From: Umbilicaria muhlenbergii
Lineage: Eukaryota; Ascomycota; Lecanoromycetes; Umbilicariales; Umbilicariaceae
Reading direction: 5' to 3'
NCBI GenBank assembly: GCA_000611775.1
Contig: KK106983.1
Coordinates: forward strand, 1,388,654 to 1,452,653
DNA length: 64,000 nucleotides
This document shows positions 1 to 64,000 of the stretch, one piece after another. The translations under genes and the position numbers were made by a program. How positions within the stretch are numbered: the first letter of the stretch is position 1; every line of letters starts with the position of its first letter. Under the pieces are notes generated by a model that saw only the letters and a list, made by a program, of their open reading frames with translations, did no database searches and was not told the DNA's origin.

Positions 1-1018
1 TTATGAACTGAGGCCTCCTCAAGGCAATCCTGACAGACAGAGACTCAAAATTCATAACAGGAATGTGAAAGAAGATCTTTAAGAAATTAAAGATCAAATC
101 ATTATTATCAACAGCATATCACCCTCAAATGAATGAGAGCTCTGAAATTATGAATCAAACAGCAGAAATTGCACTGTGATACTTTCTGATGTCATTGAAA
201 GACATTAACAGTTGAGTCATGATATTATCAAGGATGCAGGCAGCCCTGAACAACTCTACAAAGTATTTCAACATCATTAAAACACTGACTGAGGTCCTTT
301 ATGAATTTTGAACCTGTGAAGTCCTCAACCTCTTATGAGTTGATGAGAATAGTGAGCCTACAAATGAGGCAGCTTCAAGAGAAATTCAAGATGCAAATCC
401 TGCAGACTCAATGACAGAAATGATGAAATACAAGCTTACAACAGTTGACATGAAAGACATCATAACTTTCATCATCATTCACATGAAGGAATATTATGAT
501 GACAGGCATACACTGAAGTTTTTTAAAGTCAATGACATGATCAACCTACAGTTACACTGAGGGTACACTATATCAAGCATTCAGAACAAGAAGATTGAAC
601 AGCAGTTCATGAGCTCATTTAAAGTCATCAAGAGAATCAGATGCTTGACTTATAAGTTAAATCTCTTCTCTCATTAATGAATTCATGACATCATATCAAT
701 AGCTCACCTGAAAGATGCAATCACAGCTGACTCATATAATCAGCTGAGGTCAGATCACTCATCATCAGTGATGATGAACAGTGATTTAAATCACTATGAA
801 ATTGAACACCTGCTCAAGAAGAGAACAAGGCGCTCTGAACATGATGACTGCAGAATAATCACTGAATACCTTGTATGATGAAAAGGCTACAGTCTTGAAC
901 ATGACATGTGATATAACATCAAGGATCTGAGGAGCGTGAGAGATCTCATAAAGATATATGATGATGCACATGCAAGAGCTCAGATTGAAGCACTGATGAT
1001 CAGTGATGAAAGCTGACA
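1..1018 (+). pseudogene. Fossil gypsy pol 3' part: integrase and chromodomain
   Basis: Conceptual reading on the + strand gives integrase catalytic-core blocks (DRDSKF-like, then AYHPQ-like), the basic C-terminal integrase region, and a chromodomain with HYEIEHLL, a KGYS..HD block and an IKDLR..RDLI helix near 795-975. This order is typical of Ty3/gypsy chromoviruses. It resembles the chromodomain regions on the minus strand at 3550-3760 and 61250-61440. The region is a broken fossil with numerous lesions and carries no open frame of useful length. Confidence 0.8.
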
Positions 1019-1456
1019 CCTTCAAGGAGAAATCAATAAAAGATTCTTTAAGATCTTTTAAAATCTCATCACATGACCTTGATTGCTCTGCATGCTATGA
1101 AATAACACTTAGTGAAGCATACTTACCATATTACAAAGCATTATACGTGACATGCTCAGAGAAATCCCTCACTGAATGACGTGCAGAGTCAGAATAATTC
1201 ACTGCCTCATCATTGAACAGTGAGCTCTACACCTCACTTTCCTCATCACTCAACAAATTATGTCAGAGAACCTCACTTTCTTCTTCACAACTACTGCAGT
1301 GAGCCTCCTCTTGTTTTTAAATGTTACATCAGAGAACCTCTCCTTGGCTTTGAACATTACATCAGATCACTTCCTCTGTCACAATTAATTCAGTGAACCT
1401 CTCCTTGTTCACAAAAGATACAGCATCATTATATAGTCACTGCTCAACATTCTACA
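1019..1456. repeat. Gene-free stretch with degenerate 33-34 bp tandem repeats (about 1263-1410)
   Basis: Around 1263-1410 a unit of roughly 33-34 bp recurs about four times, each carrying a version of CAGAGAACCTC followed by a T/C-rich half and a TTACAT-like end. Copies are diverged by substitutions and small indels. It lies between the chromodomain and the acidic reading frame at 1457, so it could be leader or promoter sequence of a 3' accessory frame (inference). Nothing else is recognisable here. Confidence 0.5.
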
Positions 1457-1729
1457 GTGAGTCTCAGATCAACCATCAGTTACTTATCACTACTCATCAC
1501 TCATAAGAAAGAAATAATCATGGTGAAATCACATGATGTTGTGATGAGAGATCAACTCACAGCATGCATTTATCACATGAGCACATTAAGCAGGCATAAC
1601 TTCAAGAACCTTTATTATAATGATGAAGATGAAGTAAATTCTGATGATGAAATTCAGTACTATGCAGATGAAGATGAGGGCTCATGCAACTTATATGATG
1701 AAGATAACATGCTCATCAAGATCAGCTGA
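1457..1729 (+). CDS. Acidic 90-residue reading frame in the 3' region of a gypsy fossil
   Basis: This 90-codon open frame is not recognised as a known family. Residues 1-50 are mixed, and residues 55-80 are dominated by Asp, Glu and Tyr (NDEDEVNSDDEIQYYADEDE). It lies in sense orientation downstream of the chromodomain of the element that starts the window. Coding-like sequence rich in Glu and Asp seems to continue in broken form beyond 1729. It may be the remnant of an accessory gene of the element or a chance frame: repeated GATGA, common in this DNA, itself yields acidic peptides. Low confidence. Confidence 0.25.
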   Translation: MSLRSTISYLSLLITHKKEIIMVKSHDVVMRDQLTACIYHMSTLSRHNFKNLYYNDEDEVNSDDEIQYYADEDEGSCNLYDEDNMLIKIS

Positions 1730-3109
1730 CCTGATGAAATCATGATTAATTCACAGAAAGTTATCATGAGCGCCTTCACAGAGATGACAGCAGTATCAGC
1801 TGCATTTGAGCAAGTCATAAAGAACATCAATGATGATGATGATAACAATGAGCTCTTAAACTTGATCAAGATGCCTCTTAATATCACTTGTGATAAAATT
1901 AGCTGTCAGAGAGCCTGACTGTGAGTAAATAAACACAGTGAAGAGGATTTCAGCATCAATGAAATGATGCAAATAACAGATGAAGATATGAAGGAAGTCA
2001 ATTAAACTCTGATAAATTCATTCTAAAGGATGAACTCAAAGGAAGGAGGACAATCACACATGAACATGAAAAAATATGAGTGTGAGTGAATCATTCAGTA
2101 TTTACCTGATGTATGCAAATTCATAATAACAGCACTTTTTCTTCTACTCAGTCTTTCATCAGCTGTAGCAGAGAATGCTCTGAAAGCTCCTCTGATGAAA
2201 TCAGAGAAGAACATAGCAATTTCAAGAATGTCATGCAACATTATTCATGACAGACAAACTCACAAGCAATGAAAGAGTTCAAAGAAAGAGGACAAGAGAG
2301 CTATGAAGTATCAAGTTCTCATGAGGCATATAACTTATCTAGTTATAAGAGATACAAGGTTTAAGATCACTGATGAATCTGAGGATTCAGCATGAGACAT
2401 ACAAGTCACATGCAAATATCATATATCAGATGTGACAGGATTACTCATCACTGAGAATAAAGTCATCTGACTCATAAGCTTTCAAACCAAGGAAATGCAC
2501 ATCACTCACTTCATACAAATGTGCAATGATCATCACACATGGCTTTACCAAGCCTACGCCAAGTGGTGGAGAGACTGAATCACGTTTATTAAAACATGAA
2601 TGACGTGAGAATGAAACTTGACACAGAGGAAGTGAAATGTGAGCCTTCACTGAGTAAAGTTTCTCAGTGATGCAACAGGTGTCAATGTCAACACCTGCAC
2701 ATCAGATAAGCTTGACTACTGAGTCAGAGCTGCAAGGATTTTTAAAGAAAATGAACACAAGCTTAATAATTCATTCCTGATCTAATCATGCTGTCATCAG
2801 CAATGATCACTGTGAACATCATGAGCACCCCTCATCAAGGCTGACAGAGAGCTATCATAAGAAAGTCAGTGAAAGATGAAATCTGAGCATCACCTGACAT
2901 CATTAACCTTCCTTTTACTTACTCTTTTTATTCTTAGAACTTCTTTCCCTCTCTTGTCTTGAATTTCCTATGTAATCAGTGATTGCTTTATTAGCAGCAT
3001 GATATTATCATGCATTATCCTCAGCAACACTCTTCTAAATAGGGTGAAACGCATTTCTAGAGAAGTGAAAGGCTCATAGAGGTTATGAGCATGTTTAAAA
3101 GAAGGCACT
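1730..3109. other. RIP-like decayed 3' region without a recognisable gene
   Basis: About 1.4 kb of CpG-poor, TGA/TCA-rich sequence between the acidic frame and the probable LTR. Short frames exist on both strands, including a 69-codon minus frame at 2441-2650, but none shows a family motif. Toward 2900 the composition becomes more T/C-rich and less decayed. It is probably the long 3' untranslated part of the element. Confidence 0.4.
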
Positions 3110-3301
3110 TGTTGTGACTTTATCAGAGCCTCAGCTTTATCAGAGCCTCATCACCCCTTACCTTAACTTAACTTAGTGTAGCTTAGTGAAGTCAGCATAA
3201 AAGCTGACTTCTTAGTAGATAAAATATGACATCTTTATCACTCACAACAATGCTTACAAGATAATACATAAAAAGAAATAAACTTACTGTTGATTGCAAC
3301 A
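3110..3301 (+). repeat. Probable LTR (TGTTG...CAACA) of the first gypsy fossil
   Basis: This segment of 192 bp begins TGTTG and ends CAACA, matching the TG...CA rule with a 5-bp inverted terminus. It is preceded by a purine-rich stretch (TTTAAAAGAAGG) that could be a polypurine tract. It contains a directly repeated TTTATCAGAGCCTCA block near 3120-3150. No second copy is in the window, so the assignment is inference. Confidence 0.4.
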
Positions 3302-3312
3302 GTTCATTCAGT

Positions 3313-3482
3313 TGTTGAACATGTTTCATATGTTGATTATAAGAAGATTAATTTCTTCTAGTGATGTTGAAGCCTGTTATATATGAGTTAAGTTAAACCT
3401 AAACAGGCAATGACTTAAACAGGTGATTAAAGAAGTTAGTACCTTAATAATATGATAATGAAGTCATGATATAACTGTAACA
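3313..3482 (-). repeat. 3' LTR of the 3313-10381 gypsy fossil
   Basis: Begins TGTTGAACATG and ends ATAACTGTAACA. It pairs with 10212-10381 at equal length (170 bp) and differs from it mostly by transitions. It is flanked outside by TCAGT. Confidence 0.92.
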
Positions 3483-3549
3483 TTCTGTCATCAACAAAGA
3501 AAAGTCATCACCTTGATGATTAATTAAGATAATGCTTTTTTTTACTTTT

Positions 3550-5060
3550 TAAACACATGCTTCTCATACTCTTTAATTAACTCCTCTGCTTCTCTTAAGT
3601 TCTTCATGTTATATCAGATGTCATACTCTGATTCATAATTCTTTCATCTCATGAGATATTCAGTGAAGAAATCACAGCCTCAGCAGCTCACTCACTTTCA
3701 GAGAAGTCTTTCAATTTCATAATGATCATCAGCACCATCTACTGTTATTAAAGGGGGGTGTGAAGGTCTAGATCAATCATAGAAGTCATTTGTGTTAACT
3801 GACTTTAAATGAGTTATGAAGATGACGTCATGAATCTTTCATGCAGGAGATAAGTTTAAGCAGTAAGTAAAACATTTTACTTATTCAATGACTTTAAATG
3901 AACTGATGAATTGTCATTTAAGCTTCTGATTCATGATTCCTGAAAGCTTATATTCATGATGCAACCTTAGTAAGACCTCATCTTCAACAGAGAAGAATTG
4001 AGGCTGTTGATTAACATCATAATAAAACTTTGCTTGCATGACTGTTCAAGCAATGACGTCTTTAGCGTCTATATGGCTTGATCAGTAAGTGAACATGATA
4101 AGTAGAAGATTTCTTCTTTGAGCTTCTCATAATTTAACTCATTCAGTAGTGTGTTCTTCATTCATTGAATGAGCTTCAACTGTTGTGATAGAATCACGGT
4201 CATGCTCAGTATGAATGAGTTTGTTAATGAGGGTAGGTTCATTGATAGGAATGTTCATTTAAAGTAAATTAAACACTTCACTCAGTTGAAAACCATAAAG
4301 CACCTCATTCAGTGTCTGATGAGTTAAGGATTAATATACATTATTTAAGATGACTTGAAGGCGTGGAAGCATCATGAGTCACTCAGTTAAATTATTCATC
4401 ATCATTAAGTAATAATGTAAGGTGATTTCAGCCTGTTGATTAATGACTTCAGAGGCGCCATCAGTCTGTGAGTGATAAGTGATAAAGTAGAATAAATCAA
4501 CATGAAGGTGCTTAAATATTGCTCTTCAAAAGTCTGCTACAAACTGAACATCTCAGTTTGATATAATAGCACTCAGTAGGCCTCATTTTAGTAAGTTTAA
4601 TTTAAAAAATAACTGAACTGCTCATTCCTTTCCTCCTCATGTGAACTTATTAAAGATGAACATGACAGCTTTGCTGAACTTATCTGTGATTAACATGACA
4701 GTGTCAAAGCCTTCCTTTGTGATCAGGAGTCTCAGGATAAAGTTAAGAATTATAATATGAAAAGGTCACAGCAGAGAAAGTATTAACTGCATGAATTCAT
4801 AAAAGGTGTGCTGAGGTGTCTGATTTAATTAACATTGTGAGTAATGTTTAATGAATTCATGCAGCTGCTTTGATATGTTGTGAATGTAAAAGCCTTGCAT
4901 TAAGTGTTCATGCATATGAGCATACCTTGAGTGTCTCAGTTCATCATGTGTGAGTTGAAAGACTTTCTTGATTAAATCTTCTGAAATGCATAAATGAAGG
5001 CCTTGTTCAGGATCATTGAAGTAAATGAGCTTTTAAACAAGATGATAAGAAAGCTTTGCA
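3550..5060 (-). pseudogene. Fossil integrase and chromodomain of the 3313-10381 element
   Basis: The zinc-binding domain of integrase is visible near 4870-4960 (H..H and C..C pattern ending in a CQLNQTP-like block). The catalytic core follows toward 4400, with an HPQT-like block, then the C-terminal arm. A chromodomain lies at about 3760-3550 (DDHYEIERLL, then KNLREAEELIKEYEKH). The order is characteristic of chromoviruses. Many breaks are present. The frame is close in sequence to that at 61250-62760. Confidence 0.8.
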
Positions 5061-7600
5061 GCATTTTCTTTTAAAACATTATTGTCTGAAATTATCTTTT
5101 AAATATAATCTCATCATGATTCATTCTCATACACTTCAAGAAGTTTAATCTGAAAAACTTCATTCATCTCAATGAGACTGATTGCATAAATTGAGGCATA
5201 CTTCATCAGTAGAGAGTCTTCTGAGATGTTAACATTCTTCAATTAAGCCACTCAATTCATTAGCTTAAAGTGAATGTCAGTCATGAGGGCATCAACTGTC
5301 AGGGTGTCAATTGTTAAATTATTTAAAAACTGATCATGAGGATCTGAGCTGTTAAAGCTGATTAATTGAGATAAGACATCTGAGATTATATTCACCTTGC
5401 CTGCCTTATGTCAGACATTAAGCTGAAACCTTTAAAGGAATTTGCTGACATGAATTAATCATAAATTCATCTTGTCAATTGAGGTGATTAAAGTCAGGCT
5501 TGACTGATGAACTATGCTTAAGATGACAGAGTGATTGATATAAATTATAATGAGTTTTTCTGCTGATTTCAACATATGATGAATCTTTCAGATTAATCAT
5601 ATAAAGCCTGTGACTTTCAGTTTTGTTGATCAGTAGCAGGTCTCAGTGTTAGTTAAAGTCTTGTTAAGAAAAAGTATTAACTTCATGCTCTTTTGATTTG
5701 AAGTTATAATGAAATCATGATCTTCCTTCATGTGATAAACATGAGCTTTGAAGCTGAATTCCTTTGAGGTGTTCATGTCTGCATATAACTGGCGTTTTGA
5801 ATCATAATGAGCAAATATAGTTGATTTAGAAAAGAAACCCTGCAGCTGATGAAAGTTATTTAACTCAGAAGAAGTAAGTTCTTCAATAACAATTCTGCTG
5901 ATCATCAATTTTTGAGTGTTGCCTTCAATGTTCCTTTTTTCCTCTGGGTTTCATTTCACTCATTGTTTTTGTAAGTCATGATTCAACCTTGTTTTTCACT
6001 TCTGTAGAGGCTTTATAATGACAATGTAGTAAGAGATATATTGCCTGAGATATTCAGTCATACCAAGGTATTTCTCAAGGGCAGAGAGAGTTCAAGGAAG
6101 TTTTATATTAACAATGATGATCAGCTTATCTTTCACAGTAGCAAGTCTTAAAGTGTCAACATGTTGATTAAGAAGCTGAACTGTGAGGTAGTTAAGAAAG
6201 AACTTTTTTAAGAAGAGACATATTTCTTTCTCTGTAAGAAATTTGAAGACCTTGTTTAAATGTACTAAGTGCTTATTTAAGAAATTAATCTTGATATAAA
6301 TAATGATGTCATCAATGTAAGCTCTGAAGAAATCATGATGCAGCTGTAGTATGTGATCAATCATTTGTTGAACATAAGCTGATGAGTTTTTATATTTCAT
6401 GACAGTCACTTTGAATGTTTCTTGATCTCAGTGAGAAGAGACTGTGAGTTTATGATGATCCTGTGATTTAACTCATCATTGATAGAAGAAGGAGGTGCAG
6501 TTCACTGTTAATATAAAATCTGCTTCTTGAACAGCAGTGAGTATGTCTGCCTGACTAAGAACTGAATAAGCGTCAGGCATGATTATTTAATTTAAAGCTT
6601 AAATATTAATTATCACATAATCTTTCCTTTTATTGAGAGTATCCTTTCAGACAACAAAGCATGAGTAGGTGAAAGATGTGACTTAAGTTGTTCATATCAT
6701 ATGATCTTGCTCATGCAGTTTGTTAAAAGCTTCATCAATTACCTTATGATTCTTGATGCTGAGTGAGTATATTTTAATTTATTCAGGCTTATAAAGTTCC
6801 TTTCAGTTGTTTAATAACAGTATTTTCATTCATTCATTCTCTGAGACATCAGCAATGTTGCTGTTATCTTGTCACAGACTTAAGTAACAGTTAATGACCT
6901 CACTCAGTGCTGTGATAATGATCATGATCTTTTCATAAACAGTAATGCTGTTCTGCATTTACTGCTCTGACTCAATGATGATGCCTGATGATATGTAGTA
7001 GGCTGTAGTGGCTGCCAGTATCACTCAGAAGATTGATTTGATTCAGTTAATAAATTTAAAAAGTGATGCCTGCAGGAGATCTGAGTTGATTAAAAAGTAA
7101 TCATCAGCTTCATACTCAACTATTCATTCAAGCTTAATGTGACATGATATAACAACTGCTTTGTCTGAGTCATTTTGAACCTTGATATTTGTCAGAGTAT
7201 GATTAATGATTAATGTATAAACATCTGCTAACTTGCAATTCAGTTCAAATAGAAGGTCTCAATCAGTGAGTAATTCATTAAAAGGCTTGATTTGAATTAT
7301 GATAAAATCATAAGCAGGTATAATCATCTGATCATTTAATAATAAAAGCTGATTGATTTGATTTAAAAGAGTAATGACATTTAAATTCAGTTGAACATTC
7401 TGACAGCTTCCTATCATAAATTTTTATTAAGATAAAAGTACATTGATTTGCTCTGATATCAGGATATCAGTTTCAATGAGCATGTTAACTTTTAAATCAT
7501 TGACAACATGAATTTCATGATGTATAACCGCGGTTTTACCATGATTAGTGAAAAGGTAAAGATTTAATTTCACATAGTCTTCAGCTGCATGAGAGCTTGA
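5061..7600 (-). pseudogene. Fossil protease, reverse transcriptase and RNase H of the 3313-10381 element
   Basis: The reverse-transcriptase active-site block AYIDDIIIY is visible near 6300, with thumb sequence to its left in the 105-codon stretch 6092-6409. The 92-codon stretch 5630-5908 corresponds to the start of the RNase H region (FAHYDSKRQLYADMNTSKEF-like). The region 7100-7600 lies where the protease belongs. The same blocks recur, better preserved, in the partial relative at 63278-63967. Many breaks; a fossil only. Confidence 0.75.
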
Positions 7601-7768
7601 GCTTAAATCTTAAACTTTTATTAAAGAGGCTATTTTCTTAACTTCTGTGATGAGAGCATGTTTCTTGAGGAAGTCTCAGTTAATAAAATTAATAATACAG
7701 CTGATATTTAAGCATATGAGAACAATTTGATCATCTTGAGAAAGTTTAACATCTACTGTTGTGTAACA

Positions 7769-8062
7769 TCATCCTTGAAATTCATAGCCTTTGGCTGAAA
7801 TGTTCATGATGTTCAACTGAATTAGCTTTTCATTCAGTGTTAAAGCTGTTGAGTAAGTTGCTGATTTAAACTTAAGCTCTGAGCTCAAGTCCTGCTTCAC
7901 CTTGATAATATCATGATTATGACTAGATCTGACATGCTTGTGCAAGGAATTATTTGAATCAAAGGATTTTAAACAGTGATGACAGTGATAAGAGGTAAAA
8001 TGCTTAACAACATAATTAATGTTAACATCCTCATTGATCTCTGAGAGAGGTTCTTCATACAT
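7769..8062 (-). pseudogene. C2H2 zinc-finger segment between gag and protease of the gypsy fossil
   Basis: This 97-residue stretch carries a canonical C2H2 finger: Cys27, Cys30, Phe34, Leu40, His43 and His48, in the spacing C-x2-C-x3-F-x5-L-x2-H-x4-H (about 7919-7984). It sits where most gypsy elements carry a CCHC zinc knuckle, which binds the element RNA. In the 228-bp-LTR family of this window the usual CCHC knuckle occupies this place instead. The role as a nucleic-acid-binding part of Gag or of a Gag-Pol joint is inferred. Flanking residues are acidic (EINEDVN). The finger residues are all kept, while surrounding sequence is decayed. Confidence 0.7.
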
Positions 8063-8099
8063 TTTAAAAGCTCAGTCCTCATTAATGATGTAATTAGCT

Positions 8100-9720
8100 C
8101 AGTCATCATCCTGTTCAAATTGATCATTATTATAGTAGTCATTCTTGTAGTCTTTAAATTGATTGTAATAATCTGCAGTCTCATCATGATATGCTTTAAC
8201 TTGTTGAGAGTAATTAGGCCTGAATCCTTCATCACTTCACTGATTATAAGGTGATTCAGCTTGATTCTGATAATTCTGATAAGATTCATGCAGCAGATTT
8301 ATGTTTCCTTGCATAAGTTGTAAAAGTTGACATTGATTACTGTCAGTAGAAGCTTGTGGTAAAATCATAATTATATTAATAAATCACTGCTGATAATTAT
8401 TAAATGAGAGGTTCTGATTTACTGAATGAAAAGAAAAAGCCTGAAGATGATGATCTGAAGAAGGAAAAGTATTCTGAGAAAAGCCTTGAACTGAACAGTT
8501 TAATGAAAGAGAAGAGGGTTGATGATAAGAAGACTGATATTAAGATTGATATAAAATTTAACTAGAAAAGTTAAAATGAAAGTCATCATACTGATCATTC
8601 TGATTTTCATCTAATTAAGAACCTCAACTGTCACGTTCTTAATCATACTGATGCATCATGATATGATCATGATTTCATTCATAAATCTTAAATCAGGCGT
8701 GCTTCTTCATGTTCAGTTGTTTAATGAACTTCATCACTGTAGTCTGAGGAGTTAATTCAGTGAGGATGAGCTGAAGCTCATTGTTCAGATGCTCATAAGT
8801 TAAAAGTACTTAAAAATAGTCAGTAGTGACAATCTCAGCATTTCATTCATTGATGATTATGAACTGAACATAAGAGGCAGGCTCACAGTTCTTTCATGCA
8901 TCTTTCACAGTGTAGCAGGTAATTTCAAGCATGATTAATGATTTGTTGAGAGGGTCTTAAAAGTGTAATTCAAGTGCCTTACATCATTCTTCAGCTTCAT
9001 TAATGTCAAGATGTAATCTTAGTTGCTGAATATGAGAGAGCTCTTCAGTATATCATTTGTCTGCTTGACTTAAGAGGCAGGCATCAAGGTTTTAACAGAT
9101 TAACACTGAGTCAACTGAAGTGACTTTAACTCAGACTCAATTCATAAAGGAGAAAATGTTTCAGTAGATCATGTCTTGATTCTTTATGATAATCTCATTA
9201 ACAGCATTAACTTGAGAATTGAAGTAGCTGATATTCTTCACTCAGAAGATAATACATTCATCAGTTTCATTGTTGTCAGTTGAAAAGTTGTTAACATCAT
9301 TCTTGATGTTCTCACTGTTGCTTTCATTATTACCTTCATTATTACCTTCTCTTTCAGTATTGCTTGCTTGCTGAGTGATCATAACTACTGTGACAGCTTG
9401 AGTTATAAGATCAGTGAGTTTAACTTGCTGTTCATTAATAAAGTCATCATTTAATGATAGCTGTTGCTGACGTTCTGACATCATAAATAGAGAAGGTTGA
9501 GAGGATGTTTAATGAAAAAAAGAGCTTGAGTTTCATTCTGTATTGAAAGTGATTGAATCATGAGTATTGCTCACAGGAGGAAAAGATTGAATGATTATAA
9601 CAAGCTGATTTAAAACTTGCTGAAGTTTAAGGAGGTCAGTTGCTCACTTTTTTAATTAAGTGATAAACTCTTTAAACTTTAATTGAGTTCAACAACTTAA
9701 CTGATAACTCTGCTCTGATC
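8100..9720 (-). pseudogene. Fossil gag region of the 3313-10381 element
   Basis: The region between the 5' LTR and the C2H2 finger has gag-like composition. It shows charged helical stretches and an N-terminal part rich in Gln, Asn and Ser (80-codon stretch 9242-9484 with QQQLSLND and an Asn/Glu-rich run). No motif proves gag identity; position in the element is the main evidence. The 106-codon frame at 7969-8289 is in a different frame and is probably a shadow. Confidence 0.5.
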
Positions 9721-10211
9721 TGACTGTGTTTTGAAGATACTGAGTTATGATTTACTTCTGAAAAGAAGTGATCTTCTGAATTTAAAGATGTTCTGAGCTG
9801 AAGAATTCTCAAGCCTGATAAGCAAGAGATAATATAATGTCATTCATTGAAGTTGTAGAAGCCTGTCAGCTCAAGGAAAAAGATGAAAAAGTTAATTTAA
9901 CTATGAAAGAATCATGAACTGAAGCAGGAAACTCTCAATTATTAATAACTTCAATTCAATAAAAAGCTCAATGATTCAAGAGGATTGTCATATAAACAGC
10001 AGTCAATGAGAGACAGACAGCTGACTGATGATGAATTATTCAATGAAGAGTAATCAGCTGATCAATGATGAATGAGCAGCTGATGATGAGGAGGTATTAA
10101 AACTTAAAGTTGAATAACTTTAAGTTGATTGATGATGACATCATGATTCATTCAGAGGACTGATCATTTCAAGGCATTTTATGATGCTTGAGACAAGTGT
10201 TGCTATCAAAT

Positions 10212-10381
10212 TGTTGAACATGTTTTATATGTTGATTATAAGAAGGTTGATTTCTTTTAATGATGTTGAAGCCTGCTATATATAAGTTAAGCTAAACCTA
10301 AACAGGCAATGACTTAAACAGGTGATTAAAGAAGCTAATACATTAATAATACAGCAGTGAAGTCATGATATAACTGTAACA
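10212..10381 (-). repeat. 5' LTR of the 3313-10381 gypsy fossil
   Basis: Begins TGTTGAACATG and ends ATAACTGTAACA, 170 bp, equal in length to the partner LTR. It is followed on the + strand by the target duplication TCAGT. Confidence 0.92.
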
Positions 10382-10386
10382 TCAGT

Positions 10387-11577
10387 GTAGATTGTGAATG
10401 CTTTCACTTAAATGATATCTTGCAGTAATTTAAATGTAAATGCTTTTTTATAATGCTGAGATCAGTGTTCTTCATATTCAAGTGACTGATGACAGCTTGA
10501 TAAAGCTTGCATTATAAGTTTAACTTTTCACTTTACATGACTGTGACCTGCTCAAACAGGTTTCAGTAATTGAAGGATTAAGTAATAAATTTTCATTTAA
10601 AATTGCCTTTCAGTTTGTCATGAGTGTGAAGATCATGTAAGATTGACTCTCATTACTCATAGAAAAGTTTCACATATCACTTGTCACTTTTTCAAAAAAC
10701 ATGTGTCTTGAGAGTGTTGCATTGAAGTGCAATAAGTGATGATAGATTTTGAAGAGCATGAGGTAAGATTTGAGCATTCTCAGATTCCTGAGAAGTTTAT
10801 GATTATGAAAAAAAGATGAGAATTTCTTCTGCTTCTGAGAGAGAAAAGTTGCTATCATATTAAGACATATTGATAGAAGTGTATGTGAAAATTGCAGTGA
10901 TGAGTGATTTGAGAAAGAAGATATTGTTGTGTAAAAAATAACTACACTTATATGCATATTAAAAAAGATGTTGAATAAATATGTTACACAGAAAACCCTC
11001 TTTACTCTTGAAAGATAATGCTGAAAAATAATGATCAAGATATGTATATGAAGCATGTGTAACTCTGCAGTGTAATTGAACAGATATTAAATTGCACATA
11101 AAACTACTTTGCATTAAAACACTTCTTTGCTCATCAAAGATAATCACTGCATTACATGTAACCCTGCAGTATTAATATTCAATCATATTTATGATGTATG
11201 AAAAAACCTGTTTGCACAACAAAGATGATGATCATGTTATAAATAACTTTATGATGACTTATAATGATCTGTTAAAGGGTACTAAGCTCATTCATTTTCA
11301 GCTTATAAGATCAAGTAATTAAAAAGATGCTAAAAATCATGAAAATGAAAAAAGTTGTGAAACAACTGTGATTAGATGAAATTTAAGATTTTAACATGCT
11401 ACTCACTTTGATAAAAATAATCATATGCTAGGAGAAACACACCCTTTTATTACAAACTCATGACTTTAATTTTCATATTAAAGCATGATATTATGCATCA
11501 ATGAAAGTGAGCAAATGATAATATCAGTAGATAACACTTGAACTTATTATATAAATGTGTAGTTAATAAAAAAAAAA
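10387..11577. other. AT-rich stretch with degenerate repeats around 10975-11230
   Basis: No gene is recognised. Between about 10975 and 11230 similar blocks recur: AAAGATAAT, then a block like TGTAACYCTGCAGTRTWAT at 11058 and 11157, about 100 bp apart. This suggests two or three degenerate tandem units. A 128-codon minus frame (10670-11056) is hydrophobic, low in complexity and unlike any family I know, and I treat it as chance. Confidence 0.4.
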
Positions 11578-12900
11578 TTAAACTTCAACTTCTTCTTCTG
11601 ATGCAGATGTCTTCTCATACTTTAATTTCAAGCTTTTATTTTTTTTAATATCATTCATCATAAAGTTCTTCTTATTACATATTAATAAGTTCTTCATGAA
11701 AAGCTTATAATTTATTATTAAATCATTTTTTAACATCTTGATAATTTTCTTCTCAATTAACACTTTCTTCTTCATTAATTCTTCAATCATGTGAGCATTG
11801 TTTTTAGCCTTCAGATCATCCTTCAACTCATTAACATCATGTGTAATGTATGCAGGAAAATGAAGATCTTTTTAAAAGTTTATAAGCTTCTTTTTCAGGT
11901 TTTATATTCATGTTAAAATCAAGCTCATCAGCATTATCTTCAGACATTACCTCAGAGTCAGCTTGCTTTAACAACTCATAATCAACATGATATATCAGTC
12001 ATTCAAGATGCTGCATAATTGAAACATTATGTTTAAGAATTACCTCTTTGATATCCTCTGACATTTATACTCATTGATCAGTAGATAATATTAATAAATA
12101 ATGCTCATATCTGCTTACCTTCTTCTCTTCATCATCAGCATCAGTGTTGTCATCATCTTCATTGTCATCTTCATCATCATCTTCATTCTCTTTATCATTA
12201 ATGTTATTATTCTCATCATCATCATTCTCCTCATTAATGCATGTTAAGTTACACTTGATTTTGTTACTCTTTCACAGCAAGGCTTGAAGAAACTTATCTT
12301 TCACATTTTTACATTTAAAGATAATCTCATTTCAGATACTCATGAGATTTTGTTTAAATCATTTCATTATAAGTGTAAATAACTTGCAAAATGAGCATTA
12401 TTTATTAATCTTACCTGACAACTTCTTCTTGAAACATTTTGCAGACTCAATTTCTCAGGTATTCTTCATCAAGATTTAACATTCATTATAATTCATTTCA
12501 TTTCAACCTGATGTTATTTTTTGTACTTTTTAATGACATTTCAACTTAGTCTGCTCATCTGTGTTCTTAGCATGTGCAATTATAACTTGATTATTAATTT
12601 TATTATAACACTTTTGCTGCTTTCTGATCATGCTTTCATGCTGATTATATTTGCTGAGGTGCTTTTGTAAAGTGATTAATACAACACTTATTTTATGTTA
12701 ACCTGCTCACTGAGGCGTGATAGGTAGATTAATCTTGATGAAGTGAAGAAAGAATTTAATTACATCATTATTACATAAATTAATGATCTGTCTCTTATGA
12801 TGTGAGCATTATCTTTAATTATTACCTTGCTTCTGACATAAAAGAGTGAGAGAGCAGGTGATCAAGTGTATTAATGAAGAAATGATGTAAAATAAATGAT
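11578..12900 (-). pseudogene. Decayed gene with QKCYNK motif, acidic tract and Lys-rich coiled coil; relative of the gypsy-antisense gene
   Basis: On the minus strand, near 12590-12650, a RKQQKCYNK block followed by IIAH resembles the ARQKCYNKK..AHLH block of the antisense gene in the gypsy copies (for example 30388-30645). Further along come an Asp/Glu/Asn-rich tract (about 12240-12130), a good donor-like GTAAGC right after it with an intron-like stretch to an AG near 12060, and a Lys/Glu-rich 82-codon open stretch at 11578-11826 ending ASEEEVEV. An acidic tail also ends the antisense gene, which supports kinship. The copy has lost continuity through frame breaks. No Cys cluster was found upstream. 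Function unknown; it could be a free-standing relative or the antisense part of a vanished element. Confidence 0.45.
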
Positions 12901-13680
12901 AAATGTTAATAATTATCATTATTATTAACATGTGAGTAATATCTGAAGAAATGAGACATGCTGCTAAATGATGAAGGAGGATGAATGTTGAAGAGAGTTG
13001 ATATGTGCAATTGATAAATTATTCTTTAACTTATGAATTTCAATATTAAAGCTTATGTGATTAAAAGCGCTGCTAGACAGGATCTGATGTTGATATTAAT
13101 TTATAACATTACTTAAATGATGAGGTGAAGTGCAAATCAAATGATGATAACATGAACAGAGGTGAGTTTTACAAGAAATGTTTATATTTATGTATTTTAA
13201 TCATGTTTCTGAAAACTTGTGTTGATATCACAGCATCTCACCTCTGCAGTAAATGCACTGAAAGTTAAATGTTGATGTCACAACATCTCATCTTTACAGT
13301 GAATGTGCTGAAAGTGCTGTGTTGATCTGACAACTTAACTACAGATGTGAAATCTACAGTTAATTATATTTTTTTTTCATGCACTTTAGCATTCCCCTTC
13401 TACACCTCATTATTGAAGTTTTAATTAAATAATGTTTTTAAATAACACCTGTGATATTTATTCATGCTGACAGAGGTTTACTTCTCTTCAAATCTTTAAA
13501 CTCTGTGTACTTTTCTCATTATTTTTAATACATGTTTTTCATGTTGTCCTTCACTTAAATACTTGTCAGTTAAATAATGCTCATAAATAATGTCTGCATT
13601 CATTCTTGATGATTGATGTTTTATTATCTTCAGATTTTACACACTTTTTTGATATGCTTCTTTATCTTTGATATATCTTC
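12901..13680. other. AT-rich stretch with short diverged direct repeats
   Basis: No gene is recognised. Around 13210-13330 a block like GTTGATRTCACARCATCTCA..CTGCAGTRAATGYRCTGAAAG occurs about twice, roughly 65 bp apart, with a third partial copy. The rest is T-rich, CpG-poor sequence. Confidence 0.35.
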
Positions 13681-13885
13681 TCAACTTCAACACATCTTGT
13701 CATCTTTAATAAACTCATCACCTTTAATGCACCTCATCATCTTCAGAACTCATCATTTTTAATACATTTCATCATCTTCAACACATCTTGTCATCTTTAA
13801 CACACTCAGTCACCTTCAACTCACTCTGTTGCAATCATCATGCTTCATTATATTCAACACATCTCTTTAATGCACCTCTTGTCTC
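13681..13885. repeat. Degenerate 18-19 bp minisatellite
   Basis: About ten consecutive units of the form CATCTTCAACACATCTTGT / CATCTTTAATAAACTCAT run across this interval. Each begins CAYCTTYAA and ends in a C/T-rich step. Units differ by transitions and one- or two-base length changes. The run ends just upstream of the histone-like relic at 14042. Confidence 0.7.
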
Positions 13886-14041
13886 TTTTAGCTAGTCATA
13901 TGCCTTCACAGCTTTTTGTAAGTATAGTTAAACAAGTCAACACTCATAATAATGCTGAAAGCTAATACCTACTAAGTAACTGAAGTATAATGTGTATTAA
14001 AAATGAAGTTAAACATCTGTCAGCTGTCCCTCCTCCTTTTA

Positions 14042-14600
14042 AAGATGAACTTCATCAAGTTAAAAAGTCAGTGAAGATCTACAAATCATCAAAGAATAAA
14101 GTTATGAAGAAGCATCAGAAAGATTTAACATAATAATGATTAATTATATAATCTGCACCTTGAGGAAAAGGACCTGCTCACTTAAAGTGATTAAAAATTT
14201 TGTGAAAAGTCAAGTCAAGAAGTAAGTTTTTCATATTAATTAATAATGTCAGAAGCTGATGCTCTTTTGCAGTGAAAGTTCTTTATGAAATTAAACATTA
14301 TCAGCTTATGAAAGAGCTGTTTATTCTGAAAGCTGCATTTTAACATTTAATACATGAAATCATGATCAATCTGCCAGGCATGCAGAACATTAATATTAAA
14401 AAAATATATTAACAAAAGACTGCTCTGCTGATGTTGCAGAAGTCAACAAAGGTGTTGTTGATTTCATTTTTTAAAAGTAAGTTGTCTGAAATACAAAGTA
14501 ATGCTAAAGTTAATGCCTTTATGCAGATACTAATTTGCTCATCATTCATGAAAAGTGAATCATTATTTAAAGTAAGAATATAATTTTAACAAAACATCTC
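14042..14600 (+). pseudogene. Histone H3-fold relic, most like centromeric H3 (CENP-A), RIP-decayed
   Basis: Histone H3 variants wrap DNA in nucleosomes; CENP-A marks centromeres. Exon 2 reads KVLYEIKHYQ, then KELFILKAAF, HLIHEI, and after a loop QKTALLMLQ..TKVLLISFFK. These match the H3 helices (KALREIRRYQ, ELLIRKLPF, RLVREI, QS.A..ALQEA.EAYLVGLFE). Exon 3 continues NTNLLIIHEK, matching DTNLCAIHAK. Two clean fungal introns separate them: 14222-14272 (GTAAGT...TTGCAG, 51 bp) and 14477-14526 (GTAAGT...ATGCAG, 50 bp). The first joins a split ATG codon where H3 has Thr (ACG); the second joins AAA-AAT where H3 has Glu-Asp. All are G:C to A:T changes. The lysine before the VLYEI block and a loop 1 longer than that of H3 favour CENP-A. 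A third intron from about 14574 is possible. Several in-frame stops occur (for example at about 14352, 14410 and 14557), so this copy is dead. The exon 1 tail (about 14042-14221) is too decayed to fix a start. Confidence 0.72.
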
Positions 14601-14884
14601 TTGCTTCTTAATCTGAGTGAAAATCTTGCATTGTATATTATTAAAATGCAGGATTCAAGGGTTATACCTGCTTCAAGGTAGTATGATGATTGAAGAAGTA
14701 ATGTTAAATAATAATACTTAAATTGTTTCTGTAGAATAGAATATTAATGTAGTAATAAAAACATGAAACTTAAATTGAGATCACTCTGACCTGCATAAGT
14801 GATAACCTTAATGCGCAAAAGTAAAGTTTTAACCTTTGTGTGAATAAAATGCATCATGTATAAAGGCTTGACAAGTTCTGCAGA
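14601..14884. other. AT-rich spacer, possibly the end of the histone-like relic
   Basis: An intron-like stretch may run from GTAAGA near 14571 to AAAATGCAG near 14659, which would place a short last exon of the histone relic after it. That exon is not recognisable, and nothing else is seen. Confidence 0.3.
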
Positions 14885-15024
14885 ATTCTCAGTGTCTTAC
14901 TTTATTATCTGCTCTGATTCAACATGTCAAGATGAGTTTAAAATTACTGAGACACTGTCATCTGACTCAGTCTGATTCAGCCTGACTCAGTGTCACTCTG
15001 ACCCGCAGTGACAGCCTAGATAAG
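14885..15024 (-). mobile_element. Remnant of a TIR element related to the one at 24938-25605
   Basis: Read on the minus strand, the sequence starts at TA-GGCTGTCA and follows the left end of the 24938-25605 element for about 140 bp, including the CTGAGTCAGGC-like and ACAGTGTCTCAGTGA-like blocks. It differs by many C-to-T and G-to-A changes: the GGGTCGGG tracts have become AT-richer. The right flank after TA (15025) is gypsy sequence, and the rest of the element to the left is missing or too diverged. Non-autonomous, no coding sequence. Confidence 0.7.
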
Positions 15025-15383
15025 AGTCAAGAATGATAAATTTATTAAAGAAGATGAATCATCAACAAAGTATAAAAAAATCATAATATTATTATTACTA
15101 CAGCAGCATACCTGAGCAGGGTAAAAGGAAAAAGAAATTATTATACAAGATTAACAAATCATTAGTGAAACATTATTTATTCAACTTTATCATCATTGTT
15201 ATTTTTTTTATTTTTTTTATTTTCCTCTAACTCCTCTGACTCCTTGAAAGAAGAAAAATCCTCATCATCATCATTATCATCATTATCATTGATGAGAGCA
15301 GGCAAACACTTTTAAAATTGAATGCACATTAACTGATTATAATTATCACAGCAGAGGTGAAGAGAAAAGAATTAAACTGAATA

Positions 15384-15620
15384 TCACATGATGTTTATAA
15401 TACTCTTAAAAGTAATATTCATGCACTTCAGCTGCTTCAAAAGCAGCAGGTTAACTTTAATAATAAATTTAAATTTTAAGAGCTTTTGATGATAACTGAT
15501 AACATGAAGATGTGCTGTGACTTTTTTATTATAACACTTTTGACGCGCCTTGAGGGTGATCAGGAGGGCAGGCAGAGAAGTGTTAACATTAACTTTATTA
15601 ATCAGATGAATCAATGTCAT
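15384..15620 (-). pseudogene. Antisense accessory gene segment, copy in the truncated outer element
   Basis: A 78-codon open stretch on the strand opposite to the gypsy genes reads TLIHLINKVNVNT and then LKARQKCYNKKVTAHLHV. It is clearly the same protein as the stretch at 30388-30645. Its 5' part, with the Cys motif at 22414-22446 (partly decayed), is now separated from it by the insertion of the 15615-22324 element. The last codons overlap the start of that element. Function unknown; see the entry at 30075-30855. Confidence 0.6.
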
Positions 15621-15842
15621 GAGTTAATGATAATTTAAGACTCACATAAAGTATGCACTTTATAAGTGATTTAACAGCATTAATGAATCATCTGAAAACT
15701 CTGCACTGCTCAATCTCACCTTGATTTCTTAATTATTAGTTTTATATAATTAAAATCATATAATCTTTATATATTTACATTTTATGCTGTTACATACCTC
15801 AACTATACTTCCCTTTCTAGTAAGGAATATTATAATTTAACA
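15615..15842 (+). repeat. 5' LTR of the 15615-22324 element
   Basis: Starts TGTCATGAGTTA and ends ATTTAACA; 228 bp, as in all complete LTRs of this family in the window. The 5-bp duplication ATCAA precedes it. Confidence 0.93.
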
Positions 15843-15929
15843 GTTTTAATAACTTTACCTTCAAAAGAGTAATGACTTGAGATAAGATGCAGACTTAAAA
15901 TTAATTATATTAAACTTTTAAAGTAGAAT

Positions 15930-16760
15930 AAAACATGATGATGAAGAATTAACAAAATGATGATGAAACAGCACTCATTTTCTCTGACATTAATGAAGTG
16001 AACTTCATAAGTAAAGAATCTTCAGGTAAAACAGTGCACAACATTAATAATAAAATTATGCAAGTGAGATGACAGTGAGATGAACTTTTAAAGTAATAAA
16101 AGCTGCAGCAGCTTTGAATAAAAGTTTTAACATTATAAGTCAATTTACTTAAGAATTTTGTCACTTATGTTGATATCTCAGCTGAGAGATTCTTCAACTT
16201 AATGAACATAAAGTTTATAACAAGCAAATGAAGTGCTGATGAAATGTATAATCAAGAATTCAGGTAAAGGTGTTACTGTTATATCATGATAAAAATATGA
16301 AGAAGCACTTAAATTGAATGCAGAATATAAAAAATATCTTTTATTTTAACTCAACTGATTTCCCTCATAAAGAGGATAAGATAATTTATGTAATGTAATA
16401 TTTAAAGAGTGAATCAAAGGAGGTGTGACTGCAAGATGATGAAATTAAAAATTATTTCATCATTACTTGAAATGATTTTATAAAATTTTTACTCAACATT
16501 ATTGAGGATCCTGTGAATCATCAGCTTCACATCACTTAATTATATAATGATGTTGTTCAATTACCTCATTAATTAGTTTAAGCTTTTAATAATTATTTAA
16601 ACACCTTGAAAGCTCAGTTACCTCCTTACAGTGAAAAGCACATGAGGATTCACTTTTTCACAAAATTGAAGTCTGAGATTTAAGCAGCCTTGATAAATTA
16701 TCAAAACTTACTCACAACTTAAAAAAAACTGTCATCTTAACAACACACCTGATGAATAAT
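15930..16760 (+). pseudogene. Fossil gag of the 15615-22324 element
   Basis: The region aligns in order with the better-kept gag at 39640-40470 and with 36050-35150 on the minus strand. Recognisable marks are an AERFF(D/N)LMN-like block near 16165-16200 and an F.H.YY-type helical region. Gag would form the particle shell. Broken many times. Confidence 0.65.
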
Positions 16761-17139
16761 TTACATTTAAGAGGCATCATGAAATTAAAAGTAAATCTTA
16801 ATATAACAGTTATCTTCAATTATAAATCTGAGTCATTGTTGAAGCTTGTTGAGAATAAGAATCACAAGCCTGATGAGGACAAGAAGAAGAGCAAGTGAGA
16901 TGATAAACATGAAAACAAATTATTAAAAACTTCTGCAATAGAGAATTTATCACACATGACTTGTTGAAATTGTAATTAAAAAAGATATTATTTCTTTGAT
17001 TATTCACAACCTGTGAAGAACTCAGACCTGAATAAGATCTTAATTATAATTATTTTAATATTAAAAAATGAAAACACTTCAGTGAAGACTTCACATCACT
17101 GAAGTGCTGAACAAATGTAACCTCAGAGTTTAATTTAAT

Positions 17140-19000
17140 TATTGATGAACAAGTCCTTCACAATGATGATGTCATACTCATGCAAGTCTTATTGAACATA
17201 AGAGCTGAAGTAAATGTGATTTCACAACACTTCATTATTGAGCATTAATTGATTCATATAAAGAGTTTATTACCTTAATCTCAGTTTTTAAATAATCAGA
17301 AGGCTTACTGCTTCAGTGTTTATCATGTGTGTTATCAGTTTATCAACAGTTGAGGGCAGTTTTAAGAAAGTGAATATATATTTTATACTTTAAAAAAGTC
17401 AGGATCACCTCTTATCTTTAAACTTCTTGCATTAAAGACTGATCAAGTGTGAATTAACTGCAGAATGAAGACATGATGCTTCAACATTAAAGAGCAGTTT
17501 ATTGAGCTACAGTCATCTGATGAATTCACAAAAGAGATTTAAGATCACTTTGCTGTTTACATCATGATATGAGTCAGTCTGAGTGATGACACTGCATCAG
17601 AGGTATGCATATAAAGCATTAATATAACATAAACTTTACTTAAGAAGTATGCTGATTATATGAATATATTTGTAACAGAGAATGCTGACCTTTTTTCATC
17701 TTATAAAATCAATGATCATGCAATTGACTTGAACAGCAAAGATTCACCTTATGACTTTTTATATAATCTCTTTAATACTGAGCTAGAGGTGCTATGAGAA
17801 TACTTGAATAACATTTTAATGAAAGATTAAATCTGTCATTTCATGAACTCTGCAGGAGCACTCATTCTTTTTGTTTTAAAAAAAGATGAAAAGCTGCAGT
17901 TATGTGTTGATTACTGAGATTTAAATAAAATGATCATTAAGAATAAACACCTGTTACCTCTTATAAGTGAAATGTTGAATTAGCTTAATGAAGTTAAGCT
18001 GTTTATGAAGTTAAATTTAAAGAACACTTATCACTGTATCTGTATAAAGAAGAATGATGAGTGAAAAACAGTATTTCACATGCATTATGATCACTTTGAG
18101 TATATGATCATGCTTTTCAGATTGATTAATGCTTCAGCTATGTTTCAGACTTATATTAATTAAGCATTAATGAGACTTGTAAATGTCTTTTATATTATCT
18201 ATTTAGATGATATCCTTATATACTTAAAATTATCAGTAAAACATTGAGAGCATGTTAAGCAAGTATTAAACAGACTTTATTGATTTCAACTTTATATAAA
18301 CTTTAAGAAGTGTGAATTCTTCATTATTAAAGTGAAATTTCTAAAGTTTATTATCACAACTGACAGCATAGTGATGAATTCATGATGAGTGAACATCATA
18401 TGAGACTGATCAGTATTAAAATCTTTCTGAGAAGTACAAGTCTTCTTGAGCTTTGTGAACTTTTATAAATACTTCATTAAGTGTTATTCACAAGTTGCAG
18501 CCCTCTTGATAAACCTTATGAAAGAAAGCAAAAATAAAAAGAAGTTTAAATCTTTTAAATTCTCAAATGACATAAAAAAGGTGTTTAACTGCTTTCATGA
18601 AATTTTTATGAAGATGCTCATCTTGATTCACTTTGATTTAAAGTTATGAATACAGGTGAAAATTGATGCATTAATTATCAAACTCACTGATATTCTGTCT
18701 CAATTATTGAATAATAGGAAGTGACATTTGATTATGTTTTAATTAAAAAAGCTGTCTTTTTCAGAGATTTAATATAAAACTCATGATCAGGAGCTCCTTG
18801 TCATCATTATAATATTTAAATATTAACATTATTATCTTGAAGGCAGCTATCATATCATAAAGATATTAACTGATCATAACAATTTATGAGAATTTATGAA
18901 CATGAAGGAATTGAATAACAGGTAAGCATGATGAGTGATGAAGCTTATTATTTTTAATTTCAAGATTTTGTATTAATCTGAAAAGATTAATCCTGCTGAT
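17140..19000 (+). pseudogene. Fossil protease, reverse transcriptase and RNase H of the 15615-22324 element
   Basis: The protease region lies near 17180-17260. RT shows the sequence around FVLKKDEKL near 17860-17900 and a YLDDILIYLK active-site block near 18195-18230. The thumb and connection region includes the 67-codon open stretch 18446-18649 (NFYKYFIK..SQVAALL). RNase H follows to about 19000. The order and blocks match the Ty3/gypsy pol type. Broken many times. Confidence 0.75.
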
Positions 19001-19489
19001 GCATCATCAAGATGATCAGACTACAGAGATGTTAAAAAAATGAGTAAAATCATGAAGAAATTACTCTCAACACTTTAAAGAAAGTTAATTACTCTTATGA
19101 ATATATTCTCACTTAAATATGCTTCTATTGTGAAGCAGTTACTCACAGAGGTGAGAAGAATGATCAGAATTAAAAATTTTAAACTTTAAAAAAAATACTG
19201 AAGAAGTGACAACAAATCATTTATTTATAATGATTATGACATAACTGTGAAACAGCTTAACTCTGTCACTGAAATTATTAATTGTAAACAATTTATTTCA
19301 CATGTAATGACAAGAGATCTTGTCATTCATGAAACAATTAATGAAAGCCTGAGTTTACCTCTGAGAAATTTAATTTAAACTCTACAAAATGATGATTCAT
19401 TTGTAGAGGTGATGCATGACACTGATTATACATCAGTGAAGTATAAGGTTAAAGCTGAAAGTTCTTAAAAATTTAACTCTGAAGGTCTT

Positions 19490-20790
19490 TTATTTCATGA
19501 GGAACAAATATACATTCTGAAAGAAAAATCAGTAAGAGCAGAGGTCTTGAAACATTATTATGACAATGTTTTAACAAGACATTTCAGAGTAGAAAGAACT
19601 CTTGAATTAATTAATTACAAATATTATTGAATTGATATGAGTTAAGATGTTAAAGATTATGTTGCATTATGTGACATCTGTCAAAGGATAAAAATGCTTA
19701 AACATCATCTTTATGAAAAGTTATAAGTGTTGCCTCAGTCAGAAGAATCATGACAGCAAGTTATAATAAATTTTATTACTGACTTACTGTCAAGTAAGCG
19801 CAAAGGTAGCATTTATGATGTGATTTTAATAATAATAAATTAATATATGAAAATGACTTAATATATTTAAATCATGAAAATGATTACAGCAACAAAGTTG
19901 ACTGACTTGTTTTATGAAGAAATAATATGTTGATTTAATGTACTGAAAGGAGCTGTCTTTAATTAAAGATTTATTTTTATAAGCACTTTCTGATCAAAAA
20001 TGTGCTATTATTTAAGAATGAAACATCAGCTCAGCACTGTTTTTCATTCACAGATGAATGAACAGACAGAATAATAAAATAAAATTTTAAAACATTACCT
20101 TCATTATTATTGCTCAGATGAATAAGACAACTGAATGAATCTTTTATCTCTGACAGAATTCACTTACAATAATGAAACATAAGCATTAATAAAGTGCAGC
20201 TCTTTTTATATTATGTATGCTTATCATTTAAAAGTAAGATTTAAAGTTAAAAATAACTTTAAAAAAGAAAAGATACCTGTAATTAAAGATTGAGTGAAAT
20301 AATTTCATGACATACAGAAAGTGCTGTCACAATGATGAGAAAATATAATTAAATTTTAAGTCAAATATTATAATCTTAAACATAAACTCAAGACTTATAA
20401 TGTGAGAAACTTAGTAATGCTATTCACAAAAAACTTATGATAGAAGCACTCAAGCAGAAAGTTATCTTACAAATTCATTAAATTATTTAAAGTACAGAAT
20501 TTAGTTGAGAAACAGGCATATTAATTATTCTTATCATTAAATTATTAAATTTATAATGTTTTTCATGTATTCTACTTAAAGCTGTATGAGCATTGATACA
20601 GTAATGAGTTTACACTGACTTTGCAATCATTAGAGTTGATTAATGATGAAGAGGAATATGAAGTTGAAAAGATTTAAAATCACTGAAAATACAGAAATAA
20701 AATCCTGTACAAAGTGAAATAAAAGGGTTGAGCAGAAGAATATAATTAATAAATGTTAAAAAAGAACTTAAAAAATGTGCAGAAAATATA
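19490..20790 (+). pseudogene. Fossil integrase and chromodomain of the 15615-22324 element
   Basis: The zinc-binding H..H/C..C domain is visible at about 19540-19690 (ending CDICQR). The catalytic core runs to about 20220, and a chromodomain-like EEEYEVE segment follows near 20650-20790. It matches 43220-44530 in order and sequence. Broken many times. Confidence 0.7.
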
Positions 20791-21074
20791 TGTAGCCTTT
20801 AATAATAAATTAAAAGAGTGCAGAAGAAAGTGATCAAGAAAACTTTAATTAATGTCATAAAAACACTTTTTCCTGATTTTCCTCAAGAGGTTTTATAAAT
20901 TTTATTAAAACTTTATAAGTCATCTACAGCAAGAGTCAAGAGTGACAAGTTCATTAAAAAAGATGAATCATCAACAAAGTGCAGAAGAATCACAATGTTA
21001 TTATTATTATAATAACAGATCTGAGCAGAGCAAAAGAATTATCATATAAAATTAATAAAATATCAACAAAAAAC

Positions 21075-21900
21075 AATTTACTCATCATCATCATCATCAT
21101 TATTAATGAGGGCAGGCAAATGCTTTTAAAATTAAATACACATTAACTGATCATAACCTTCAGAGCAGAGGTGAAGAGAAGGAAATTAAACTGAATATCA
21201 CATGATGTTTATGATATTCTTGAGAGTGACATTAATGTGTTTTAGCTGCTTCAAAAGCAGCAGACTGACCTTAATAATAAATTTAAATTTAAATGACTTC
21301 TGATGATAACTGAGAACATAAAGATGTGCTGTGACTTTCTTATTATATCACTTTTAACACACCTTGAGGGCGGTCAGGAGGGCAGGTGAAGAAATGTTAA
21401 CATTAATTTTATTAATTAAACAAATTAATGTGTTAATCTTGTGCATAAAGTATGACAAGATCTTAAATCATCAGTGAAACATAATAATTAAGCATGTTGA
21501 AATTATCTGCAAACATGCTTTGTGAAAATTCATGCAGTACATGCACTTTACATTCACTTAAACATCACAGATCTGAGTGATATCTTTAAAAAAATAATAA
21601 TTACATTAAAAATAAAATAATTTAATGAGTTGTGCACAGGAACCTGCAGAGCGCTTAATAATAAATAAACATTATATAAAATTATACATTAATCATGCAT
21701 ATGTGAAGCCTGCTTCTCTGACTTACAAGCATAATGACTGATGTTGTAATGATAATAAAAATACAATTTAAGAGTGTGTAAATAATGTTGTGATGATGAA
21801 TCATTGCTCATATAAAAGTTGTCAGCAGAAGATTAAGAAGTTATTAATATTTATACTTTAAAACTTTTATTATGATATCACAGTCTATGACCTTAATAAT
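21075..21900 (-). pseudogene. Antisense accessory gene, copy in the 15615-22324 element
   Basis: On the strand opposite to pol, the sequence at 21513-21545 reads as C-M-Y-C-M-N-F-H-K-A-C, keeping the C-x2-C-x6-C spacing. Toward 21075 come a KARQKCYNK-like region (around 21290-21360) and an Asp-rich tail from repeated CATCAT. The gene would start beyond 21800 and run leftwards, ending before the chromodomain region of the host element. It is decayed here; the copy at 30075-30855 shows more. Function unknown. Confidence 0.55.
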
Positions 21901-22096
21901 GTTATCATAATGTTGTCATGACTTCACTGCTGCCTCTTCACTTCTCAGAGTTTTCACTTTCACATGATTAATTCACCTCATTATCACTTCATTTAACTCT
22001 CACTGATGCTGCATCACTGCTTTAATAATTAATTGAGTTTTTTATCAGTTATTCATCTTTCTGCACTGAAGGGCTGCTGCATAAAGAGAAGATAAT

Positions 22097-22324
22097 TATT
22101 ATGAGTTAATAATAATTCAAAACTCATGTAAAGTATGTGCTTTATAAGTAATTTAACAATGTTAATGAGTCATCTGAAAACTTTGCATTACTCAATCTCA
22201 CCTTGATTCCTTAATTATTAATTTTATATAATTAAAATCATATAATCTTTATATATTTACATCTTATGCTGTCACATACCTTGACTATACTTCCCTTTTT
22301 AGTAAGAGATGTTATAATTTAACA
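22097..22324 (+). repeat. 3' LTR of the 15615-22324 element
   Basis: 228 bp, preceded by a purine tract (AAGAGAAGATAAT) where the better-kept copy has AAGGGGGAGGCAAT. It ends TTTAACA and is followed by ATCAA. Confidence 0.92.
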
Positions 22325-23090
22325 ATCAAGATGTTTACTTTACACATGAAGTGTGAAAAGACCTTGAATCATTAATGAAGCATAATAATTAAGTAGATTA
22401 AAATTATCTGCAAACACATCTTATGAATGTTGATGCAATACATGTATTTTATATTCATGTGAGTATCACAGACCTGAGTGATGTCATTGATAAAATAATA
22501 ATTACAATGAAGGCAAAATGACTTAATAAATCATGCACAAGAATCAGTGAAATGCTTAATGATGAATAAATACTACATAATGAATCACATTAAACACACA
22601 TGTGCTGAATCAGTTTCTTTAACTTACAGGCATAGTGACTGATGATGTAATGATGTTAATGATGTAATGTAAAGATATGTAAATGATGTGATTACAACAC
22701 TGAGCTGAAAATAATCATGATGATAATGATATTGATGACTGTGAAAAGAGAATAAACTACATTAATGAAATGAAAGTGAATTGCAGATCTTGCAAAAGAT
22801 GATGATGAAAAGTTGAGAAATTAACAGTATTTGTATTTTAAAACTTTTATTATGATATCACTGCCTGCTGTCTTGTTCATGTTATCATAACATTGTCATG
22901 ACTTTATTATTATAACTTCACTGCTGCTTCTCTGCTCCTCAAGGTTTTCACTTTCATGTGATTAACTCACTTCATTATCATCTCACTTAACTCATGCTGA
23001 TGTCATGTTACTGCTTTAACAGTTAATTAAGTTTTTTATTAATCATTCACCTTTCTGTGCTGAAGGGCCGCTGTATAAGGGAGAGGTAAT

Positions 23091-23318
23091 TATCACAGGT
23101 TAATGATAATTCAAGACTCATATAAAGTATGCATTTTATAAGTGACTTAACAATGTTAATGAGTCACTTGAAAACTTTACACTGCTTGATCTCACCTTCA
23201 TTCCTTAGTTATTAGTTTTATATAATTAGAATTATATAATCTTTATACATTTATATCTCATGCTGTTACATACCTCAACTATACTTCCCTTTCTAGTAAG
23301 GGATATTATAATTTAACA
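23091..23318 (+). repeat. 3' LTR of the truncated outer gypsy element
   Basis: 228 bp, preceded by AAGGGAGAGGTAAT and ending ATTTAACA. The next base begins LINE sequence, so this element had inserted into the LINE or both were joined by rearrangement. Confidence 0.9.
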
Positions 23319-24244
23319 TTGTATTTATATTATTGTTTTTTATGCAGTATACTCTGACTTCTATGTGATTTTTGTGCTTTGTGTTGTATTTACACTGATT
23401 TTTAACTCATCAGTGTAAAAGACTGATGTGTTGCAGGCAATTAATTACTTTACTTGAACAAAGTGTTTTTTAATTATAATTTCTTTTATTTCTGTTGAAA
23501 CTTGAATATCTGCAATCTGTGTATTAATTTGCAATCATGATTTTTAAACTGTAATAAGCTTTTCTACCTGCCTTGATGATATTAATATAAATATATTATT
23601 TAGTATTTTGATTAATTGTGTAAAGTGTTTTCTCCCTGATGTATTTTAATTTCAATTTAAAAATTTATCATTTATAAGTATGTCTTGACTTATTTGTGGT
23701 TCTGATGAAAATAAAGTGAGTATTCTTTGCCTGATACAGTGATTTTCTGATAAAATTATAATTTTTAATATATATTTCTTGCATTTTTTGTTTAATCTGA
23801 CTTGTACTGACTGAATATTTTCTTCAATTTTCATTACAGCTTTGAGAGAAGTTTTAAAAGCTTTTAAAATCTTCTGTAAAGTTAAGTTTTGCAATTTTTC
23901 TAATTGCTGTACATAGCTTTTTTGGTTTTTTCATCAGATTTCTGATTCATAGTTACTGAGTGATATTATACATGCTTGATAAAGTTGTTTTGTATTTTTA
24001 ATGAAAAGGCCTCATTCTGAATTTGTTAATTTATTTATTAAGTGTAATACTCTAGTTGCTGCAGAAACCTTTTTTTGAACATATGTTTTAAAATTTAATT
24101 TTTTGTTTAATTAAAATTTTAATCACTTGACTTCTTTTACTGATTTAATCACTGTGTCATTTGATAATATAATGCTATTTTCCGCAGGTTTTCTAAACTT
24201 TTCAAAGTGAATTAATTCAGATTTGCTGTTATTAAATTGTACTG
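23319..24244 (-). mobile_element. Fragment of a Tad-like LINE (RT C-terminus and start of RNase H)
   Basis: Read on the minus strand from 24240, the sequence shows RT palm/thumb blocks: SKSELIHF, then KEVK.LKF.LNKKLNFK, the helix ATRVLHLINKLTNSE, YQACIISLSNY, and QLEKLQNLTLQKILKAFKTS. These are typical of non-LTR retrotransposons of the Tad1/I type in fungi. Near 23400-23420 VFYTDE resembles the opening FYTDGS of an RNase H domain. An 80-codon open stretch covers 23652-23894. The fragment is bounded by the foldback repeat at 24245 on its 5' side and by a gypsy LTR on its 3' side, so endonuclease, most of RT and the 3' tail are absent. In-frame stops such as the one near 24126 show decay. Confidence 0.8.
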
Positions 24245-24935
24245 CATCCGCAATTTAGCAGCCCACTCAAAAATAAGGTTTTAGTTAATAGTACTTTATG
24301 CGCTCAGAGCACTCTCTGAGCAGTAAATGAGCTCATACAAATCTTACACTTTAAATAACTATTATACCTTCATGAATAATAAGAAACTTTTTATTGAAAA
24401 GTTTTAAATCTCTTTATTCTGTACACTTTACAAACTAAAGATTTCTTCATAAGTTTTAATTTGCAATAGTTATGAATTAAAAAACTTTGAACTAATTATA
24501 AATATATTAGCATATTAAATAACTATTGCGCTTTTATACTTATGATATAACTTTCAATTTATAAGTTGTAGAGAATAAGCTGTTTAAGAGTTTTCTTATA
24601 CAAAGTTTCTTTTTATGTGTTATTGTTGTTGAGTTATTCAAAAAGTCATCAAAAGTCTGTTTATTAATGTTGTGATTTTCATCACTGAAAGTTATATCAT
24701 AAGTATAAAAGCGCAATAGTTATTCAAAGTATGTGACTTTTTTTGAAAGATTTTTCACTATTGAAAACTTGAATTAAATATAACTTAACAACAGCAGCAG
24801 TTATAAAGAAACTTTTAATTTAACATTAATAAAGAATACTGTTTTTTATAATTTATGCATTGAAAGTTTCTTCATATCTGTTGAGGTGCAAAAGTTATTA
24901 AAGTGTGTAAATTTTTAAGTGATGAAAATCTTGAA
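24245..24935. mobile_element. Foldback-like repeat, copy 1 (right part lost)
   Basis: It begins CATCCGCAATTTAGCAGCCC, the same end as copy 2 at 28031, and is nearly identical to it over about 690 bp except in the centre. Two perfect 39-bp inverted repeats (24518-24556 and 24686-24724) enclose a 129 bp core. Copy 1 stops at the TIR element (24938), whereas copy 2 continues about 330 bp further. No coding potential is seen. It inserted into the LINE. CpG is kept in places, so it is less decayed than the gypsy copies. Confidence 0.75.
24518..24724. repeat. Perfect 39-bp inverted repeats around a 129-bp core (copy 1)
   Basis: The left arm AATAACTATTGCGC... to ...AACTTTCA at 24518-24556 is an exact reverse complement of 24686-24724. 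The core 24557-24685 appears in inverted orientation in copy 2 at 28441-28570. Confidence 0.88.
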
Positions 24936-24937
24936 TA

Positions 24938-25605
24938 GGCTGTCACCGCGGGTCGGGGTGACACTGAGTCAGGCCGGGTCGGGCCGGGTTGGGTGACAGT
25001 GTCTCAGTGATTTTGGACCCACCTTGGCGTGTCGGGTCGGGGCGGGTAATGAAGGCAGACACTGAGGGTAATTAGGACACTGAGAGCCGCAATAATTAGG
25101 GCTAAACCCTTCCATAATTTAATATATTATAGAACTCAACGCGCCCGTCAATTCTATGCAAAAATCATCAAGAACGGATCGCTGCGCATTAAGTTATGTG
25201 AGTTTGAAAGTTGACACTTTCGTCAAGTTGGTTGATTGATGATGTTCGCCACCCTGAACTTCAAACCCACACAACGCAATGCGCCGCGATCCGTTTTTGA
25301 TAATTTTTGCATCAAATTGACGGGCGCATTAAGCTCTACAAGTCAATAGAGTTGCAAAGAAATCAAGTCGCAATGTCATATTTAATAAGGGCATTACCTT
25401 GCGGCCTTATCTATTTTTTGAAGTTCGCGGCTCAAAAATTAAAGTTTAGCGCGCGGGAGTTAACCTGATTGAGTTAGTTCAGTGTCTATGTGGGTACCTC
25501 AGGGTCGACCCGGTTGGCCACTGGATACCGGGTCCGTGGAGGGGCTGGACCCGTGGGTCAGGTCTTTGATCATGAACTCAGCCTGACCTGACCCAAATGA
25601 CAGCC
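24938..25605 (+). mobile_element. GC-rich non-autonomous TIR element, 668 bp, flanked by TA
   Basis: Ends are GGCTGTCA and TGACAGCC, flanked by TA on both sides (24936-24937, 25606-25607). The inner terminal stretch is an imperfect inverted repeat including GGGTC.GG and TGAGT. Inside are GGGTCGGGCCGGG tracts and a central palindrome of about 80-bp arms (25131-25209 and 25257-25337). CpG is abundant, unlike the neighbours. The size, TA flanks and lack of an ORF suggest a MITE of Tc1/mariner-type target preference (inference). The left flank is the foldback repeat and the right flank is gypsy integrase sequence, so it sits on a junction of two unrelated repeats. Confidence 0.7.
25131..25337. 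repeat. Central palindrome of the TIR element (about 80-bp arms)
   Basis: The left arm contains CGCGCCCGTCAATT, ATGCAAAAAT and AACGGATCG. The right arm carries their reverse complements (CGATCCGTT, ATTTTTGCAT, AATTGACGGGCGC) in mirrored order, about 80 percent identical by eye, separated by about 47 bp. It may be a separate small inverted-repeat element nested in the larger one. Confidence 0.72.
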
Positions 25606-25607
25606 TA

Positions 25608-26800
25608 CCTGTATGTCATGAAATCATTTCACTTAATTTTTAACTGCAGGTATCTCCTCTTTCTTGAAGTCATCCTCAACTTCAAATCTTACTTCTGAAT
25701 GATAAGCATACATGACATAGAAAGAGCTGCACTTTATTGATGCCTGCATTTCATTGTTATAAGTGAATTCTGTCAGAGGTAAAAGATTCATTCAGTTGTC
25801 TTGTTCATCTGAGCAGTAACAGTGAAGGTAATGTTTTAAGGTTTAATTCTGTCATTCTGTCTGTTCATTCATTTGTGAATGAAAGACAGTGCTTAGCTGA
25901 TGCTTCATTCTTAAATAGTAGCACATTTCTGATCAGAAAGCGCTTGTGAAAACTGATCTCTGATCAGAGACAGCCCCTTTCAGTACATTGAATCAGCATA
26001 TTATTTCCTCATAAAACAAGTCAGTCAACTCTGTTGCTGTAATCATTTTCATGATTTGAATGTATTGAGTCATTTTTGTATACTGATTCATAATCATTAA
26101 AATCACATCATAGACGCAATCCTTGCACTTACTTGACAGCAAGTCAGTGATAAAATTCATTATGACTTGCTGTCATGATTCTTCTGACTGAGGCAACACC
26201 TGTAGCTCATCATAAGAATGATGTTTAAGCACTTTCATCCTTTGATAGATGTCACATGACACAACATAATCTTTAACATCTTGACTCATATCAATTCAAT
26301 AGTATTTGCAGTTAATTAATTCAAGAGTTCTTTCTACTCTGAAATACCCTGTCAAGACATCATCATGATGATGCTTCAAGATCTCTGCCTTTATTGACTC
26401 TTCTTTCAGAATATATATTTGTTCCTCATGAAACAGAAAGTCTTCAAAGTCAAATCTTCAAAGACTTTCAGCTTTAACCTTGCACTTCACTGATGTACAG
26501 TCAGTGTTGCATGTCACTTCTACAAATGAATCTTTATTTTGTAGAGTTTGAATTAAATCTCTTAAGGATAAACTCAGGCTTTCATCAGTTGTTTCATGAA
26601 TGACAAGATCTCTTATCATCACATGTGAAATGAGTTATTTGCAATCAACAGTTTCAGTGACAGAGTTAAGCTGTTTCACAGTTATGTCACAGTCATCATG
26701 AGCAGATGTTTTGTCATCACTCTTTCAACATTTTTTCTGAAGTTTAAGATTTTAAATCTCAGTCATTCTCTTCACCTCTGTGAGCAGCTGCTTTACAATA
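25608..26800 (-). pseudogene. Fossil integrase of the 25608-38294 element
   Basis: This matches 31620-32800 closely on the same strand. The zinc-binding domain lies near 26200-26450 (CDICQR-type end), with the catalytic core toward 25700. It stops abruptly at CCTGTATG next to the TIR element, where the sister copy continues with integrase C-terminal sequence. Broken many times. Confidence 0.75.
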
Positions 26801-28030
26801 GAGGTGTATCTGAGTGAGAACATATTCACAAGAGTGATTAATTTTCTTTGAAGTGTTGACAGTAATTTCTTCATAATTTCACTCACCTCTTCAACATCTC
26901 TGTAGTTTGATCACTTTAACAGCACATCAGCAGGGTTGATCTTTTCAAACTGATGCAAGATATTGAAATCAAAAGCAGTGAACTTTATTACTCATCATGC
27001 TTGCTTGTCATTCAATTCCTTCACATTCATAAATCCTCATAGATTGTTATGATCAGTTAATACCTTTATGATATAACAACTGCCTTCAAGGTAGTGTCAT
27101 CAGTGTTTAAACATTATAATGATGACAAGGAGCTCCTGATCATGAGTTTTGTATTAAATCTCTGAAGAAGACAGCTTTTTTAATCAGAACACAACTGAAT
27201 GTCACTTTTCATTATTCAACAGCTGAGACAGGATGTCAGTGAGCTTAATGATTAACACATCAGTTTTCACCTGTATTCATAACTTCAGATTAAAGTGAAT
27301 CAGGATAGATGCTGTCATAAAGATTTCATGAAGATAATTAAACACCTTCTTTGCATCATTTGAGAATTTAAAAGACTTAAACTTTTTTTCATCCTTGCTA
27401 CCTTTCATAAGGTTTGTCAAGGGGGCTGCAACTTGTGAATAACACTTAATAAAGTGTCTATAAAAGTTCACAAAGCTCAGAAAGACTTATACTTCTTGAA
27501 AAGTCCTTAATACTGATCAGTTCTGTATGATGTTCACTCATCATGAATTCATCACTACGCCTTCAGTTGTGATAATAAACTCTAGGAATTTCACCTTGAT
27601 AATGAAGAATTCACACTTCTTAAAGTTCATGTAAAGTTGAAATCAACAGAGTCTGTCTAACACCTGTTTAACATGCTCTCAGTGTTGCACTGATGATTCT
27701 GAGTATATAAGGATGTCATCTAAATAAACAACACAAAAAACATTCATAAGTCCTGTTAATGCTTAATTGATGTAAGCTTGAAATGTAACTGAAGTGTTGA
27801 TCAATCTGAAAGACATGATCATATACTCAAAGTGACTGTAATGCATGTGAAATGCTGTCTTTCACTTGTCACCCTCCTTGATGCAAATACAGTGATAAGT
27901 GTTCTTTAAATCTAGCTTCATAAATAACTTGACTTCATTAAGCTGATTCAACATTTCATTTATAAGAGGTAACAGGTGCTTGTTCTTGATGATTATTTTA
28001 TTTAATCTCTGATAATTAACACATAACTGC
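26801..28030 (-). pseudogene. Fossil RNase H and most of RT of the 25608-38294 element
   Basis: The 64-codon open stretch 27277-27471 reads [21 protein letters not shown], which is RT connection sequence. The RT active-site region is near 27700. RNase H lies between about 27240 and 26830. The rest of RT resumes at 29151 after the foldback repeat. Broken many times. Confidence 0.75.
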
Positions 28031-29150
28031 CATCCGCAACTTGGCAGCCCGCTTAAAAATAAGGTTTTAGTTAATAGTACTTTATGCGCTCAGAGCACTC
28101 TCTGAGCAGTAAATGAGATCATACAAATCTTACACTTTAAATAACTATTATACCTTCATGAATAATAAGAAACTTTTTATTGAAAAGTTTTAAATCTCTT
28201 TATTCTGTACACTTTATAGACTAAAGATTTCTTCATAAGTTTTAATTTGCAATAGTTATGAATTAAAAAACTTTGAACTAATTATAAATATATTAGCATA
28301 TTAAATAACTATTGCGCTTTTATACTTATAATATAACTTTCAGTTTATAAGTTGTAGAGAAGAAGCTATTAAACAGTTCTATAACTTAAAGTTTTTTTAT
28401 AACTGTTGTTGTTAAAAAGTTACATTGATTTCAAACTTTCAGTGACGAAAATCACAACATTAATAAACAGACTTTTAATGACTTTTTGAATAACTCAACA
28501 ACAACAACACATAAAAAAAAACTTTGTATAAGAAAACTCTTAAACAGCTTATTCTCTACAACTTATAAACTAAAAGTTATATCATAAGTATAAAAGCGCA
28601 ACAGTTATTTAAAGTATGTGACTTTTTTTAAAAGATTTCTCGCTATTGAAAACTTGAATTAAATATAACTTAACAACAACAGCAGTTATGAAGAAACTAT
28701 TAATTTAACATTAATAGAGAATACTGTTCTTTATAACTTATGCATTAAAAGTTTCTTCATATCTGTTGAGGTGCAAAAGTTATTAAAGTGTGTAAATTTT
28801 TAAGTGACGAAAATCTTGAAGTTCTTTAAATATTCAAAACTCAACACTTATACAGTGCTTTCAGACTCAACAAATCATGATTTTTTATTGCAGAAAAGTG
28901 AATTTTAGCAAAAGTTTACTTATTATAAGTTTTACTGTTATTATAACACTGTGTGTGTACTTGTTTAAACAATTGTTTTAATAACTGTTTTTTTATCACA
29001 AAATTTTGATGTTCCGCTCAAGATTTAAGGTTGAGCTCAAAGTGCTCAAAGGGTGCTAAGAGCAGCTGTTAGCTGAGACATGAGATCAGAAGCTCAGAGC
29101 GCTCAAAGTGTTAAAAATTAACTCAGAGTTAACTTGCTAAATTGCTGATG
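28031..29150. mobile_element. Foldback-like repeat, copy 2 (full, 1.12 kb)
   Basis: Left end CATCCGCAACTTGGCA; right end, read inward on the other strand, CATCAGCAATTTAGCA. This gives a terminal inverted repeat of about 17 bp with transition differences. Gypsy RT sequence continues directly on both sides. No clear target duplication is seen. The inside contains 39-bp inverted repeats (28304-28342, 28571-28609, one or two mismatches) and a 228 bp core that holds the core of copy 1 in opposite orientation. A run near 29030-29110 repeats GCTCAAAG/GCTCAGAG motifs. No ORF of note. Confidence 0.72.
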
Positions 29151-29504
29151 ACAGCTCTTCATCTTTCTTTAAAATAAAAAAAATGAGTGCCTCTGCAGAG
29201 CTCATGAAATGATGAATTCAACCTTTCATTAAGATGTCATTCAAGTATTCTCATAACACCTTTAATTCAGTATTGAAGAGGTTATATAAAGAGTCATAAG
29301 ATGAATCTGTGCTGTTCAGATCAATTGCATGATCACTGATCTTGTGAGGTGAAAGAAGGTCAGCATTCTCTGTTGAGAACATATTCACATAATCAATGTA
29401 CTTCTCAGGTAAAGCTTATGTTATTTCAATGCTTTATATGCACACCTCTGATGCAGCATCATCACTCAGACTGACTCATATCAAAGTGTAGACAGCAGGA
29501 TGAT

Positions 29505-29732
29505 TGTAAGACTATAACATCCCTTACTAGAAAGGAAAGTATAGTTGAGGTATGTGACAGCATGAGATATAAATGTATAGAGGTTATATGATCCTAATTA
29601 TATAAAACTAATAACTAAGGAATGAAGGTGAGATTGAGCAGTGCAGAGTTTTCATGTGGCTCACTAACACTGTCAAGTCACTTGTAGGGCGCATGTCCTA
29701 CGTGAGTCTCAGATTGTCACTAACTCATGACA
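29505..29732 (-). repeat. 3' LTR of the 29505-36343 element
   Basis: On the + strand it runs from TGTAAGAC to ACTCATGACA, 228 bp. It is followed by the reverse complement of the purine tract. Confidence 0.94.
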
Positions 29733-29737
29733 ATTGC

Positions 29738-30074
29738 CTCCCCCTTATGCGGCGGCCCTCCAGCGCAGAAAGGTGAGTGACTGATAGAAGACTCAGTTAA
29801 CAGTTGAACTGATGACATGATGTCAGCACTGATTAAGTGAGATGATAGTGAGGTGAGCTTGTCACGTGACAGCAAAAACCCTGAGGAGTGAAGAGGCAGC
29901 AGTGAAGTCATGACAGTGTAAGCATGACAGTGCTATGATAGCGTAATCAAGGCCCTGAGTGATGATATCACAACAAGGGCTTCAGAATATAAATACTGTC
30001 AACTCCTCAGCCTTCTGTCATCAACTTTTGCCAGAGCAGTGATTCACCATCACAACATCATCAACACACCCTCA
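29738..30074 (+). promoter_or_regulatory. Region upstream of the antisense gene, inside the gypsy 3' end
   Basis: About 340 bp between the purine tract and the first possible ATGs of the antisense gene. It must hold that gene's promoter if it was ever expressed. A TATA-like ATATAAATA lies near 29987-29995, roughly 80 bp before the first ATG at about 30078. The region is shared with the other copies (for example 45720-45930, reverse). Confidence 0.35.
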
Positions 30075-30855
30075 AGATGCATCATCTTCATCACTGCAAC
30101 ATCAGTCACTATGCCTGTAAGTCAGAGAAGCTGACTCCGCAGATGCACTTCTAATGTGACTCATCATGTAGCACTCACTCATTGCCAAGTGTTTCACTGA
30201 ACTGCATGCATGACTGATTGAACCTTTCTGTCTCCGTTGTTCTCATCGCTTCACGGATGACATGACTCAGGTATGCAACGTCAGGTTGAATGTCAAGTGC
30301 GCATATTGTGCAAACCTACATAAAACTTGTCTCCTGATAAGTTTAACCTGCTCACCTGTTGTACATCACTGATGATTTAAAGTCCCTGTGTGTTTCACCT
30401 GCAAGGTTAACACCTTGATACACTTGATCAACAGAGTTAATATCAACACTCCTTCACCTGCTCTCCTGACCGCTCTCAAGGCGCGTCAAAAGTGTTATAA
30501 CAAGAAGATTACAGCACATCTTCATGTTGTCAGCTGTCATCAGAAGTCATTCAAATTGAAGTCTGTTGTTGAGATTAATCTCCTGCTGCTCAAGCAGCTT
30601 AAGTGCAGCAATAACATGCTTGAAGGTATCCTGAATATCATGTGATATTCAGTTTGATCCCCTTCTCTTCACCCCTGACATGACAGCTATGAACAGCTAA
30701 TGTGCATTCTATTTTAAAAGTGTTTGCCTGTCATTGTTGATGATGACAATGATGACAACAATGGAGATTTCTCTTCTTTTGAGTCAGAGGGGTCAGAGGA
30801 ACTGAAGAAGAATGATGAAGAGAAGAAAAAGAACAATGATGATGAAGATGAGTAA
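30075..30855 (+). pseudogene. Antisense accessory gene: Cys motif, QKCYNK region and acidic tail
   Basis: This gene runs opposite to the gypsy genes, between chromodomain and 3' LTR. Visible parts in order are an intron-like 5' section (GTAAGT after an ATGCCT near 30112), the motif KCAYCANLHKTC at 30297-30330 with C-x2-C-x6-C spacing, a further VCFTC pair near 30390-30404, an 85-codon open stretch 30388-30645 with LIHLINRV and ALKARQKCYNKKITAHLHV, and an acidic tail around 30730-30855 (SFESEGSEELKKNDEE). The first-half spacing equals that of Zn2Cys6 fungal regulators, so zinc or DNA binding is possible (inference). The same layout recurs in three other copies. It is embedded in an LTR fossil, is itself broken in places, and its function is unknown. 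Confidence 0.65.
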
Positions 30856-31169
30856 ATAATGTTTTGTCAGTGTTTTGCTGATCTTGTATGATAATTTCTT
30901 TTTGCTTCAGCCCTGATCAGGTACATCATTACAGCAGTAATAATATTGTGTTTCTCTTGTGTCTTGCTGATGATTCATCTTTCTTAGTGAACTTGTCATC
31001 CTTGACCCTTGCTGTAAATCACTTATAAGACCTTGATAAAACCTGTAAAACCCCTTGAGGAAAATCAGGAAAGAGTGTTTTTATGACATTAATTAAATCT
31101 TCTTAAATCACTTCCTTCTACACCTGTTTAATTCATTATTAAAGGCTGCTCACATTTCCTGCACACCTT

Positions 31170-32560
31170 TTAAGTTCTTTTTTAACACTCATTGATCATA
31201 TTCTTCTGATCAACCCTTTCATCTCACTTTGTACAGGATTTCATTCCTGAATTTTCAGCAGTTTAAAATCTCTTCAACTTCATATTCTTCTTCATCATCA
31301 ATTAGCTCTGAAGGTGACAGTAATGATTTGAAGTCATCATCAGCTCTACACTGATATGACTTCAGGTAAGAGATGTGAAAGACATTATGAATCTGATAAA
31401 TGAGTAATAAAGTTAACCTGTAGGCCTGCTTCTCTATTAAGTCTTCAACCTGAAATGATTTAATGAATTTGTGAGACAGTTTCCTGCTCAGGCGCTTCTG
31501 TCATAAGTTCTTCATGAATAACATTATCAAGTCTCTCACATTATAGGTCTTGAGTTTATGTTTGACATTATAATATTTTGCCTGAGAATTAACTACATTT
31601 TCTCATCATTGCAACAGCGCTTCCTGTATGTCATGAAATCATTTCACTCAGTTTTTAACTGTGAGTACCTCTTCTTTCCTGAAGTCATCCTCAACTTTGA
31701 ATCTTACTTCTGAATGATAAGCATACATGACATAAAAAGAGCTGCACCCTATTGATGCCTGTGTTCTGTTATTGTAAGTGAATTCTGTCAGAGGTAAAAG
31801 GTTCATTCAGTTGTCTTGTTCATCTGAGCAATAACAGTGAAGATAATGTTTTAAGGTTTAATTCTGCTGTTCTGTCTGTTCATCTGTTTGCAGGTGAAAG
31901 GCAGTGCTTAGTTGATACTTCATTCTTAAATAATAGCACATTTCTGATCAGAAAGCGCTTGTGAAAACTGATCCTTAATCAGAGACAGCCCCTTTCAGTA
32001 CACTGAATCAGCATATTATTTCCTCATAAAACAAGTCAGTCAACTCTGTTGTCATAATCATTTTCATGATTTGAATGTATTGAGCCATTTTTGTATACTG
32101 ATTCATAATCATTAAGATCACATCATAGACGCAACCCTTGCACTTACTTGATGACAAGTCAGTGATAAAATTCATTGTGACTTGCTGTCATGATTCTTCT
32201 GGCTGAGGCAACGCCTGTAGCTCATCATAGAGATGATGTTTAAGCACTTTCACCCTTTGACAGATGTCACATGACACAACATAATCTTTAACATCTTGAC
32301 TCATATCAATTCAATAGTATTTGCAGTCAATCAATTCAAGGGTTCTTTCTACCCTGAAATGCCCTGCCAAGGCATCATCATGATGACGTTTCAAGATCTC
32401 TGCCCTTACAGACTCTTCTTTCAGAATGTATATTTATTCCTCATGAAATAGAAGGCCTTCAGAGTCAACTCTTCAGAAACTTTCAACTTTAACCTTGTGC
32501 TTCACTGATGTACAATCAGCGTTGCGTGTCGCTTCTACAAATGAATCATCATTTTGTAGA
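31170..32560 (-). pseudogene. Fossil integrase and chromodomain of the 29505-36343 element
   Basis: The chromodomain region (EEYEVEEI-like, about 31320-31280) lies left of the integrase core. The zinc-binding domain with CDICQR-like end is near 32250-32420. It corresponds to 43220-44530 on the opposite strand. Broken many times, though less than in its sisters. Confidence 0.78.
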
Positions 32561-34340
32561 GTTCAAATCAAATCCCTTAGAGGTAAACTCAGACTTTCAT
32601 CAGCTGTTTCATGAATGACAAGATCTCTTATCATCACACGTGAAATGAGTTGTTTGCAATCAACAGTTTCAGTGACAGAGTTAAGCTGTTTTGCAGCTAT
32701 GTCATAATCATCATGAGCAGGTGTTTTGCTGTCACTTCTTTAATATTTTTTCTGAAGTTTGAGGTTCTTAATTCTGATCATTCTCCTCACTCCTGTGAGC
32801 AGCTGCCTCACAATAGGGGCATATCTGAGTGAGAATACATTCACAAGAGTGATTAACTTTCTCTGAAGTGTTGAGAGTAATTTCTTCATAGTTTCACTCA
32901 CCTCTTTGACATCCTCATAGTCTGGTCACCTTGATGACGCATCAGCCGGGTTGATCTTTTCAGACTGATGCAGGATATTGAAATCAAAAGCAGTGAGCTT
33001 CATTGCTCATCATGCTTGCTTATCATTCAATTCCTTCACATTCATAAATCCTCATAAATTGTTATGGTCAGTCAATACCTCTATGGTATGACAACTGCCT
33101 TCAAGGTAGTGTCATCAGTGTTTAAACATCATAATGATGACAAGGAGCTCTTGATCATGAGTTTCATATTAAGTCTCTGAAGGAGACAGCTTTCTTGATC
33201 AGAATGCAACTGAATGTCACTGCCTGTTATTCAACAGCTGGGACAGGATGTCAGCAAGCTCAATGATTGACACATCAGTTTTCACTCATATTCATAACTT
33301 CAGATCAAAGTGAACCAGGATAAGTGCTGTTGTAAAGACCTCATGAAGGTGATTAAACGCCTCCTTTGCATCACTTGAGAATTCAAAACACTCAAACTTC
33401 TTTTCATCCTTGCTACCTTTCATAAGGTTTGTCAAGGGGGCTGCAACTTGTGAATAATGCTTAATAAAGCGTCTATAAAAGTTTGCAAAGCCTAGGAAGA
33501 CTTGTACCTCTTGAAAAGTCCTTGATACTGATCAGTCCTGTATAATGTTCACTCATCATGAATTCATGGCTACGCCTTCAGTTGTGATAATAAACCCTAG
33601 GAATTTCACCTTGATAATGAAGAATTCACACTTCTTAGGGTTCACATAGAGTTGAAATCAGCAGAGTCAGTCTAACACCTGCTTAACATGCTCTCAGTGT
33701 TGCGCCGGTGATTCTGAGTATATAAGGATGTCATCTAAATAGACAACACAAAAGACATTCACAAGCTCTGTTAATGCTTGATTGATGTAAGCCTGAAATG
33801 TAGCTGAAGTGTTGGCCAATCTGAAAGACATGATCATATACTCAAAGTGACTGTAACACATGTGAAATGTCATCTTTCACTCATCACCCTCCTTTATGTG
33901 AATACAGTGGTAGGTGTTCTTCAAATTCAGCTTTGTAAATAGCTTGACTTCATTAAGCTGATTCAACATTTCACTTATAAGGGGTAATGAGTGCCTGTTC
34001 TTGATGATCACCTTGTTCAACCCTCAGTAATTAACACATAACCGCAGCCCTTCATCTTTCTTTGAAACAAAAAGGATGAGTGCCCCTGCAGGGCTCACAG
34101 AGTGGTGGATTCAACCTTTCATTAAGGTGTCATTCAAGTATTCTCATAGCACCTCTAATTCAGTATTGAAGAGGTTATACAAAGGGCCATAAGGTGAATC
34201 TGTGCTGTTCAGGTCAATTGCATGATCACTGACCTTGTGAGGTGAAAGGAGGTCAGCATTCTCTGTTGAGAACACATCTGCATAATCAGTGTACTCCTTA
34301 GGAAGAGCTTGTGTTATTTCAGCGCTTTGTATGCACACCT
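32561..34340 (-). pseudogene. Fossil RT and RNase H of the 29505-36343 element
   Basis: The 64-codon stretch 34144-34338 (QALPKEYTDYADVFSTENAD then DHAIDL) is the classical linker leading into gypsy RT. The RT active-site region lies near 33720-33750, with connection and RNase H to about 32850. Broken many times. Confidence 0.8.
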
Positions 34341-34679
34341 CTGATGCAGCGTCATCACTCAGACTGACTCATATCAGGATGTAGACAGCAGAGTGATCTT
34401 GAATCTCTCTTGTGAATTCATCAGGTGACTGTAACTCAATAGACTGCTTCTTAATGTTGAAGCGCCACGCCTTCATTCTGCAGTCAATTCACACATGTTC
34501 AGTCTTCAATGCAGGAAGTTCAAGGATAAGGGGTGATCCTGACTTATTCAATGCATAAAACACATGTTCACATTCATGAGATTGTCCTCAACTGTCAGTA
34601 AGTCAGTAATGCACATGATAAGCACTGAAGCAGTAAGTCTTCTGATCATTCAAGAATTAAGGTTGAGGCAACAAGCTCT

Positions 34680-36060
34680 TCATACAAGTCAATTGATGCT
34701 CAATAATGAAATGTTGTGAAATCACATTGACTTCAGCTCCCGTGTTCAATAAGGCTTGCATGAGTATGACATCATCATTGTGAAGAACTTGTTCATCAAC
34801 AATTAAACTAAGCTTCAAGGCTACTTTTGTTCAGCACTTCAGCAGCATGAAGCCTTCACTGAAGCATTCTCATTTTTTGGTGCTGAAACAGCTGCAATCA
34901 GGGTCTTATTCAGGTCTGAATTTTTCACAGGCTGTGAATAATCAGGGGAATAATGTCCCTTCTGATTACAATTTCAACAAGTCACGTGTGACAAGTCCTT
35001 TGTTTCAGGAGCCTTCACTGATTCACTTTCACATTTATTATCTCACTTGCTCTTCACCTTGCCCTCACCAGGCTTATGATCCTTATTCTCAGCAGGCTTT
35101 GATGATGACTCAGGTTTATGACTGAGGGTAGCTGTCATATTAGGATTTGCTTTTGATTTCATGATGCTTCTCAAATGTAGATTATTCTTCAGGCATGCAG
35201 TCAAGGTGATGATTTCCTTTCAAGTTGTGAGTAAATCCTGATAATTCATCAAGGCTGCATGAACCTCAGGCTTCAATTTTGTGAAGAAGTGAGTCCTCAT
35301 GTGCTCTTCACTGTAGAAAGGTAACTGGGCTTTCAAGATGCTCAAATAACTATTGAAAGCTTAAACTGATTGATGAGGTAGTTGAACAGCATCATTATAC
35401 AGCTGAGTGATGTGAAGCTGATGATTCACAGGGTCCTTGATAATGTTGAGCAGGAATTTCATAAAATCATCTCAGGTAACAGTGAAATAATCTCTTGTCT
35501 CATCATCTCACAGTCATGCCTTCTTGAGTTCACCCTTTAAGTATTGCATGACGTAAATCACTTTATCCTCCTCATGAGGGAAATCAGCTGAGTTAAAATG
35601 AAAGGTATTTCTTGCATCTCACATTCAATTCAGGTGCTCTTTCATGTTCTTGTCATGATATAACAGCAACTCCTTTGCCTGAATCCTTGATTATACATTT
35701 CATATTGGCAGCGTTTCATCAGCGCGGCGCTTACTCATTATGAACTCAGCATTCATAGAGTCAAGGAATCTCTCAGCTGAGGTATCAACATGAGTAGCAG
35801 GATCTTTGAGTAAGTTGACTTTCAATGTCAGAACTTTCATTCAGAGCTGCTGCAGCTCTTATTGCTTAAGAAGTTCATCTCACTGTCATCTTGCTTGCAT
35901 GATTTCATCATTAATGTTGTGCATCATTTCATCTGAGGATCCTTCACTCATGAGGTTCACTTCACTGATGCCTGAGGAAATGAGTGATGTTTCATGATCA
36001 TTTTGCTGATTCTTCATCATCATGTCTCATTCTGCTTCAGAAGTTTGACGTAGTTGGTTT
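34680..36060 (-). pseudogene. Fossil gag, CCHC knuckle and protease of the 29505-36343 element
   Basis: Reading leftwards: gag from about 36050 to 35150 with an AERFLDSMNAEF-like block near 35775-35740, a CCHC knuckle area near 35000-34940 (N.NKGH/Y.SD type), then a protease with an NTGAEV-like active site near 34745. Frames reported on the + strand here (34847-35125, 35806-35997) are shadows. Broken several times. Confidence 0.72.
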
Positions 36061-36115
36061 TAAGTCTGCATCTTATCTCAGGTCATCACTCTTTGAAAGA
36101 TAAAATTATTAAAAC

Positions 36116-36343
36116 TGTAAGACTATAGCGTCCCTTACTAGAAAGGGAAGTATAGTTGAGGTATGTGACAGCATGAGATATAAATGTATAGAGGTTATAT
36201 GATCCTAACTATATAAAACTAATAACTAAGGAATGAAGGTGAGATTAAGCAGTGCAGAGTTTTCATGTGACTCACTAATGCTGTCAAGCTGCTTGTAGGG
36301 CGCATGCCCTACGTGAGTCTCAGATTGTCACTAACTCATGACA
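36116..36343 (-). repeat. 5' LTR of the 29505-36343 element
   Basis: 228 bp from TGTAAGAC to ACTCATGACA. It contains a perfect 7-bp stem hairpin, GTAGGGC GCAT GCCCTAC, at 36295-36312, which is eroded in the other LTR copies. No classical tRNA primer site is recognisable next to it. Confidence 0.94.
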
Positions 36344-36348
36344 ATGAT

Positions 36349-38060
36349 CTTGAATCTTCTTTATAAATTCATCAGATGACTGTAACTCAATAAACTGCTT
36401 CTTAATGTTAAAGTGTCACGCCTTCATTCTGCAGTCAATTCACACATGTTCAGTTTTTAATGCAAAAAGTTCAAGAATAAGGGGTGATCCTGACTTATTT
36501 AATGCATAAAATACATGTTCACATTTGTGAGACTGTCCTCAACTGTCAGTAAGCTGATAATGCACATGATAAGCACTGAAGCAGTAAGCCTTCTGATCAT
36601 TCAAGAATTAAAATTAAGGTAATAAGCCCTTCATATGAGTCAATTGATGCTCAATAATGAAATGTTGTGAAATCACATTAACTTCAGCTCTCATGTTCAA
36701 TAAGGCTTGCATGAGTATGACATCATCATTGTGAAGAACTTGTTCATCAATAATTAAATTAAGCTCTGAGGCTACTTTTGTTCAGCACTTTAATGATGCA
36801 GAGTCTTCACTGAAGTGTTTTTATTTTTTCATGCTGAAACAGCTGCAACTGAGGTTTTATTCAGGTTTAAGTTTTTCATAAGCTGTGAATAATTAAAAGA
36901 ATAATGTCTCTTCTGCTTGCAATTTCAATAAGTCATGTGTGACAAGTTTTTTATTTCAGAAGCTTTCACTGATCTGCTTTTATATTTATTATCTCACTTG
37001 CTCTTCATCTTGTCCTCATCAGGCTTATGATCCTTATTCTCAGCAGGCTTCAATGATGACTCAAGTTTATAATTGAAGATAACTGTCATATTAGAATTTG
37101 CTTTCAATTTCATGACATCTCTCAAATGTAGATTATTCTTCAGGTGTGCAGTTAAGGTGATGATTTCTTTTTAAGTTGTGAGTAAGTTCTGATAATTCAT
37201 CAAGGCTGCACAGACCTCAGGCTTCAATTTTGTGAAGAAGTGAATCCTCATGTGCTCTTTACTGTAAAGAGGTAACTGAGCTTTCAAGGTGCTTAAATAA
37301 CTATTGAAAGCTTAAACTGATTAATGAGGTAATTGAACAGCATCATTATACAACTGAGAAATGTGAAGCTGATGATTCACAGGGTCCTCAATAATGTTGA
37401 GCAGGAATTTCATAAAATCATCTCAAATAACAGTGAAATAATTTTTAATCTCATTATTTCACAGTCACGCCTCCTTTGATTCATCCTTTAAGTATTACAT
37501 GACATAAATTACCTTATCCTCCTCATGAGGGAAATCAGTTGAGTTAAAATAGAAGGTATTTCTTGCATCTCACATTCAATTCAAGTGCTCTTTCACATTC
37601 TTGTCATGATATAATGACAACTCCTTTGCCTGAATCCTTGATCATACATTTCATATTAACAGCATTTCATCAGCGCAGCACTTGCTCATTACAGACTCAG
37701 TATTCATAAAGTTAAGAAATCTCTCAGCTGAGGTATCAACATGAGTAGCAGGATCTTTGAGTAGATTGATTTTTAATGTCAGAACTTTCATTCAGAGCTG
37801 TTGCAGCTCTTTTTGCTTAAAAAGTTCATCTCATTATCATTTCACTTGCATGATCTCATTATTAATGTTGCACACTGTTTCACCTGAGGATCCTCTGCTC
37901 ATGAGGTTCACTTCACTGATGTCAGAGGAAATGAGTGATGTTTTATAATTATTTTGTTGATTCTTCATCATCATGTCTCATTCTGCTTCAGAAGTTTAAC
38001 ATAATTGATTTTAAGTCTGCATCTTATCTCAGGCCATCACTCTTTGAAAGGTAAAGTTAT
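36349..38060 (-). pseudogene. Fossil gag and protease of the 25608-38294 element
   Basis: Matches 34400-36110 along its length. Gag runs about 38010-37100, the knuckle lies near 36930, and the protease is near 36690-36760. The 63-codon + frame at 37757-37948 is a shadow of gag. Broken many times and more AT-shifted than the inserted copy. Confidence 0.72.
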
Positions 38061-38066
38061 TAAAAC

Positions 38067-38294
38067 TGTAAGATTATAACATCCCTTACTAGAAAGAGAA
38101 GTATAGTTGAGGTTCATGACAACATGAGATATAAATGTATAAAGATTATATGATCCTAACTATATAAAATTAATAACTAAGGAATGAAGATGAGATCAAG
38201 CAGTGCAGAGTTTTCATGTGATTCATTAATGCTGTCAAGTCACCTGTAGAATGCACACTCTATGCAAGTCTTAAATTGTCACTAACTCATGACA
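38067..38294 (-). repeat. 5' LTR of the 25608-38294 element
   Basis: 228 bp, TGTAAGAT to ACTCATGACA. The bases after it (TTATG) begin RT sequence of an older + strand element, so TTATG is the expected target duplication; its partner is lost with the truncated left end. Confidence 0.9.
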
Positions 38295-39330
38295 TTATGA
38301 CTCTTTGTATAATCTCTTCAATACTGAGTTAAAGGTGCTACAAGAATACTTGAATGACATTTTAATGAAAGATTAAATTCATCATTTCATGAGCTCTGCA
38401 GGAGCACTCATTCTTTTTGTTTTAAAAAAAGATGAAAAGCTGCACTTATACATTGATTATCAGAGGTTGAACAAGATGATCATCAAGAACAGGCACTCAT
38501 TACCTTTTATAAATGAAACATTAAATCAGTTTAATAAAGTCAAGCTATTTATGAAGCTAGATTTAAAGAACACTTATCATCATATTTGCATAAAGAAGAA
38601 TGATGAGTGAAAAACAGTGTTTCACATGTATTATGATCACTTTAAGTATATGATTATGCCTTTCAGATTGATCAACACTTCAGTTATGTTTCAAGTTTAC
38701 ATCAACTGAGCATTAACAGAGCTTGTGAATGTCTTTTGTGTTGTTTATTTAAATGACATTCTTATATACTTGAAATCACTGATGAAACACTGAGAGCATA
38801 TTAAGTAAGTGTTAAACAGACTCTACTGATTTCAACTTTACATGAATTTTAAGAAGTGTGAATTCTTCATTATCAAGGTGAAATTCCTAGGGTTTATTAT
38901 CATCACTGACAGCATAGTGATGAATTCATGATGAGTGAACATCATATGAGACTGATTAATATTAAGAACTTTTCAGAAAGTACAAGTCTTTCTGAGTTTT
39001 GCAAACCTTTATAAATGCTTTATTAAGCATTATTCACAAGTTGCAGCCCTCTTGACAAACCTTATGAAAGATAACAAGAATGAAAAGAAGTTTAAGTCTT
39101 TTAAATTCTTAAATGATGCAAAGAAGGTGTTTAACTGACTTCATGAAATCTTTATAAAAACACTCATCCTGATTCACTTTAATTTAAAGTTATGAATACA
39201 GATGAAAACTGATGCATTAATCATTAAGCTCATTGACATCCTGTCTCAATTATTGAATAACAGAAAGTGACATTCAGTTGTGTTTTAATTGAGAAAGTTA
39301 TCTTCTTCAGAGATTTAATATAAAACTCAT
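38295..39330 (+). pseudogene. Fossil RT of the divergent gypsy element
   Basis: The 73-codon stretch 38389-38610 shows ALILFVLKKDEKLHLYIDY, then KNRHSLPF and FMKLDLKNTYH, all standard gypsy RT blocks. The active-site region is near 38745-38775. The sequence continues into RNase H and is cut by the inserted LTR at 39331. Broken several times. Confidence 0.8.
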
Positions 39331-39558
39331 TGTCACGGGTTAGTGGCAATTTGAGACTCATGTAGAGCATGCACTCTACAAGTGACTTGACAGTGTTAAT
39401 GAGTCACATGAAAACTCTGCACTGCTCAATCTCACCTTCATTCCTTAGTTATTAGTTTTATATAATTAGGATCATATAATCTTTATACATTTATATCTCA
39501 TGCTGTCATGAACCTTGACTATACTTCTCTTTCTAGTAAGGGATGTTATAATTTTACA
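39331..39558 (+). repeat. 5' LTR of the 39331-46169 element
   Basis: 228 bp, begins TGTCACGGGTTA and ends ATTTTACA. CTCAT precedes it. Confidence 0.93.
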
Positions 39559-39639
39559 GTTTTAATAATTTTACCTTTCAAAGAATGATGGCCTGAGATA
39601 AGATGCAGACTTAAAATTAATTATGTTAAACTTCTGAAG

Positions 39640-41000
39640 CAGAATGAGACATGATGATGAAGAATCAGCAAAATGACTGTGAAACATCACTCATTTCCTT
39701 AAACATCAGTGAAGTGAACCTCATGAATGAAGAATCCTCAGGTGAAATGATGTGCAACATTAATGATGAAATCATGCAAGTGAAATGACAGTGAGATGAA
39801 CTTCTTAAGTAATAAAAGCTGCAGCAGCTCTGAATGAAAGTTTTAACATTAAAAATCAACTTACTCAAAGATCCTGCTACTCATGTTGATACCTCAGCTG
39901 AGAGATTCCTTGACTTTATGAACATTAAGTCTGTAATGAGTAAGCATCATGCTGATGAAACGCTGTCAATATGAAATGTATAATCAAGGATTCAGGCAAA
40001 GGAGTTGCTGTTATATCATGATAAGAACATGAAAGAGCACCTGAATTGAATGTGAGATGCAAGAAATACCTTTCATTTTAACTCAGCTGATTTCCCTCAT
40101 GAGGAGGATAAGATGATTTATGTCATGCAATATTTAAAGAGTGAACTCAAGGAGGCGTGACTGCAAGATGATGAAATAAGAGATTATTTTATTATTATCT
40201 GAGATAATTTTATGAAATTCCTGCTCAACATTATTGAGGACCCTGTGAATCATCAGTTTCACACTGCTCAGTTGTATAATGATGCTGTTCAATTACCTCA
40301 TTAATCAGTTTAAGCTTTTAATAACTATTTAAGCACCTTGAAAGCTCAGTTACCTCCTTACAGTGAAGAGCACATGAGGACTCACTTCTTCACAAAATTA
40401 AAGCTTGAGGTTCATGCAGCCTTAATGAATTATCAGGACTTATTTACAACTTGAAAAAGAATCATCATCTTGATCACACGCCTGAAGAATAATCTACATT
40501 TGAGAAGTGCTGTGAAATTGAAAGCAAATCCTAATATGACAGTTATCCTCAGTTGTAAACCTGAGTCATCATTAAAGCCTGCTGAGAATAAGGATCATAA
40601 GCCTGATGAGAGCAAGATGAAGAGCAAGTGAGATAATAAATATAAAAGTGAATCAGTGAAGACTCCTGAAACAAAGGACTTGTCACACATGACTTGTTGA
40701 AATTACAATCAGAAGAGACATTATTCCTCTGATTATTTACACTCTGTGAAAAACTCAGATCTGAATAAGACCTCAGTTGCAGCTGTTTCAGCATCAAAAA
40801 ATGAGAACACTTCAATGAAGACTTCACATCACTGAAGTGCTGAACAAAAGTAACTTTAAAGCTTAATTTAATTGTTGATGAACAAGTTCTTCACAATGAT
40901 GATGTCATACTCATGCAAGCCTTATTGAACACGGGAGCTGAAATCAATGTGATTTCACAACATTTCATTATTGAGCATCAATTGACTCATATGAAGAGTT
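39640..41000 (+). pseudogene. Fossil gag, CCHC knuckle and protease of the 39331-46169 element
   Basis: Gag has the AERFLDFMNIK-like block near 39900-39935. The knuckle lies near 40685-40735 (NQKRHYSSDY). The protease has an LNTGAEINVIS active-site motif near 40924-40956, where the acidic form DTGA is usual. Broken many times. Confidence 0.75.
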
Positions 41001-41305
41001 TATTGTCTCAACTTTAATTCTTGAATGATCAGAAGGCTTACTGCTTCAGTGCTTACTATGTGCATTATCAGCTTACTGACAGTTGAGGATAATCTCATGA
41101 ATGTGAACATGTATTTTATGCATTAAATAAATCAGAATCACCCCTTATCCTTGAACTCCTCATGTTGAAGACTGAACATGTGTGAATCAACTGCAGAACA
41201 AAAGCGTGACGCTTCAACATTAAGAAGCAGCTTATTGAGTTACAGTCACTTAATGAATTTATAAGAAAGATTCAAGATCACTCTGCTGTCTACATCATGA
41301 TATGA

Positions 41306-42900
41306 GTGAGTCTGAGTGATGACGTCACATCAGAGGTGCACATACAAAGTGTTGAAATAACACAAGCTTTATCTGAGGAGTATGTTAATTATGTAAATGT
41401 GTTTTTAATGAAGAATGCTGACCTCCTTTCATCTCATAAAGTCAGTGATCATGCAATTGACTTGAATGACACAGATTCATCTTATGACCCTTTGTATAAT
41501 CTCTTTAATACTGAACTAGAGGTGTTACAAGAATATTTAAATGACATCTTAATGAAAGGTTGAATTCATCATTTCATGAGCTCTGCAGGAGCACTCATTC
41601 TTTTTGTTTCAAAAAAAGATGAAGAGCTGCACTTATGCATTGATTATTAAGAGTTAAACAAGATGATCATCAAGAACAGGCACCTGTTACCTCTTATAAG
41701 TGAAATGTTGAATCAGCTTAATGAAGTCAAGCTATTTATGAAGCTGAATTTGAAGAATGCCTACCACTGTATCTGCATAAAGAAGAGTGACAAGTGAAAG
41801 ATGATGTTTCATATGCATTATAATCACTTTGAGTATATGATCATGTCTTTCAGATTGATCAACACTTCAGTTATGTTTCAGGTTTACATCAATTAAGCAT
41901 TAACAAAGCTTGTGAATGTCTTTTATGTTATCTATTTAAATGACATCCTTATATACTCAGAATCATCAGCGCAACACTGAGAGCATGTTAAGCAGGTGTT
42001 AAACTGACTCTGTTGATTTCAACTTTACATGAATTTTAAGAAGTGTGAATTCTTCATTATCAAGGTGAAATTCCTAGAGTTTATTATCACAACTGAAGGC
42101 GTAGTCATGAATCTGTGATGAGTGAACATCATACAGGATTGATCAGTATCAAGGACTTTTCAGGAGGTACAAGTCTTTCTAGACTTTGTGAACTTTTATA
42201 AACACTTTATTAAGCATTATTCACAAGTTGCAGCCCCCTTGACAAACCTTATGAAAGGTAGCAAGAATGAAAAGAAGTTTAAGTCTTTTAAATTCTCAAG
42301 TGATGCAAAGAAGGTGTTTAATCACCTTCATGAAGCTTTTATGACAGCACTTATCCTGATTCACTTTAATCTGAAGTTATGAATACAGATGAAAACTGAT
42401 GTGTTAATCATTGAGCTCACTGACATCCTGTCTCAGCTGTTGAATAGCAGGCAGTGACATTCAGTTGCATTTTAATTAAGAAAGCTGTCTCCTTCAGAGA
42501 TTTAATATGAAACTCATGATCAAGAGCTTCTTGTCATCATTATGATGTTTAAACATTGACGCCACTATCTCAAAGGCAGTTGTCATATCATAGAGGTATT
42601 AACTGATCATAACAATTTATGAGGATTTATGAACATGAAGGAATTGAATGATAAGCAAGCATGATGAGCAATGAAGCTTGCTGCTTTTGATTTTAATATC
42701 CTGCATCAGTTTGAAAAGATCAACCCCGCTGACATGCTGTTGAGGTGATCAGACTACAGGGATGTTGAAGAGGTGAGTGAAATTATGAAGAAATTACTCT
42801 CAACACTTCAGAGAAAGTTAATCACTCTTGTGAATGTATTCTCACTCAGATATGCCTCTATTGTGAGGCAGTTGCTTGCAGAAGTGAAGAGAATGACTGA
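41306..42900 (+). pseudogene. Fossil RT and RNase H of the 39331-46169 element
   Basis: The linker stretch 41306-41563 carries ALSEEYVNYVNVFLMKNAD and VSDHAIDLND. RT follows with FVSKKDEELH near 41605 and an active-site region near 41935-41965. The connection stretch is 42188-42382 ([18 protein letters not shown]), and RNase H comes after it. Broken many times. Confidence 0.8.
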
Positions 42901-42979
42901 GATTAAAAATCTTAAACTTCAGAAAAAATGCTGAAGAAGTGATGATAAAACATCTGCTCATGATGATTATGATGTAACT

Positions 42980-44530
42980 GTGAAACAGCTTAACCCTGTC
43001 ACTGAAATTGTTAATTGCAAACAACTCATTTCACATGTGATGATAAGAGATCTTGTCATTCATGAAACAGCTGATGAAAGCTCAAGTTTATCTTTAAGAG
43101 ATTTAATTCAAACTCTACAAAATGATGATTCATTTGTAGAAGTGACATGCAACACTGATTGTACATCAGTGAAGTGCAGAGCTAAAGCTGAAAGTCCTTG
43201 AAAAATTAACTCTGAAGGTCTTTTATTTCATGAGGAATAAATATACATTCTGAAAGAAAAGTCTGTAAGGGCAGAGATTTTAAAACATCATCATGATGAT
43301 GTCTTGACAGAGCATTTCAGAGTAGAAAGAACTCTTAAATTGATTGACTGCAAATATTATTGAATTGATATGAGTCAAGATGTCAAAGATTATGTTGCAT
43401 CATGTGACATCTGTCAAAGAATGAAAGTGCTTAAACATCATCTCTATGATGAGCTACAGGTGCTGCCTCAGTCAGAAGAATCATGACAGCAAGTCATCAT
43501 GAATTTTATTATTAACTTGCTGTCAAGTAAGTGCAGAGGTTGCGTGTATGATGTGATCTTAATGATTATAAATCAGTATATGAAAATGACTCAGTATATT
43601 CAAATCATGAAAACAGTTACAGCAACAGAGTTGACTGACTTATTTTATGAGGAAATAATATACTGATTTGATGTACTGAAAGGAGCTGTCTTTGATTAAG
43701 AATCAGTTTTCACAAGTGCTTTCTGATTGAAAATGTGCTATTATTTAAGAATGAAGCATCAGCTAAGCACTGCCTTTCACCTGCAAATGAATGAACAGAC
43801 AGAGTGACAGAATCAAATCTTGAAACATTATCTTCACTGTTATTACTCAGATGAACAAGACAACTGAATGAATCTTTTACCTTTGACAGAATTCACTTAC
43901 AATAATGAAACACAAGCATCAATAAGGTGCAGCTCTTTTTATGTCATGTATGCTTATCATTCAGAAGTAAGATTTGAAGTTGAGGACAACTTCAGGAAAA
44001 AAGAGATACCTGCAGTTAAAGATTGAGTGAAATGATTTCATGACATACAGGAAGTGCTGTTGCAATGATGAGAAAATATAATTAATTCTCAGACAAAATA
44101 TTATGATGTTAAACATAAACTCAAGACTTATAATGTGAGAGACTTGATAATGTTATTCATGAAGAACTTACAACAGAAGCGCTTAAGCAGGAAATTATTT
44201 CACAAATTCATTAAATCATTTCAAGTTGAAGACTTAATAGAGAAGCAGGCCTACAAGTTAACTTTATTACTCATTTATTAAATTCATAATGTCTTTCACG
44301 TCTCTTACTTAAAGTCATATCAGTGTAGAGTTGATGATGACTTTAAATCATTACTGCCGCCTCTGAAGTTAATTGATGATGAAGAAGAATATGAAGTTGA
44401 AGAGATTTTAAATCACTGAAAATCCAGGAATGAAATCCTGTACAAAGTGAGATGAAAGGGTTGATCAGAAGAATATGATCAATGAGTGTTAAAAAAGAAC
44501 TTAAAAGGTGTGCAGGAAATATAAGCAGCC
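42980..44530 (+). pseudogene. Fossil integrase and chromodomain of the 39331-46169 element
   Basis: The stretch 42980-43201 is the RNase H to integrase linker. The zinc-binding domain runs about 43290-43430 (EHFRVERTL...DICQRMK), with the catalytic core to about 43960. A chromodomain (EEEYEVEEILNH..SRNEILYKVR) lies at about 44380-44470. Broken many times. Confidence 0.78.
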
Positions 44531-44819
44531 TTTAATAATGAATTAAATGAGTGTAGAAGAAAGTGATTTAAGAAGATTTAATTAATGTCATAAAAACACT
44601 CTTTCCTGATTTTCCTCAAGGGGTTTTACAGGTTTTATTAAGGCCTTATAGGTGATCTATGACAAGGGTCAAGAGTGACAAGTTCATTAAAAAAGATGAA
44701 TCATCAGCAAGGCACAAGAGAAACATAATATTATTACTGCTGTAGCAGTGTACCTGATCAGAGTCAAAGCAAAAAGAAATTATCATACAAGATCAGCAAA
44801 ACACTGACAAAACATTATT

Positions 44820-45720
44820 TATTCATCTTCATCATCATTATTCTTCTTCTTCTCTTCATCATTCTTCTTCAGTTCCTCTGACTCCTCTGACTCAAAAGGA
44901 GAGAAATCTCCATCATCATTATCATCATCATCATCAACAATGACAGGCAAACACTTTTAAAATAAGATGCACATTAGCTGTTCATAATCATCATGTCAGG
45001 GGTGAAGAGAAGGGGATTAAACTGAATATCACATGATATTCAAGATATCTTTAAGCGTGTCATTACTGCACTTAAGCTGCTTAAGCAGCAGGAGATCAAC
45101 CTCAACAGCAGACTTCAATTTGAACAGCTTTTGATGACAGCTGATAACATGAAGATGCACTGTAATCTTCTTGTTATAACACTTTTAGCGCGCCTTGAGA
45201 GTGATCAGGAGAGCAGATGAAGGAGTGTTAATATTAACTTTGTTGATCAAGTGAATCAATGTGTTTACCTTGCAGGTGAACCGCGCGGGGACTTTAAATC
45301 ATCAGTGAGATACAACAGGTGAGCATGTTAAACTTATTAAAAAACAAGCTTTGTGAAGGTTTGCGCAGTATGCACACTTAACATTTGCATGAGTATCACA
45401 AACCTGCATGATATCTTCAGTGAAACAGTGACTGCATCAGAGGCAAAATGATTTAATGAGGCATGCATGAGGGCCTGTGAAGCGCTTGACAATGAGTGAG
45501 TGTTATATGATGCTGCACATTAATCATGCATGTGCAGAGCCTGTTTCTCTGACTTATAAGCATGATGACTGATGTTGTAATGATGTAAATGATGCAGTTT
45601 GAGGGTGCATTAATGATGTTGTGATGATGAGTCACTGCTCTGGCAAAACTTGATGACAGAAGGCTGAGGAGTTGACAGTATTTATATTTCAGAGCTCTTG
45701 TTGTGATATCATCACTCAGA
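44820..45720 (-). pseudogene. Antisense accessory gene, copy in the 39331-46169 element
   Basis: On the strand opposite to pol, 45344-45376 reads C-A-Y-C-A-N-L-H-K-A-C, almost identical to the motif at 30298-30330. Leftwards follow the KARQKCYNK-like region (about 45165-45200), the LLLKQLKC block (about 45065-45095) and an acidic, Lys-containing tail toward 44825. The layout is the same as at 30075-30855. Broken in places; function unknown. Confidence 0.6.
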
Positions 45721-45941
45721 GCCTTAATTATGCTATCATAATGCTGTCATGTTTATGCTGTCATGACTTCACTGCCGCCTCTTCACTCCTCAGAGTTTTC
45801 ACTTTCATGTGACAAGCTCACCTCACTATCATCTTGCTTAATCAGCATTAACATCATGTCATTAATTCAACTGTTAATTGAGTTTTTTATCAGTCATTCA
45901 CCTTTCTGCGCTGAAGGGCTGCTGCATAAGGGAGAGGTAAT

Positions 45942-46169
45942 TATCATGAGTTAATGACAATCTGAGACTCATGTAGAGCATGCGCCCTACAAGAAACTTG
46001 ACAGTGTTAATGAGTCACATGAAAACTCTGCACTGCTTGATCTCACCTTCATTCCTTAGTTATTAGTTTTATATAGTTAAGATCATATAACCTTTATACA
46101 TTTATATCTCATGCTGTCATGAACCTTGACTATACTTCCCTTTTTAGTAAGGAATATTATAATCTTACA
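45942..46169 (+). repeat. 3' LTR of the 39331-46169 element
   Basis: 228 bp, preceded by AAGGGAGAGGTAAT, ends ATCTTACA and is followed by the duplication CTCAT. Confidence 0.93.
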
Positions 46170-46174
46170 CTCAT

Positions 46175-48300
46175 GATCAAGAGCTCCTTGTCATCATTAT
46201 GATGTTTAAACACTGACATCACTACCTTAAAGGCAGTTGTCATATCATAGAGGTATTAATCAATCATAACAATTTATGAGGATTTATGAATGTAAAGGAA
46301 TTAAATGACAGGCAAGCATGATAAGCAATGAAACTCACTGCTTTTAATTTCAATATTTTACATCAGTTTAAAAAAACCAACCCTGTTAATGTGCTGTTGA
46401 GGTGATCAGACTACAGAGATGTTGAAAAGATGAATGAGATTATGAAGAAATTACTCTCAATACTTCAGAGAAAGTTAATCACTCTTGTGAATATATTCTC
46501 ACTCAGATATGCCCTTATTGTGAGGCAGTTGCTCACAGAGGTGAAGAGAATGATTAAGATTAAAGATCTTAAACTTCAAAAAGAATGCTGAAGGAGTGAC
46601 AGCAAAATATTTACTTATAATGATTATGACATAACTGTGAAACAGCTTAACTCTGTCACTGAAACTGTTGATTGCAAACAACTTATTTCACATGTGATGA
46701 TAAAAGATCTTGTCATTCATGAAATAATTAATGAAAGCCTGAGTTTACCTTTGAGGGATTTGATTTGAATCTTACAAAATGATGATTCATTTGTAGAAAT
46801 GACGTGCAACATTGACTGTACATCAGTGAAGTGCAAGATTAAAGCTGAAAGTTCTTAAAGATTTAACTTTGAAGGCCTTTTATTTCATGAGGAACAAATA
46901 TACATTTTAAAAGAAAAGTCAGTAAGAGCAGAAATCTTGAAACATCATCATGATGATGCCTTGACAGAGCATTTTAGAGTAAAAAGAACTCTTGAATTGA
47001 TTGATTACAAATATTATTGAATTGATATGAGTTAAGATGTTAAAGATTATGTTGCATCATGTGACATCTGTCAAAGGATGAAAGTGCTTAAACATCATTC
47101 TTATGAAAAGCTACAGGTGTTGCCTCAGTTAGAAGAATCATAACAGCAAGTCATGATGAATTTTATCATTAACTTGCTGTTAAATAAGTGCAAGAGTTAC
47201 ATCTATGATGTGATCTTAATGATTATGAATCAGTATATGAAAATGACTCAATATATTCAAATCATGAAAACAGTTACAGCAACAGAGTTGACTGACTTGT
47301 TTTATAAGAAAATTATATGCTGATTTAATGTATTGAAAGAGGTTGTCTCTGATTAAAGATTCATTTTTACAAGCACTTTCTGATCAGAAATGTGTTATTA
47401 TTTAAGAATGAAATATTAATTAAGCACTGCCTTTCACCTGCAGATGAATGAACAGACAGAATAACAGAATCAGATTTTAAAACATTATCTTCATTATTAT
47501 TACTTAAATGAACAAGACAACTGAATGAGCCTTTTATCTTTAACAGAATTCACTTACAATAATGAAATATAAACATCAACAGAGTGTAGCTCTTTTTATG
47601 TCATGTATGCTTATCATTCAGAAGTGAGATTTAAAGTCAAGAATGACTTTAAAAAAAAGGTACCTGCAATAAAAGATTAAATGAAATAATTTCATGACAT
47701 ATGAGAAGTGCTGTCACAATGATGAGAAAATGTAGTTAAATCTCAGGTCAAATATTATGATGTTAAACATAAACTCAAGACTTATAATGTGAGAGACTTA
47801 ATAATGTTATTCATGAAGAACTTATGACAGAAGCACTCAAGCAGAAAGTTATTTCACAAGTTCATTAAATCATTTAAAATACAAGATTTGATTAAGAAAC
47901 AGGCATATCAACTATTTTTATCATCAGATTATTGAATTCACAATGTTTTTCATGTATTCTACTTAAAACTGTATGAGCACTGATATGATGATGAGTCTAC
48001 ACTAACTTTGCAATCATCAGAGTTGATTGATGATGAAGAGAAGTATGAGATTGAAGAAATCTTGAACAAGTGAAAATATCAAAAAAAGATTTGATATAAG
48101 GTAAAGTGAAAGAGATGATCAAAAAAGTATGATTAATAAATTTTTAAAGTGAGATATAAACAGAGCGCATGAAATGCATCTGACATATAAAGCTTTTTTA
48201 AAAGAACAGCAGAGAAAGCATTAATGAAAGTTTAAAAAAAGATTACAGTAAAGACACTTTTTTTTAATTTTCCTCATAAGGTTTTACAGGTTTTATTGAG
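46175..48300 (+). pseudogene. Fossil RNase H, integrase and chromodomain of the divergent gypsy element
   Basis: Continues the RNase H broken at 39330. The integrase zinc-binding domain lies near 46950-47090 (DICQRMK-like), the catalytic core runs to about 47620, and a chromodomain (KYEIEEILNK then YKVK) sits at about 48040-48130. It is recognisably related to the other copies but more diverged. The minus frame 46499-46681 is a shadow. Broken many times. Confidence 0.75.
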
Positions 48301-49978
48301 GCTTAATTAACACACTTATCATTGTGACACACTTTATGAGTGCAGCTGAAACATGATCATGATGACTGAGAAGTGTCAAAGAAGCAATTTCATTATAAAC
48401 TATTTATCACAAATGATTTTAAAAACTCAAAGGTATTTATTTTACATGATGATTTAACATTTCACTTCACCTCACTAAAGCTTCATGTTCAACTCATTGA
48501 GAATATTAACATGAGGTTCATGATCATCATCTTCATCATTATTTAAAAGGTTTGTTAAGTTATTCTGCATTATACTCTTGCCTGATAATTCAAGAAGAAT
48601 AATCAACTTCTTTTTTTCATCTTTCACATGTTGTATACACTTCACCTTCAAGATGATGATCTCAGATTTAACTTATGTTAAGACTTGACAGCACTGTCAT
48701 AAAGTAAAATTCAAAAGAGTTTCAATCATGAATGACATCTTCTTAAGTGCTTAAATCTGTGCAGTAATATTTAAATTTAATGTTTTAATGATGCTTCACA
48801 TGTGCTGAGATGAGCTTTTCTTAACAACTTGATCATGAGGATCTGCAGAGCTGCTGATCTCATCATCAGCATTAATATTTTAAGCATTCAGAAGAACTTC
48901 ATCATCATTCTTCTCAACATCACTGAGCACTGAGCTGTTGACATGATTCTGTCATTCAGTCACAGGCTCTGTCATGAGGGCTAAATTATTTTAATTGAGT
49001 GTCAGTTGATATCTTAAAAAAATGTCAGGAAAGTGACAGCACAAATACTTAATAATGAAATACATCATAAATACTTTTCAACACCTTGTTGATATGATAT
49101 CATTCTTTTAGCATCAACAGAGAGATGTTCAATATTAATGTTAACTTTTTGTGTAAGCTGTGCTGCTCAATGATTCTCAGATGAGTCTTCACATCTTTTA
49201 TGTATATGCATTAATGCTTCATCAGCTCATCAGCGCTCATCTGATGAATTTCATCATTAAGCTCAGGGTCATTGATGCAGATTAACAGAGTGTGAAGGTT
49301 GACTACTTCAGAGAAAAACTTCACAGGCACCTGAACTCTTCAGTGTTTACTCAACATCTTTAAATGCATGATATACTTGTTCACAATACTTTCACTTTTC
49401 TGAGCAGCACATACAATGTTGATTCTTCTGAACATCACACATTAAATTCAGCTCTTTAGCAATCTGCTTTAAATAATGAAGACATCATAATTCTTTCTGA
49501 TGAGGTGCTGAACCTGCACTACACTTAATGATCAAGGGTGAAGGAGCTTACAAACATGTTAATAACATCAGATAAACATCAGGTGAAACTTACAAGTTAT
49601 GTCATCATTTGATAAATTAAATACTCTGAGATGATTTCAGATATTCAAATTCAATGACAAGGACTGATGAAGGTGATTTAAGATGTTATTAATGATAAAA
49701 CATCATCATTGAGGGGATAAACATGAAGGTTGTTGAGGTTGAGAAACTTCATGACAGCAAATTCATTTATCACTGACCTGAATTAGTGCTGAATATTCAC
49801 AACACATATGTCAGCAAATTTATTTATCATCAATGACACAAGCCTGAATTAAGGTCATAGCATTCACAAGGAGGTGACAACCTCATATTATTAAAATATC
49901 AGCTATCAGCTGTTACATCATATACTGTGATATAAGGCAAATGACGCTGAAGGGTCAGCGCATAAGGGAGGAGGCAAT
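48300..49978. other. Unique 3' region of the divergent gypsy element
   Basis: About 1.7 kb between chromodomain and LTR, with no similarity by eye to the 3' regions of the 228-bp-LTR copies. On the minus strand there are charged, acidic stretches (NDEDDDHEPHVNILN near 48480-48540) and a Cys-containing patch near 49380-49520, reminiscent in composition of the antisense gene of the other copies but without the same motif. It could be a diverged or different antisense gene. The end (about 49961-49978) is a purine tract AAGGGAGGAGGCAAT. Confidence 0.4.
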
Positions 49979-50184
49979 TGTCATGATATAATAACACATC
50001 AAGACTGACGCTTCTTAAGTGACTTGACAGTGCACATAATAAAACTCTGCATCACTCCTTCTTTCACTCCTTAGTTATTAGTTTTATATAGTTAAGATCA
50101 TATAACCTCTATACATTTATATCTCATGCTGCCACATACCTCAACTATACTTCCCTTTCTAGTAAGGGACGCTATAGTCTCACA
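49979..50184 (+). repeat. 3' LTR (206 bp) of the divergent gypsy element
   Basis: Starts TGTCATGATATAA and ends AGTCTCACA. The last 150 bp or so match the 228 bp family LTR, while the first 50-60 bp are different and shorter. It keeps several CpGs near its end. Confidence 0.85.
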
Positions 50185-50195
50185 CATATCTCACA

Positions 50196-50592
50196 GGGCA
50201 ACACCGCACTATAGGCAACACTGCACCCCCCCATTTCACCAATTGAGCTGTAAATTTCAATCTAAATAAGGAACTTTGAAGCTTTACATTATAATTTATA
50301 ACAGAGCTGTAGGATTCTATGCATTTCAGCACCTCTGAGGCTGCTTTTGCTGTGACAACTGCAGTCTTTACAATCTGCTTCTTCTCTTTATCCTGCAGCT
50401 GTTTTGACTTCCTAGCCTGTGTCTCTAGCTGCTTTCTGAATTTGTAAGAGTGTTATTATAGGTCTCAATGACCTTCAGAATATGCACTTCTTTCTTCATT
50501 GAATGCATACAATTATGGTGGAGAAACGGGTAATCTCAATAGTTGAGGGGGGGGGGGGGGGGTGCGGCGTTGCCTATAGTGCGGCGTTGCCC
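50196..50592 (-). mobile_element. MITE-like DNA element, 397 bp, 37-bp terminal inverted repeats
   Basis: The ends GGGCAACACCGCACTATAGG... (50196-50232) and its reverse complement (50556-50592) form inverted repeats of about 37 bp with three transition differences. Each TIR holds two direct copies of GGCAAC(A/G)CYGCA. The AT-changed version is the end touching the decayed LTR. A 16-base G run (50547-50562) abuts the right TIR. On the minus strand a frame of about 85 codons (from about 50440 leftward) is Lys/Gln-rich at first (KQLETQARKSKQLQDKEKK) and reads on into the TIR. Just upstream, another frame has MKKEVHILKVIETYNN. Such tails are common at the C-terminus of fungal pogo-like transposases, so this may be an internally deleted derivative (inference). 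No clear target duplication. Confidence 0.72.
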
Positions 50593-50959
50593 CGTGGACT
50601 ACGTTACAGCAATTGAAGACTACTCAGTGTGAATAACCTCATGACATGTACCCCTTGACTGCCGTTGATCACTAGAATTCTGTTCACGGGTCAGCGTCTC
50701 TGTTCAAAGACTATGAAGCGCTTGAAGCAAAGTTTCCAAGTCACTCAAGGCCTGCTCAAGGGTACAGCAGTGCCAGGAGGCTTGCAACAAATGCAATACA
50801 CCTGCTTCAACCTGAGAGCACCTATTGACTTTGATACTACTACATTAAGTCTAGCCCCGGATTATCTATTATTCCGAGACGCTACGTACGTAGTACTACA
50901 TTACAAAGAAACTGCTAAACGCCCCAATTGAGTCAGCCCATTATGCCGTAATAATGCAC
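50593..50959. other. Island sequence without a recognised gene
   Basis: GC-normal sequence between the MITE and the dehydrogenase fragment. An 88-codon + frame (50665-50931) reads through most of it (MITRILFTGQRL... to KETAKRPN) but shows no known domain. No repeat signature or RIP-like decay is seen. Confidence 0.35.
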
Positions 50960-52178
50960 AAAAGCATTGGGCTACCCCACCTTTTGTGCAAACAACTGGC
51001 CGCCGCGCAGATTGATTGTTTTCTCCATAAGCGCCCCAATTGGGAATTGGTTGGAAGTGAAAAAGAAATCTCCAATCAACGCAATGTTGCCGGCCTTTCG
51101 AGTCGCCCTAATCACATGGGTAATCATGTCTGATTGGTCGCCTTCTACGCCTGCACCAACGTGGGAATACGCTCACGGAGAGGGATAGGGACTTTACCTA
51201 TGGCCCTCACGGTGGTTTGTAGCCAGCTTTGCGCGCTTCTAAACCCGCTCGCCTCGGTACCCTTATCGAGCCCATGCGGCTCTTGCTGCAGGATATAGTC
51301 CGAAACGCTCTCATGTTTGCTAACGTCGATGCCAATGCATCCAAAAACTCTCAGCAATTTTCAACCTTTCTGGGTCTGGGTCGACGGCATAGACTTTCTT
51401 CGCTCCTCTGAAGAAGCTGAGTTTAGGGATACTGAGCCCTATCGGCCCACGTCCCCAAACACCAACCACGTCGCCTTTGCCGACTTCGGCCAACTCGCAG
51501 CCATGCCAGGCGGTGGTCGCCACGTCCGCAAGCACGAGCGATTTTTTGGGAGAGACGCCTTCCTTCGGTGCCTTCACAAGCACGATATCAGCGTTGGGCA
51601 CGCGGCAGTATTCAGCCTGGTTTCCCGGGTATCCTCCTGTAAGATGGGTGTAGCCGAAAATCCCCGAGAGGCGGTGACCCCTTTGCAAACTGTTTGTGAG
51701 CAAAACTAGGCTGCAGTCAATCAGACAGAACGTATAGGCGATCCATTTCCTTGGTCGGATTGGTCCTATCGCATAGGAAGTACTCCTGCAAGCATAAACC
51801 CATCAGTCATTTGCGCAGCCGCTGTGGATGGTCAAGACTGACTTGACGCTTGCAATAAAAGCATTCACCGCAAGCAATGACGGGAAGGATGATGACTCTA
51901 CCTCCCTTCTGAACACTCTTCACTTCTGGGCCAATGTCATCCACAATTCCAATAGCCTCATGACCCATGATATCGCCCTTCTGCATGGCTGAGTCCAACT
52001 CGCCCGTGTCTGGCGTTACATGACACCGTCAGAAATCCCACGATGCTGCGTTATTGTCGGCGAACACTTAAAACTCACACATGTGTAGATCGGATCCGCA
52101 TATAGTGCAGTGGGTGGTTTTAATGATTGCGTCTTTGGGGGCCGTAATCATTGGCTTGGGAACGGAGTTGACTGCCAT
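50960..52178 (-). pseudogene. Zinc-dependent alcohol dehydrogenase (MDR family), 3'-truncated and frame-broken
   Basis: Medium-chain dehydrogenases oxidise alcohols or aldehyde adducts with NAD(P) in the cytosol. The start at 52178 gives MAVNSVPKPMITAPKDAIIK and the catalytic-zinc motif CTICGSDLH. Intron 1 is 52010-52078 (GTGAGT...CCAG), rejoining as LHM-Y-TGELDSAMQ. Then come GDIMGHEAIG, DDIGPEV and IACGECFYCK. Intron 2 is 51786-51842 (GTCAGT...TGCAG), after which EYFLCD supplies the last structural-zinc Cys. Next are FGYTHLTGGYPG, AEYCRVPNADIVL, the nucleotide-binding GVWGRGPIG and the KVYAVD strand. One frame shift lies at a T run near 51345 and another near 51160; a third problem lies near 51670-51735. 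The sequence ends after GGQLFAQK at about 50965, so the C-terminal 50-60 residues are missing. Base composition is normal with no RIP-like bias. Probably a dead or partial copy. Confidence 0.85.
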
Positions 52179-52330
52179 GGTTTTTGCTCTTATATATTGA
52201 CACGCGAGCATCTTCTCCTTTGGGTCTTCCTTGTACATTGTGTTGTATACGGGTCTGGCTAAGTCCAGCGGAACGTATATAAATTGTTTTTGGGACTTTC
52301 TACGGCATTGGCTCTACGTACGCTGGAACT
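52179..52330 (-). promoter_or_regulatory. Upstream region of the dehydrogenase, with TATA-like boxes
   Basis: On the minus strand a TATATAAG box lies about 10-20 bp before the ATG (52189-52196) and a TTTATATACG box about 100 bp before it (near 52276-52285). The second is at a more usual fungal distance. No experimental support; assignment by position only. Confidence 0.35.
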
Positions 52331-53183
52331 TCACTCATGATGACAGATATCAACCTTCGACAATCATAGTGTGGTGATATGGGAGCTTAGTAGGGTTCTA
52401 TTTGTTCGAGAGGGAAAAAAAGAGGTGGACCCCGCTGTGTTTAATGAGAAACGAGCCTATTGACTTGTCTAGCGAAAGAGTCCTCAGTCTCCGTAGATTC
52501 CGATTAGTATTTCAGTCTTCAGGGTTGAACATCACGATGCGTTACCCTACCGCTCCAGTAAGATTCGTGTGGGAGCCAAAGATCCATCAAACAATAGGTT
52601 GACGTGACTATGAGGTACTACGCAGTGTGTTGGCAATAAGAACAGAATGACGGGTAGCTTACCAATCAACCTTGGGCGGAACGCAGTCCCGCCACTCATT
52701 CTGCGGCAACGGTTGAGTGTGCCACCCCTTCCGGGATCACCTCGGTTGCGGATGGCTGGATGGGTTGATATTAGTGACACTGAGTAGCGCCTGTGCGGCA
52801 ATAGCTTGCTCAACTGCCGCGTGAAGAATCGTAATCGTTGAATTCCAGCGCTGTCGGCTCTCAGCAGTCGCCTATTGGGGTTGATGTCGGGGTTGAATAT
52901 CAAGGGAGGGTTCAGGGTTTAGGGTTTTCAGGGTCCAGGCAGTCACGGTGTAGGCCCTGACAATGGTTTCACAAGTAGTGGCTTATGTGCAGTATTTGAG
53001 TGATATGTAGAATGTCAAGTGCAAACTAGCTACTGAAGCCAGCTATGTAAGAATGCTGATGTAATCAGCTCACAGGCTTCCCCCCTCACCCTATCTCAAA
53101 TGTAGGGAATTTCAATGCCAATAACAAGGAGCAACAAACAGCAGCAACAAAGCATGAAGCATAACTCATTCATAAGTAATCCC
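52331..53183. other. CpG-bearing island flank without a recognised gene
   Basis: GC-normal sequence with frames on both strands (for example 52402-52602 + and 52547-52903 -) that show no domain, no convincing start context and conflicting orientation. Near 52910-52935 there is a short GGGTTTAGGGTTTTCAGGG run. From about 53040 composition shifts to the AT-rich, decayed type. Confidence 0.4.
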
Positions 53184-53741
53184 TCAAAAGCAAAGACTCA
53201 CTGCTGTCATAGGCTTGATCTCAGCATCTGAGAAGACATATTCTGGCTCATCCTCAGTATCATGAGGAGGTAGAATGAGACAATCTTCTTCTTCTGCATT
53301 GATGTTGAGGTTGAGTAATTGTTGAGCATCACTCATCATGTACTGATTCTGTTTCAGCTCAATGAGTGTGTCCTGAGGATTAATTGTGACTGTTGATGTG
53401 TCACTCATATTCATGAGCATGTGCATAAATCCTTCACTCATGATTTTAAACTTCAGAATTTGAAAATGAGACTGCAGATCCTGATGCTTTTCTTGAAGAG
53501 ATTCAAGCTTTGCTGCTGATGTTGTGATGATGTTCCTCAGAGAGAAGTTCTCTTCAATAAGAGCTGCATTTGCTGTATTGAAGAGCTTTGACATCTCTCT
53601 CTTCATCTTTGTCATCACTACATGTCTCTTCACTGACTGCTTAATCATTTTAATGACATTCTTTCTTTTCTTAAACATCTGAACTTTCTTTCCTCTGATC
53701 TCTTTGATCTCAGAGATTAAATCCTTGTTGATCTTGATCAT
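53184..53741 (-). CDS. 185-residue coiled-coil protein, unknown family
   Basis: The longest open frame in the window. Residues 1-50 are Lys/Arg-rich (KEIRGKKVQMFKKRKN, then KQSVKRHV). Residues 50-105 form a predicted coiled coil (FNTANAALIEENFSLRN then LESLQEKHQDLQSHFQ). Residues 145-175 are acidic (AEEEDCLILPPHDTEDEPEY). A helical, basic-then-acidic C-terminus of this kind is seen in several fungal transposases, but no catalytic motif is present to prove it. Coding-like sequence seems to continue to the right in other frames (FKKMLQSEGGRVISN near 53790-53835), so this is probably the C-terminal part of a larger broken protein. It may be the 3' gene of the fossil to its right or a separate element. 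Confidence 0.4.
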   Translation of the reverse strand: MIKINKDLISEIKEIRGKKVQMFKKRKNVIKMIKQSVKRHVVMTKMKREMSKLFNTANAALIEENFSLRNIITTSAAKLESLQEKHQDLQSHFQILKFKIMSEGFMHMLMNMSDTSTVTINPQDTLIELKQNQYMMSDAQQLLNLNINAEEEDCLILPPHDTEDEPEYVFSDAEIKPMTAVSLCF

Positions 53742-54186
53742 GTAATAAGTACAGCAACTTCTTCTTGATTACATTGCTGATCACCCTTCCTCCCTCAGAT
53801 TGCAGCATCTTTTTAAATCAGTCATTTGTGACTGCATGAATGTTTTTAATTTGCTTCTTCTTCCTGACCCTGATCATCTTTTCTTCAAAGAACCTCAGCA
53901 ATTCCCTTTTAGTCTTTCATCAGTCAACATTGTTGATAACCTTCTGCAAGTTGAAATCTGTCATCAGATGCTTCTCAGACTGATTCTTCACTTTCACAAG
54001 TCTTCAGTATTTCTTATATCAAATCCCTTTTCAATTAAAACAGTATGACGTGATCTTATACTTCATGATTCATGATTTGTCCTTTGAGAGGGTGACTAAT
54101 TTCATGTTGAAGAGGTGCTGATCATGTGAAACATTTCACTTCAGATTTGACATCATCTTCTTTTGCTTTAACAGTGTCTTGTGTTT

Positions 54187-54690
54187 TCATTTCTTTGATA
54201 TTTGACTTTCACTTATGAGCTCATTGACATCAACTGATTCCTTTAAGCTGCTGTTATCAATGTTTTTTAACTTCAGAATATCAGACACATCCTTTGACAG
54301 TTTAACTGTGAACTTCTTAAAAATCTCAGGAGAAAACAAAAAAGATACATTTACATTCTGTTTAATCATTTCATACTCATTCTGAACATGTGTTATTAAT
54401 TTTTTTAAAGCAGTTGCTGCCTTCATGATCTTGAGTTTTTTTATTAATTTACTTGGCTGATTCTGCTCCTGATTACATTTTTTATTTAATTTAATGCCTG
54501 TGACCTGACTTCCTGCTTTAACATTAATGTTTACATGATTTTTTAATCCTTCCTCACTGAACACCTCTGTTACATCAGCAAATGCTGACATACTTTTCTT
54601 GCTTACTCTGTTTTCATCAGTGTACTCATGCTCTTCTCTCATATTTTCATTATTCAGGGCATTCACTCCCTCTGTATTATCTCTCATCAC
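54187..54690 (-). CDS. 167-residue charged protein, unknown family
   Basis: Open frame from an ATG at 54690. Residues 1-30 are acidic (NNENMREEHEYTDEN), then mixed, with a basic Lys-rich centre (KLIKKLKIMKAATALKKL around residues 82-100) and a helical end (LSKDVSDILKLKN). No motif is recognised and no signal peptide or membrane span is visible. It is followed on the same strand by broken coding-like sequence and then the 53184-53741 frame, so both may be fragments of one gene of a mobile element. RIP-like context. Confidence 0.35.
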   Translation of the reverse strand: MMRDNTEGVNALNNENMREEHEYTDENRVSKKSMSAFADVTEVFSEEGLKNHVNINVKAGSQVTGIKLNKKCNQEQNQPSKLIKKLKIMKAATALKKLITHVQNEYEMIKQNVNVSFLFSPEIFKKFTVKLSKDVSDILKLKNIDNSSLKESVDVNELISESQISKK

Positions 54691-55900
54691 TTCTTGATAT
54701 GCTTTTACTTTAAATCAGAAAGCTGACTTCCTGCTGTAAGCTGTAATGTTTAAGAATTTATGATTTCAAGTGCACTGCCTGCTTGAGCGCAGTTCAGAGC
54801 TTTGAACATGATTTGAACTTCAGAAGAGAAAGTTATCCTTATAATATTTTAAGCTGATGATAAAGTATTGAGTCAGAGTGATAAGTTGAGTGAGGTCTGA
54901 CCTGATCTCAGATATTATGATATGAGACAGTTTTGATATGAACTGTGCTCAAGTCAAAAGATTCAACTGCTTCAATGATGATTTTAATGATGATAATGAC
55001 ATGTCTTTCTGATTTTAGCAATTTAATCTGCTCTTCATGATGCACAAACACATGATGGTGAATTATGATGAGTACATAAGAAGAATGAAGATGTGATGAT
55101 GATTCTCACATTATTATTATTATCACAGGCTGAGTGAATGACTTCTGCTTCATGATGAAGAAAAGAAGTGAAAAATGATGAAGACTGTTTTCATTCAAAC
55201 TTCATTATCTTTCTGTTTCATTTTCATCACTTTTTTAATGACTTTTTATCATATGATTGTACCCCGCTTCTGATGTGAACATCATACTGATACACAGTTG
55301 CTTTCAAGACATGTCATGATTATCAACTGCATGTTTGCTGCATGTATCATTGAATTCACCTCTTGCATCATATTCACTTCTTCATCATTTTCTTTCCTTC
55401 AATTTGCTTTCTCATTTCCTTCAGAAGCTCACTCCTCAGAGTTTTAAACACTGTTAAGAACTCTCTCTTATGATAAGTAATTTCATATGAGGGGATTTAA
55501 GTGAGTGTGTAGTTTCTTAATGAAGTGCTTCATTGAGTGTGAGTGCATCTCAACATCTCTGTCACTTTCTCTCAGCCTGTCCTCATATTCAGGCCTTCAG
55601 ATATGCCTCTGTAATAATGCTTTGTGACTGTCATACTCATTATGACAGGTAGTCAGTAATTAAGGTGATGATAAATGCTTCACTCATGATGTATATTTCT
55701 TCTGCCATTACTGCTTTCTTTTTCTCAAGGTTAATGCTCATCACATTACTTTACTACCTCTGTTGAACACCTCTGTTCATTATCTTTCTTCAATCATACG
55801 CTGAATATTCACCGCTTTGAATTTTCAGAACACTCAGTTCAGTTCATCATCATATGTATCAATCAGGAAATTGAAAGATATTCTTTTTCATTAATCTTCT
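54691..55900. other. Decayed stretch without a recognised gene
   Basis: CpG-poor, T/C-rich on the + strand. Minus-strand readings are Lys/Glu-rich in short runs, but no motif is seen. Probably the 3' region of the fossil that starts at 58030. Confidence 0.4.
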
Positions 55901-57291
55901 GTGAGGATGTTTGAAAGCTCTTCTTTTTTCTCCTCATCTTGTGTGTTAACTCTTTTATCTTTTTTCTTCTCTTTTAAGTTTCTTACCTTCTTGATGAGCT
56001 TCTGTTTCTTTGCTTTCACCTTCTGCTTTCACTCATTAAGGATTTAAATATTCATTTGATGCTGTTGCTTCTTGTTTATAATTGTCATCATTCTTTATTC
56101 TCTCAACACTGCCTCATGCTTCTTCTGTTTAATAAAGAGCTTCATGTCATTAATGTGATACTTATCTTTTTCCTTTCAGGTGTGCAAGTCTGTGAGTTAA
56201 ATTAATCTCTCATTGTTGAATTTTTTTATAATTTCATATGAGTCTTCTTATTTATTTTTTAGTTTATGGCTTTTCTGATCTTTAAGTCATAATTACTTTA
56301 ATAGAATTAAGTCTTTTTTCTTTAATGAGAGTTTATTGATATCTGTTCATTCTGTTAAATGCTGTGAATTCCTCAACTTCTTCTTCAGGGATGCTGTCTT
56401 AATTTCATTCAGAATAATGAGTCATGTTTTAAAATTTATCTTCTCTCTAGACATGTTTGCATCTGACATCAAATTAATGACATTCATGATTATGACTCTG
56501 CCTCTCACATCATCTTCAAATTCTGTTAACTCATCATTGTATCATGATTGAAACTCAAACATTAACTGTGCTGAGTTATATTCATGTGTTCAGATAATCC
56601 TGAAATTCATATCTTGAACTGCTGATTTGATACATTTATTTCACTTAAAGATCATTTTAAGCTTTTGTTGAATGATTAACTTAATCTGTTTAATCATCTC
56701 CTGAACGTAATACTCTGCTAAATTAATTAATTATGAGTGAGTGATTGAGGCTTAAATCTGCTTAACATCATTCTCTTTTAATGCTTTTTTAAAAAATCAT
56801 TGAAAATGACTTCTGTTATTATTGTACACAACTCACGGCCACTCATAGTTGTTGATGACACTGAACATAAACAACTTTTTGATGTTAATTGAATTCACTT
56901 CTGTCACTGCTTCTGCAAACATTCACTTCATCATGTAATCTACAGTCAAACAGATGAACCGTGCCTTAAACTTCATGATGAGGGATATCAGTTCAATATA
57001 ATTAATTCTCAGCATATTCATCAGTTGAATAAACAAGACTGAAAGAAGTTTTTTACTCAATCATAGTGATTTTAGCATCTGGCATGTTGAACATGTTTTA
57101 CAGAATTTCATAATATCTTTAGTCCTTGTTGATCAATAAAACTGTTTAATACACTGTTGAATTGTGATGTCCTCTGCAAAATGCTCATGAGCATCATGAA
57201 GAAGTTGCAGTGCACATGTGACCTCTCTTGAGTGCAAGCATCTGCTTAGCTTTCTTTGTCATTCCTTGAATGTGTAACAGGTGATGTCATA
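55901..57291 (-). pseudogene. Fossil integrase and following coiled coil
   Basis: The zinc-binding domain shows HDAHEHFAEDI-like and CKTCSTCQ-like blocks (57250-57090). The core shows SPSSWK, ICLTVDYM.KWMFAEAV (about 56960-56900) and a VYNNN-type block near 56825 where VYTDNG is usual. The C-terminal region has a 71-codon + shadow at 56336-56551. Beyond 56100 the reading is Lys/Glu-rich and helical. Broken many times. Confidence 0.65.
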
Positions 57292-57305
57292 GTGATTGAA
57301 GTGAT

Positions 57306-57572
57306 ATTATTATTCAACAAACTATAAGTATGATTCAATGAACTAGGCCAGGTTCAATGAACTACATGATTAATTTATTATTCAACAAACTATAAGTATG
57401 ATTCAATGAACTAGGCCAGGTTCAATGAACTACATGATTAATAATCTTAAGGTTAAGATCAAGTGAGGGAACTAGTAGTTGTAGTTTTAAGAGATTGCAT
57501 TTAATACATGAGTTGAACATGAACTTCTAACTATGAATTTACCTGTGATTATATAAACTCTAGGAGACTCAT
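57306..57572 (-). mobile_element. 267 bp insertion flanked by 14-bp direct repeats, SINE-like
   Basis: The sequence between 57292-57305 (GTGATTGAAGTGAT) and 57573-57586 (GTGATTGAGGTGAT) interrupts integrase sequence. The two 14-mers differ at one site and fit a target duplication. On the minus strand the insert starts ATGAGTCTCC and ends GAATAATAAT, a simple A/T tail as seen in SINEs and LINEs. It is little decayed (GGCCAGG kept). It contains a perfect 68 bp tandem duplication. No box A or box B of a tRNA gene is convincing, so the class is open. Confidence 0.55.
57307..57442. repeat. Perfect 68 bp tandem duplication
   Basis: 57307-57374 and 57375-57442 are identical base for base. Within each unit TTCAATGAACTA occurs twice, 19 bp apart. 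The absence of any difference points to a recent duplication or to copying with the element. Confidence 0.95.
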
Positions 57573-57900
57573 GTGATTGAGGTGATTATAATGATTAAAT
57601 TCTTAATCACTCTGAACAGCTCAATCACCTTGATTAAGATGATCAAGGTGTTTAAGCTTTCACTCATCTTAATCATTTTGATCAGTATCAGCTGTTCACT
57701 GCAAGTGCATACTTTTAAGTACTGTTCTGACTGAGTCATAACACTAGCTCCTCTCACAAGGTTTTCATCCTCAGAAATTAAAAGCCCCTCATGCCTTACT
57801 TCAGTGACAGAAAGATTATTTAATTCTTAATTCATCACTTTCACCTGACTGATTATATCATTAATTACAGAAATCTTGTCATGTGATCTTGTTATCACTG
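57569..57900 (-). pseudogene. Fossil RNase H end and linker before integrase
   Basis: The stretch reads VTEVRHEGLL, then VRGASVMTQSEQYLKVCTC and SLNTLIILIKVIELF, leading into the integrase zinc-binding domain after the 267 bp insertion. This is the usual place of the RNase H to integrase linker in gypsy elements. The open part 57569-57757 is 62 codons. Confidence 0.5.
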
Positions 57901-58034
57901 TGTCTTCAGTGACTGTGAGTGTTTTGTGTCTTCAAAATTCAATCACTGTAATTCTTATGTTTAATCAAGTGTTGCTTGTGACCTTGTGATTTCTTCAGCT
58001 GAGTTGAATCATGTCAGGGAGGAACTTCTTCATT

Positions 58035-58320
58035 TATGAAAAAAAAAACAGACATTTCTGCTAAAAAGTGAGAGTTGAAGGTGAAGAAAAAGAGACTTCA
58101 TAAACAGATTATTCTCCTCAAGAAGTGACAGATGAATTTGATTCATATTAAGCTTTAAAACATTGAAGAGTTGAAGCAGGAGGAGTTGAATCAGAGTTAA
58201 ATTATTAATTCTCTCTTTGACTTCTTTGAACTCTTCATCATTTTTAATGACTGACTGACAGCAGGTTCCTCTGACGGAACTGATGTAACTTCATTGAATA
58301 ATGAGTAAGGTTTTCCTCTG
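58035..58320 (+). other. Antisense coiled-coil reading left of the chromodomain
   Basis: On the + strand, opposite to pol, a Lys/Leu/Gln-rich reading (KKTDISAKK.ELKVKKKRLHKQIILLKK, interrupted) is followed by IEELKQEELNQS and DFFELF. It looks like a decayed coiled coil of a hypothetical protein and lies where the antisense gene of the other family lies. It may be a coincidence of composition. Confidence 0.25.
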
Positions 58321-59500
58321 ATTTTCATGTGTTCTCTGCCGTGTCATAGTCTTTTCATTTAATCAGGTAGTGAGGCTCATCATTTATCTCTTATTGATTT
58401 AGAATTTCCTTTACTTCAAACTCAGCATCTTGACTTTCAGGGTTGATCTCAGGTGAATTATCTTGTAATGATGTTTTTAAGTCTGTTGATTCAAGTAGAG
58501 ATACATGAAATACTGAGTGTATTCACATGACTGATGAAAGTTTAAGTTCATAGTTGACACTTTATTTTTTCTTTAAAATGTGAAAAGGTTTCAGCTTCTT
58601 GTGATTCAATTTGTTGCTTGATTATTTTGTCTTGATGTTGTAACACAGGAGGTATACTTTATCCTTTTTTTCAAGAGTAAGTTTTTTATCTTTTTTCTTA
58701 TTATGATATATCACTGATCTTTTTAAGGTAAACTTTATGTTTCATTATAATTCCTTATGAAGGTTCTTTAAATGATTCACTTGTACTTTCACTTTTTATG
58801 TTATGATTGTTAGCTCTCTTGCTTCATTCATAAGTGAGTTAAATCTGTAATTAATGTAAAATGATGATACTCCTGTGAATTCTGTTGTTGCTGTGTTATA
58901 GGCTAGTTGAGCTATTGATAAGAGTTTTACTCAATTGTTTTGCTGATAATTAACATAGCAGCACAAGTACTGTTTTAATATTTAATTTAAATGTTCAGTC
59001 TGTCTGTTCATCTGAGGATGATATGTGATGAACAACTTATGATGAACTCCTAGTTGATTCATTAATGATTTTCAAAACTTAAAGATGAAGAGTTTATCTC
59101 TGTTTGAGATTATTTCTTTCAGCAGGTCATGATTGACTGTTATAATTTTTAAGAATGTATATGTCAGTTCTTCTGCTGATAATAACTCCTTATAAGGTAA
59201 GAAGTATTCATACTTCATGAGTTAATCTGTTATGATGAGTATTGCATTGTACAATGTCTTCATCAGGGGTTCTTTTGACTTTGGTAAATTTATCACAAAA
59301 TTCAACATGATGCTCAATCATGATTGTGCTGATGTTGATGATGATTTTAGCAGTTCATATGATTTATGATGCTCTGCTTTATTCTTTCAGCAGATGTCAC
59401 ATTTTTAAATGATTTCCTCAACTTTCTTTCTTATTCATGAGAAGTAGTATGTTCATGTAAGTCATTTTAATATCTTTTTAATACTTTTAGTGTTCATTCA
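58265..59500 (-). pseudogene. Fossil integrase and chromodomain
   Basis: The chromodomain reads FEVKEILNQ, then EPHYLIKWKDYD and NTWKSEENL (about 58440-58290), a clear match to the HP1-type fold. The integrase core and arm lie to its right, with a zinc-binding domain toward 59400. Broken many times, but the chromodomain is unusually well kept. Confidence 0.78.
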
Positions 59501-59699
59501 TTCTGCTAAAATGACACTCTTCTATCAGTGTTTCTCATAAGCTGACTGATACATAAATTAAGTCTTGAAAAAGTAAGAGATCTTCTTGCTTTTCAAAGCT
59601 TTCATGATCATTGATATTTTAAAGAACTTGCTGTGTTAACTTGTCATTCTTCAACACTTTTTAAACTTGACTTTTGAAGGTGTTATTCTCAACTTTTAT

Positions 59700-61005
59700 T
59701 ATAAAGTTAACTTCTTTATTATATATTATGCTCCCTTGCTCATCCTCCTGAAGAATAACTTAATTTATGATTGACTTCTCTTGTAAATAATCAGCTCATC
59801 TGCTGAGAGTATTCATCTTAATATTCTCTGATCCTTTTCAGTAATGAATTTTAAAGTTGTATTATGACAACTCTTCTGATCAATGAACCTGTCTTCAATT
59901 TAGGACTTTTATTGTTGTAAAGTATAACAGATTCTTATGATCTGAATACATTTAAACCTCATGCTTGAGTCCTTTGAGATATACATGTCATTGCTTAAAT
60001 GCATCAACAATAATTAACAACTTCTTGTCATGTATCTTGTAACTCTGTTCAGCATTTAACAACTTTCATGAGTAGTAAGTTACTGATCACAGATATCTCT
60101 TATCATCTGATTAATTAATGCATGCTTTTATAACTTCATCTGATGCATTCATCTTGAGCGTAATAAGTTTCTCAGGGTTGAAACTCATGAGAATTAATTA
60201 TGATATGAAGTGCTTCTTCAGCTCTTCAAAGAATCTCTGTGCTTCAGTAAATTAAATAAACTTTCAGTCTTTCTTCATCAACTCTGTTAAGGGTGCTGCA
60301 ATCTTAAAATATTTTTCAATAAACTTTTTATAGAAGTTTGCAAAGTCTAGAAAGGATTGTACTTCCTTAACATTTGTTAAAATTAATCATTCAACCACAG
60401 ACTTAATTTTTTTTAAGTTCATGCATAAGCCTTCTGAGGTGATGATAAATCTGAGAAACTGAACTTCTTTGACATGAAAAAGACTCTTCTCAGACTTAAT
60501 GTATAAGTCAGCATCTTTTAACATCTGTAAGATTTTCTGAACATGTTCAACATGTTGTTCTTTCATCTTCAAGTATATCAGTATATCATTGAGGTAGATG
60601 ACTATGAACTGATTTAAGTATTGTCACAAAATGTTGTTAATGAAAGTCTGAAAGGTTGCTGAGGTGTTAATTAATTCAAATGACATTATCAAGTACTCAT
60701 ATAACCCTGAGTGCATTTGAAACACTGTTTTTCATTCATCATCTTTTTTTATTCATATCTGATTGAATGCTCCTGAGATGTTGAATTTTGTAAATCATTA
60801 TGTTCTCTGAAATCTGTCCTGCAGTTTTGACACAAGTGGCAGTGAGTAACTGTTTTTTATCATTATGTTGTTCAGTGCTCTGTAGTCCACACACAACCTC
60901 AATGATTCATCAGATTTTGGGACAAACAATATTAAATAATCAACTGAAGACTGAGATTCTTGAATGAATCCTTTTTATAAGTTCTTCTTTAAATATTCTC
61001 ACAAT
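59700..61005 (-). pseudogene. Fossil RT and RNase H
   Basis: The 61-codon open stretch 60387-60572 reads EHVQKILQMLKDADLYIKSEK, then EVQFLRFIITSEGL, which is the RT thumb. LRLCVDYRALN-like sequence is near 60880. The active-site region lies near 60590. RNase H follows to about 59700. RT is cut at 61005 by the inserted LTR. Broken many times. Confidence 0.78.
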
Positions 61006-61172
61006 TGTTAGGCATAGGCCAAATGTGAGTTATAAAAAGATTGAATTCTGCTAATGACGTGAAAGCCTGCTATATACAAAATAATCTACACTAGTACTAG
61101 TTTCAGCGCTAGGCTCAATATGGTGAGTGAGCATATAGAGTGAATCACTCAAGTTATGATATAACTGTAACA
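61006..61172 (-). repeat. 3' LTR (167 bp) of the right-edge gypsy fossil
   Basis: Begins TGTTAGGCATAGGCC and ends ATAACTGTAACA. The expected target bases to its left are ACAAT (61001-61005); the partner LTR is outside the window. It keeps CpG (AGCGCTAGG). Confidence 0.8.
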
Positions 61173-61249
61173 ACATGCTGACAAATGAAGAAAAGTCATC
61201 ATCTTAATGTGCATTAAAGAAGAGCCTCTTTCTGTTCTTTAATCATATA

Positions 61250-62760
61250 CTTCTCATACTTCTTGACAAGCTCCTTCACTTCTCTTAAGTTCTTGACATT
61301 ATATCATGTGTCATGCTCTGGCCTGTACCCCTTTCAGTGGACTAAGTATTTCATGATATGACTGCAGCCTCAACAGCTTACTCACTTCTGAAGTAGTTTT
61401 TCAACTTCATAGTGATCTTCCGTCTCAGCGCTGTTGACTGTTACAGCAGAGGGGTGTGTAGGCTTAAGTTGATTATAAAGGTCATTAGAGCTAGCTGACT
61501 TCAAGTGAGTTATTGAGATGACGTCATGAATCTTTCATATGAGAGGTAAGTTTAAGTGGTAAGCAAGACGTCTTATTCATTCAGTAATTTTGAACAGTCT
61601 GACAAACTGTTGTTTAAGCTTTTAGTTCATGATTCCTGAAAGTTTATATTCACAGTGTAACTGCAGTAAGACCTCATCTCTGATGACAAAGAATCATGAT
61701 TGTCAGTTTGTGTCATAATAGTACTTGACTTGCATAACAGCTCAGGCAATAGCGTCCTTCATGTTGATATGACTTGATCAGTAGTTAAACATGATGATTA
61801 AAAGGTCTCTCCTTTGAGCTTCTTGAAGTCATGCTTATTTGATGACACATTCTTCATCAGTTGAGTGAGCTTCAACGGTCATGATGAGATCAAGGTTAAG
61901 CTCAGTAGAGATGTTTATTTGAAGTAGATCAAGTGCTTCACTCAGGTGAAAGCTGTAAAGCACCTCATTCAGAGTCTGATGAGTGAAAGTTCAGTAAAAG
62001 TTATTTGATGCGGCTTGAAGCTGTGAAAGCATCATGAGCCACTCAGCTAAATTATTCATCATCATTAAATAATAATGTAAGGTGATTTCAGCTTGTTGAT
62101 TAATGACTTCAGAGGCGCCATCAGTCTGCAGGTGATAAGCAGTAGAGTAGAATAAATTGACATGAAGATGCTCAAATATTGCTCTTCACAAGCCTGTTAC
62201 AAACTGAACATCACGGTTTGATATGATAACATTCAGTAGGCTTCATTCTAGTAAATTCAGCTTAATTAATAACTGCATCACTCATTCTCTTCCTCCTCAT
62301 GTGAACTTATCAGAGACAAACATGACTGCCTTGCTGAACTTGTCAGTTACAGACATGACTGTGTTGTAGTCTTCAATTGAGGTCAGGAGTTCTAGGATGA
62401 AATCAAGAGTTATGATGTGAAAGGGCCGTGGCAGAGATAGTATCAGCTGCATGAATTCATAGAGGGCATGTCAGGGCGTCTGATTTAACTGGCATTGAGA
62501 GTAATACTTAATGAAATCATGCAGCTGCTTTGAGAGGTTGTGTATGTAGAGGCCTTGTGTTAGACGTTCATACATGCAGGCATACTCTGAATGACTTAAC
62601 TCATCATGAGCTAGCTGAAAGACTTTCTTGATGAGATCAGTGAAAATGCATAGATGAAGACCTTGTTCAGGGTCATTAAAGTAGATGAGCTTTTGAATTA
62701 AGTGATATGAAAGCTTCATGATGTTTTCTTCTAAGGTGTTATTGTCTGAAATCATGATTT
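61250..62760 (-). pseudogene. Fossil integrase and chromodomain of the right-edge element
   Basis: The 94-codon stretch 62471-62755 shows the zinc-binding domain: HDELSHSEYACMYERLTQG, then KYYSQCQLNQTP. The catalytic core and C-terminal arm follow leftwards, with a chromodomain (KYLVH.KGY..EHDTWYN) at about 61370-61290. Matches 3550-5060. Confidence 0.82.
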
Positions 62761-62979
62761 GAATGCAGTCTCATTATGATTCTGCATCATAAGCTTCAAG
62801 CAGTCTGGTTTAAAAGACTTCATTCATTTCAATCAAGGTAGCTGAATAGACCAGGGTGTACTCAGTTAATAAAGAATCTTTAAGGATGTCTTTCTTGAGT
62901 CTCAATCAAGTCATTCAGTCTGCTAATCAGGAGTGAATTTCTACTATAAGGGCGTCAACTGTAAGGTTATTGAGTGACT

Positions 62980-64000
62980 GATTCAATGAGTCAGACGTGC
63001 TAATGCTAATTAGTCAAGATAAAGCATTTAAGATGATGTTGATCTTGCCTGCTTTGTGCTGAACATCAAGGCGGAACCTTTGAAGATATTCACTGATGTG
63101 AACTAATCATAGGTTCAGCTTGTTGATTGATGTCATTGATGTCAAACTGAATTGACGGACTATGCTTAAGGTGATGAAATGATTAATGTAGATGATAGTA
63201 GGCTTCTCTGCAGACTTCAGCATGTGACAGATTTTCTGTATCAGTCATACAAGGCCAGTGACTTCAAGTTCAGTCAATCAGTAGCAGGTCTCAGTGTTAG
63301 CTAGAGACTTGTTAAGAAAGAGTATCAACTTCATGCTCTTTGAGTTTAAAGTTGTGATGAAATTATGACTTTCCTTCATATGATAGATGTGAGCTCTGAA
63401 ATCAAATTCTTTTAAGATGTTCATGTCAGCGTAAAGCTGACGCTTCAGGTCATAGTGAATGAGTATAATCAACTTAAAGAAGAGGCTTTGCAGCTGATGA
63501 AAGCTGTTTAACTCAGAAGAAGTAAGTTCCTCAACAACAATCCTGTCAGTCATTGATTTGCAGATGTTGTCTTCAACATTAATGATCTTCTCATCTGATC
63601 TTCTCTCTGCTCATAACTTTTGTAGATCATGATTTAACCTCATTTTTCATTCCTGCAGTGACTTTATGATGACAGCGTAGTATGATATGTATTGATGTAA
63701 ATAATCAGTCATACCTAGGTACTTCTTGAGGGCAGAAAGCGTGCATGAGAATTTAATATTGATTATGACAGTTAACTTATCTTCAGCTGTGATGAGTCCT
63801 AGGGCGTCAACATGCTGATCAAGCAATTGAATCATGAGATAGTCAAGGAAAGACTTCTTTGAGGACAGGCATATGCTTTTCTTCATTAAGGAATTAAAGA
63901 CCTTATTCAGGTGTCCTAAATGATCATTTAATGACTTCAATTTAGTGTAAATAATGAGGTCATCCACATAGGCTCTGAAGAAGTCATGATGTGACTGAAG
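62980..64000 (-). pseudogene. Fossil RT and RNase H of the right-edge element (cut by window end)
   Basis: The stretch 63647-63967 begins just after the RT active site (MDDLIIYTK) and continues through the thumb and connection (LGMTDYLHQYISYYA). The stretch 63278-63553 is the connection and start of RNase H (IHYDLKRQLYADMNILKEFDF). It is the best-kept pol of this family in the window. RT continues beyond 64000. Confidence 0.82.

Follow-up and report, generated by a model that had tools for sequence, protein, structure and literature searches.

According to the excerpted text of PMC9577544, duplicates of the centromeric histone CenH3 arise recurrently in Caenorhabditis but are short-lived, and no comparable fungal CenH3 fossil is described in the excerpts of the matches listed from the open-licence literature. 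The signatures of fungal repeat decay given in excerpts of PMC4352252 are CpA, CpT and CpG, and depletion of CpC is unusual against these. Repeat decay of the CpG type is reported for Tuber melanosporum, at CpG plus CpA, and for Microbotryum, at TpCpG (PMC4352252 and PMC5381629, both in excerpt), and the former source, in the same excerpts, ascribes the CpG signatures of Tuber and basidiomycetes to methylation followed by deamination. For the basidiomycete Rhizoctonia solani AG8, the part of PMC4014442 consulted describes a CpG-biased hypermutation that includes genes. Here, we describe the remnant of a histone gene in a repeat-rich stretch of 64,000 nucleotides from Umbilicaria muhlenbergii, which was analysed as a whole and is referred to below as the window.

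An earlier note on this DNA had read a decayed histone gene at 14042-14600. The reading it quoted is present in the sequence, with a frame that is continuous through exons 1-3 on the plus strand. The end of exon 1 (14212-14221) aligns with the R-P-G-T codons of Cnp1 and H3, from which it differs by transitions only, and its last base is the first position of a codon. Intron 1 (14222-14272, 51 nucleotides) and intron 2 (14477-14526, 50 nucleotides) each run from GTAAGT to CAG; both preserve the frame, so that the three pieces join in one. Intron 1 interrupts the Thr codon of PGT and intron 2 the Asp codon of FED-TNL, both in phase 1. Exon 2 (14273-14476) carries the H3-family fold from ALREI to FE, including a loop-1 stretch of 16 codons and stops at two codons. 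Exon 3 extends beyond the part quoted previously, from the TNL at 14527 to the RR(I/L) of H3 and CENP-A at about 14600, and contains two further stops. Given these four in-frame stops in the fold (columns 26, 33, 65 and 69 of the codon alignment), the remnant is a pseudogene and is predicted to encode no working protein now. Neither the C-terminus past RR(I/L) nor the N-tail of the histone was recognisable.

Translations were searched with X in place of stops. The spliced reading matched the Pfam Histone family (PF00125) with an E of 2.6e-7 and 31.4 bits (cut-off 26.4), and solved PDB chains of H3 and Cse4 with an E of about 1e-8; the best-scoring chain was an H3, with Cse4 less than 1 bit behind. 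Addition of the end of exon 1 lengthened the match tailward, to 43-135 of H3 9lox_A and 20-112 of Cse4 6qld_e. When pieces were searched alone against Pfam, exon 2 remained below the Histone cut-off (E 0.0079, 16.9 bits), and neither exon 3 nor the N-terminal piece nor any of three short ones gave a match. The first part of the extent that had been claimed, 14042-14211, has no histone support. It may be a decayed N-terminal tail and keeps the frame, but several stops interrupt it.

Because the splicing had been picked by eye, an unspliced control was performed in which all six frames of the window were compared with a profile that combined Cnp1 and Cse4 with two H3s. The best place in the window was 14278-14478 (profile 3-65, 23.3 bits) and the second best, in another frame, was 14514-14597 (profile 61-88, 14.8 bits); these matches to exons 2 and 3 stand in profile order. 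By comparison, the next unrelated place in the window scored 4.2 bits, and the top score among 30 Markov-simulated windows was 12.2 bits. The combination of Pfam, PDB and unspliced profile matches confirms that the remnant is a genuine fossil gene of the H3 family.

The direction of decay was assessed codon by codon against Cnp1, Cse4 and two H3 chains (8ol1 and 7wlr), with the loop-1 stretch (16 codons) excluded. With S. pombe Cnp1 as reference, 57 of 80 codons are identical or reachable by C>T/G>A changes. Permutation of the window's codons among alignment columns gave a mean of 15.5, and none of 5000 permutations reached the observed value. Among the non-identical codons, 31/54 fit the C>T/G>A direction and 0/54 the reverse, in agreement with the G:C to A:T decay that had been claimed. 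Similar counts were obtained with H3 8ol1 (58/80 identical or reachable; 29/51 changed codons forward, none reverse), H3 7wlr (58/77; 27/46 forward, none reverse) and Cse4 (50/75; 23/48 forward, one reverse), and total reachability fails to separate CENP-A from H3. A chance resemblance to a histone was considered and rejected on the shuffling and the simulated windows. Approximately one-quarter of the codons are unreachable from each single reference (23/80 for Cnp1, 25/75 for Cse4, 22/80 for 8ol1 and 19/77 for 7wlr), which suggests that the encoded protein was already divergent before it decayed. CENP-A is usually divergent in this way, whereas H3 is not.

Loop 1 is long, as the earlier note had it. 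The codons between REI and the column occupied by Trp in CENP-A and Phe in H3 number 16 in the remnant, compared with 15 in Cnp1, 12 in Cse4 and 9 in H3, so that the stretch is seven codons longer than in H3, in frame. The codon at the Trp/Phe column itself is a stop, which can be reached from Trp by two G>A changes and never from Phe. Canonical H3 is recognised by a near-invariant fold with nine residues from REI to Phe, which the remnant does not show; an H3-family fold with a loop 1 longer than that of H3, as expected of CENP-A, is what was found. By contrast, the lysine before ALREI, which had been offered as a further sign of CENP-A, is not diagnostic against the references used here: this position is T in Cnp1 and V in H3, and neither reaches lysine by C>T/G>A. 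Nine columns, including the Trp/Phe column, separate H3 from the two CENP-As used here, both of which are from yeasts (Cnp1 and Cse4). Three of these fit H3 only (11, 17 and 26), two fit CENP-A only (33 and 36), one fits both (73, identical to H3 and also reachable from CENP-A) and three fit neither.

A CENP-A-like remnant is thus the better reading and, on the loop-1 and codon evidence, probably the correct one as against H3; that it was CENP-A rather than another H3 variant is what we infer. It is unlikely that the remnant is a canonical H3 or a non-centromeric H3 variant, with extra loop-1 codons that would be a later in-frame insertion or the variant's own. H3 chains do score as high as Cse4, three of the nine separating columns match H3 only, and variant H3 is mentioned for Basidiomycota and Zoopagomycota in the excerpted text of PMC6703697; the abstract of that paper, however, has most ascomycetes without H3 variants. 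The seven additional codons and the stop that cannot be derived from Phe also argue against an H3, as do the 22/80 and 19/77 codons that cannot be derived from 8ol1 and 7wlr, respectively. Given that 91% of the mismatches between repeat copies in the window are transitions, such numbers would be too high for a near-invariant protein.

The histone remnant lies in a segment of ∼4.5 kb (10.4-14.9 kb) in which, at E 1e-15, no repeat dispersed within the window was detected. When pieces of 11.1-14.05 kb in three of its six reading frames were compared with Pfam, the sole match was to DUF2457, below its cut-off, and no second gene remnant was seen among them. Imperfect short tandem arrays with units of 19, 35 and 50 nucleotides occupy 13218-13826, just upstream of the remnant. 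Searches of the window with Rfam (gathering threshold) and for tRNAs returned nothing. On the downstream side, a decayed gypsy-type LTR element lies near the histone at 15594-22332 on the plus strand, with a related fragment from 15019. Comparison of repeats within the window placed decayed gypsy copies also at 29.5-36.3 kb (minus strand) and 39.3-46.2 kb, and gypsy fragments are present in addition to these three.

Pfam searches of 18 of the 35 stop-to-stop open reading frames of at least 80 amino acids gave Integrase_H2C2 and the Tf2-1 SH3 domain above cut-offs; RVT_1 narrowly missed its cut-off (E 2.4e-6), and all other matches were likewise sub-cut-off. The earlier note had set the gene among chromodomain retroelements. 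The gypsy identity of the neighbours and a Tf2-1-like SH3 domain (E 1.4e-11) uphold this in part, but the Chromo match itself is weak and below cut-off (E 0.035); integrase ends of the chromodomain type are likely on these elements. The proposal that the region may be centromere-proximal reaches past the evidence, and none of the results bears on a centromere.

A second histone copy was not detected in the window at E 1e-15, a result consistent with a history in which no duplication took place and a single-copy CENP-A gene, replaced elsewhere, decayed inside a spreading methylated compartment. The CpG poverty of the gene's non-repeat segment, which resembles that of the adjacent gypsy copy (0.04 versus 0.02), would also fit. 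However, CENP-A is essential in most fungi, so that a working copy would be expected elsewhere, and we regard this history as distinctly unlikely. The reading preferred here is that the remnant derives from a duplicated copy.

The earlier note had attributed the decay to RIP. Classical RIP is associated with TA/AT above about 0.89 and (CA+TG)/(AC+GT) below about 1.03, whereas the 2-kb bin from 14001 gave 0.79 and 1.62, respectively, with a CpG observed/expected ratio of 0.10. Over 11-15 kb, this ratio is 0.04 for CpG and 0.41 for CpC, and CpA is enriched (1.49). The window as a whole has a CpC/GpG ratio of 0.59 alongside its CpG depletion. In a gene-like, GC-rich island at 50200-53200, the corresponding values are 0.76 for CpG and 1.02 for CpC. 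This island includes a zinc alcohol dehydrogenase-like sequence at 51.3-52.3 kb (51323-51802, minus strand), which matches distant solved enzymes only (best 4cpd, E 2.5e-16). The two longest open reading frames of the window (53187-53768, 194 amino acids, and 54190-54714, 175 amino acids) adjoin the island and gave no Pfam match above cut-off. A perfect two-copy tandem duplication of 68 nucleotides at 57307-57442 is probably recent, given that it lies within decayed sequence.

The sequence context of the mutations was obtained from two comparisons of repeats. For gypsy copies, the transitions quoted above were counted in 16 overlapping pairs, each with no less than 78% identity and no fewer than 600 columns; in these pairs, the proportion of C read as T in the other copy was 0.39 for CG, 0.29 for CC and 0.19 for both CA and CT. 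TCG is nearly absent from these pairs, with 5 counted positions compared with 146 for ACG, 209 for GCG and 36 for CCG. The second and most telling comparison involved an inverted-repeat element with ends TAGGCTGTCA. A CpG-rich copy of 672 bp that looks young (24936-25607) adjoins a decayed gypsy fragment, and a decayed end of the element lies at 14888-15018 on the minus strand, ∼0.3 kb downstream of the histone. Direct repeats of 97% identity (24245-24544 and 28031-28330) flank the young element together with a gypsy fragment at 25600-28030. The alignment of the two copies comprises 159 columns, of which 28 bases of the CpG-rich copy lie outside the element. On the assumption that the CpG-rich copy represents the unmutated state, the decayed end has 28 C>T/G>A changes, one reverse change and 10 other mismatches, and the mutated fraction is 14/31 for CC, 9/20 for CG, 5/23 for CA and 0/14 for CT.

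Within the histone, the putative context was determined for 26 changes, all at columns on which Cnp1 and H3 agree, and was CT in 13, CG in seven, CC in four, CA in one and ambiguous in one; a further 11 such columns are unreachable by C>T/G>A. The excess of CT (13/26) conflicts with the repeat pair (0/14), and may stem from neighbouring bases that were themselves mutated.

Classical RIP acting at CpA after duplication of a CENP-A gene is consequently improbable as the cause. The transition-dominated decay of the repeats and the similar bias in the gene are what RIP would give, and CpA is partly mutated in both repeat comparisons, but the CpA to TpA preference of RIP was not found: CpA is enriched where CpG and CpC are depleted, both indices of the bin from 14001 fall on the wrong side of the RIP values, CpA is the context of a single histone change, and the nearby repeat pair mutates first at CpC and CpG. 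It is most improbable that the gene was carried within an inverted-repeat DNA element with its right end at 14888-15018: this 131-bp terminal sequence has an exact TAGGCTGTCA end close to the gene, but the best other scores (18.5 and 16.5 for end 1, 16.0 for end 2) compare with 13.5-17.5 for shuffles, which were 35-mers against queries of 45, the eight best places for each end include none to the left of the gene on the plus strand, a stricter search of 10.4-15.06 kb gave the known end only, and gene capture was rejected because no left end was found. A retrocopy was rejected because both introns are retained.

The account that we favour, with a probability of about 0.75, is that a DNA-level copy of a fungal CENP-A-like gene, probably generated by duplication, came to be located in a repeat compartment and was destroyed there, as were its neighbours, through C>T mutation acting first at CpG and CpC. 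The short introns, the type of gypsy element and the decay suggest a fungal host. The cause would probably be a RIP-like process of a non-canonical type, or else deamination after cytosine methylation. A more ambitious version, in which this fungus had a divergent second CENP-A lineage (a paralogue) that was eliminated by a genome defence targeted to CpG plus CpC, such that CenH3 duplication is policed by repeat-directed mutation, is doubtful. On the favoured account, the fossil in its mutated compartment would exemplify the loss of a CenH3 duplicate from a fungal genome. The loop 1 and introns of the remnant could be compared with the living gene, and the decay context at CpG and CpC, not CpA, provides a second testable point.

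Compared with S. pombe Cnp1 and S. cerevisiae Cse4, the remnant has the same H3-type fold, a lengthened loop 1 and a loop-1 codon compatible with Trp, and it shares TNLL with Cse4; it differs from both in its four stops, several H3-like columns, and a C-terminus and N-tail that cannot be recognised. The dense C>T/G>A changes in repeats and a linked gene resemble the RIP of Pezizomycotina, but the decay in this window affects CpG and CpC first and CpA much less. The context is nearer to the CpG-type decay of Tuber melanosporum and basidiomycetes than to the usual RIP. As in Tuber melanosporum and Microbotryum, transitions in the repeats are centred on CpG, with TCG almost gone, and unlike in those fungi, CpC is depleted in addition.
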